DNA from: a virus
IMG/VR virus record: IMGVR_UViG_3300034095_000605
Location: 1-30,664 of that record
Strand: one strand, 5' to 3'
Length of the DNA: 30,664 nucleotides
The notes under the pieces were generated by a model. That model was not told the origin of the DNA and searched no databases. It saw only the letters and a program-made list of their open reading frames with translations. Positions 1 to 30,664 of this stretch are shown here, one piece after another. Every line of letters starts with the position of its first letter. Position 1 is the stretch's first letter. A program made the translations under genes and the position numbers.

Positions 1-117
1 AAAATTTTGAGCATTTGTACTACCCAGGACACTCGCCTCTAATGCTTGCAATACTACATCTTCTTTGTGAAGGCGACTATTTGATAGATTTAATTTTGTT
101 ATCCATGAAGCTGACAT
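1..117 (-). CDS. Partial hypothetical protein (3' end outside window)
   Basis: An open frame starts with ATG at 117 and runs off the left edge after 39 codons. It is preceded by an AGGA-type ribosome binding site (TAGGAAAAACA before the ATG), which supports the start. The visible part is hydrophilic, with no recognisable motif. It follows the 72-aa gene by a few bases in the same direction, so it is probably part of the same operon. Function unknown. Confidence 0.5.
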   Translation of the reverse strand, partial: MSASWITKLNLSNSRLHKEDVVLQALEASVLGSTNAQNF

Positions 118-129
118 TGTTTTTCCTAT

Positions 130-348
130 TTAAATTTTAATTTTGCTACGGGTAGTAGCCGCTACTGCACGGGCACGACATTCAGCAGTTACTTCTGGGG
201 GTACATTTTCATAATCAGCTAGATTGTTACATTCATATTCAATGACAACAGTGTTGGGATCATCTGTACATAAATTCTCAGGATCCGGTCGTAGCGCAAG
301 CATCAGTGTTATGAGGAGAAGTCCCCCAATTGTAATATTTTTTGTCAT
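130..348 (-). CDS. Small exported or membrane-anchored protein
   Basis: This 72-aa protein has a short positive N-terminus (MTKN) and a hydrophobic stretch at about residues 5-19, then a hydrophilic region with three cysteines (NLC, YEC, AEC). That architecture fits a signal peptide or N-terminal anchor with a periplasmic domain. The ATG overlaps the stop of the upstream gene as ATGA, so translation is probably coupled. A spanin-like or envelope role is possible from the shape alone, but no family was recognised and there is no lipobox. Confidence 0.6.
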   Translation of the reverse strand: MTKNITIGGLLLITLMLALRPDPENLCTDDPNTVVIEYECNNLADYENVPPEVTAECRARAVAATTRSKIKI

Positions 349-692
349 GTTATCACTAAACTATTCTTTTCATTTTTCAAGATGTTGACCAACTGACGAT
401 TGCGTTCATCTTGTTCTTTGCGTTCACGCTTTTTGACATCGCTAATCTTTAGCATTTGATCATAATCACGCGCCCACACTACACCTTGCATAAACTTGCC
501 AGCCTCTTCCAATGATCCAACAAATAAGACAGCATCACGACAATAGATAGGCAATGAATCTTTATCTTTGGGAACCAATGCTATAGTTTCACCATAAGTA
601 TTATCGTATTTATTTGAGGCAAACTTCATTCCGATCTGATCGGCCATTTCTTCTAACTTGCGAATTTTTTGAATTGTAACCCAGCCTAACAT
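345..692 (-). CDS. Conserved phage hypothetical protein
   Basis: This 115-aa soluble protein contains a segment of the type IYCRDAVLFVGSLEEA followed by WARDYDQML, a pattern I associate with small conserved proteins of large T4-like phages. The C-terminal third is strongly charged (KKRERKEQDERNRQ) and probably helical. It overlaps the next gene by ATGA and starts just after the TAA of the gene upstream (TAATATG), so it sits inside a coupled operon read from the promoter near 2002-2030. Function unknown. Confidence 0.7.
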   Translation of the reverse strand: MLGWVTIQKIRKLEEMADQIGMKFASNKYDNTYGETIALVPKDKDSLPIYCRDAVLFVGSLEEAGKFMQGVVWARDYDQMLKISDVKKRERKEQDERNRQLVNILKNEKNSLVIT

Positions 693-693
693 A

Positions 694-1056
694 TTATGCT
701 TTCAATGTTTCCCAAATATATTCTTTTTCCATCTTTTCAACCCACTTGGTTCTGATACCACCTTCATCATGCAACCAAGCTATTACATTTTCATTACATC
801 CCCAGCTAGTTGGCGGGAGTCTTGATTCAGTAGTTAACCATTTGACAATCTCAAAGATAACATGCTTGTTGGCATTGTCTGCGCTTGATACGGCTCCATA
901 CAAATTATTAGTAAGTATGCTTGTAAGAAAACCACCAGGCGGGTAACCTTTAAGGAAATAATTGTCCAATGCTTCCATTGTATGCTCAGGAAAAGCTAAC
1001 TCACCCAATCGACGACTTTCTTTCTGTTTTGAAACCAGTGATAATTTTTTAGTCAT
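694..1056 (-). CDS. Conserved phage hypothetical protein (PPGGFL motif)
   Basis: This 120-aa protein carries the motif PEHTMEALDNYFLKGYPPGGF followed by a TNNLYGAVSSAD segment. Similar small proteins of unknown function recur in large phages, as far as I recall. The C-terminal half is Trp-rich with conserved-looking helices. It is embedded in the minus-strand operon between the 43-aa membrane peptide gene and the 115-aa gene. No catalytic motif or membrane segment is visible. Confidence 0.7.
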   Translation of the reverse strand: MTKKLSLVSKQKESRRLGELAFPEHTMEALDNYFLKGYPPGGFLTSILTNNLYGAVSSADNANKHVIFEIVKWLTTESRLPPTSWGCNENVIAWLHDEGGIRTKWVEKMEKEYIWETLKA

Positions 1057-1062
1057 GCGGCA

Positions 1063-1194
1063 TTATTCTTTCACCTGTTCTTGCACCATTGCTTTTGTTT
1101 TGTTTACTCCATTATCAAGCAATTTAGCGACTCCGCTAAAACCAATAGTAGAAATAACGATACCAAACATAGTTCCTAGAAAAAAGTTTCTCAT
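1063..1194 (-). CDS. Small membrane protein, 43 aa
   Basis: A short gene read by eye: MRNFFLGTMFGIVIST, then a hydrophobic stretch to about residue 24, and a charged tail ending in QEQVKE. One transmembrane helix with a cytoplasmic or periplasmic tail is likely. The ATG overlaps the TGA of the upstream entericidin-like gene (ATGA at 1191-1194), so the two small envelope proteins are translationally coupled. Function unknown. Confidence 0.65.
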   Translation of the reverse strand: MRNFFLGTMFGIVISTIGFSGVAKLLDNGVNKTKAMVQEQVKE

Positions 1195-1331
1195 TTTGCT
1201 GCTGGTTTAATCCATGTTGACATTGCATCAGTCCCGTGTTTTACATCTTCACCGACTCCCTTGACTGCTCCCGCTATTGTACTGCATCCTGAGATAAAAG
1301 TCAATAGCAATATACCCAATATCGTTTTCAT
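1191..1331 (-). CDS. Entericidin EcnA/B-like small lipoprotein
   Basis: This 46-aa protein has a signal sequence (MKTILGILLLTF), a lipobox ending ISGC at residue 15, and then CSTIAGAVKGVGEDVKHGTDA. That layout matches the entericidin A/B family of tiny bacterial lipoproteins, which in Enterobacteria form a chromosomal toxin-antidote pair acting at the cell envelope. The match is based on the lipobox and the GxGxD-type amphipathic segment. It overlaps genes on both sides by ATGA. It may have been captured from a host; whether it is toxic or structural cannot be told. Confidence 0.75.
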   Translation of the reverse strand: MKTILGILLLTFISGCSTIAGAVKGVGEDVKHGTDAMSTWIKPAAK

Positions 1332-1969
1332 GCGATTACCTTTACCCGATTCAATTGAGTAACATTGTCACGGTGTGCTTTGACAGTGCCCTGCAGGTCA
1401 ACCATCATACCCACTTCTAGTTGATGTTTGAATGCAAAGAACAACACTTGGTCATCACTGGTGATGCCAGTGACATAGTTGGTGTCCCATTGTTGCGAAT
1501 AGAAAGTTTTGAGAACTTCAATCCTGACCGAGACTTTATCAGTCAGTTGGCCAATGAATCCACCGGTAGCAAACGCAACTCGCTGGTCCACAGTTTGTCG
1601 TTTCATGCCACGCTCGTAGCATGAAGGCAAACTAGTGAGTACTGCGATATCATAATTAGTTTCAATAGTTTCACGATTGGCAAGTAGCATTGCAGTGTTG
1701 TCAAACTCCGACAACTTGATACCTTTAAGGATTTTGAATGTGAATGCTTGATAGAACTGTCGAACCAATTTACCTTGCTCAACATCTTCTGCGGTAATCA
1801 TACTGGGTTCAGCAAGCAAATTCAGTACCAATCGGCGATTAGTTTGACCAGCGGGAGCATCTGCATCAACCTTGATATAACCTTGATTGAGGCGTTGTGC
1901 TTGACAGGCCGCAGCCCATGCGTCATCAGCGTTGATATTCAGGAGAGCAGGTTTGTGATAGTTAGCCAT
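1328..1969 (-). CDS. Phage protein with OB-fold-like C-terminus
   Basis: This 213-aa soluble protein is the first gene downstream of the consensus promoter at 2002-2030 and has an AAGGA ribosome binding site in the duplicated leader. The C-terminal 70 residues alternate beta-type segments (SVRIEVLKTFY, NYVTGITSDDQVLFFAF, MMVDLQGTVKAHRDN, TQLNRVKVIA), which looks like an OB-fold nucleic-acid-binding domain. The N-terminal part is helical with no motif. A single-stranded nucleic acid binding role is inference only. Confidence 0.6.
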   Translation of the reverse strand: MANYHKPALLNINADDAWAAACQAQRLNQGYIKVDADAPAGQTNRRLVLNLLAEPSMITAEDVEQGKLVRQFYQAFTFKILKGIKLSEFDNTAMLLANRETIETNYDIAVLTSLPSCYERGMKRQTVDQRVAFATGGFIGQLTDKVSVRIEVLKTFYSQQWDTNYVTGITSDDQVLFFAFKHQLEVGMMVDLQGTVKAHRDNVTQLNRVKVIA

Positions 1970-2030
1970 TTTGAGTCCTTTAATTAACTGTCTAAGATTG
2001 TATTATATACCCAAATTCATTTAATGTCAA
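1967..2030 (-). repeat. 64-bp direct repeat, copy 1 (promoter plus leader cassette)
   Basis: This stretch is identical, base for base, to 2354-2417. It includes the start codon of the downstream gene, its ribosome binding site, the untranslated leader and the complete -10/-35 promoter. The flanking bases differ on both sides, so the duplication boundaries are sharp. Confidence 0.95.
2002..2030 (-). promoter_or_regulatory. Consensus sigma70-type promoter for the 213-aa gene
   Basis: Read on the minus strand, TTGACA (2025-2030) is followed by exactly 17 bp and then TATAAT (2002-2007), a perfect match to the bacterial sigma70 consensus. The leader to the ATG at 1969 is about 26 nt. The stop codon TGA of the upstream 109-aa gene lies inside the -35 box. 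Confidence 0.92.
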
Positions 2031-2356
2031 ATTTGGTTAATTGCGGACACCCGAATCTCAGCACTATCAACTTTGATACTGCGACTATAAACAGTGTTTT
2101 TGAACTTTTCACGCAGGTTGTATTTGCGATATTTGTCCAATGTCAGTGTCTTACCTTTAGTGCCAATTCCACCGCGACCCATAGAAATCAATGTATTCAA
2201 TTGCTTGGAAAAGTAATAGTTACTATGTGTCAAATCAACGCCAATACCATTAGAGACAATGCGTTTGAGTTTATATACACTAGTAGGTCCTACAACACCT
2301 TCAACAAGTTTGTATTCAGCATTTTTAGAGAATTCAGCATAGTCAGATAAAATCAT
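2027..2356 (-). CDS. Hypothetical protein, 109 aa
   Basis: This soluble, basic 109-aa protein is preceded by its own copy of the 64-bp promoter cassette, with AAGGA in the leader. Its last codons run into the -35 element of the next promoter. No conserved motif is recognised; the middle contains a Gly-rich MGRGGIGTKGK segment. The strong dedicated promoter suggests early, high expression, but nothing indicates the function. Confidence 0.7.
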   Translation of the reverse strand: MILSDYAEFSKNAEYKLVEGVVGPTSVYKLKRIVSNGIGVDLTHSNYYFSKQLNTLISMGRGGIGTKGKTLTLDKYRKYNLREKFKNTVYSRSIKVDSAEIRVSAINQI

Positions 2357-2417
2357 TTTGAGTCCTTTAATTAACTGTCTAAGATTGTATTATATACCCA
2401 AATTCATTTAATGTCAA
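2354..2417 (-). repeat. 64-bp direct repeat, copy 2 (promoter plus leader cassette)
   Basis: Identical to 1967-2030, offset by 387 bp. The copies share promoter, leader, ribosome binding site and ATG, and diverge immediately inside the coding sequence and immediately upstream of the -35 box. Confidence 0.95.
2389..2417 (-). promoter_or_regulatory. Consensus sigma70-type promoter for the 109-aa gene
   Basis: TTGACA at 2412-2417, a 17-bp spacer and TATAAT at 2389-2394 on the minus strand. The sequence is identical to the promoter at 2002-2030 because both lie in the duplicated 64-bp cassette. Confidence 0.92.
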
Positions 2418-2424
2418 GGCAGGA

Positions 2425-2444
2425 ACGCCCCAATTAAGGGGCAT
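2425..2444 (-). terminator. GC-rich hairpin, possible weak terminator
   Basis: GCCCC and GGGGC arms flank a six-base loop between the stop of the 90-aa gene and the promoter at 2389-2417. The hairpin could end transcripts arriving from upstream and isolate the promoter. The following bases are not a convincing U-tract, so termination is uncertain. Confidence 0.4.
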
Positions 2445-2458
2445 TATTTGGGTAAGAA

Positions 2459-2731
2459 TTACTTCTTAGGGGTGTTTTGGTTTACAAAACCATACATACG
2501 TTCAGCAGTTTCCAAAATCTTGTCTAGACCTGGAAAAGTTGGCATACCCACTGTAGTAACGATTTGACCAGTCTTTTCATCCTTAGCGACAGTCATTTCC
2601 CAACCGCGGAATTTAGAGTGATAATCTTCACTAACTAAGCCCTTAGCCATATCTAGAATTTCGGTACGGATTTCGTAGCCGTTCTTGTTGAATTTTACTT
2701 CGGGTAATTTTGGTGTATCAAATGTTGACAT
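2459..2731 (-). CDS. Conserved phage hypothetical protein, 90 aa
   Basis: A soluble 90-aa protein with the segments LPEVKFNKNGYEIRTEIL and PGLDKILETAERMYGFVN, which I recognise as typical of small conserved T4-like phage proteins with no assigned role. A strong AAGGAG ribosome binding site stands 7 bp before the ATG and fixes the start. The gene is followed by the hairpin at 2425-2444 and then the duplicated promoter, so it probably ends its transcription unit. Confidence 0.75.
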   Translation of the reverse strand: MSTFDTPKLPEVKFNKNGYEIRTEILDMAKGLVSEDYHSKFRGWEMTVAKDEKTGQIVTTVGMPTFPGLDKILETAERMYGFVNQNTPKK

Positions 2732-2810
2732 ATTAATCTCCTTGTGTTAATGTCGGTGTGTGTGAACTGGTTTATTTTTATCAGTCTTTACCTTGACTGT
2801 TTCACCCTCA

Positions 2811-3017
2811 TTATGAGGATAACTTGTTTTTACTGATACTGTCAGCAGTATAAGACAACATCTCTATTGTATTCTTTGCTAGCATCTTTGCAAAGACTGT
2901 TTGGGCATCTATAAAGTCATTGGCAACTTTATTTAATCTCTCATCTTTGTAAATTTGATTAGTTGCCATCCTTTTTGAGGATTGAATCAGATCAATATAA
3001 AATTCAGGTGTAAACAT
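2811..3017 (-). CDS. Phasin-like small protein
   Basis: The start is taken at 3017 because AAAGG lies just upstream; an ATG at 3059 is in frame but has no such site. The 68-aa product begins MFTPEFYIDLIQSSKR and continues with NDFIDAQTVFAKMLAKNT. This resembles the N-terminal helix and the DAQT-x-FAK segment of phasin proteins, which coat polyhydroxyalkanoate granules in bacteria. It is shorter than bacterial phasins (usually over 100 aa). A TATAAATA motif lies 48 nt upstream. Family call moderate; role in infection unknown. Confidence 0.6.
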   Translation of the reverse strand: MFTPEFYIDLIQSSKRMATNQIYKDERLNKVANDFIDAQTVFAKMLAKNTIEMLSYTADSISKNKLSS

Positions 3018-3038
3018 AATATTTCCTTTGTGTGTGTA

Positions 3039-3059
3039 ATGAGTTTTTACAGAACTCAT
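3039..3059 (-). promoter_or_regulatory. Leader hairpin upstream of the phasin-like gene
   Basis: ATGAGTT and AACTCAT arms of 7 bp flank a 7-base loop between the TATAAATA motif and the ribosome binding site. No U-run follows on the minus strand, so it is more likely an RNA stability or leader element than a terminator. Confidence 0.35.
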
Positions 3060-3064
3060 AACTG

Positions 3065-3072
3065 TATTTATA
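3065..3072 (-). promoter_or_regulatory. T4-type late promoter motif TATAAATA
   Basis: An exact TATAAATA, the consensus late promoter of T4 recognised by the gp55 sigma factor, lies on the minus strand over the stop codon of the upstream gene and 48 nt before the phasin-like start. Chance occurrence in AT-rich DNA is possible. Confidence 0.4.
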
Positions 3073-3376
3073 CTTCAATATAGGTTTCTCTATACTTCTG
3101 CATAGCTTTTGCTCTGGCAACTGCTAATCTTACGATTACATAATCAGATAATGGTTCATCATCTAAATCTATAACCTTTATGTCTACTTCGTAGACTTTA
3201 GGACGACTGTATGCACGATGACAGTCCAAATCTTCTGGGCCATCATCGTCCCTATTATTGTCGTCTATTGTTAGATTACTTAGAAGCAGGAGTTGCTGGC
3301 TTGACTGCCGGTGCTGCTGGAGCAGCTTTATCTGTAGCTTTTTTGTCCTTGACAGGTTTATCACTTTTAGTGGCAT
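3068..3376 (-). CDS. Small conserved hypothetical protein, start uncertain
   Basis: The C-terminal 50 residues (VYEVDIKVIDLDDEPLSDY, then RLAVARAKAMQKYRE) look like a real folded protein. The N-terminal 34 residues of the open frame overlap the Ala/Lys-rich gene out of frame and look like an artefact (Gln/Leu runs). No ATG exists between 3276 and the conserved part; a TTG at 3229 is the only near candidate and lacks a good ribosome binding site. A frameshift link to the upstream gene cannot be excluded. The coordinates give the whole open frame. Confidence 0.45.
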   Translation of the reverse strand: MPLKVINLSRTKKLQIKLLQQHRQSSQQLLLLSNLTIDDNNRDDDGPEDLDCHRAYSRPKVYEVDIKVIDLDDEPLSDYVIVRLAVARAKAMQKYRETYIEV

Positions 3377-3635
3377 CCACTTTTTTGTCTTCCTTTTTCT
3401 TAGCCAATTTAAGTTCTTCTTTGGCTGGTGCTGTAGCCTTAGCAGGTGCTGCTACTGGTTTAGCCGCGGCTGGTGCCGTTGCTTCAACTTTGTCAGCTGG
3501 AGTCTTTTTAGCTTCTTCTTTCTTGGCCGGGGCCGCAGCAGGTGCAGCAACAGCGGGTGCTGTAGTCTTGGCTGGCTCAGCAGCCAAGGCGGCAGTGGCC
3601 AATAAAGTAGCGATAACAGTGACGATTTTCTTCAT
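3276..3635 (-). CDS. Ala/Lys/Pro-rich exported protein
   Basis: The 119-aa product starts with a clear signal peptide (MKKIVTVIATLLATAALAA) with likely cleavage near residue 18-19. The mature part is low-complexity, made almost entirely of Ala, Lys, Pro, Thr and Val with repeated APA and AKK words. An AAAGGAAAC ribosome binding site precedes the ATG. Such proteins are common in the periplasm of betaproteobacteria and similar to histone H1-like tails in composition. The base composition is GC-richer than its neighbours, which suggests capture from a host or repeat expansion. Function unknown. Confidence 0.7.
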   Translation of the reverse strand: MKKIVTVIATLLATAALAAEPAKTTAPAVAAPAAAPAKKEEAKKTPADKVEATAPAAAKPVAAPAKATAPAKEELKLAKKKEDKKVDATKSDKPVKDKKATDKAAPAAPAVKPATPASK

Positions 3636-3725
3636 TTGTGGTTTCCTTTTAAAGTATGAAAGTTGGTAGCAACATTATTGTGTCTACATATATATAACGT
3701 GGCAGCCCACGGAACCGTTGACAAG

Positions 3726-3733
3726 ACTAAATA
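3726..3733 (+). promoter_or_regulatory. Late-promoter-like motif ACTAAATA
   Basis: GACTAAATA stands a few bases before the ATG at 3738; the same nine bases occur at 7234-7242 upstream of the other isolated plus-strand gene. It resembles the T4 late box TATAAATA at 6 of 8 positions. If it is a promoter, the mRNA for the 3738 gene would be leaderless. Confidence 0.3.
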
Positions 3734-3737
3734 CTAA

Positions 3738-4232
3738 ATGCAATTACAATACATTTCTTATCAGGGCATTTACGACGGCACCAATTTTGAAGATGCTGCC
3801 TTACCTAAACAAATAACTAAATCTATGAATGCTGGATTTAGTACCATGGTGAATGTCTGGCGCGATAGTGGGAAACTTTATTTGGGTGTTAATCAACCAA
3901 TTACTGAAGTGACTGAGAAATATCTGCAAGGACCTAGATTTTGGCTAAATGCCATGAATAGTGATATGCAGAATTGGATTGTAACTCAACCAAGCAATCT
4001 TTACCCAAACTACTTCTGGTTCCCCACTGCTACCGAAAGTACACCGGTAACCGCAAGTAATGGAAAAATTATTACTCCCGGTACTGTACCCATAGACAAT
4101 ACCAGTGTTATATTTCTTCCTGAGATACAGGATAGAGGAATGTTCAGTACAGTACACCTACGATGTTTCGGTGTATGTAGTAATTATTTGTCTTTTATTA
4201 AACGAATGCGTAATGAAGGTGTGTGGTATTAA
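3738..4232 (+). CDS. GDPD/PI-PLC-like protein with lost catalytic residues
   Basis: This 164-aa protein can be laid over a small phosphodiesterase family whose pattern I recall as SHRG, GFDVEIDVW, LGHD, HAKN, FWH and a C-terminal GICSDY. Here the same frame reads SYQG (7-10), GFSTMVNVW (33-41), LGVN (49-52), LNAMN (70-74), FWF (93-95) and GVCSNY. The scaffold is kept but the His, Glu and Asp residues are replaced, so it is probably a non-catalytic derivative, perhaps a binding or structural protein. It is a lone plus-strand gene without a Shine-Dalgarno site. The assignment rests on remembered family motifs. Confidence 0.5.
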   Translation: MQLQYISYQGIYDGTNFEDAALPKQITKSMNAGFSTMVNVWRDSGKLYLGVNQPITEVTEKYLQGPRFWLNAMNSDMQNWIVTQPSNLYPNYFWFPTATESTPVTASNGKIITPGTVPIDNTSVIFLPEIQDRGMFSTVHLRCFGVCSNYLSFIKRMRNEGVWY

Positions 4233-4251
4233 CTGGATTTTCCTTCAGTTA
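4230..4251. terminator. Symmetric hairpin between convergent genes
   Basis: TAACTG and CAGTTA form a 6-bp stem with a 10-base loop. The outer bases are the TAA stop codons of the two convergent genes. The stem is short and has no strong U-run, so any bidirectional terminator activity would be weak. Confidence 0.3.
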
Positions 4252-4638
4252 TTGTCGCACCCTAACTGATTCTAAATAACTTTCTATATCACCATATAGT
4301 GCTAGCATCATTGCTATCTTACTATCATATAGTCTTATAAACGGTTCTTTTGCTTCTATGGTTTTATTTACGCTAAAGTAATATGGACATTTAATTTTCT
4401 TATTGCATTCAGTTAGAAACTTATACCAAAAGTTAAGTTTAATCTTAACCGGTAAGTCAAAATATTCAATTTCTGCTTGTCTAAACATTAGATCACCTTG
4501 TGGGGTGAGGCGTAGACTATCACCTGATTTGGTGAACCACCAATCACTTATCACTGTTTCAATTGGGATGTTATTACTAGGCAGTTGATCCATAACTGCT
4601 CTAGTGATTGTATATTTTACTTTTCGTCTATCACTCAT
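4249..4638 (-). CDS. Conserved phage hypothetical protein, 129 aa
   Basis: A soluble protein whose C-terminal half contains KKIKCPYYFSV and IRLYDSKIAMMLALYGDIESYL, a signature I associate with conserved proteins of T4-like phages. The N-terminal half is beta-rich (SLRLTPQGDLMFRQAEIEYFDL). It overlaps the upstream 97-aa gene by 8 bp, and is the last gene of a minus-strand run that ends at the convergent hairpin. No enzymatic motif is seen. Confidence 0.75.
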   Translation of the reverse strand: MSDRRKVKYTITRAVMDQLPSNNIPIETVISDWWFTKSGDSLRLTPQGDLMFRQAEIEYFDLPVKIKLNFWYKFLTECNKKIKCPYYFSVNKTIEAKEPFIRLYDSKIAMMLALYGDIESYLESVRVRQ

Positions 4639-4924
4639 CTGGGTACACAGTGGTACCTTGGTTCATGTATACCACAGTGAACAAAGCTGTTTTAAATTGT
4701 ATGTTTAGTTTGCGACAAAGATTCCGTGCATGACCTGGATTACTGAAACTTGTTTTCTTATACTTGGGAGTAGCATCCGGATCTTGATAGTGCTGTGACT
4801 TTAAATTGATAGGCTGACCATCATAGAATACAGCCCATATACCCGCAGCTTCTACAATTTGATCAGACTTGTATGTTACTTTATCTACTAATTCAAGTAA
4901 AACTTTTGGTTGCATTCTTGCCAT
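4631..4924 (-). CDS. Conserved phage hypothetical protein, 97 aa
   Basis: The protein contains AAGIWAVFYDGQPINLKSQ and KYKKTSFSNPGHARNLCRKLN, which recur in large phages as a protein of unknown role. The start ATG shares one base with the stop of the upstream 65-aa gene (TAATG), a typical re-initiation arrangement. The composition is basic and it may bind nucleic acid, but there is no clear fold. Confidence 0.75.
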   Translation of the reverse strand: MARMQPKVLLELVDKVTYKSDQIVEAAGIWAVFYDGQPINLKSQHYQDPDATPKYKKTSFSNPGHARNLCRKLNIQFKTALFTVVYMNQGTTVYPDE

Positions 4925-5121
4925 TAAAATTTACCTCCGACTATTTCAAGTTGAATAACTTCGGAAGTGTTTTTCTTTCCCTCAGTAACCTCATAGTGAT
5001 CTACCAACAATTTAGCTAATTCATCACGCAGACCGCGCGCATCGGATAATGGGATAACCACATCCTTACCCTGTCTACTTTCAATATTAGTTACTCTATC
5101 AATAAATCGTTTAATATGCAT
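4924..5121 (-). CDS. Conserved phage hypothetical protein, 65 aa
   Basis: A small protein with the pattern MHIKRFIDRVTNIESRQGKD and SDARGLRDELAKLL, probably two helices. It is joined to both neighbours by TAATG overlaps, so it belongs to a tightly coupled set of four genes. Similar short proteins occur in T4-like phages; no function is known to me. Confidence 0.7.
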   Translation of the reverse strand: MHIKRFIDRVTNIESRQGKDVVIPLSDARGLRDELAKLLVDHYEVTEGKKNTSEVIQLEIVGGKF

Positions 5122-5579
5122 TAGATATTTATCTGAGTTTTTGCTTCGTCCTCAGTTTTATAAGGACCCATATACTCATAACGCTGTATAAAGATGTATT
5201 TAGGACAAAAAATGATATTTGGTTCTTCACCTTGATACAACACATACCAACCCGCGGCATGAAAGCACTTGCTTTTCAGTGTTTTTGTAAAAACATGTAT
5301 CTTGCGCTTGATATCAAGTATAGAGTTATATGCCTTCTTGGTAGTGGGATAATCGTTGAAGGGAACTTCTTTTTTTGTTTTATCTAGCTTAATGGTTTGA
5401 AACTCTATATTGGTTTGCTTTTGAATACTATTAGTATTTTTAAAATGAGTTTTACTGCCGTTAAGTTTTACCTCAAAGCCGGAACCATCAGCAATAACAT
5501 TTCCTACCTTTTCAGTACCATCAGTAACAATCCAAAATTGATTCTTAACGACGGGTTTTGCGATTAGTGGTTTTGTCAT
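5121..5579 (-). CDS. Conserved phage hypothetical protein, 152 aa
   Basis: This basic protein carries VVKNQFWIVTDGTEKVGN near the N-terminus and, near the C-terminus, SKCFHAAGWYVLYQ, FCPKYIFIQRYEYMGPYKTEDEA. These match a recurrent T4-like phage family of unknown function. Its start lies inside the end of the upstream gene (35-bp overlap in another frame), and its stop overlaps the next start. Confidence 0.75.
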   Translation of the reverse strand: MTKPLIAKPVVKNQFWIVTDGTEKVGNVIADGSGFEVKLNGSKTHFKNTNSIQKQTNIEFQTIKLDKTKKEVPFNDYPTTKKAYNSILDIKRKIHVFTKTLKSKCFHAAGWYVLYQGEEPNIIFCPKYIFIQRYEYMGPYKTEDEAKTQINI

Positions 5580-5838
5580 CTTCTTTCATTTCTATTAATT
5601 TTGTAATCTTTTTAAAATTACTTTGTTTGTCTACTATAACATTATAGGTTACTTCTGCAAAGCGAATTGGCAAATCTAAATGAATGACAAACTGCGGGCC
5701 AATTGTTTCATTGATTACAGTATCAAGTCCAATCGCACCCACAAACGGAATTTTGTTCCAGTATCCAAAGACTCGTTGACCAAATGCATATTTAGCCTCG
5801 TGCCTATTCTTAGCAAAATAATCAGCTAGACTTACCAT
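5545..5838 (-). CDS. Conserved phage hypothetical protein, 97 aa
   Basis: The start at 5838 is chosen because a GGGAA ribosome binding site precedes it and the upstream gene stops at 5840 (TAGCATG). A longer frame to 5940 would overlap that gene by 100 bp. The product contains YAFGQRVFGYWNKIPFVGAIGLDT and GPQFVIHLDLPI, a beta-rich pattern seen in conserved phage proteins. The C-terminus is charged. Function unknown. Confidence 0.7.
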   Translation of the reverse strand: MVSLADYFAKNRHEAKYAFGQRVFGYWNKIPFVGAIGLDTVINETIGPQFVIHLDLPIRFAEVTYNVIVDKQSNFKKITKLIEMKEDDKTTNRKTRR

Positions 5839-5839
5839 G

Positions 5840-6103
5840 CTATTCCCATTGATGTGTTTTGTCATTCCAATGCCGGGTATCGTAAATGTGCAATTCACAT
5901 TCGTAACCAAACAGTCCAAATTCCATGCGTAGTCCAGCATGATCTTGTCTAATTGAATATGCTAATGCTAATTTAACAATATTTGCTGTACAGTAAATAT
6001 TGGCTTCAACTGCTTTATTCTTAGTGAGTAGCTTGCTAGTTGATGCTAATATTTCAAAGCGGGTGCTGAACGGATAGTCAATAGAAAAATTTATATTGAT
6101 CAT
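5840..6103 (-). CDS. Conserved phage hypothetical protein, 87 aa
   Basis: An 87-aa protein ending in MEFGLFGYECELHIYDTRHWN, a tail I recognise from small T4-like phage proteins. It overlaps the upstream gene by 4 bp (ATGA) and stops two bases before the next start. Three cysteines or histidines near the end do not form an obvious metal site. Function unknown. Confidence 0.65.
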   Translation of the reverse strand: MININFSIDYPFSTRFEILASTSKLLTKNKAVEANIYCTANIVKLALAYSIRQDHAGLRMEFGLFGYECELHIYDTRHWNDKTHQWE

Positions 6104-6366
6104 TCTTCAACTCTAAAATGTTGTTTAATCTTTGCCACTGAATCTGCTTTTGCATTGAACCATTCATCTGTATATGAATCTTCTGGACCACCAACTTGAA
6201 TACATTCTTGAACAATCAACAGGGCGAACTTTTCCCAATAGTGAATTGATGGTAAACTTGCGTCATATTGAGTAAGAAAACACTCAACGTCCAGATTAGA
6301 TTCGTCCACCATAATTTCAGACTTTAAGCCAGCCCGTTCAGCAAGTTCTTTAATTCGTTCGTTCAT
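6100..6366 (-). CDS. Paralogous phage protein (MNxxIK...VEE family), member 1
   Basis: The 88-aa protein begins MNERIKELAERAG, contains WEKFALLIVQECIQV, and ends IKQHFRVEE. The same plan (MNxxIK start, F-x-LIV-x-C centre, I-x-x-[HY]FG[VI]EE end) is seen in the neighbouring 69-aa gene and in the gene at 8060-8308. These are tandem paralogues of a small helical family of unknown role that I associate with large T4-like phages. It is joined to both neighbours by 4-bp overlaps. Confidence 0.7.
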   Translation of the reverse strand: MNERIKELAERAGLKSEIMVDESNLDVECFLTQYDASLPSIHYWEKFALLIVQECIQVGGPEDSYTDEWFNAKADSVAKIKQHFRVEE

Positions 6367-6572
6367 TCTTCAATTCCGAAATATTCTTCTATCTCTTTCA
6401 TCGCAGCGACTCCTACCATGCCTGATACTTTTTTGTCAACAATGTCGAGGCATTTAATAACAATCAACCGGGCGAACACCTCTAAGTCTGGTTGTGGGAA
6501 CGGGATTTCATTACCTAGCCTGTCGTATTTTCTAGTTGCTTCTTCAGCAAGCAGTTTAATTTGTTCGTTCAT
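6363..6572 (-). CDS. Paralogous phage protein (MNxxIK...VEE family), member 2
   Basis: A 69-aa shortened member of the family: MNEQIKLLAEEAT at the start, FARLIVIKCLDIV in the middle and EIEEYFGIEE at the end. The variable central insertion of its neighbours is reduced. It overlaps the downstream paralogue by ATGA. No strong ribosome binding site precedes it. Confidence 0.65.
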   Translation of the reverse strand: MNEQIKLLAEEATRKYDRLGNEIPFPQPDLEVFARLIVIKCLDIVDKKVSGMVGVAAMKEIEEYFGIEE

Positions 6573-6604
6573 GTTATATCTGCTAGGATGTTTAGTAAAG
6601 TCGT

Positions 6605-7165
6605 TTATTCATTTTCTTTTTCGTTACTATGGGCTGCACATACTGTTTTAATCCAACCGCCACTAGTTTGCTCACCGGGAGCTCCGCATTCTTCACAAGT
6701 AACCCCACTCATGCTTTCTGCCATACGGACCATTCCGTCAATAATATCATCGCCACCTGTGTAGTAGAAGCGTAGTGTGCCAAACTTTTCTTTAACTTGA
6801 TCTAGTGTAACTTGTGGAATCGGTTCAGGCACTTGTCTACTGTCTCCGGCAATAATTTCCGCAAGCCGTTTTTCTTTGTACTCTGGATTGATAACACTTT
6901 TCATTTCTTCTTCAAACAGATCAAAATTGCCCCCTCTGGCTTGTGTAGCCATATTGTTATAATCTATGGCCCACTTACGCTGTTTCTCTTGCCAATCAAG
7001 ATGATGTTGGATATTGCCCATAAGTTGATCCAATATATTGAACCATCCCGGACCAACCGCTATACCAAACGAAAGACAAGATTCCATTGGAGATTTATTG
7101 CGGTTGATCATCATCTTTGGATACTTCTCGCATAGAAAAGTATCTTGCTCGCTAGTTGTCATCAT
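6605..7165 (-). CDS. Conserved phage protein with Cys-rich C-terminal element
   Basis: The start at 7165 has AAGGA 8-9 bp upstream and follows the promoter at 7190-7218; an in-frame ATG at 7198 lies in the promoter and is rejected. The 186-aa product has LCEKYPKMM, then SCLSFGIAVGPGWFNIL, QVKEKFGTLRFYYTGGD and a C-terminal TCEECGAPGE...VCAAH that could bind zinc. This is a known-looking phage hypothetical family. Its first 26-bp conserved stretch (7109-7134) is duplicated exactly at 8013-8038 beyond the homing endonuclease, so its 5' end seems to have been rebuilt. Confidence 0.75.
   Translation of the reverse strand: MMTTSEQDTFLCEKYPKMMINRNKSPMESCLSFGIAVGPGWFNILDQLMGNIQHHLDWQEKQRKWAIDYNNMATQARGGNFDLFEEEMKSVINPEYKEKRLAEIIAGDSRQVPEPIPQVTLDQVKEKFGTLRFYYTGGDDIIDGMVRMAESMSGVTCEECGAPGEQTSGGWIKTVCAAHSNEKENE
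7109..7134 (-). repeat. 26-bp direct repeat, copy 1 (inside the 186-aa gene)
   Basis: Identical to 8013-8038. It encodes MREKYPKMM-type residues (CEKYPKMM) of the 186-aa gene near its N-terminus. With its partner it brackets the homing endonuclease gene and the promoter at 7190-7218. Confidence 0.9.
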
Positions 7166-7189
7166 TTCAAAAATCCTTAATATGCATCT

Positions 7190-7218
7190 ATTATACAACA
7201 GATCAGTATAAAAATCAA
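7190..7218 (-). promoter_or_regulatory. Sigma70-type promoter for the 186-aa gene
   Basis: TTGATT (7213-7218), 17 bp, TATAAT (7190-7195) on the minus strand, with about 18 nt of leader to the ATG at 7165. It lies between the homing endonuclease gene and the gene it serves. Confidence 0.8.
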
Positions 7219-7234
7219 ATAATTTGGGTAACGG

Positions 7235-7242
7235 ACTAAATA
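7235..7242 (+). promoter_or_regulatory. Late-promoter-like motif ACTAAATA upstream of the homing endonuclease
   Basis: The nine bases GACTAAATA (7234-7242) are the same as those before the 3738 gene. They lie 68 bp upstream of the homing endonuclease start. Weak evidence from motif sharing only. Confidence 0.3.
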
Positions 7243-7309
7243 GAAGTGAGAGCCACGAAACACGAATTTCTGCCCTCTCTAATGCTATTCATTGAAAAGG
7301 AGCACCAGC

Positions 7310-8011
7310 ATGACTATTTATTACCTCATGGTAAAGACCCACAAAATAACCGGTCTAAAATATCTCTGTCAGACAAAAAGAAAAGATCCACACTCCTATC
7401 TTGGGTCAGGTGTGTACTGGAGGAAGCATTTGAATAAACACGGAAAAACTATTTCTACTGAAATCATCTGCGAATGCCAAACAAAGGCCGAAATAAAAGA
7501 AAGAGGGCTATATTTCAGTGAGTTATGGGATATAGTAGAAAGTAAAGATTGGGCCAATTTGATGCCTGAGACCGGAAATGGTGGAAGGACAACGAAAGTT
7601 GTATGGAACAAAGGTAAAAAATTAGGTCCTAGGCCCGCCGACGTAAAAGATAAGCAGCGCGGAGTGAACAATCATTTCTTCAAAAAGACTCACTCGGAAA
7701 AAACTAAAGCACTAATGAAGAAAAATTCACCGGATAAATCAGGAAGCAACGGTCCTAACTGGAGAGGTGGACCCGAGTTTCATAAAAACAAAAAGAAGTT
7801 CACGAATGAGGCAGACCGACAACACGCCCAATCCATCAGGATGTTAGAAACTAACCCAATGTCAGATCCTAAAATAAGGCAGAAACATCTTGACAGTGTT
7901 AGAAATCGTCCCGTGTTTGTTTGCCAACATTGCGGGGTTTCAATGGTCAAAGCCGGGTTAGTGGTTCATCAAATGGCATTAGCCCGAAAAGGTATTTTGA
8001 TTGGAGAGTGA
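7310..8011 (+). CDS. GIY-YIG homing endonuclease with NUMOD3-like region
   Basis: The start at 7310 has AAAAGGAG 7 bp upstream; an in-frame ATG at 7292 lacks this. The 233-aa product begins MTIYYLMVKTHKITGLKYL, followed by YLGSGVYWRKHLNKHG and LYFSELWDIV, the pattern of Seg/Mob-type phage GIY-YIG nucleases. A KTHSEKTKALMKK segment resembles the NUMOD3 DNA-binding motif, and the C-terminus has CQHCGVS...H, a possible zinc element. It cuts specific sites to copy itself into related genomes. It is antisense to both neighbours and lies between the two 26-bp repeats. Confidence 0.88.
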   Translation: MTIYYLMVKTHKITGLKYLCQTKRKDPHSYLGSGVYWRKHLNKHGKTISTEIICECQTKAEIKERGLYFSELWDIVESKDWANLMPETGNGGRTTKVVWNKGKKLGPRPADVKDKQRGVNNHFFKKTHSEKTKALMKKNSPDKSGSNGPNWRGGPEFHKNKKKFTNEADRQHAQSIRMLETNPMSDPKIRQKHLDSVRNRPVFVCQHCGVSMVKAGLVVHQMALARKGILIGE

Positions 8012-8012
8012 C

Positions 8013-8038
8013 CATCATCTTTGGATACTTCTCGCATA
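8013..8038 (-). repeat. 26-bp direct repeat, copy 2 (2 bp after the homing endonuclease stop)
   Basis: Exact copy of 7109-7134, starting two bases after the TGA of the homing endonuclease gene. It lies in the truncated gene remnant at 8013-8063. Confidence 0.9.
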
Positions 8039-8063
8039 ATAGTGTATCTAATTCTTGTTTCAT
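8013..8063 (-). pseudogene. Displaced 5' end of the 186-aa gene
   Basis: From an ATG at 8063, which overlaps the upstream stop as ATGA, 17 codons read MKQELDTLLCEKYPKMM. This matches MTTSEQDTFLCEKYPKMM at the start of the 186-aa gene. After this point the frame enters the antisense strand of the homing endonuclease and stops soon. It is best explained as the original gene start, cut off by insertion of the endonuclease. Confidence 0.7.
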
Positions 8064-8308
8064 TCTTCAACTCCAAAATGTTCTTTAATTTGATCAATAC
8101 CTTGATCTACGGCATCATGCCAAGTACTTGAGTATTCTTGATTATTCATAGTCTGCCACGAGTGCATTTCATTCAGAATAGCACAACATTCACCTACAAT
8201 CAACTTGGTGAACTCTCTCATTTGATCAAAAGTATACCCGTGCATATCTCCTTGTTCAGGATCATACCCTAACCATTCTTGCGCCGGAAATTTAATTTGG
8301 TTGTTCAT
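8060..8308 (-). CDS. Paralogous phage protein (MNxxIK...VEE family), member 3
   Basis: The start at 8308 is preceded by GGAGG and overlaps the TGA of the 39-aa gene (ATGA); a longer frame to 8359 duplicates that gene in another frame. The 82-aa product begins MNNQIKFPAQEWLG, has FTKLIVGECCAIL in the centre and ends DQIKEHFGVEE, as in the paralogues at 6100-6572. The central insertion differs. Function unknown. Confidence 0.7.
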   Translation of the reverse strand: MNNQIKFPAQEWLGYDPEQGDMHGYTFDQMREFTKLIVGECCAILNEMHSWQTMNNQEYSSTWHDAVDQGIDQIKEHFGVEE

Positions 8309-8424
8309 ACCACCTCCACTACACGATATTGACTGTGCGGGTAATTCTTCATAAGCCATTCAATCATACCTTCTTCATAAGGAAGAAATACACTATTGAA
8401 TTTGTTGGTTATACACTTTTGCAT
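8305..8424 (-). CDS. Small hypothetical protein, 39 aa
   Basis: A short gene found by eye, with AAAGGATTGATC before the ATG and a stop overlapping the next start (ATGA). The product reads MQKCITNKFNSVFLPYEEGM and continues with a helical, charged tail. The upstream gene stops 3 bp before its ATG. The ribosome binding site and overlaps on both sides support it being real; function unknown. Confidence 0.6.
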   Translation of the reverse strand: MQKCITNKFNSVFLPYEEGMIEWLMKNYPHSQYRVVEVV

Positions 8425-8426
8425 GA

Positions 8427-8891
8427 TCAATCCTTTGTTAATTCAGCAACTAATAAGAAATGATCGTATGCTTTCTTAACTGCTGGATTAGAGTATAACA
8501 CATCTGCTTCCTTTTGTAAAGCCTTTATAGCTACTTGGGCAATATCATGTGCGCTTGAATGGCTCAATGAGCAAAGTTCATCACCAAACTCTTTGGCCAA
8601 TTTCTTCCATGCTCGTTGTTGTCCTTTGGTAACAGGAGTTTGTTGTGGACGCATTTCACTGGCCACACGTATAGCATGAGTAATCGCATCCTCTGCTACG
8701 CGGCCAGCTGCAATCATTGCTGCATAGTTAGGGTCGATGTTGTACCTGCGACTCTGCCCTCCCGGATAGCACATCACAAGATGATTACCTTTTGGAAAAC
8801 TATCAATGTATTCACTGTCATATTCAGCAACAGGTTTGTAAATTACCCTGCCCGCATTAGATAGTAGTTTTTCGTAGTAAATCTTTTTCAT
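8427..8891 (-). CDS. Conserved phage hypothetical protein, 154 aa
   Basis: A helical 154-aa protein with YDSEYIDSFPKGNHLVMCYPG, an IDPNYAAMIAAGRVAEDAI segment and a VTKGQQRAWKKLAKEFG segment. I recognise this arrangement from conserved proteins of large T4-like phages. It has no membrane segment or catalytic motif. It is in the middle of the minus-strand operon between the 279-aa gene and the 39-aa gene. Confidence 0.75.
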   Translation of the reverse strand: MKKIYYEKLLSNAGRVIYKPVAEYDSEYIDSFPKGNHLVMCYPGGQSRRYNIDPNYAAMIAAGRVAEDAITHAIRVASEMRPQQTPVTKGQQRAWKKLAKEFGDELCSLSHSSAHDIAQVAIKALQKEADVLYSNPAVKKAYDHFLLVAELTKD

Positions 8892-8892
8892 A

Positions 8893-9732
8893 TCATGTCC
8901 ACAAACTTTGCCTGATCTTAATTAAGCGAATCAGCATTTCTGTATCTTCTTTTTCATAGGCTTTTTCAATCTTGGATAATAGTTTCATGGCCTTGTTGCT
9001 TGCTTTTTTACTAGCAGGATCTTTTGAATTCATCCCAATCCAGTGATCACCATGTTCATTCCGCAAACTATCACAGTAAGCACTCCACCCACTTGCATCA
9101 TGTGGATCGGGACGATTGCGATAGGTAACTGTCCACCAAGTATAAAGTTCTTTCAGTTCCTTGGCCCTAATTGCTTGACTAGTAAGTACTGCCTCACCTT
9201 TCTTATCTTCATCCAAGAATTCTTCATTAGTAAGTGTCATTTCCCAATCAAGATGATCTAGCCCAGCTTGTGGACAGCGCCACACCCTCCAACGCCACCA
9301 ACCACTGGCCCAGAATGGAGGATTGTACTTAGCGCGGGCTGTTTTATCACCCCAGGCAATGTGTGACCATGCTTGTTCAATTTCAACAAAGTCTACCAGT
9401 TCGTTAAACAAGCAAGGAAGAAACCGATTACCAACATCGCACCAATCACCAGGCTTAATATCACGCGCATGGGCAGTAAGACTGTGGGTACGACTAACCC
9501 AGCGATTATTGATGTAATACTTGATGCTGTATAAACTTCTAATAGGCCAAGTGACAAAATCTTGGATATCACCAAGGGCTTCTTCAGCTACCCAATAGCG
9601 GAAGTTATGTTTCATTTGAGCCCGAGTTGTCCATTCATTCCATTCTTCGGCTGTGCCTGCTTTAAGTTTGTTAGTGCCTCGAATCCAATCAGCGAGTGGA
9701 CCGCAAGACCAATAGTGTGTGTGCTGTGCCAT
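8893..9732 (-). CDS. Conserved Trp-rich phage protein, 279 aa
   Basis: A Trp-rich soluble protein with FRYWVAEEALGDIQDFV, YINNRWVSRTHSL, and PCLFNELVDFVEIEQAW. This family is widespread in large phages and has no established function that I can name. A GGAGAATAA ribosome binding site is placed just before the ATG, and it follows the 77-aa gene at once (TAA-ATG). The C-terminal part is helical and charged. Confidence 0.8.
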   Translation of the reverse strand: MAQHTHYWSCGPLADWIRGTNKLKAGTAEEWNEWTTRAQMKHNFRYWVAEEALGDIQDFVTWPIRSLYSIKYYINNRWVSRTHSLTAHARDIKPGDWCDVGNRFLPCLFNELVDFVEIEQAWSHIAWGDKTARAKYNPPFWASGWWRWRVWRCPQAGLDHLDWEMTLTNEEFLDEDKKGEAVLTSQAIRAKELKELYTWWTVTYRNRPDPHDASGWSAYCDSLRNEHGDHWIGMNSKDPASKKASNKAMKLLSKIEKAYEKEDTEMLIRLIKIRQSLWT

Positions 9733-9966
9733 TTATTCTCCTAGTTTTTCCCATACCCATTCAGACTCTTTCATGTGTGCTACTGGTTTCAACCATCCAT
9801 TACTAATGCAGTCAGATATAATTTGCTTATAATTTTCAGGACACGCTCTGTTAATTTCAAAACTAGCCCTAGGAATATTAACAAAACCCTTTTTATCAAT
9901 CATAGTAAACTCTGGATCACTGCATCGTATTGTCTTAATGCGAAAAGATGATTCAGCTATCTTCAT
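9733..9966 (-). CDS. Conserved phage hypothetical protein, 77 aa
   Basis: A small protein with RACPENYKQIISDCISNGWLKPV and a MKESEWVWEKL tail, resembling a conserved phage family of unknown role. It overlaps the 3' end of the 5'-3' exonuclease gene by ATGA, so it is probably translated together with it. Confidence 0.7.
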   Translation of the reverse strand: MKIAESSFRIKTIRCSDPEFTMIDKKGFVNIPRASFEINRACPENYKQIISDCISNGWLKPVAHMKESEWVWEKLGE

Positions 9967-10958
9967 TTCAAAATACCCTCATAAGGACTGTTAAGCCATT
10001 TTGCATAAGTCTCAGCATTTGTACTAATTTTAGCCAAATCGTATTTACCACAAAACTTCAGAAAGTGAATACCAACTTGCGGAATAGTAGTTGTACGAAC
10101 ACCCTCACGAATATGTGTGTCTACTGATAGTTTAACATCATCGGGCTGTGCTGTCAAGTCTATGAGTACCCGATTACGTTCATAATCATCACGAACCCTA
10201 CGCTCAACCCCCTCATGATCGGTCCATCGTTGTAACATCATGTTATTCCAATCAAATCCTTGCTTATTACGATCGGCATATGCTTCAATCAATCCAGCTT
10301 TCTTTTGTGTACCCTTTTCTCTTACACCCGGATAAGCCGAAAACACATTGTCAGTGGCATCACCCCTCATGGTCTTCTTGAACAGCAGATATTGTGGATC
10401 CTCTAGTAGTTTAATATTCTTTTCTTTATCCTTTACAGGTTTACCCTTGTCATCAAAATATCCTTCAAGTGTGATTAGATGCCCTGCTACACCGTTATAC
10501 TGTTTTACCTTGGGAGTGATAAGTTGCAAATAATCAGTATCGCTACTGATAATAAAATGTTCATCATCAGGATGCAAGTGAATGAATCTTGCTATGAGAT
10601 CATCAGCCTCAGCTTTTGGATCACGCAGAACACTAACATTAGTTTTCTCTTTCAAGTAAGTAGTGAATGCTTCGTAGGTTTCCCAAAACATTTTGTTCTC
10701 ATCAGCCTCAGCTACTGTCTGAGTCAATGTATCTACTACGCGGTTCTTCTTGTACGGAGCATAGAAGTTTTTGCGCCAGCTTTTCCCCTCCAAGCAGAAG
10801 ACCACATGATCCACATTAAACTTGCGAACGATTTGATTAGTGCTAGCCAAGGTAAGATGAAGGGCCATTCCTATTTTCTCCTCAACCGTACTACTGCGTG
10901 AGGCAATGTGCCGGGCACGAAAAAATGTATTTGCGGTATCGATCAGGGCGTATTTCAT
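9963..10958 (-). CDS. 5'-3' exonuclease (FEN / T4 RNase H-type)
   Basis: The 331-aa protein starts MKYALIDTANTFFRARH, the first metal-binding strand of flap endonucleases, and has AEADDLIARF, SSDTDYLQL and MRGDATDNVFSAYPGV, the acidic cluster and helix-3-turn-helix region of the FEN family. In T4 the equivalent enzyme removes RNA primers and flaps from lagging strands. Length agrees with T4 RNase H (305 aa). The promoter at 10969-10997 lies so close that the predicted RNA has only about 4 nt before the ATG, and there is no Shine-Dalgarno site. The canonical N-terminus argues against a later start. Confidence 0.9.
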   Translation of the reverse strand: MKYALIDTANTFFRARHIASRSSTVEEKIGMALHLTLASTNQIVRKFNVDHVVFCLEGKSWRKNFYAPYKKNRVVDTLTQTVAEADENKMFWETYEAFTTYLKEKTNVSVLRDPKAEADDLIARFIHLHPDDEHFIISSDTDYLQLITPKVKQYNGVAGHLITLEGYFDDKGKPVKDKEKNIKLLEDPQYLLFKKTMRGDATDNVFSAYPGVREKGTQKKAGLIEAYADRNKQGFDWNNMMLQRWTDHEGVERRVRDDYERNRVLIDLTAQPDDVKLSVDTHIREGVRTTTIPQVGIHFLKFCGKYDLAKISTNAETYAKWLNSPYEGILK

Positions 10959-10968
10959 ATGTGTGTGT

Positions 10969-10997
10969 ATTATATATTACTATGTAGATATTGTCAA
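10969..10997 (-). promoter_or_regulatory. Consensus sigma70-type promoter for the 5'-3' exonuclease
   Basis: TTGACA (10992-10997), 17 bp, TATAAT (10969-10974) on the minus strand: a perfect consensus. The ATG is only 10 bp beyond the -10 box, which predicts a leaderless or near-leaderless transcript. Confidence 0.92.
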
Positions 10998-11003
10998 ACT
11001 ATA

Positions 11004-12980
11004 TTAATCACCGTTTACCCGCTTACCATTTTGATCATATTTATTTAGGTAATCCTCATTGATTGAGGTTTTCAACGCATCGCTGACTCCATCACGGGAA
11101 TATAAATTTTCTGGACGATTGTCATCACGCTTACCATTAAGATGATCACATTTCAACTGTCTTTTCCAATGCATATTGAATTCATCATCAGTCAATTTAC
11201 GCTTCAATTTACGCAGCGCCAGATCATCTGCTTGTACGCGCCCAATAAGTTTACAGAAGGTAACTCCCTTATCATCAACTAATCCCAAGTCAGTGCAATG
11301 TTGGCAATAGTCTTTCTTGTTCATTTTATTTTGTGAACCCGGATCATAACCCTGATCAAAGTGAGGCTTAATCACTTTAGTTACATTATTCTTTTCAACG
11401 GGCACATGAGTGCGAATGATGTTCAGATACAAGTCTAACCCTTCATTAGGGGTGTGCATGTTTTGCCGGAACTGATCAAACGCAACATCTAGCAATGATG
11501 AATCATTGGGAATGACAATTTTAACAGTATTAACAAACACTACATACTTTGCCAACAGAATTTTTTGTTCAAGTGACACCTCCAATTCAGCAATTTGTCG
11601 TGCTTTGTCGGTGTGATCATATACTCCGCACAATAAACGCTTTGCTCTTGCCATTGTTTGCAATTGCATCAAGCAAACATTCTTTGCGCTAGGATAACCC
11701 AAGAATGAAATTTGTTTCAGTCTAGGGATATCCCAACCCATATTACCTTGCATAACCACACCTAGCAAAAACGGATCTATAATATTAGATTTGTTATTAG
11801 CCAAATCAATAATGTCATACGCATCATTGCAGTTATTATATTGATTATGGCTTGTTTTAAAATACACTTTTTCGTCTGATGTAACAATACCAATATCTGC
11901 TTGCAATGATTTAGCAAAATTTATGAAATTATTCTTCCGACCACGAGTTTTATACAATGGAATAGACTTACCGGCATCATAACGCCCAAATTTAAAAAAC
12001 GCACCGGGAATAATTTGAACAATGTCAATTTCCATTGCCTTTTTCCAAGTTTCTACATCAATGTCATTGAAAAATTTATCACACTTTTCAACAGTCACTT
12101 CATAAGTCAACTTTGACAATTCATATGTATTCAACAATTCACTCCGGTAAGTAGATGAATTGACATATGGTTTAATAGGTGTCATTTCTGCAAACACACT
12201 AGTATTTTTATACTCAGGCATAGGGGACAACGATTTAAACACCTTAGCACCCAATGTAGTTCCGCCTTGCTGACTTACAGTAGCAGTACCGGTATAACCT
12301 AAGACACGCGATCCGGCAACTGCCATACCATTTATAGTAGGCAACCACTTGGGGTCAAAGTTTTTGTTATTACGACCTTGATCATAAAAGATTGTAGTAG
12401 CATCAATTGTACCCATACCAAAGTGAATTTCATCAACAAAAATATATTGAGGGACTCCTATATTTTTAGGAATAGCCGGATCACGATAGCTTCCCCAGAT
12501 ACGGCCGAGCCACTGAGTAGACACAAACCAAACATCAACTACATTTTCCGGTGTTAGTTCATGTAGTTCCCATGACTTTTTAATTTCATCCTTGCAGCGG
12601 GCACGAATCGTTTTGATTTTACCATCATCACACTGAATACGCCTTTCATTCCACTCTGCGTGAAACTTATGGTAAGGACCAGATACACACCCACTATCAG
12701 GTGATGTGAACACGATAGTTTTCACTGACGAATCACGCTGGATCACAGATGGGATTGTGATTTTAGTAATCACAGTAGATTTGCCTGCGTTAGTCCCTGC
12801 AGGTATGATTGTAATACGATTGTCGTTAGCTAGTTCAGAATCGGCAATAGAAGTAAAAAGATTGTCGTGCAAATATTTCTTTTGCAGCGGCCGCATAAAA
12901 TCTAAATCAATCTTCTTTGTTGCAGTTGACAATTTGATTATGTTTGTATTTGTGTTTGTGTTTGGAAACAAATGGCTCAT
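11004..12980 (-). CDS. SF2 helicase/ATPase fused to a C-terminal HNH domain
   Basis: The 658-aa protein has Walker A AGTNAGKST (61-69), Walker B DEIH (183-186), motif III TGTA (230-233) and an arginine motif QTMARAKR (441-448), the order of a superfamily 2 helicase. The C-terminal 100 residues hold YCQHC (558-562) and CDHLNGKRDDNRPENL (611-626), an HNH_3-type nuclease motif. T4-like phages carry SF2 helicases such as UvsW (branch migration) but without HNH; this is a different architecture. It could be a restriction-type or homing ATPase-nuclease. It has its own promoter and ends just before the exonuclease promoter. Confidence 0.82.
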   Translation of the reverse strand: MSHLFPNTNTNTNIIKLSTATKKIDLDFMRPLQKKYLHDNLFTSIADSELANDNRITIIPAGTNAGKSTVITKITIPSVIQRDSSVKTIVFTSPDSGCVSGPYHKFHAEWNERRIQCDDGKIKTIRARCKDEIKKSWELHELTPENVVDVWFVSTQWLGRIWGSYRDPAIPKNIGVPQYIFVDEIHFGMGTIDATTIFYDQGRNNKNFDPKWLPTINGMAVAGSRVLGYTGTATVSQQGGTTLGAKVFKSLSPMPEYKNTSVFAEMTPIKPYVNSSTYRSELLNTYELSKLTYEVTVEKCDKFFNDIDVETWKKAMEIDIVQIIPGAFFKFGRYDAGKSIPLYKTRGRKNNFINFAKSLQADIGIVTSDEKVYFKTSHNQYNNCNDAYDIIDLANNKSNIIDPFLLGVVMQGNMGWDIPRLKQISFLGYPSAKNVCLMQLQTMARAKRLLCGVYDHTDKARQIAELEVSLEQKILLAKYVVFVNTVKIVIPNDSSLLDVAFDQFRQNMHTPNEGLDLYLNIIRTHVPVEKNNVTKVIKPHFDQGYDPGSQNKMNKKDYCQHCTDLGLVDDKGVTFCKLIGRVQADDLALRKLKRKLTDDEFNMHWKRQLKCDHLNGKRDDNRPENLYSRDGVSDALKTSINEDYLNKYDQNGKRVNGD

Positions 12981-13038
12981 ATAATTTTCCTACAGTTTAA
13001 AAATAAAGTATAAACACTGCTATTCATATTCAATATGC

Positions 13039-13067
13039 ATTATAGCATAGAATTCATTTATCGTCAA
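13039..13067 (-). promoter_or_regulatory. Sigma70-type promoter with extended -10 for the helicase-HNH gene
   Basis: TTGACG (13062-13067), 17 bp, TATAAT (13039-13044), with TG one base before the -10 box (extended -10). The leader is about 50 nt and the ribosome binding site AGGAAAA precedes the ATG at 12980. The -35 stands right after the stop of the upstream gene. Confidence 0.9.
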
Positions 13068-13070
13068 CCT

Positions 13071-13526
13071 TTAGCTGACTTCTGTACGCCCGTCACCCAA
13101 ATCCTTAGCACGGACCACTCTCATATCAGTAGCTTGTGCCCGATTCTCGGGATCGGCTTGCTGCTGTTCATATAGCTCTAATGCCACATTGCGGCAAACC
13201 GTCTGAAACCACCGATCGACTATGATAGTATCACTATCATCATCACGCATCTTATACCCTGCACGAATTAAATTTAATACAAATTTGTCATTAAAATCAA
13301 GTTCAAACGCACCGCTGTTAATATCGTACGGATCAATTTCCATCTTCAAAATATTAACATAGGGTAATCCCTCACTATCTGCTTTTGCCTTGTCAGATAT
13401 AATAGGTGCTTCTTTCTTTTCCTTAGGCTTGCGTGGTTTCTTTTCCTTGGTAGTCTTTGGCACCTCTGCTACTGGCTCTGGCTCTGGCTCTGGCTTTTTG
13501 CCAAATAGTTTATCAAATAATCCCAT
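13071..13526 (-). CDS. Conserved phage hypothetical protein, 151 aa
   Basis: The N-terminus is amphipathic (MGLFDKLFGKK) and is followed by a Glu-Pro repeat from a (CTGGCT)4 microsatellite and a Lys/Pro-rich linker. The folded C-terminal half reads VNILKMEIDPYDINSGAFELDFNDKFVLNLIRAGY and VDRWFQTVCRNVALELYEQQ, a pattern I recall from T4-like phages of aquatic bacteria. It could be membrane-associated through the N-terminal helix. Function unknown. Confidence 0.75.
   Translation of the reverse strand: MGLFDKLFGKKPEPEPEPVAEVPKTTKEKKPRKPKEKKEAPIISDKAKADSEGLPYVNILKMEIDPYDINSGAFELDFNDKFVLNLIRAGYKMRDDDSDTIIVDRWFQTVCRNVALELYEQQQADPENRAQATDMRVVRAKDLGDGRTEVS
13472..13495. repeat. Hexanucleotide microsatellite (CTGGCT)4
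   Basis: Four tandem CTGGCT units on the plus strand encode the EPEPEP stretch of the 151-aa protein on the minus strand. Copy number could vary by slippage without breaking the frame. Confidence 0.85.
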
Positions 13527-13527
13527 A

Positions 13528-14001
13528 TTAGTCCTCTTTTATTTCCATCCATGTATGATCGCCCATGTATTTAACTTGTGTGATATACTCATAAGATTCT
13601 GGTACACCGGTTGACCAATCATTGGGGCCAGTGTGTACTAGCAATGTCTTTTCTTTTCTCTTTTCCCAGACTAGCCAATACGTGTTCCCCATTACAATTT
13701 GAAATTGATATTCTGCGGCATGCACTGCATCTGTTACGTCTAGTCTACGTTTAATATCCAGTGCTTGTTTTTGCAACACATTCACAAGCTCCATGATACG
13801 ATCATATTCTTGCTGGGCATACATCCTAGCATGATTAATCATAATATCTTTTTGCTTAGTAACAGGAATCAAGTCAAACTTTGGACCTCCTGCTTCGGTA
13901 GGATACTCACTCACATTCCTGTTAAAGAAGTGAATTAAGTTTCCAGTGCTAGTACTATCGTAGCTATGCACACCGTTAGCAGAATTATTATCGTTTGGCA
14001 T
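13528..14001 (-). CDS. DUF2452-family protein
   Basis: The 157-aa product contains YPTEAGGPKFDLIPV, QKDIMINHARMYAQQEYDRI, a central coiled helix (LQKQALDIKRRLDVTDAV) and the C-terminal YWLVWEKRKEKTLL...GPNDWSTG. This matches my memory of the DUF2452 family, present in bacteria and large phages, with no known biochemical role. ATG at 14001 is used; a TTG at 14007 is in frame. The gene overlaps the 3' end of the UvdE gene and lacks a good ribosome binding site, so it is probably translated by coupling. Confidence 0.8.
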   Translation of the reverse strand: MPNDNNSANGVHSYDSTSTGNLIHFFNRNVSEYPTEAGGPKFDLIPVTKQKDIMINHARMYAQQEYDRIMELVNVLQKQALDIKRRLDVTDAVHAAEYQFQIVMGNTYWLVWEKRKEKTLLVHTGPNDWSTGVPESYEYITQVKYMGDHTWMEIKED

Positions 14002-15046
14002 GTTCAAGTAGTTTGAAGCTTGCTAAGTTTTTACCCTTAGACTCACACATGATATCAAACTTATCATGGAATGTCAATGCCCAATCGTTCACTGCATCAT
14101 TCCAGAAGTAGTCACTGTGCGCCCGCAACTTCTGCTTGTTATGTCCGCTTTCAATTAGCGCACCATGATCGGGTAATTGTGTAGTGGAATGATCTGTGAG
14201 TACATTTTCGCGGCTAACACTGTAATGCATAGTAGGGCGAACACCACGCCAACTATCAATAACCCGTTGTACAAGCGTATCAGTAGATTGAATATATTCA
14301 CCTTCACGAATCCAGTTGTGATGGATATCGAGTACCGTAGGCACGAGGTCAGATAACGATAAGCAGTCAGATAGTCCATGTGTGTATTCCTCATTTTCTA
14401 GTGTAAGTGTGTTTCGGGCTTCTGGGGACAAACGACCATAAACATCTCTGATACCCTGAGGCCCTTTTCTACCAGAAATGTGTACATTAACTTTGAAGTC
14501 TTGAAATGATTTGCCATAGCCCATCCAACGAACCATGTCACAATGATATTCAAATTCTTCTATACTCTTATTTACTACTTCTTCACGGTCACTCGCTAAA
14601 ACTGTAAATTGTCCGGGGTGCATACTAAGACGAACATCATTGGCTCTAGCTGTTTCACCAATTGGTGCCATCCAGTGTGCTAGTTTGTTTTGAATATCAC
14701 TATCTTGCCAGAAGTCTTTCCAGTCATCATGGGTGTAAAAACTCAGCATGTCACTAGTCAGACGAACCATGCGTAGTTCGGGTTGTAGTGTTGCTACCTT
14801 TTTGACTAGATTATGAGTATGTAGAATGTTGCGTTTGGCAACTTCAATTACCTTTTCTTCTGCTACACTACGCTTTTGCCTTGCGGCCCAAGCCAGAGTA
14901 GTACCGCCTGTATTCAATTCAGGTATGCTGGTAATCTCACCCTTCTTGTTTAGTTCTGAAAATTTGCAAGCAAATCCAATCCGTTTGATATTATTATTTG
15001 TCAAGATAAAAGCCCAAAGCGATAAATAAGATATGTATTGTCGCAT
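13988..15046 (-). CDS. uvsE: UV-damage endonuclease UvdE/UvsE
   Basis: The 352-aa protein follows the UVDE TIM-barrel pattern: KRIGFACKFSEL at the start of the barrel, VRLSMHPGQFTVLAS, KVNVHISGRKG, TLENEEY, PTVLDIHHNW and THYSVSRE-like segments with metal-binding His and Glu. These enzymes nick 5' of UV photoproducts and abasic sites. An upstream ATG at 15046 gives an extra 14-residue leader; a TTG at 15004 would begin directly before the barrel, and the weak promoter at 15037-15065 overlaps the ATG, so the shorter start is possible. The gene is divergent from the packaged-protein operon. Confidence 0.88.
   Translation of the reverse strand: MRQYISYLSLWAFILTNNNIKRIGFACKFSELNKKGEITSIPELNTGGTTLAWAARQKRSVAEEKVIEVAKRNILHTHNLVKKVATLQPELRMVRLTSDMLSFYTHDDWKDFWQDSDIQNKLAHWMAPIGETARANDVRLSMHPGQFTVLASDREEVVNKSIEEFEYHCDMVRWMGYGKSFQDFKVNVHISGRKGPQGIRDVYGRLSPEARNTLTLENEEYTHGLSDCLSLSDLVPTVLDIHHNWIREGEYIQSTDTLVQRVIDSWRGVRPTMHYSVSRENVLTDHSTTQLPDHGALIESGHNKQKLRAHSDYFWNDAVNDWALTFHDKFDIMCESKGKNLASFKLLEHAKR
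15021..15028 (+). promoter_or_regulatory. T4-late-like motif GATAAATA
   Basis: Matches the T4 late box TATAAATA at 7 of 8 positions, 56 bp before the ATG at 15084. The downstream operon looks like packaged virion proteins, for which late expression would be expected. Confidence 0.4.
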
Positions 15047-15065
15047 AATTGCACAATAAAGTCAA
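15037..15065 (-). promoter_or_regulatory. Possible weak sigma70-type promoter for uvsE
   Basis: TTGACT (15060-15065), 17 bp, GACAAT (15037-15042) on the minus strand, with TG one base before the -10 box. If active, transcription would begin after the ATG at 15046 and require the TTG start at 15004. Confidence 0.35.
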
Positions 15066-15083
15066 CTATTTACGGGCAACAAC

Positions 15084-16280
15084 ATGAGATTTAATGAAAT
15101 TATATCCGAAGCAGGTAGTCCTGCCCAACAAGCAGCAATTGCAATTGCCATGAAAAAAGCTGGAAAGAAGCCAAAGCAAGGTGTGGCGGAAGGCAACCTA
15201 GAAGAAATTGACCGCAGAGGATTCTTAAGAGGCTTGGGTGCGGCCACTGTGGCAGGTGCGACTAATAATGCAATGGCTGCTCTAGGGTCACCTACTGCTC
15301 CAAGGGCACAGGTTAAAGTGCCGCCTGTGCCACAGTTACCCGCACGAGACGGTGATCTAGGTAATGGCAATAGAGTAACAACAAACAAAGATGGTACTAG
15401 AACTTATTCTGGCGGGTTTGGTTCATTTACATACAATGCTCAGGGTAAGGCTATAACATATAGTAGTCCTAACTTTAATGGATCTGGCCAAACCATCGAC
15501 TTAACTACTAATCAAATTACGCAAAATTACAATGCAGGACCATTGAAGATTAAACAAACTACCGATGCTACCGGTAAGCAAGTAGCGGCTGATAAATCAT
15601 ATGATCTTGGTGCAGCAACTGTCAGACAGCAAACCGACGCAACGGGGAAAAATACTAACACAGCTTATGTTCCAATGGATGATACAACTCATGTTGTAGA
15701 TAAACCAACCCTTAGAAAAGCCTTTGCGAAATGGCTGCCGGAAGGCTCTGAGGCAAGTGATAATCTAGTATCCACACTGAATTCTTTCGGATATTACTCT
15801 GACAACAGTAGTGTTTATGCAAATGATGACGGTGATAAGATTGTTCGTCAAGGTTCTAATTGGAAACATCAAGATGGTCAACGTGGTACTGGTGCTGAAG
15901 AATTAGGTAATTTCCTCAGTTCACAAGAAGTTGATGAAGGCGAAACTTGGTCAAAGCATAACAACCCAAGAGCAGGTGGGATGAGTAAAAAGTCTGTTAG
16001 TAGCTATCGCCGCAGTCATCCTGGTAGCAAGATTCAAACAGCGGTAACAACTAAGCCAAGCAAACTTAAAAAAGGTAGCAAGGCAGCAAAGCGTAGAGCT
16101 AGCTTTTGTGCAAGAATGCGTGGAATGAAGAAACATCGTACCGGTGCAAAAACTGCAAACGATCCAAACAGCAATATAAATAAAAGTTTACGTAGATGGC
16201 ATTGCGAATCTATTGAAGAATTACATGAATTAGTAATATTAGCAGAACAATTTATTAGGAATAAGAAAAATGAACTTTAA
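15084..16280 (+). CDS. Putative packaged internal protein with DUF6321-like C-terminus
   Basis: The 398-aa product starts MRFNEIISEAG, like the T4 capsid-targeting peptide that the gp21 protease removes after I/L-x-E (here ISE-A, residues 7-10). Next come a QGVAEG module (32-37) and a twin-arginine-like stretch DRRGFLRGLGAATVAGA (from 43). The middle is Gly/Thr/Asn-rich and repetitive. Residues about 330-375 (KGSKAAKRRASFCARMRGMKK to the WHC end) are basic and match my memory of DUF6321. It probably enters the capsid with the DNA and may be injected. It overlaps the next gene by 11 bp. Confidence 0.65.
   Translation: MRFNEIISEAGSPAQQAAIAIAMKKAGKKPKQGVAEGNLEEIDRRGFLRGLGAATVAGATNNAMAALGSPTAPRAQVKVPPVPQLPARDGDLGNGNRVTTNKDGTRTYSGGFGSFTYNAQGKAITYSSPNFNGSGQTIDLTTNQITQNYNAGPLKIKQTTDATGKQVAADKSYDLGAATVRQQTDATGKNTNTAYVPMDDTTHVVDKPTLRKAFAKWLPEGSEASDNLVSTLNSFGYYSDNSSVYANDDGDKIVRQGSNWKHQDGQRGTGAEELGNFLSSQEVDEGETWSKHNNPRAGGMSKKSVSSYRRSHPGSKIQTAVTTKPSKLKKGSKAAKRRASFCARMRGMKKHRTGAKTANDPNSNINKSLRRWHCESIEELHELVILAEQFIRNKKNEL
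15177..15194 (+). repeat. QGVAEG module, copy 1
   Basis: Eighteen bases, CAAGGTGTGGCGGAAGGC, encode QGVAEG. Copies at 16387 and 16645 differ by one or two bases and are in frame in a different gene. GC content exceeds that of the surroundings. Confidence 0.85.
16175..16182 (+). promoter_or_regulatory. T4-type late promoter motif TATAAATA
   Basis: An exact TATAAATA lies inside the end of the first gene, 88 bp before the ATG at 16270, and could give extra late transcripts of the second and third genes. It may be a chance match in coding DNA. Confidence 0.35.
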
Positions 16281-17853
16281 AGAATTACACGAGGGCGCAG
16301 AGCCAAAGATGCCGGGTGCCCCAAAAGGTATCTCAATTATGACACCTCAGCAATTTGTTGCTAGTGCAGGTGACATGCCTGAAGAAGAAGGTGTGGCGGA
16401 AGGCTCGGATCCAACTCGCAAAGTGTTCTTTAAAGTTATCAAGACTCAAGGTACTGGTATGCCAAGTGGTTATCACCGTGTTAAAACAATGAGACCACTT
16501 GAAGACGGCGGGTTCTACATTGAACTTAGCACACCTGGCTACGGTATGGATTATACCAGACACAACTACAAAAACTTCTCATTGAAAGATGATCAAGGTA
16601 AGCCAATCACAGGTCAAGAAGCCAACCGCATTGTCAACGGTGAGCAAGGTGTGGCGGAGGGCCAAGAACACTTAGATAGAATTCGTAGTCTGTCTGGGTT
16701 AGGTGAAGCAACTAAACTACCAGCACAAACTCGTGACTTAAAGGGTCAAGAGTTTCAAGATTACATGAAACGAATCGTTGGTACTCCCGATGTAGATAAA
16801 GCAGGCAATGTTAAAGTAGATAAAAAGGGCAATGAAAAATATACAACTGGTAAAACTAAAGGTGACAAGTACAAGATGCCTTACATCCATCGTAGTAGTG
16901 TAGTTACATACTTAAGTCCAGATGGTAAAACATACGATGAAGATGCTGTTAAACAAACATTAGCAATTCGTCCCAAAGCATTACTTAAACAAAACGAAAA
17001 GATGAAGCACAGCAATGGTGAGTTTGAACAATTCTTTAATGTTGGGTTCGCGGCATTGGTAGGTATTGCATTAGATGAACAAACAAATAATCTAATTGTT
17101 GTTAACACATGTCCAGGCGCCGGCTCTTGTAAAGTTGATTGTTTCGCCATGAAGGGCGGCAAGATTCAATTTAAGGCTGCATGGCAAAGTGACGGCAGAA
17201 TACTTACATATCTGTTGAATGATCCAGATGGTTTCTTTAATCAACTAAGCAATGAAATCTCTGTTGAATCACAAGAGGGAGCAGCAGGTGATAAGAAATT
17301 CCCCAATGGATGGAAAGTAACTGTTCGTTGGCATGACGCCGGTGACTTCTTTAGTCCAGAATACTTGGATATGGCATTAAAAATGGCTGCTAAACATCCT
17401 GATGTTAGATTCTATGCGTACACTAAGATGGCAGGAGCAGCATTAGCTAAAAAGCCAGATAACTTCATCATCAATTGGAGTGAAGGTGCTAACACCGAGC
17501 AAGAGAAACAAGTAAAAGCTCAGGATCCTAAATTAGATAAGACAAAGAACAGTCGGATTGTTCCAGAGAAACTATTCTATGACTTATTGGCTAAGGATGA
17601 GAAGGGTAACTTGAAAAAGACGGATGACGGAGCATGGCAACCTGCTGATGACGCAGCACTTAAACAAATGAAACAACGAATTGCTAACGAATACGGCATT
17701 AGTTCTTCAAGTATTTTAAGTTATAATGAATATATGTCTAAGAGAAATTCAATTCCAGCTGGAATGAAGTACAATGTTATCGTTGCACCGGGTGAAGGTG
17801 ATGTTAGTGCGAATGATCCTGGTGTATTGAGTACCCTATTGTTAAGACATTAA
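16270..17853 (+). CDS. Putative packaged protein with Gp88-like Cys motif
   Basis: The 527-aa protein starts MNFKELHEGA, with a possible capsid-protease site LHE-G (6-9). Two GVAEG modules follow (about residues 40-45 and 126-131). The C-terminal 300 residues contain CPGAGSCKVDC (281-291), RWHDAGDFF (353-361), YAYTKMAG and a final Asn/Ser-rich segment. The Cys pattern and the HDxGDFF motif resemble my memory of the mycobacteriophage Gene product 88 family, whose function is unknown. The gene overlaps both neighbours (11 bp before, TAATG after). The N-terminal modules look like an acquired addition to the Gp88-like domain. Confidence 0.6.
   Translation: MNFKELHEGAEPKMPGAPKGISIMTPQQFVASAGDMPEEEGVAEGSDPTRKVFFKVIKTQGTGMPSGYHRVKTMRPLEDGGFYIELSTPGYGMDYTRHNYKNFSLKDDQGKPITGQEANRIVNGEQGVAEGQEHLDRIRSLSGLGEATKLPAQTRDLKGQEFQDYMKRIVGTPDVDKAGNVKVDKKGNEKYTTGKTKGDKYKMPYIHRSSVVTYLSPDGKTYDEDAVKQTLAIRPKALLKQNEKMKHSNGEFEQFFNVGFAALVGIALDEQTNNLIVVNTCPGAGSCKVDCFAMKGGKIQFKAAWQSDGRILTYLLNDPDGFFNQLSNEISVESQEGAAGDKKFPNGWKVTVRWHDAGDFFSPEYLDMALKMAAKHPDVRFYAYTKMAGAALAKKPDNFIINWSEGANTEQEKQVKAQDPKLDKTKNSRIVPEKLFYDLLAKDEKGNLKKTDDGAWQPADDAALKQMKQRIANEYGISSSSILSYNEYMSKRNSIPAGMKYNVIVAPGEGDVSANDPGVLSTLLLRH
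16387..16404 (+). repeat. GVAEG module, copy 2
   Basis: GAAGGTGTGGCGGAAGGC, encoding EGVAEG; only the first base differs from copy 1. Confidence 0.85.
16645..16662 (+). repeat. GVAEG module, copy 3
   Basis: CAAGGTGTGGCGGAGGGC, encoding QGVAEG; one synonymous base differs from copy 1. Confidence 0.85.
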
Positions 17854-18749
17854 TGAGAGCAACTGAATTTATCGCAGAAGCAATACTAGATGAAGCAGCT
17901 ACTGCTATTGTCTACCATTATGCCGGTGTATCTGCTGCTGCAAAAATTCTAACTACTGGAGTTTTTCAATTAAGTAGTGTCACAGGTAACTCTAGTGAAG
18001 AACAATATGCACCGCCGGGATATCTTTACTTTCTAAGCACAACTCGCAGCAAAGTGGGAGACTATCACCGATATACTGGTAGCAGCGCCGCTATGTTTGT
18101 AATTGATGGGAACTGGTTAAATCGGCATTACAAAACAAAAGCAATTGATTATTGGGAAAGGTCTTGGCAACATAGTAACGGTACTCGTACCAGTGAAAGC
18201 GAAGATAGAGTATTTTCAAAGACACCTGAAATTCCAATTAACGGAGTAATTGCTGTTCATGTTTTGCTCAAAGAACAGAGCGAAAATCGTAGCCCCGAAG
18301 TTAGAACAATTTTAATCACTGCTAAGAAGCAAGGTATACCGGCTTACTTATACACAGATGAGAAGGCATGGCGTTTACAAGATACTCGCAAAGCAGTTAC
18401 ACCCGGTGAAGCTGCTAAATTGCTTAAAGGACAACAACCAAAAGGTTACACCCCAAGTCGTCCGCCGACAATGTACCTTGAACCGTGGGTAGAACTAATA
18501 TATAAAAACAAAAAATCAGATTTAACGCCACGTGCCGAAAAGTTGCGATATGAATTAGTCTACTATGGCAGTAGACGTCCAGATTCCGATAGTAATCTTG
18601 GTGTAGATATGAGCAATGCTCGTAAACCTAATTCTACTGATTATCCAACTGCTGTTAAATTAAATGATTTTATGCGTAAGAATAAGTTACCAGATACAGT
18701 AGCACTTAAAAATATGCTAGTTGATAAATGGGTTAAAATTAAATCTTAA
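17853..18749 (+). CDS. Putative packaged ADP-ribosyltransferase-like protein
   Basis: The 298-aa protein starts MRATEFIAEAILDEA, nearly the same as the T4 internal-protein leader, with two possible gp21 sites (IAE-A at 7-10, LDE-A at 12-15). Downstream motifs fit the ART fold: YHY (21-23), YFLSTTR (59-65, like the S-T-S motif) and a SESEDR (114-119) that could be the catalytic E-x-E loop. In T4 the Alt ADP-ribosyltransferase is packaged and injected to modify host RNA polymerase; an analogous role is inference. The ATG shares a base with the preceding stop (TAATG). The 3' end overlaps the convergent epimerase gene by 11 bp. Confidence 0.55.
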   Translation: MRATEFIAEAILDEAATAIVYHYAGVSAAAKILTTGVFQLSSVTGNSSEEQYAPPGYLYFLSTTRSKVGDYHRYTGSSAAMFVIDGNWLNRHYKTKAIDYWERSWQHSNGTRTSESEDRVFSKTPEIPINGVIAVHVLLKEQSENRSPEVRTILITAKKQGIPAYLYTDEKAWRLQDTRKAVTPGEAAKLLKGQQPKGYTPSRPPTMYLEPWVELIYKNKKSDLTPRAEKLRYELVYYGSRRPDSDSNLGVDMSNARKPNSTDYPTAVKLNDFMRKNKLPDTVALKNMLVDKWVKIKS

Positions 18750-19572
18750 GCAAATCTTCCAAAGAGTATAACTCTTTCATATAGGGTGACACATTATCTA
18801 ATACAGATACTGCTAAGTCACCCTTTCTTCTTGGGCCTATCTTTGTAAGCAAATTAATGTTAGGTATATTGTTTACTTCTTTGAACTTATTAACTATCTC
18901 GGCAACAGTATAACCTACCCCATGACCTAAACATTCTATTTGATTACTTGGCTTCTCAATCGCAGTACATAATGCGTCACATATCTCGTTAACATGAACA
19001 TAATCACGAATGCAGGTTCCATCTCGTGTATCATAATCATTGCCAAAGATGGTAAACTCGCCTCTTTCCTTAGCCGTCATTAGATTATACATTAATCCAT
19101 CAGGATTGGTTGGATCAAACCCATCACTGCCAATAACATTGTAGAATCTAAATATTGTAAAAGGTTTAGGATTATGCTGAGTAAAATACTCACGCACCAC
19201 ATCCTCTGCTGCTCGTTTACTAATGCCATACGCACTAGCACATCCCACTGCTGCGCCAGTGCTGGCAAATATAAAGTTCTTTGTCCGTACCTTATTGATA
19301 ACATTCATTGTACCATTCAAATTAGTGATGTAATAACTTAGTGGGATACGCTCACTTTCACCCACATTGACTAGTGCTGCCAAGTGAATCGTTGCATCAA
19401 ACTCTGTTGGTAATTCAAATAGTCTACGAATATCAACTTGATAGAATTCTTGTAATCCGTCAGCTTGCGGAACATTGATATCTAACCCGTGTACCTCGTA
19501 GTCATTGGCTAGCATCTTAATTAGATGACTACCGATGTAACCTGAACAACCTGTAATTAATATTTTTTTCAT
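18739..19572 (-). CDS. NAD-dependent sugar epimerase/dehydratase (GalE-like)
   Basis: The 277-aa protein has the Rossmann NAD motif GCSGYIGS (8-15), a catalytic Y115-x3-K119 and a C-terminal DGTCIRDYVHV substrate region as in UDP-glucose 4-epimerases. It is shorter than GalE (about 338 aa), mainly at the C-terminus. It is the last gene of the large minus-strand operon and overlaps the glycosyltransferase gene by ATGA, so it probably supplies its nucleotide-sugar donor. Which sugar is not determinable from sequence. Confidence 0.85.
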   Translation of the reverse strand: MKKILITGCSGYIGSHLIKMLANDYEVHGLDINVPQADGLQEFYQVDIRRLFELPTEFDATIHLAALVNVGESERIPLSYYITNLNGTMNVINKVRTKNFIFASTGAAVGCASAYGISKRAAEDVVREYFTQHNPKPFTIFRFYNVIGSDGFDPTNPDGLMYNLMTAKERGEFTIFGNDYDTRDGTCIRDYVHVNEICDALCTAIEKPSNQIECLGHGVGYTVAEIVNKFKEVNNIPNINLLTKIGPRRKGDLAVSVLDNVSPYMKELYSLEDLLKI

Positions 19573-20900
19573 TCAAAACTAAAAAGACTCTCGCCTTCTT
19601 CCTCTGGTTCAAACGACGGGTCCTTACTTAAGTAAGTATCATCGTCCGTGTAAAGTATACGAAACTTATGCTTGTTTGTCAATACTGATTTGATATCGTC
19701 AATACACAATAATCTACGACCTAACTGTGTATTAAAATCACTCAACTTCGTTGTGGTTTCTTCACATATCTTTGCGGTGTTGCTATTAGACTTCTTGCCT
19801 TCAAATTCATTGAAGCAGGTATTCCACTTGTGAAACACACTAGATTCTGTTTGTTGCGTATGTGTTAATGCACCCTTATCATAGTATGATTTAGCTGTGC
19901 TATATTGTTCATATAGTGCTGTAACCAATGCAGCTATGTTCTTCTTGTCAGTTCTATAGAAATAGTCACTACTAAAGTTTTTAGTCCAGCGCATATCATC
20001 TAAACAAACAGTAGGCATCTGTGTCATTTGTTCATAGAAAGCCATACCATAACTCTCAACTGTGCTAGGATTGAATGCAACTCTGCAACTAGTAATGAAG
20101 TCTACCTTCTCTTGTCCAATGATACTCACTCCAATCTTATAATCAGTTATGCCCATTTTCATAAAATGATCCTCAAACTTCTTTGCACCATTTGCATTAG
20201 TCATAACTCGTGCGGGTAGTTTAGTTTGTTCAATCAAGTCTAGGTAAAGTTCTGGATTCTTACCTTCTTCCCATCTACCGATAAACAATACGCCTTCACG
20301 TGGTTTATGATGTTCTTTTAGTAACTCTTGTTCTGTGATTGGAATAGGTAAGTGATATGCATTGGTAAATTGTAACTGATTAAACTTACTCTGTGTGCCA
20401 ATAGTAATGCCGTATAATTCCAATTGCTTACGCATCATATCATTGGTATTATGTAGAAATGGATTCTTTGTATCTTTAAAAATTTGACTTTCTAAATGAG
20501 TATAAGCAATTATCTGTATAACATCCTCTAGTCCCATTGTGCTAGCAACTTGCACAGTCTCATATGTGTTGCATACTAATGCATCATATATGTTATGTTC
20601 CAATGCTTCAATTATACTGTTGCGAAAGTTAGCCATGCGTTCATAGCAGAATGTATCCCCATACATAAAGATATTACTGTGGTCAGTGTACTTTAATGAC
20701 TCTAATGGGGCGATAATATTTACAGGAATAGATTTAACAAACTCTGTGCGTTGAGGTTCTTTGTCTGTAATGATATCAACTTTAATATTATGAATATCCA
20801 TCAATTCACAAAAACTCTTGGCAAACTGCCCTATACCACCATGCGGCACTAGTGTTTGACAGCTTACTAAGAAGCCAATTCGTTTGTTATATGTTCGCAT
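19569..20900 (-). CDS. GT-B fold glycosyltransferase (GT4-like)
   Basis: The 443-aa protein has an N-terminal VPHGGIGQFAKSFCEL loop of GT-B enzymes, LFIGRWEEGKNPELYLDLI (205-224) and the E-x7-E motif STVESYGMAFYEQ (279-291; E282, E290). The C-terminal 60 residues extend beyond the standard fold with a DDIKSVL segment. It is coupled to the epimerase. The acceptor could be phage DNA, a virion protein or a host glycan. Confidence 0.85.
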   Translation of the reverse strand: MRTYNKRIGFLVSCQTLVPHGGIGQFAKSFCELMDIHNIKVDIITDKEPQRTEFVKSIPVNIIAPLESLKYTDHSNIFMYGDTFCYERMANFRNSIIEALEHNIYDALVCNTYETVQVASTMGLEDVIQIIAYTHLESQIFKDTKNPFLHNTNDMMRKQLELYGITIGTQSKFNQLQFTNAYHLPIPITEQELLKEHHKPREGVLFIGRWEEGKNPELYLDLIEQTKLPARVMTNANGAKKFEDHFMKMGITDYKIGVSIIGQEKVDFITSCRVAFNPSTVESYGMAFYEQMTQMPTVCLDDMRWTKNFSSDYFYRTDKKNIAALVTALYEQYSTAKSYYDKGALTHTQQTESSVFHKWNTCFNEFEGKKSNSNTAKICEETTTKLSDFNTQLGRRLLCIDDIKSVLTNKHKFRILYTDDDTYLSKDPSFEPEEEGESLFSFE

Positions 20901-20902
20901 TT

Positions 20903-21088
20903 TTATATCTTAAGTGAATCTACCGTTGGAACAGTAATCCAATCAGTTAACTCATTTTGTTTTGTAATTTCACCTGTTTTTGGATTTAGTATACAGTAAT
21001 CCGGTGTTTCTCTTTCAAAGCGATATTGTAGTATTTTTTCAGGACCGTCCCAACCAGCTGTTATAAGCCAGCGCATTTCTAAATTCAT
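20903..21088 (-). CDS. Small phage hypothetical protein, 61 aa
   Basis: Preceded by AAAGGATTTAAT before the ATG, and its ATG overlaps the stop of the upstream 74-aa gene (ATGA). The segment MRWLITAGWDGPEKILQYRF recurs in small T4-like phage proteins as I recall. Probably a small beta-rich soluble protein; function unknown. Confidence 0.65.
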   Translation of the reverse strand: MNLEMRWLITAGWDGPEKILQYRFERETPDYCILNPKTGEITKQNELTDWITVPTVDSLKI

Positions 21089-21309
21089 ATTAAATCCTTT
21101 AATCTTGCTATTAAATATTCATTTTTATCATACCAGCGATATTCAAATATAGGCTCACCGGGACCTGTATACATTGCGGTAATACAATATGCGTTCTCTA
21201 ACCATAGTAGACGATTTGTTATATGGCAATGTCTAGGCATAAGGGCAAACTTCAATTGTCTGCCTATAACATGGTCCATGAAGTAGTCATTAGGTATAGG
21301 ACTGTACAC
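21085..21309 (-). CDS. Small phage hypothetical protein, 74 aa (GTG start)
   Basis: The start is GTG at 21309, sharing one base with the TAG of the 34-aa gene (TAGTG) and preceded by GGGAA. The product contains LKFALMPRHCHITNRLLWLENAY and TGPGEPIFEYRWYDKNEYLI, as in small conserved proteins of large phages. No function can be assigned. Confidence 0.65.
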   Translation of the reverse strand: MYSPIPNDYFMDHVIGRQLKFALMPRHCHITNRLLWLENAYCITAMYTGPGEPIFEYRWYDKNEYLIARLKDLI

Positions 21310-21413
21310 TATTTGATTCCCGTATAGTCTCTGTCATTTTCATTTGAACGATAGCACATATAGAAAACCCCTACTATATACCCAAGTAAAAATCCCCAAA
21401 AGAAATCCATCAT
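21309..21413 (-). CDS. Small membrane protein, 34 aa
   Basis: A short gene found by eye: MMDFFWGFLLGYIVGVFYM, one transmembrane helix, followed by a charged tail ending TGIK. The ATG overlaps the QueE stop (ATGA) and its stop overlaps the next GTG start, which supports translation. Function unknown. Confidence 0.6.
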   Translation of the reverse strand: MMDFFWGFLLGYIVGVFYMCYRSNENDRDYTGIK

Positions 21414-22258
21414 GTATTCCATGCGTTTTTGAAAAGGGGCACTTGAAGTCTATCACTATAACGCCAGCCTAACCGCATTGCTTCAAGTGCAACTGTTTTG
21501 GCATTCATGTTATATACACTTTCAACTCCGCCACATGGCATCAAGTAAGCATTACCCCTGAATCCATGAGTACGATATTGATTAACTGCCTCTTGTGCTT
21601 CTTCTACATCTTGTCTATTGGCCACAACAAACTTCAGATATGTATGTCCCACTTGACTATATTCATCAATAATTTCAGGACATATTGCTTCTTCCCACTT
21701 CTCACCACTGATACCAAGTTTAGGACTAACACTAAATGTTATTGCACCTCTGGAACGATTGATAGCCCAATAGTGCAAGTAGGTTTTCAATTGATGTTGC
21801 AACGGTTGAGTGCCATTTGTTTCAAATGTTAGTTCTTGTAAACCTTTCATATTTTCATGTGAAAGTAAATCAACATAACTTCGTTGCCAACCTAGCAAAG
21901 GTTCACCTCCTGTAATAACAAGATGTTCTTCCATCCATCGTTTGTGTGGTAACATATTCATAATACCATCAACGATGCTATCAGTAGTGAGTACTGGGCT
22001 TAAATCCTTGAAACGAGGATCCCAACTTGCATAGCTATCACATCCGGTACTAACTAATGGTAGTTGGGTGTAAGCCGTGTAGTAATGCACACGGGCTGCG
22101 ATATCTTCTACTTCACGACTTAGTTCTCCGCGCGGCATACCGAAGCCCTTGCAAGAAAAATTGCATCCAAATGTTCGTAGGAAAATACTTGGTACTCCCA
22201 TATATCGGCCTTCTCCTTGAATACTATAAAATAGTTCACTTACTTTTAGTTTTGACAT
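21410..22258 (-). CDS. queE: 7-carboxy-7-deazaguanine synthase QueE-like radical SAM enzyme
   Basis: The 282-aa protein matches QueE: LFYSIQGEGRYMGVPSIFLR at the start, LVITGGEPLL, ELTFETNGTQ and FSVSPKL. QueE converts 6-carboxy-tetrahydropterin to 7-carboxy-7-deazaguanine. The usual CX3CX2C cluster motif is split: C32-x3-C36 is followed by GFGMPRGE and an insertion, and the likely third ligand is C73 in TGCDSYASW, aligned with the WCDT-x-YAW block of bacterial QueE. Similar insertions occur in some phage homologues as I recall. It is preceded by a TTGGAATTAA ribosome binding site and coupled to small membrane genes. Confidence 0.88.
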   Translation of the reverse strand: MSKLKVSELFYSIQGEGRYMGVPSIFLRTFGCNFSCKGFGMPRGELSREVEDIAARVHYYTAYTQLPLVSTGCDSYASWDPRFKDLSPVLTTDSIVDGIMNMLPHKRWMEEHLVITGGEPLLGWQRSYVDLLSHENMKGLQELTFETNGTQPLQHQLKTYLHYWAINRSRGAITFSVSPKLGISGEKWEEAICPEIIDEYSQVGHTYLKFVVANRQDVEEAQEAVNQYRTHGFRGNAYLMPCGGVESVYNMNAKTVALEAMRLGWRYSDRLQVPLFKNAWNT

Positions 22259-22420
22259 TTAATTCCAATGGTTAACAACACCTGCTATTATAAACAAGTT
22301 TGTAATTACATAGCATAACACAATACCAGTTCTAATACACGCAATATGGTCAGATTCTGTATCGGTTGTGCCCGCTTTCTCACCCAGGGCTTTTGCCCAT
22401 ATTCTCCAAAATATCTTCAT
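22259..22420 (-). CDS. Small membrane protein, 53 aa
   Basis: A short gene found by eye, with an ATG overlapping the upstream stop (TAATG) and ending just before QueE. It begins MKIFWRIWAKALGEKAG and has a hydrophobic segment from about residue 31 to 49 (TGIVLCYVITNLFIIAGVV) followed by HWN. One transmembrane helix is likely. Similar phage proteins with a final HWN exist in my memory; role unknown. Confidence 0.65.
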   Translation of the reverse strand: MKIFWRIWAKALGEKAGTTDTESDHIACIRTGIVLCYVITNLFIIAGVVNHWN

Positions 22421-22638
22421 TATTTCTTTAATGGCTTTGGTGGCATATCAGGAAATGAACCCCATGCTTGTTTCAATTCGGCTGAAACTCCTTCTGGGCC
22501 ACCCTTATTTACCCACGCACGATTGATAACAACAGTTGGATTACCATTGATTATAACATATCGTGTAAGAAAGTCACTGTAATCATAAGTACCATCTGGT
22601 ACCCATTTAAACATTTTAAAGTCTGATTCAGAACTCAT
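22420..22638 (-). CDS. Phage hypothetical protein, 72 aa
   Basis: The 72-aa protein lies between queD and the 53-aa gene, overlapping queD by ATGA and the next gene by TAATG. It contains FKWVPDGTYDYSDFLTRYVIINGNP and an EGVSAELKQAWGSF helix. No motif is recognised and it is probably soluble. Confidence 0.6.
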   Translation of the reverse strand: MSSESDFKMFKWVPDGTYDYSDFLTRYVIINGNPTVVINRAWVNKGGPEGVSAELKQAWGSFPDMPPKPLKK

Positions 22639-23138
22639 TCAAACAAATCCTCATTCCATTCACGATGCCCCTCTCTAAAAGCCATATTTGCCTGGGTTTC
22701 ACGTACTTCGACCCGATAGCACCACAAACGCTTTGCTTCACTTTCACCCCACATATCAGGAATGTAAACCCCGTTAACATACTTGTATAGCATATCTGCA
22801 AGACTTTCACATCCTAAGTTGGGGAGAATAGTTAATTTCATAATGCCACGATGTTCCGCCTGCACATACCAGTCTAGATGTGGATCTGATTCAGCCACTA
22901 ATGTTGTATGGTCAAATTGACTCTCTAATGTTTGCTTTAGTTCTTTCAAGCCGCCATAATCCGCAGCCCATCGGCGCGCATCTAAGTCGTTTGTTCCAAA
23001 ATAGAACTTCATTGAGAAGCTATAACCATGTAAAAACTGGCAATGGCTGTCGGCTTTGTACTGTCTATAAGCACAGGGGAACGCATCGTGATACTCTTTT
23101 GTGGAAGTCCACTTATATGTTACTGGTAGTTGTGTCAT
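22635..23138 (-). CDS. queD: 6-carboxy-tetrahydropterin synthase QueD-like
   Basis: The 167-aa T-fold protein has SHCQFLHGYSF (31-41), giving the catalytic C33-x3-H37 of QueD, and FDHTTLV (75-81) and a C-terminal VEVRET with the conserved Glu. QueD makes 6-carboxy-5,6,7,8-tetrahydropterin from the FolE product. The second zinc His of the usual HGH is a Tyr (HGY, Y39); I recall a proteobacterial and phage subfamily with HGY. It overlaps the downstream gene by ATGA and has only a weak ribosome binding site. Confidence 0.85.
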   Translation of the reverse strand: MTQLPVTYKWTSTKEYHDAFPCAYRQYKADSHCQFLHGYSFSMKFYFGTNDLDARRWAADYGGLKELKQTLESQFDHTTLVAESDPHLDWYVQAEHRGIMKLTILPNLGCESLADMLYKYVNGVYIPDMWGESEAKRLWCYRVEVRETQANMAFREGHREWNEDLFE

Positions 23139-23156
23139 TTTAACTTCACTATATTT

Positions 23157-23951
23157 TTATTTACCTAAATTCATTTCTTTTCGTATATTAGTAGCACTAA
23201 TTTGGGTAATACTTTCATCAAATGTTTCTTCACCTGATGTATAACCCACACCGCGACCCCATCCAATATGAACAATATTGGGCACAACCTGTATCTCGTA
23301 TTGTCCTTGATATAATGGATCCAAATCTCTACGAATATATTTCTTAACTTCTTCAATTGCAAACGGATTACTATCTTGCCATCCTTGTACATCACGCACT
23401 TGAATAACAACTTGGCCAGTCTTTCCTAGTAGACGTTCAAACAATGCACGATGCCCAGCATGCCATGGTTGCCAACGACCTAACATTTGTACAGTTTCTT
23501 TCTTCCAATCAAAGACTGGTCTACGCTGATTAAGTTTCAAATGAAATCCAATAAACTCGCTCCACTTTTCGGCATCTTGTTCATTGACACGGAAATCATA
23601 TGTTTCTGGTTCAATAAAGGCTTTGTTAGTATCAGCATATCTACCTTCACGGATAGTATCTACCCAAATAGTCCAATCTGCATTGTAGTTATCACGCATT
23701 TCAACTAATGGAGCAACAAAATCAGCAATGACATAATCAGTGTTAGCTTCATCTGCTAGTATTTTCATTCTAATACTTTGACGAATACGACCTGCAGTGC
23801 TAAAGTCCCAGTCATCATATTTTTTTCTGATTTCGTCAGCATTAAACCAAGCAACAGTTTTATGATTATTAATCAGAAACTCTTGCAAGTGTTGTGCCAA
23901 TGTAGTTTTGCCTGCGCCAGGTAAACCCATTATTAATATTCGGTGTGTCAT
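23157..23951 (-). CDS. APS-kinase-like P-loop kinase fused to a nucleotidyltransferase
   Basis: The start at 23951 (TAA-A-ATG after the upstream gene) gives MTHRILIMGLPGAGKTT, with Walker A at residues 9-17; a longer frame to 24026 overlaps the upstream gene. The N-terminal half resembles adenylylsulfate kinases. The C-terminal half is a HxGH nucleotidyltransferase: GRWQPWHAGHRALF (158-171) and ISATNIRKEM (251-260). Such fusions are found in large phages and may activate a sugar, sulfate or nucleotide precursor; the substrate is unknown. Confidence 0.8.
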   Translation of the reverse strand: MTHRILIMGLPGAGKTTLAQHLQEFLINNHKTVAWFNADEIRKKYDDWDFSTAGRIRQSIRMKILADEANTDYVIADFVAPLVEMRDNYNADWTIWVDTIREGRYADTNKAFIEPETYDFRVNEQDAEKWSEFIGFHLKLNQRRPVFDWKKETVQMLGRWQPWHAGHRALFERLLGKTGQVVIQVRDVQGWQDSNPFAIEEVKKYIRRDLDPLYQGQYEIQVVPNIVHIGWGRGVGYTSGEETFDESITQISATNIRKEMNLGK

Positions 23952-23952
23952 T

Positions 23953-24432
23953 TTACTTATCTTTTTGATGTGCGTCCGCAACTCGTTTACGTAGACTTGA
24001 ACTGCTAAAACTGTGATCACGCTCATTAAATACTATTTCAATTCTGCGAGTTTGACAAATATCGCTACCCGTAAAATCCTTATCTTTGTATTCTACACCC
24101 AAGATACGAACATCAATAGGTAGTATGAGTAGAATATCTTCCAAGTCCTTCTCAGTATTGTAAACAACAATTTCATCTACAAAACGGACAGCACTTAAAC
24201 TAATCTGCCTCTCAACAATACTTTGAATAGGAGCATTCTTCTCCGCTCTATCCCATTGTGCGTTATTCTGCAAACCAGCAATAAGATAGTCGCAATGGTT
24301 TTTAGCTTCACTAAGCATTGCAATATGCCCGGCATGTAGAATATCAAATTGGGAGAATACGATACCTATCTTAAGCCCTTGTTGTTTTAGTTCTTTGATT
24401 CTGTTGAATATCATTTTTTTAATGTTCTCCAC
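23953..24432 (-). CDS. Cytidylyltransferase-like protein (RfaE/TagD-type)
   Basis: The 159-aa protein has the nucleotidyltransferase signature GIVFSQFDILHAGHIAML (H33-x-x-H36), and FSSSSLRKR (142-150), like glycerol-3-phosphate cytidylyltransferases and heptose adenylyltransferases. It would activate a phosphorylated sugar or polyol with CTP or ATP. It is next to the kinase-nucleotidyltransferase fusion, which suggests one pathway. It starts inside the end of the 78-aa gene. Confidence 0.82.
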   Translation of the reverse strand: MENIKKMIFNRIKELKQQGLKIGIVFSQFDILHAGHIAMLSEAKNHCDYLIAGLQNNAQWDRAEKNAPIQSIVERQISLSAVRFVDEIVVYNTEKDLEDILLILPIDVRILGVEYKDKDFTGSDICQTRRIEIVFNERDHSFSSSSLRKRVADAHQKDK

Positions 24433-24647
24433 ATCTTTATTTTAGAATGTTCATCAAGAAATTCTTCTTCGCCGGCGAATGTAGGTGAATCAGCCATAAT
24501 CTCATCAAGCAACCACTTGATACGATGTAAGTCTTTTTTGATTTCAAACTGATTGAAACCATCGTTGTAGTTGCTATGCAATTCTATTCCAGCTGTGTAA
24601 ATTTGATGATGAACACCGGTATAGTCCATTGGTTTACGAAATCCCAT
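24411..24647 (-). CDS. Conserved phage hypothetical protein, 78 aa
   Basis: The start at 24647 has GAGGAAAAA before the ATG and lies 14 bp inside the upstream Cys-rich gene. The product contains FEIKKDLHRIKWLLDEIMADSP and GEEEFLDEHSKIKMW, helical and resembling small T4-like phage proteins. Its end overlaps the cytidylyltransferase gene. Function unknown. Confidence 0.65.
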   Translation of the reverse strand: MGFRKPMDYTGVHHQIYTAGIELHSNYNDGFNQFEIKKDLHRIKWLLDEIMADSPTFAGEEEFLDEHSKIKMWRTLKK

Positions 24648-24816
24648 TTTTTCCTCTGCATGTACAGTTACGACCTTGATTACAATTTCCGGTACATACC
24701 GAGTTTGTACTTTTCCAAGCATTAGTAAATATTGATATAAATGCTGCTAGCAGTGGATTTAGTATATATCCAATTATAATTCCCATCATCAAATTGTCTA
24801 TATTGATCCAGTTCAT
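24634..24816 (-). CDS. Small membrane protein with Cys-rich tail
   Basis: The 60-aa protein has a hydrophobic segment at about residues 9-30 (MMGIIIGYILNPLLAAFISIF) and a tail with C-x3-C-x5-C-x-C (SVCTGNCNQGRNCTCRG). One membrane helix with a possible metal- or redox-active cluster is likely. I recall similar CTGNCxQGRxCTC proteins in phages. Its ATG shares a base with the FolE stop (TAATG), so the two are coupled. Confidence 0.65.
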   Translation of the reverse strand: MNWINIDNLMMGIIIGYILNPLLAAFISIFTNAWKSTNSVCTGNCNQGRNCTCRGKNGIS

Positions 24817-25490
24817 TATCGTCCCCTTGCTAGTTGATAAAATTCTGCTCTTGCTGCTGGATCAGACTTAAATCCACCACCTAGCTTACTTGTAACAGTA
24901 CTACTACCTGTATCTTCTACACCACGACTTTTTACACAATAATGTTGTGCGTCAATCATAACTGCAACATCTTCTGTTTCCAAAATGTATTGTAATGCGT
25001 GAAAGATTTGTTCTGTCAATCGTTCTTGTATCTGTGGACGCTTGCTAAAGTATTCTACAATACGATTGATTTTACTCAATCCTAGAACCTTTTGTTTAGG
25101 CACATATGCGACAGTAGCAAGACCGTCAATAACAACAAAGTGATGTTCACAGTTTGATTGTACATTTATATTGCGTTCGCACACCATTTCATTGTACTTC
25201 ATCTTATTGTCAACTGCTGTACATTTAGGGAATGCTTCGTAATCAAGTCCCCAAAAGATTTCGTTGACATACATCTTAGCAACACGCTTGGGTGTTTCCA
25301 TTAAACTATCGTCTGATAAGTCAAGACCTAAGATACGCATGATATGTGCAAAGTGCGCTTCAATATGATCTATCTTTTCTTTACGGTCGTAGTTGTTTGG
25401 GATGGTAGGAGTTTCAACTCCCATCTTAACTAAATGTGCGTGTACTCGTTGACCCAACTCTGGGTCTGTTTTTTGCTTATTATACGACAT
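24816..25490 (-). CDS. folE: GTP cyclohydrolase I
   Basis: The 224-aa protein has the zinc and catalytic motifs of FolE: SNCEHHFVV (112-120), KVLGLSKINRIVEYFSKRPQIQERL, and AQHYCVKSRGV (181-191) with H183 and C185. FolE converts GTP to 7,8-dihydroneopterin triphosphate, the first step of folate and 7-deazaguanine synthesis. Length matches bacterial FolE. It has an AAGGAAGG ribosome binding site and a hairpin in its leader. Here it most likely feeds queD and queE. Confidence 0.93.
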   Translation of the reverse strand: MSYNKQKTDPELGQRVHAHLVKMGVETPTIPNNYDRKEKIDHIEAHFAHIMRILGLDLSDDSLMETPKRVAKMYVNEIFWGLDYEAFPKCTAVDNKMKYNEMVCERNINVQSNCEHHFVVIDGLATVAYVPKQKVLGLSKINRIVEYFSKRPQIQERLTEQIFHALQYILETEDVAVMIDAQHYCVKSRGVEDTGSSTVTSKLGGGFKSDPAARAEFYQLARGR

Positions 25491-25523
25491 AGATAACCTT
25501 CCTTTGTGATGGTTTTTGTTTTG

Positions 25524-25555
25524 AAATGTAAACTACCGTTGTGCAGCTTACATTT
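25524..25555 (-). promoter_or_regulatory. Leader hairpin upstream of folE
   Basis: AAATGTAA and TTACATTT arms (8 bp each) flank a 16-base loop between the histone-like gene stop and the folE ribosome binding site. On the minus strand no U-run follows, so it is more likely a leader or processing element than a terminator. Confidence 0.35.
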
Positions 25556-25568
25556 TATTTATCACAGA

Positions 25569-25757
25569 TTAAGCCTTAGCTTCTTTTCTTGCTGCTTTTT
25601 CAGCGTTAATTTCGTTACGGCGAGCCTTAACCGCTTTAGCTAGTTCACCCAATGCTTTACGGGCACGAGTTCCTGCTGCTGCATTACCTTTTTCAAACTT
25701 TTCATGTTCAGCTTCGTATGCTGCCAATTGTGTTTTAATATCTGCATGTGCTTTCAT
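25569..25757 (-). CDS. Histone H1-like (Hc1-type) DNA-binding protein
   Basis: The 62-aa protein contains EKFEKGNAAAGTRARKAL and a Lys/Arg-rich helix VKARRNEINAEKAARKEAKA, which match the Hc1 histone H1-like family (EKGNKAAGTRARKxL core) of bacteria such as Chlamydia and Bacteroidota. It probably binds DNA non-specifically and could compact phage or host DNA. The ribosome binding site AAAGGAAAC is the same as that of the clamp. It lies inside the DNA modification operon. Confidence 0.75.
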   Translation of the reverse strand: MKAHADIKTQLAAYEAEHEKFEKGNAAAGTRARKALGELAKAVKARRNEINAEKAARKEAKA

Positions 25758-25768
25758 TTTTGTTTCCT

Positions 25769-26944
25769 TTAATATTTACTTTCTCTTGTATGTTTACGAT
25801 AGTCAGTAGTCATTCGTAGCATATCTTCGCCCTTGCCTTCAAGTATATCACATATTCTATCTATAGTGCTATCATTGCGGTTACTTATTTCGCCCATTCT
25901 TGGATGAGGAGACAGCAATAAAGTTTCCAACTTATTCACTGCATCATCAATTGACCAAGGAATGTACAGTCGTTCCGGGTCATTGGCAAAAGTTTCAGGA
26001 AAACTACGATACGCAGGATATAGTACATTGCAGCCAAGAGCATCGGCTTCACTTACAGTATTTGAAACCCAATCTTGTAAAGCACAGTTAAACACAACCC
26101 TACTATCATTAACAATGTTGTAGTATTCGTTCTTTTCTAAATCCTCATAGATTTTTAGTTTCCCTGCAGCTACTAGATTGCGAGCCCGTCGCATGTGGCT
26201 ATCGCTGTTGGATTTCAACTTGGCGCCGCTACATACACAGAATTCTACTTTTGGTAATCCCGGATGACTATTCCATACCTCAATGAGATCCATATAGAAG
26301 TCGGGTTGTTTTTCCATGTCCCACCGGGCAGAGAATACCACACGCATTTTGCGTTCATTGAATGGTTTGATGTTTGCTACACGACTCTGTACTTCTTTTT
26401 TACCAAATGCTAACCCACTAATATTGTAGATTGGAGCCTTCCAACCTGCAATCTTCATGTGCATTACCATTTCCTCATTGGTTGCGAGTACTCCGTCCGC
26501 AAATGAGTCAACCATCTTTTCATAATGCCCCATGAAATCCTGCATACCCCATACATGAACAAAATCGTCAGGATCAATTGACTGAGCAAGACAACGAACA
26601 TAAATCTTAGGCCTGTGAATCCTATCTATTTGTTTAAGAATATAAGGAAGGCTTTCAATCCCGGGCTGAAACATATCTTCAAAATAGATAATATCTTCAT
26701 TGTTCAATTCACCAGCCTTCATCATACGAATTAGATTCATCAATTGACTCATGCCAAAGTATGTACGACCGTGTGCATCTAATACTTGACCTGTTACAAT
26801 TGCTTGGTCATTGTCTAGTGTTTCTCCAGGTACTACCACATAGTCAATACCTCTACGCTTGAATACTGCTTCATTCCAGTCTAGTAACTGGTAGGTGTAA
26901 CGGGCGGTATATTTTTCGAGTCCCAGGTAGTACAGACGCCTCAT
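25769..26944 (-). CDS. Glycosyltransferase, GT4-like
   Basis: The start at 26944 overlaps the upstream stop as ATGA; a longer frame to 26965 adds seven residues. The 391-aa protein begins MRRLYYLGLEKYTARYTYQLL and has VVFSARWDMEKQPDFYMDLI, the linker region of GT-B enzymes, then VSEADALGCNVLYPAY at the donor site. Related phage proteins are annotated as glycosyltransferases, as I recall. The acceptor is unknown; DNA base decoration and virion or envelope glycosylation are both possible. Confidence 0.8.
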   Translation of the reverse strand: MRRLYYLGLEKYTARYTYQLLDWNEAVFKRRGIDYVVVPGETLDNDQAIVTGQVLDAHGRTYFGMSQLMNLIRMMKAGELNNEDIIYFEDMFQPGIESLPYILKQIDRIHRPKIYVRCLAQSIDPDDFVHVWGMQDFMGHYEKMVDSFADGVLATNEEMVMHMKIAGWKAPIYNISGLAFGKKEVQSRVANIKPFNERKMRVVFSARWDMEKQPDFYMDLIEVWNSHPGLPKVEFCVCSGAKLKSNSDSHMRRARNLVAAGKLKIYEDLEKNEYYNIVNDSRVVFNCALQDWVSNTVSEADALGCNVLYPAYRSFPETFANDPERLYIPWSIDDAVNKLETLLLSPHPRMGEISNRNDSTIDRICDILEGKGEDMLRMTTDYRKHTRESKY

Positions 26945-27147
26945 GGACGAACCGTTTCCTGCCACTGATCTCTTGCAACTTTACCAGTTGCAAATTTTGT
27001 ATACTGACGATACACATAACTACGTTGGTCGTAGACTTCTGCTTCGTTGTACTTATAACCAAAATCCACACAGAATGTTAGATATTTCTCTAGGTCCTCA
27101 AAGATTTGAGTAACACGCGGGTTTGATTGAAAAGTTTGTTTTGCCAT
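26941..27147 (-). CDS. Conserved phage hypothetical protein, 68 aa
   Basis: A 68-aa protein with MAKQTFQSNPRVTQIFEDLE and YLTFCVDFGYKYNEAEVY, a recurrent small family in T4-like phages. AAAAGGAATATAAC precedes its ATG. It overlaps the glycosyltransferase by ATGA. Function unknown. Confidence 0.75.
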   Translation of the reverse strand: MAKQTFQSNPRVTQIFEDLEKYLTFCVDFGYKYNEAEVYDQRSYVYRQYTKFATGKVARDQWQETVRP

Positions 27148-27159
27148 GTTATATTCCTT

Positions 27160-27618
27160 TTAAATAGCGAGTGATTGATAAGGGTGAGTTTTACTATAAA
27201 AAATCGTAGCACCATTCTCATTGTCCTCTGAGACTGTGATAGTGATATTACGATTTGGATACCGAGTTGCAATAACCTCATAAAGATCATCACTAATCAT
27301 TTCACAACTTTTATGGTTCAATTCAAGAATATTACCGGCATAGAGATTTTCTAACCAGCGTTTTACTTGAATAAATTCCAAATCACGGTCGTTATGAAAT
27401 ACTTCCATAGTCACTTCAAAATGAAAGATGTGACGATGCAAAGTTCCTAAAAAGCTAACATCATACTCATCACCTGTAGCAAGTGCTGGGTCTGTTGCTG
27501 CTGCCGGGTAACAATGAATACCCTCTTTCTGAAAACGTACAAAAATTGTACGAATTGCTTTTTCTTTAATGCGCTGCCGCTTTTCTGCTTGTGCTTGTAT
27601 CATCTGTTCCATTATCAA
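27160..27618 (-). CDS. Possible second T-fold (QueD-like) protein
   Basis: The 152-aa protein has LHRHIFHFEVTMEVF, comparable to the H-x-H zinc strand of pterin synthases; then LEFIQVKRWLENL, comparable to the DFxxLK strand; and LNHKSCEMISDDLYEVIATRYPNR followed by ITVSEDNENGA, comparable to the LDH...Et/E region. That order fits a T-fold, but the catalytic Cys of QueD is not at the usual place. It lies between dpdA and folE. A conserved phage protein of this type is known to me without function. The QueD relation is a hypothesis. Confidence 0.45.
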   Translation of the reverse strand: MIMEQMIQAQAEKRQRIKEKAIRTIFVRFQKEGIHCYPAAATDPALATGDEYDVSFLGTLHRHIFHFEVTMEVFHNDRDLEFIQVKRWLENLYAGNILELNHKSCEMISDDLYEVIATRYPNRNITITVSEDNENGATIFYSKTHPYQSLAI

Positions 27619-27827
27619 TCTCTTTCGTTATCATAATTAACATGTTCAGGGTAGTCTTCCCATTGCAACTTACTAAGTCGCTGTATGTCATAGTATATCA
27701 TACTATGTTGTGATTGCATAGTCTTAAGGGCATCTTTATCAGAGTTAGTATCCGATTCTGCTGATAAGATTTTTCCAACAAGGTACTTTAACTGTAGTTT
27801 TAATCCTGCAATTTGTTGGCTATACAT
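27615..27827 (-). CDS. Small coiled-coil-like protein, 70 aa
   Basis: The 70-aa protein is mostly helical (IAGLKLQLKYLVGKILSAES, QSQHSMIYYDIQRLSKL) and charged. It starts one base beyond the dpdA stop (27829) and overlaps the T-fold gene by ATGA, so it is coupled to the modification genes. A partner role for DpdA is possible, but nothing in the sequence proves it. Confidence 0.55.
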   Translation of the reverse strand: MYSQQIAGLKLQLKYLVGKILSAESDTNSDKDALKTMQSQHSMIYYDIQRLSKLQWEDYPEHVNYDNERD

Positions 27828-27828
27828 A

Positions 27829-29415
27829 TTACTCCAAAACTAATGCGATAGCATCATCACTATCTTCTAGTTCTTCTAACGGTTCTTCATCTACTGAAAA
27901 CAATTCGTCAAACATACTCATAGCATTTTCAGTTTTCTTACCACTAATACCCTGACTACCTGATTGGAATTGTTTCCAATAACTAGTATGATAATCAATC
28001 AAATCTAGTGATTCTTGTTTAGTTTTCTTTGCAAAGATTTCATTAACTAATTGAGTAAAGAACCTATCACCTTCAAACTTATGTACTAACATCTTTGGAA
28101 CTACCCCTTGGTCATACTGACGATTAGCCTCTTGAACTGCATTCATATGCATCCAAACATTGTGACTTTGTAACAGGGTATAACTTAATGTATCCCAACT
28201 TGTTTTAGTTTCTTTACCGTGCTGTCCCAAGAAACCTACACCACGATAACATAAATCTTTCATAACTAATGCATCAGTTACTGGACTATCTGTAAATAAT
28301 TTATGTATACCATCAGCTAATACAGCATCACGATACTTGCGATTATCATTGGCATAACTTTTCTTTTCAGCAGTCTTTTCCATGCTGTAAGACCATTTTT
28401 TATTATGCTGGATATTAGTATTGAAATATGCCAATCCTTTAGCAGCACTAAAGAATGGGCTGGCACAGTCAAATGTAATTTGTAGTTTTGGATTATGATA
28501 CTTACGTATTGCCTTTTGTATATCAGTAAACAACACAGCATATTCCAAGATACTTGTTCCCAAGCAATGAATCAAATCATGCTTACCTTCTTGTAACAAT
28601 CCATCATGGATAATACCAACTAATCTTCGTAGCATCAAATGTATATCAATCTTGTTCTGTCCACCGAATGCCCAGCCATTGAAATGATTATCAAGATAGA
28701 CATTTGGATCACAATACTTTTTCATTTCTTCATACCAACTATCAGATTGCGTATGATTGCGACCCTGTAATACATTTAATAACTTGCATTTCCCTGAGCG
28801 ATTATTTATAAAGTATTCGTTATTAATATGTGTAGCTGCAATGGCTTCTTCAATAGTACTGATACCGTGTAAACTGTTGCCGTTCTTATCTTTCATTCCA
28901 AATGTAGTCAATGATTGTGAAGGAATATCCAAACACATACTATAATCCATGTATGTATCCATCCAATTTAATACTGCTTTACGCTTTACCATAGCCTTAG
29001 GACAGTTGGGATCTTTCCAGTCAGCTGGCCATTGACCTTTTAGAATCTGAAAGCCACCAGAGTCACCTAACATGAATGTACCTTCTTCACGTTCTCGGAT
29101 GATTGATTCACTTGAATCATCTTTGGTAGTATCCAAGTTAGCATGACCAGCAGAGTATAGTCCCCACTTGTAGTAGTAAAGACCTTCTTTGCTGTTAAGA
29201 AAGTTAAGTTTTTCTACATCACCATTAAAACCGGCAGGGATTCGCGCTTGGTCAAAGTAGTTTTCACCTCTGCGTTGCTTACCCAAGCCAGCAATATAAA
29301 AACTACTGACTGCGGGTAAAAACAATGCCCAATCTGGGTTATGCTTCGCTGATAGATTATCTTGTTTCAATTGATACTCTTGATCATTTCTTGTTAGCTG
29401 GCAACAAGTAAACAT
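27829..29415 (-). CDS. dpdA: DNA 7-deazaguanine transglycosylase DpdA (TGT-like)
   Basis: The 528-aa protein carries the tRNA-guanine transglycosylase catalytic set: MLGDSGGFQ (115-123; D118 equals the base-recognition Asp), CLDIPS (D163), LNVLQGRN (213-220), GWAFGG (247-252) and ITFDCASPF (313-321; D316 as nucleophile). In phages this DpdA group swaps guanine in DNA for a 7-deazaguanine, protecting it from restriction. It overlaps the sliding clamp by 32 bp and lacks a strong Shine-Dalgarno site, so it is probably translated by coupling and its start is slightly uncertain. Residues 40-115 replace the shorter TGT N-terminus. Confidence 0.88.
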   Translation of the reverse strand: MFTCCQLTRNDQEYQLKQDNLSAKHNPDWALFLPAVSSFYIAGLGKQRRGENYFDQARIPAGFNGDVEKLNFLNSKEGLYYYKWGLYSAGHANLDTTKDDSSESIIREREEGTFMLGDSGGFQILKGQWPADWKDPNCPKAMVKRKAVLNWMDTYMDYSMCLDIPSQSLTTFGMKDKNGNSLHGISTIEEAIAATHINNEYFINNRSGKCKLLNVLQGRNHTQSDSWYEEMKKYCDPNVYLDNHFNGWAFGGQNKIDIHLMLRRLVGIIHDGLLQEGKHDLIHCLGTSILEYAVLFTDIQKAIRKYHNPKLQITFDCASPFFSAAKGLAYFNTNIQHNKKWSYSMEKTAEKKSYANDNRKYRDAVLADGIHKLFTDSPVTDALVMKDLCYRGVGFLGQHGKETKTSWDTLSYTLLQSHNVWMHMNAVQEANRQYDQGVVPKMLVHKFEGDRFFTQLVNEIFAKKTKQESLDLIDYHTSYWKQFQSGSQGISGKKTENAMSMFDELFSVDEEPLEELEDSDDAIALVLE

Positions 29416-30115
29416 AAATTGCTATACCACTATCAACTGTGATTTCCGTTGCACCTTGTTCACTAATCTTAACTGTCTTGTCCCCGACTAAATCCATGAT
29501 ACTCAAGAATTCTTTAACGGGCCACTTATGTGTACCAGCTAGTGTTCCGGTAACTGGAGTATTGAATACAAAGTTACCGCTATGTGTTGATGCGTCACCA
29601 AAGTATACTTTCAAATCACTTCCATCAGTTTTGAATACAAAATGATCTTCTTCGCTATTTGCTTGTGATTGCTTCTTAAGTCGTTGAATACCAGCAATTG
29701 TAGGTTCAAATTCAACATTCCACTTAGCACCCTTAAAGGATACACTTTTAACTTTCTCGTCAACTACACTTTTAAGCATAAGACGATAATCATTAACAAA
29801 GTCACCACTCTTTGTTTCAAAGTGAATAGTAGAAGGTACATCTACCCCGTCACGTTGAGTACGAACAACATTAATTTTAGATGTTCCGTCATATTCATCA
29901 AACCCAATAATTGTCTTGAGTTTATTCAAGTTGGGCATTCCGAATATACCAATAAAGTCGGCAATCGGATCTTTGAATGTGCCACTAATAATTACGCTTT
30001 TGTTTTCTGCTACCGCATTGATTACTGTTTCAGTATCAGTACCTGTAACTTTAATCAGTTCAATTGTACCAAGACCAAGAGTATGATCAATTAAGTCTTT
30101 TAAAAAATCTTTCAT
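29384..30115 (-). CDS. 45: Sliding clamp, T4 gp45-type
   Basis: The 243-aa protein fits the T4 gp45 size (228 aa) and two-domain clamp pattern: an N-terminal half with FGMPNLNKLKTIIGF and DYRLMLKSVV, and a C-terminal half with THKWPVKEFLSIMDLVGDKTVKIS and IAIYVYLLPANKK. It is placed right after a T4-type polymerase. The trimeric clamp tethers DNA polymerase and in T4 activates late transcription. It has a consensus promoter and AAAGGAAAC ribosome binding site. The clamp-loader genes (44/62) are not between polymerase and clamp as in T4. Confidence 0.88.
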   Translation of the reverse strand: MKDFLKDLIDHTLGLGTIELIKVTGTDTETVINAVAENKSVIISGTFKDPIADFIGIFGMPNLNKLKTIIGFDEYDGTSKINVVRTQRDGVDVPSTIHFETKSGDFVNDYRLMLKSVVDEKVKSVSFKGAKWNVEFEPTIAGIQRLKKQSQANSEEDHFVFKTDGSDLKVYFGDASTHSGNFVFNTPVTGTLAGTHKWPVKEFLSIMDLVGDKTVKISEQGATEITVDSGIAIYVYLLPANKK

Positions 30116-30157
30116 TTTGTTTCCTTTGTTTAAAATATTTAGGAGTTTCTATTATGT

Positions 30158-30186
30158 ATTATAGTAGAATATAATGTGTTAGTCAA
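30158..30186 (-). promoter_or_regulatory. Sigma70-type promoter for the clamp-dpdA operon
   Basis: TTGACT (30181-30186), 17 bp, TATAAT (30158-30163) on the minus strand, with a leader of about 36 nt before the ATG at 30115. It is the only strong promoter I find before the long chain of genes that ends at 18739. Confidence 0.9.
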
Positions 30187-30202
30187 CCACAGGTTAACCG
30201 AA

Positions 30203-30664
30203 TTACGAAAATGTGAACAAATCATCAAATGTTGAGTTAACATCAGTATTACTTCTGATATCCCAATCCAATACACCAAGTAAGTTGTCTATCTTCTCAT
30301 CTACTAGTGTTGATTCCATTAGTAAATCATCAAATGGCAAGTCTTTGAACCATTGTGGTAATCTTAATTCATCAACCGGATATGCAATACTAGTGAATCC
30401 CAATGCATTATCTTTGAGTTTGCATACGACAATCTTCATACCATCTATAATCTTTTGACTGTAATTATCCCCGTATACTCTACGCAGATAGTTCCAGTTG
30501 ATTGCTGCTCGGGCATGACCAACCCCACACTTGCCCGACTTTTCAAACTCAATAGTATGTTTAGTTAGATTGTTAACACTCTTTGGTGATCCCTTTGTCC
30601 AGCTATCTTGTTCAGACAACTTGTTTTTGAATTCTTTAACCATTTCAATAACTTTGTCCCGCTG
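30203..30664 (-). CDS. 43: DNA polymerase gp43, C-terminal part (5' end outside window)
   Basis: The open frame continues past the right edge; 153 residues are visible. GVGHARAAINWNYLRRVYGD, KIIDGMKIVVCKLKDN, FTSIAYPVDELRLPQWF and the final LLGVLDWDIRSNTDVNSTFDDLF correspond to the thumb and C-terminal end of T4-type family B polymerases, which end in a clamp-interacting tail. It stops just before the clamp promoter. Confidence 0.85.
   Translation of the reverse strand, partial: QRDKVIEMVKEFKNKLSEQDSWTKGSPKSVNNLTKHTIEFEKSGKCGVGHARAAINWNYLRRVYGDNYSQKIIDGMKIVVCKLKDNALGFTSIAYPVDELRLPQWFKDLPFDDLLMESTLVDEKIDNLLGVLDWDIRSNTDVNSTFDDLFTFS

Follow-up and report, generated by a model that had tools for sequence, protein, structure and literature searches.

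A putative replication-tethered 7-deazaguanine DNA modification operon in a large freshwater phage

Gene content and conservation of the locus

The window (the whole stretch of DNA that was analysed, 30,664 nucleotides, IMG/VR record IMGVR_UViG_3300034095_000605) carries the end of a family-B DNA polymerase gene, followed by a sliding-clamp-type gene, dpdA and genes of the preQ0 pathway. An earlier sequence-only reading had placed folE, queD and queE after dpdA on a single strand. This was borne out: the open reading frames lie at the positions given there, all of the genes are on the minus strand, and the three pathway enzymes match Pfam, PHROG or NCBIfam families. The operon additionally holds a QueD-superfamily paralogue (o152), a glycosyltransferase (GT1) and two nucleotidyltransferase genes.

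Table 1 Features of the polymerase-clamp-dpdA region, with positions in the window
Feature	Position	Strand	Evidence or remark
Family-B DNA polymerase, C-terminal part	30203..30664	(-)	PHROG DNA polymerase 6.5e-20; ends ...NSTFDDLFTFS, putative clamp-binding-type tail
Sliding-clamp-type protein, 243 aa	29384..30115	(-)	Immediately 3' of polymerase; matches PHROG of unknown function
DpdA, TGT-fold putative DNA transglycosylase	27829..29415	(-)	AlphaFold2 model and Foldseek
DpdA motif GDSGGFQ	29047..29067	(-)	Kept in 30 relatives
DpdA motif TFDCASP	28456..28476	(-)	D316 invariant
Clamp-binding-like peptide SMFDELF, DpdA C-terminal tail	27898..27918	(-)	Likeness to own polymerase tail
o152, QueD/PTPS-superfamily paralogue	27160..27618	(-)	Alignment and hhalign
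GT1, GT-B glycosyltransferase adjoining dpdA/o152	25769..26965	(-)	Pfam 1.4e-4 (weak) in window protein
FolE, GTP cyclohydrolase I	24816..25490	(-)	Pfam 2.6e-62, NCBIfam 2.5e-99
103-aa protein	24411..24722	(-)	Conserved within window clade
RfaE/HldE-like sugar-phosphate nucleotidyltransferase	23953..24432	(-)	NCBIfam rfaE_dom_II 3e-19
P-loop kinase fused to nucleotidyltransferase	23157..24026	(-)	PHROG kinase 1.3e-47; APS_kinase 1.3e-8
QueD-like 6-carboxytetrahydropterin synthase	22635..23138	(-)	PTPS Pfam 8.3e-15; PHROG QueD-like 1.4e-35
QueE-like 7-carboxy-7-deazaguanine synthase, radical SAM	21410..22258	(-)	PHROG 8.9e-52
GT2, second glycosyltransferase, downstream in window clade	19569..20900	(-)	Pfam Glycos_transf_1 0.0012; synteny
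Nucleotide-sugar epimerase	18739..19572	(-)	Pfam Epimerase 2.8e-31

The QueD-like protein is the phage form, in which the cysteine is kept and HGH is replaced by HGY. The QueE-like protein has an insertion between the second and third cluster cysteines, and its cysteine pattern is kept in relatives.

The operon is shared by 80 closely related contigs and by about 80 that are divergent. Since the order clamp, dpdA, que genes recurs in dozens of other contigs, the arrangement is real and not due to chance. Of 77 divergent loci, 68 have the clamp gene no more than four genes upstream of dpdA, and both o152 and GT1 are present in 37 of the 41 loci that have enough flanking sequence. A 174-aa neighbour is frequent in the divergent loci and absent from the window clade. 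Relatives were reached by tblastn with the window DpdA, and phage 9g and the X1/KVP40 family were not among them; scans with the PA5oct DpdA alone or a Vibrio DpdA alone yielded no loci.

DpdA, the clamp-type protein and a polymerase-like tail

DpdA matched no Pfam, PHROG or NCBIfam family, and hmmsearch against PDB left DpdA, the clamp-type protein and o152 unmatched, with insignificant matches for GT1. The DpdA family was therefore settled by fold search only. An AlphaFold2 model built from 30 aligned relatives (pLDDT 86.6, pTM 0.85) was compared with PDB using Foldseek, and all 14 matches at E ≤ 1e-3 were tRNA-guanine transglycosylases (TGTs; best 8.2e-7), so that in the model DpdA is a TIM barrel of the TGT type. 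GDSGGFQ and TFDCASP are presumably the TGT Asp102 region and the equivalent of the nucleophile Asp280, and the corresponding residues D118 and D316 are invariant in the 30 sequences. The zinc site of tRNA TGTs (CxCxxC..H) is not conserved in the DpdA alignments, where C389 is the sole invariant cysteine. The claim that DpdA carries the whole TGT catalytic set thus holds for the two catalytic aspartate motifs and is overstated for the zinc site. The fold is common to enzymes that act on tRNA, and DpdA might be a divergent tRNA TGT that leaves DNA untouched; we regard this as highly improbable, since the cysteine set is not conserved, the gene is embedded in a replication region and the protein has a clamp peptide like that of the polymerase.

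Translation from ATG 29415 gives a protein of 528 aa, while TTG 29370 gives 513 aa, as in most relatives, whose start aligns with this TTG, 14 nt past the clamp stop codon. TTG 29370 is likely the true start. The two genes are indeed adjacent, but the overlap that had been noted is doubtful and probably a product of choosing ATG 29415.

The clamp-type protein is a putative sliding clamp, judged by where its gene lies, how its homologues are annotated and which clamp-loader genes occur in relatives. Its homologues in Phosso (2.5e-71) and in three Escherichia jumbo phages were annotated as sliding clamps by their depositors, and relatives encode a gp44-type clamp loader, with no gp45-family clamp found in them. 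An hhalign comparison with the gp45 profile gave a weak match (E 0.008), and AlphaFold2 run on the single sequence without an alignment gave no fold (pLDDT 37.5).

The C-terminal tail of DpdA is disordered in the model (pLDDT <50) apart from a short helix at residues 498-505, and it contains SMFDELF, which resembles STFDDLF at the C-terminus of the phage's own polymerase; T4 gp43 ends in ...SLDFLFG. Among 85 DpdAs, 53% have the pattern F..[LMF]F within their C-terminal 60 aa, compared with 2.5% of shuffled tails and 2.2% of other proteins; polymerases reach 90%, and the clamp, o152, GT1, FolE and QueE 0%. Ten of 18 non-redundant DpdA/polymerase pairs are alike at p<0.05 (Fisher p 1e-11). Permuting own against other polymerases over these pairs gave p 2e-4, a value that is not free of phylogeny, DpdA and polymerase sharing their phage ancestry. 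By likeness to the own polymerase tail, DpdA ranks 1/275 in contig G002 and 1/505 in Vibrio phage 2.275.O.

The agreement is clade-specific and extends to forms as unusual as FFEF and NNxDLFxW. Matching ends are found in X1 (DpdA QSLEELFG, polymerase SSLESLFG), ACP17 (TTLDELFE, PSLDDLFE), Moby (NSLDDLFG, SSLEDLFG) and BUCT-ZZ01 (ASLDSFFD, STLDDFFS). The DpdAs of these four phages belong to families other than that of the window. Among the Queuovirinae, 9g and the four others examined have dpdA adjoining clamp and polymerase genes, and their DpdAs end in LQDLFDE, VMELF, IQELF, QPGLF and IQELF, a beta-clamp-like form; LQDLFDE is the end in 9g and VMELF that in the E. coli phage KurtStettler (Bas22). 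The peptide is absent from the DpdA tails of pf16, KVP40, L198, L209 and others, and four actinobacteriophage DpdAs have no such tail.

On these sequence comparisons DpdA appears to dock on the sliding clamp by a polymerase-like tail. That the peptide arose by chance or composition or binds another partner, with dpdA near the clamp merely through an early replication-region operon, fits its patchy occurrence and the fact that the PA5oct DpdA peptide is not the top match to the polymerase tail in its own proteome. We nevertheless find this explanation improbable, since the peptide is enriched over both shuffled tails and other proteins, follows the own polymerase clade by clade, and recurs in DpdAs of other families and where the neighbouring clamp is of the beta type. 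The earlier proposal that DNA modification is coupled to the clamp is thereby supported beyond gene adjacency, and we infer binding from the peptide. The literature that we searched contained no link between DpdA and the clamp.

Absence of QueC and two candidate tailoring enzymes

FolE, QueD and QueE are present in the window, and the step catalysed by QueC was, as first noted, not seen in this 30.7-kb fragment; its absence gains meaning from the relatives. No QueC above the cut-off was found in 26 related contigs of up to 372 kb, which, apart from named isolates, are metagenomic contigs not known to be complete, nor in the complete genomes of PA5oct, Phosso, ACP17, X1 and BUCT-ZZ01. Candidates in contig G003 and X1 were sub-threshold (16-17 bits) and partial and were not accepted; the QueF matches in relatives were FolE.

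The paralogue o152 keeps the H..HxH metal site and a C-terminal Glu, invariant in 15 divergent sequences, and is without the QueD catalytic Cys27, there being no conserved cysteine between the first His and HxH. It matched a deeper QueD profile in hhalign (Prob 85.5, E 5.7e-6), such a profile being needed because comparison with a single QueD sequence was uninformative. Among the genomes tested, o152 homologues are confined to QueC-less phages: QueC is found in 0/9 named genomes that bear o152, and o152 in 0/4 phages that bear QueC.

The end product had been left as the carboxy form, a derivative of it, or host preQ0. Because QueC is missing group-wide, the carboxy form or a derivative is likelier than host preQ0. 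A host QueC could finish the pathway, the phage enzymes raising flux and DpdA inserting preQ0 as in known phages; hosts often encode QueC, and phages with DpdA and without preQ0 genes exist (PMC6884629). This has little probability in our view, as the phages with the three earlier steps, consistently without QueC, carry o152, which the QueC-bearing ones do not, and as they come from distant lineages (Pseudomonas, Sinorhizobium, Acidovorax, Cellulophaga, Synechococcus).

The presence of o152 and GT1, both candidates for tailoring enzymes, suggests a final base other than plain 7-carboxy-7-deazaguanine (CDG). Glycos_transf_1 (PF00534) was matched by 10 of 19 members of the GT1 group (best 7.1e-7), and GT1 homologues adjoin DpdA/o152 in PA5oct, ACP17, X1 and BUCT-ZZ01 and o152 in Phosso. 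No relation was found between T4 alpha-glucosyltransferase and GT1, and a publication on a moraphage rich in glycosyltransferases proved unrelated. The link of GT1 to base modification is one of association, and o152 and GT1 could serve another pathway. The two glycosyltransferases, the nucleotidyltransferases and the epimerase may have virion proteins or glycans of the host surface as substrates and no part in base modification; large phages commonly carry genes for such glycosylation, and in most of the divergent loci the RfaE-like, kinase, GT2 and epimerase genes were not found. This is a substantial possibility, even if we lean the other way, given that GT1 and o152 accompany the pathway in phages that are unrelated and whose DpdAs belong to different families.

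Proposed mechanism and comparison with known systems

We consider it probable that in this large freshwater phage the operon serves to modify DNA with a 7-deazaguanine while tethered to replication, with CDG or a derivative inserted and o152 and GT1 in tailoring roles. FolE, QueD and QueE would produce CDG with no QueC step to preQ0, and the TGT-fold DpdA would put CDG, or a derivative of it, into phage DNA in place of guanine. DpdA would be tethered to the phage clamp through its C-terminal peptide, a copy of the clamp-binding tail of the polymerase, and guanine replacement would therefore follow the replication fork. o152 and GT1 may then modify either the precursor or the base once inserted, giving a possibly glycosylated product. 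A wider generalization, in which DpdAs of several phage subfamilies are clamp clients at the fork and a QueC-less branch (FolE, QueD, QueE, o152, GT1) leads to a glycosylated 7-deazaguanine, is tentative and, taken whole, rather unlikely. To our knowledge, glycosylated 7-deazaguanines are a class of DNA base without prior description.

If true, the clamp-binding tail would supply a concrete mechanism for genome-wide guanine exchange, the enzyme riding the clamp and meeting new DNA, and docking is testable in isolated phages, some of which grow on laboratory E. coli. The QueC-less set with its QueD paralogue and glycosyltransferase predicts a base that is neither preQ0 nor archaeosine in cultured PA5oct, Phosso, ACP17 and BUCT-ZZ01, a chemistry that would affect restriction evasion and sequencing.

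Cui et al. are said to have described, in 2023, dCDG/dDG phages such as Cellulophaga phiST, and DpdL, with which o152 may be identical, is reportedly a predicted CDG decarboxylase. Like the window, phiST has FolE, QueD and QueE and no QueC, with an o152 homologue adjoining FolE; unlike it, it is a small phage with no GT1 seen in the locus. The 9g-type dpd systems of the Queuovirinae, with the bases dG+ and dPreQ0 (Hutinet et al. 2019, PMC6884629), share FolE, QueD, QueE, DpdA, the nearness of dpdA to clamp and polymerase and a C-terminal xxLF tail, but encode QueC or Gat-QueC where seen, have another DpdA subfamily and a beta-type clamp, and show no o152/GT1 module.

T4 alpha-glucosyltransferase binds the clamp gp45 (Sommer 2004; confirmed, PMC13216743), an interaction that was found not to be the main cause of alpha-glucosylation dominance. 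It is, as proposed for DpdA, a base-modifying enzyme that docks on a sliding clamp; unlike DpdA it is a glycosyltransferase acting on hmC rather than a base-exchange enzyme, and its C-terminus holds no DpdA-type peptide. Iyer et al. 2021 (PMC7824862) remarked on the deazaguanine system of jumbo phage PA5oct, in passages that describe neither clamp tethering nor the absence of QueC. Its FolE and QueD lie outside the cluster, which is without kinase or RfaE-like genes, whereas the cluster of polymerase, clamp, DpdA, GT1, o152 and QueE is common to PA5oct and the window.

Organization and conservation of the locus

The IMG/VR record comprises 30,664 bp in full and has no end repeats; it is therefore probably a genome fragment. 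The sequence-only reading had placed FolE, QueD and QueE beyond dpdA on the same strand, and the minus-strand gene order bears this out. It had also described dpdA as overlapping the clamp gene. The two genes are adjacent, but the overlap is doubtful, as it holds only with the ATG at 29415, and in relatives the start codon falls where the window has TTG 29370, just beyond the clamp stop codon.

Features of the window, in minus-strand order, and of compared genomes
Feature	Location	Strand	Remarks
Polymerase (family B), C-terminus	30203-30664	-	
Clamp-type protein	29384-30115	-	243 aa
DpdA	27829-29415	-	
Small ORF		-	
o152	27160-27618	-	QueD/PTPS-superfamily paralogue
Small ORF		-	
GT1	25769-26965	-	Glycosyltransferase
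Histone H1-like (Hc1) small protein	25569-25757	-	Pfam 3.7e-13
FolE		-	
103-aa ORF		-	
RfaE-like nucleotidyltransferase		-	
Kinase/nucleotidyltransferase		-	
QueD-like	22635-23138	-	HGY in place of HGH; first Zn-ligand His missing in most members
QueE	21410-22258	-	CX3C kept; third cluster Cys after ~35-40-residue insertion (CNFSC...STGCDSYASW), a pattern common to most relatives examined
Two small ORFs		-	
GT2	19569-20900	-	Second glycosyltransferase
Epimerase		-	
UV-damage endonuclease (UvdE)-like	13988-15046		Likeness by eye; kept in compared contig G002
Additional QueD	PA5oct 169206-169724		Canonical HGH
170-180 aa conserved protein	PA5oct 252640-253146		
Distant DpdA-like protein	L224:9635-11341		Xanthomonas phage PhiXhv-15
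529-aa protein	G002:C1:9828-11417		Ends TQYNELFT

DpdA matched none of the family models, and TGTs were the only matches of its AF2 model at E≤1e-3. Gene order is kept in 80 close relatives (81-100% identity), with the later genes present wherever the contig extends that far. In a divergent set of ~80 loci (26-56% identity) obtained by an alignment-based scan, the clamp lies at most four genes from dpdA in 68 of the 77 loci with enough upstream DNA, and o152 and GT1 are both present in 37 of the 41 with enough downstream DNA. Among isolates, this DpdA family occurs in the PA5oct group, Sinorhizobium phage Phosso and Vibrio phage 2.275.O, where it is always annotated as a hypothetical protein. 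The locus is real and conserved. It appears to encode a variant of 7-deazaguanine DNA modification, its notable feature being a polymerase-like, putatively clamp-binding peptide on DpdA.

The 170-180 aa conserved protein lies between dpdA and o152 in 69 divergent loci (L147-L223), and not in the window clade. In PhiXhv-15, which has a QueD-like gene close by, the tail of the DpdA-like protein is rich in Lys and the clamp-type peptide is missing.

The C-terminal tail of DpdA

The final 43 residues of DpdA are predicted to be disordered, save a short helix at residues 498-505 in the AF2 model. This tail contains SMFDELF, and the phage's own polymerase ends in STFDDLFTFS. Close relatives mostly have [ST]MF[DEN][EQK]LF in DpdA versus S[TM]F[DN][DE]LF in the polymerase. 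The respective ends are NNNDLFGW and NNTDLFDW in 2.275.O, and FFEF ends both proteins in two compared loci (L155 and L200). Within the C-terminal 60 residues, F..[LMF]F occurs in 53% of 85 DpdAs and 90% of polymerases, against 2.5% for shuffled tails, 2.2% for unassigned proteins and 0% for clamp, o152, GT1, FolE and QueE proteins. Among 18 DpdA/polymerase tail pairs (DpdA identity <60%), the match was significant singly in 10, Fisher p for the set was 1e-11, and DpdA tails were closer to their own polymerase than to those of other phages (permutation p 2e-4, a figure to which shared phage ancestry contributes). By likeness to its own polymerase tail, DpdA comes top among the 275 proteins of G002 and the 505 of 2.275.O; in PA5oct it is not outstanding. 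Second in G002 is the 529-aa protein, possibly a further clamp client.

Since DpdA and polymerase are not homologous, the tail resemblance itself requires a common ligand. The clamp would be the obvious one, by analogy with T4 gp43, whose C-terminus is SLDFLFG, and DpdA is predicted to bind it. The 243-aa protein was assigned as the clamp because it directly follows the polymerase gene and because its homologues in Phosso (2.5e-71) and three Escherichia jumbo phages are annotated as sliding clamps. A further ground is that a gp44-type loader, but no gp45-family clamp, was found in G002, PA5oct and 2.275.O. The direct similarity of the 243-aa protein to gp45 is weak.

In a second DpdA family, from T4-like phages and related myoviruses, the DpdA ends of X1, ACP17, Moby and BUCT-ZZ01 are nearly identical to their own polymerase ends; those of pf16 and KVP40 have no polymerase-like end peptide. 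In Queuovirinae, including phage 9g, dpdA adjoins beta-type clamp and polymerase genes. Five members (L244, L246-L249), with dpdA adjacent or nearly so to these genes, have xxLF tails (LQDLFDE, VMELF, IQELF, QPGLF, IQELF) that resemble the bacterial beta-clamp pentapeptide; the background of LF in the final 8 residues is 3.4%. Four actinobacteriophage DpdAs have no LF-type tail. No DpdA-clamp link was found in the literature searched; an earlier example of a DNA-modifying enzyme bound to a clamp is T4 alpha-glucosyltransferase, which binds gp45 (PMC13216743).

QueC, o152 and the predicted modified base

QueC, which converts CDG to preQ0, had not been seen in the window, and the same holds in relatives: above the curated cut-off it is absent from 14 long close contigs, 12 divergent contigs (the longest of 372 kb), PA5oct and Phosso. 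By hhalign (E 5.7e-6), o152 is a member of the QueD superfamily, with the three metal-site His retained and the catalytic Cys gone. It accompanies FolE and further genes of the pathway in Phosso, ACP17, X1, BUCT-ZZ01, RHph_I1_18, Ahp1, Bakedbeans, PA5oct and Cellulophaga phiST. QueC above cut-off was found in none of these nine genomes (DpdA located in some, not all), nor o152 in four QueC-bearing DpdA phages; by Fisher's test, such a split has a probability of 1 in 715. The DNA of phiST reportedly contains carboxy- or plain 7-deazaguanine, and Cui et al. 2023 are said to have proposed a CDG decarboxylase; as a lead, o152 may therefore be that enzyme.

GT1, a GT-B enzyme, accompanies o152 and DpdA in PA5oct, ACP17, X1 and BUCT-ZZ01, i.e. 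across DpdA families, and o152 and FolE in Phosso. This gene association suggests that the final base is glycosylated or extended in some other way; its identity in phage DNA is a prediction. Among known systems, phiST resembles the window group in carrying an o152 homologue and no QueC above cut-off, and the experimentally studied phage 9g has dpdA beside clamp and polymerase genes like the window locus, but with a beta-type clamp.
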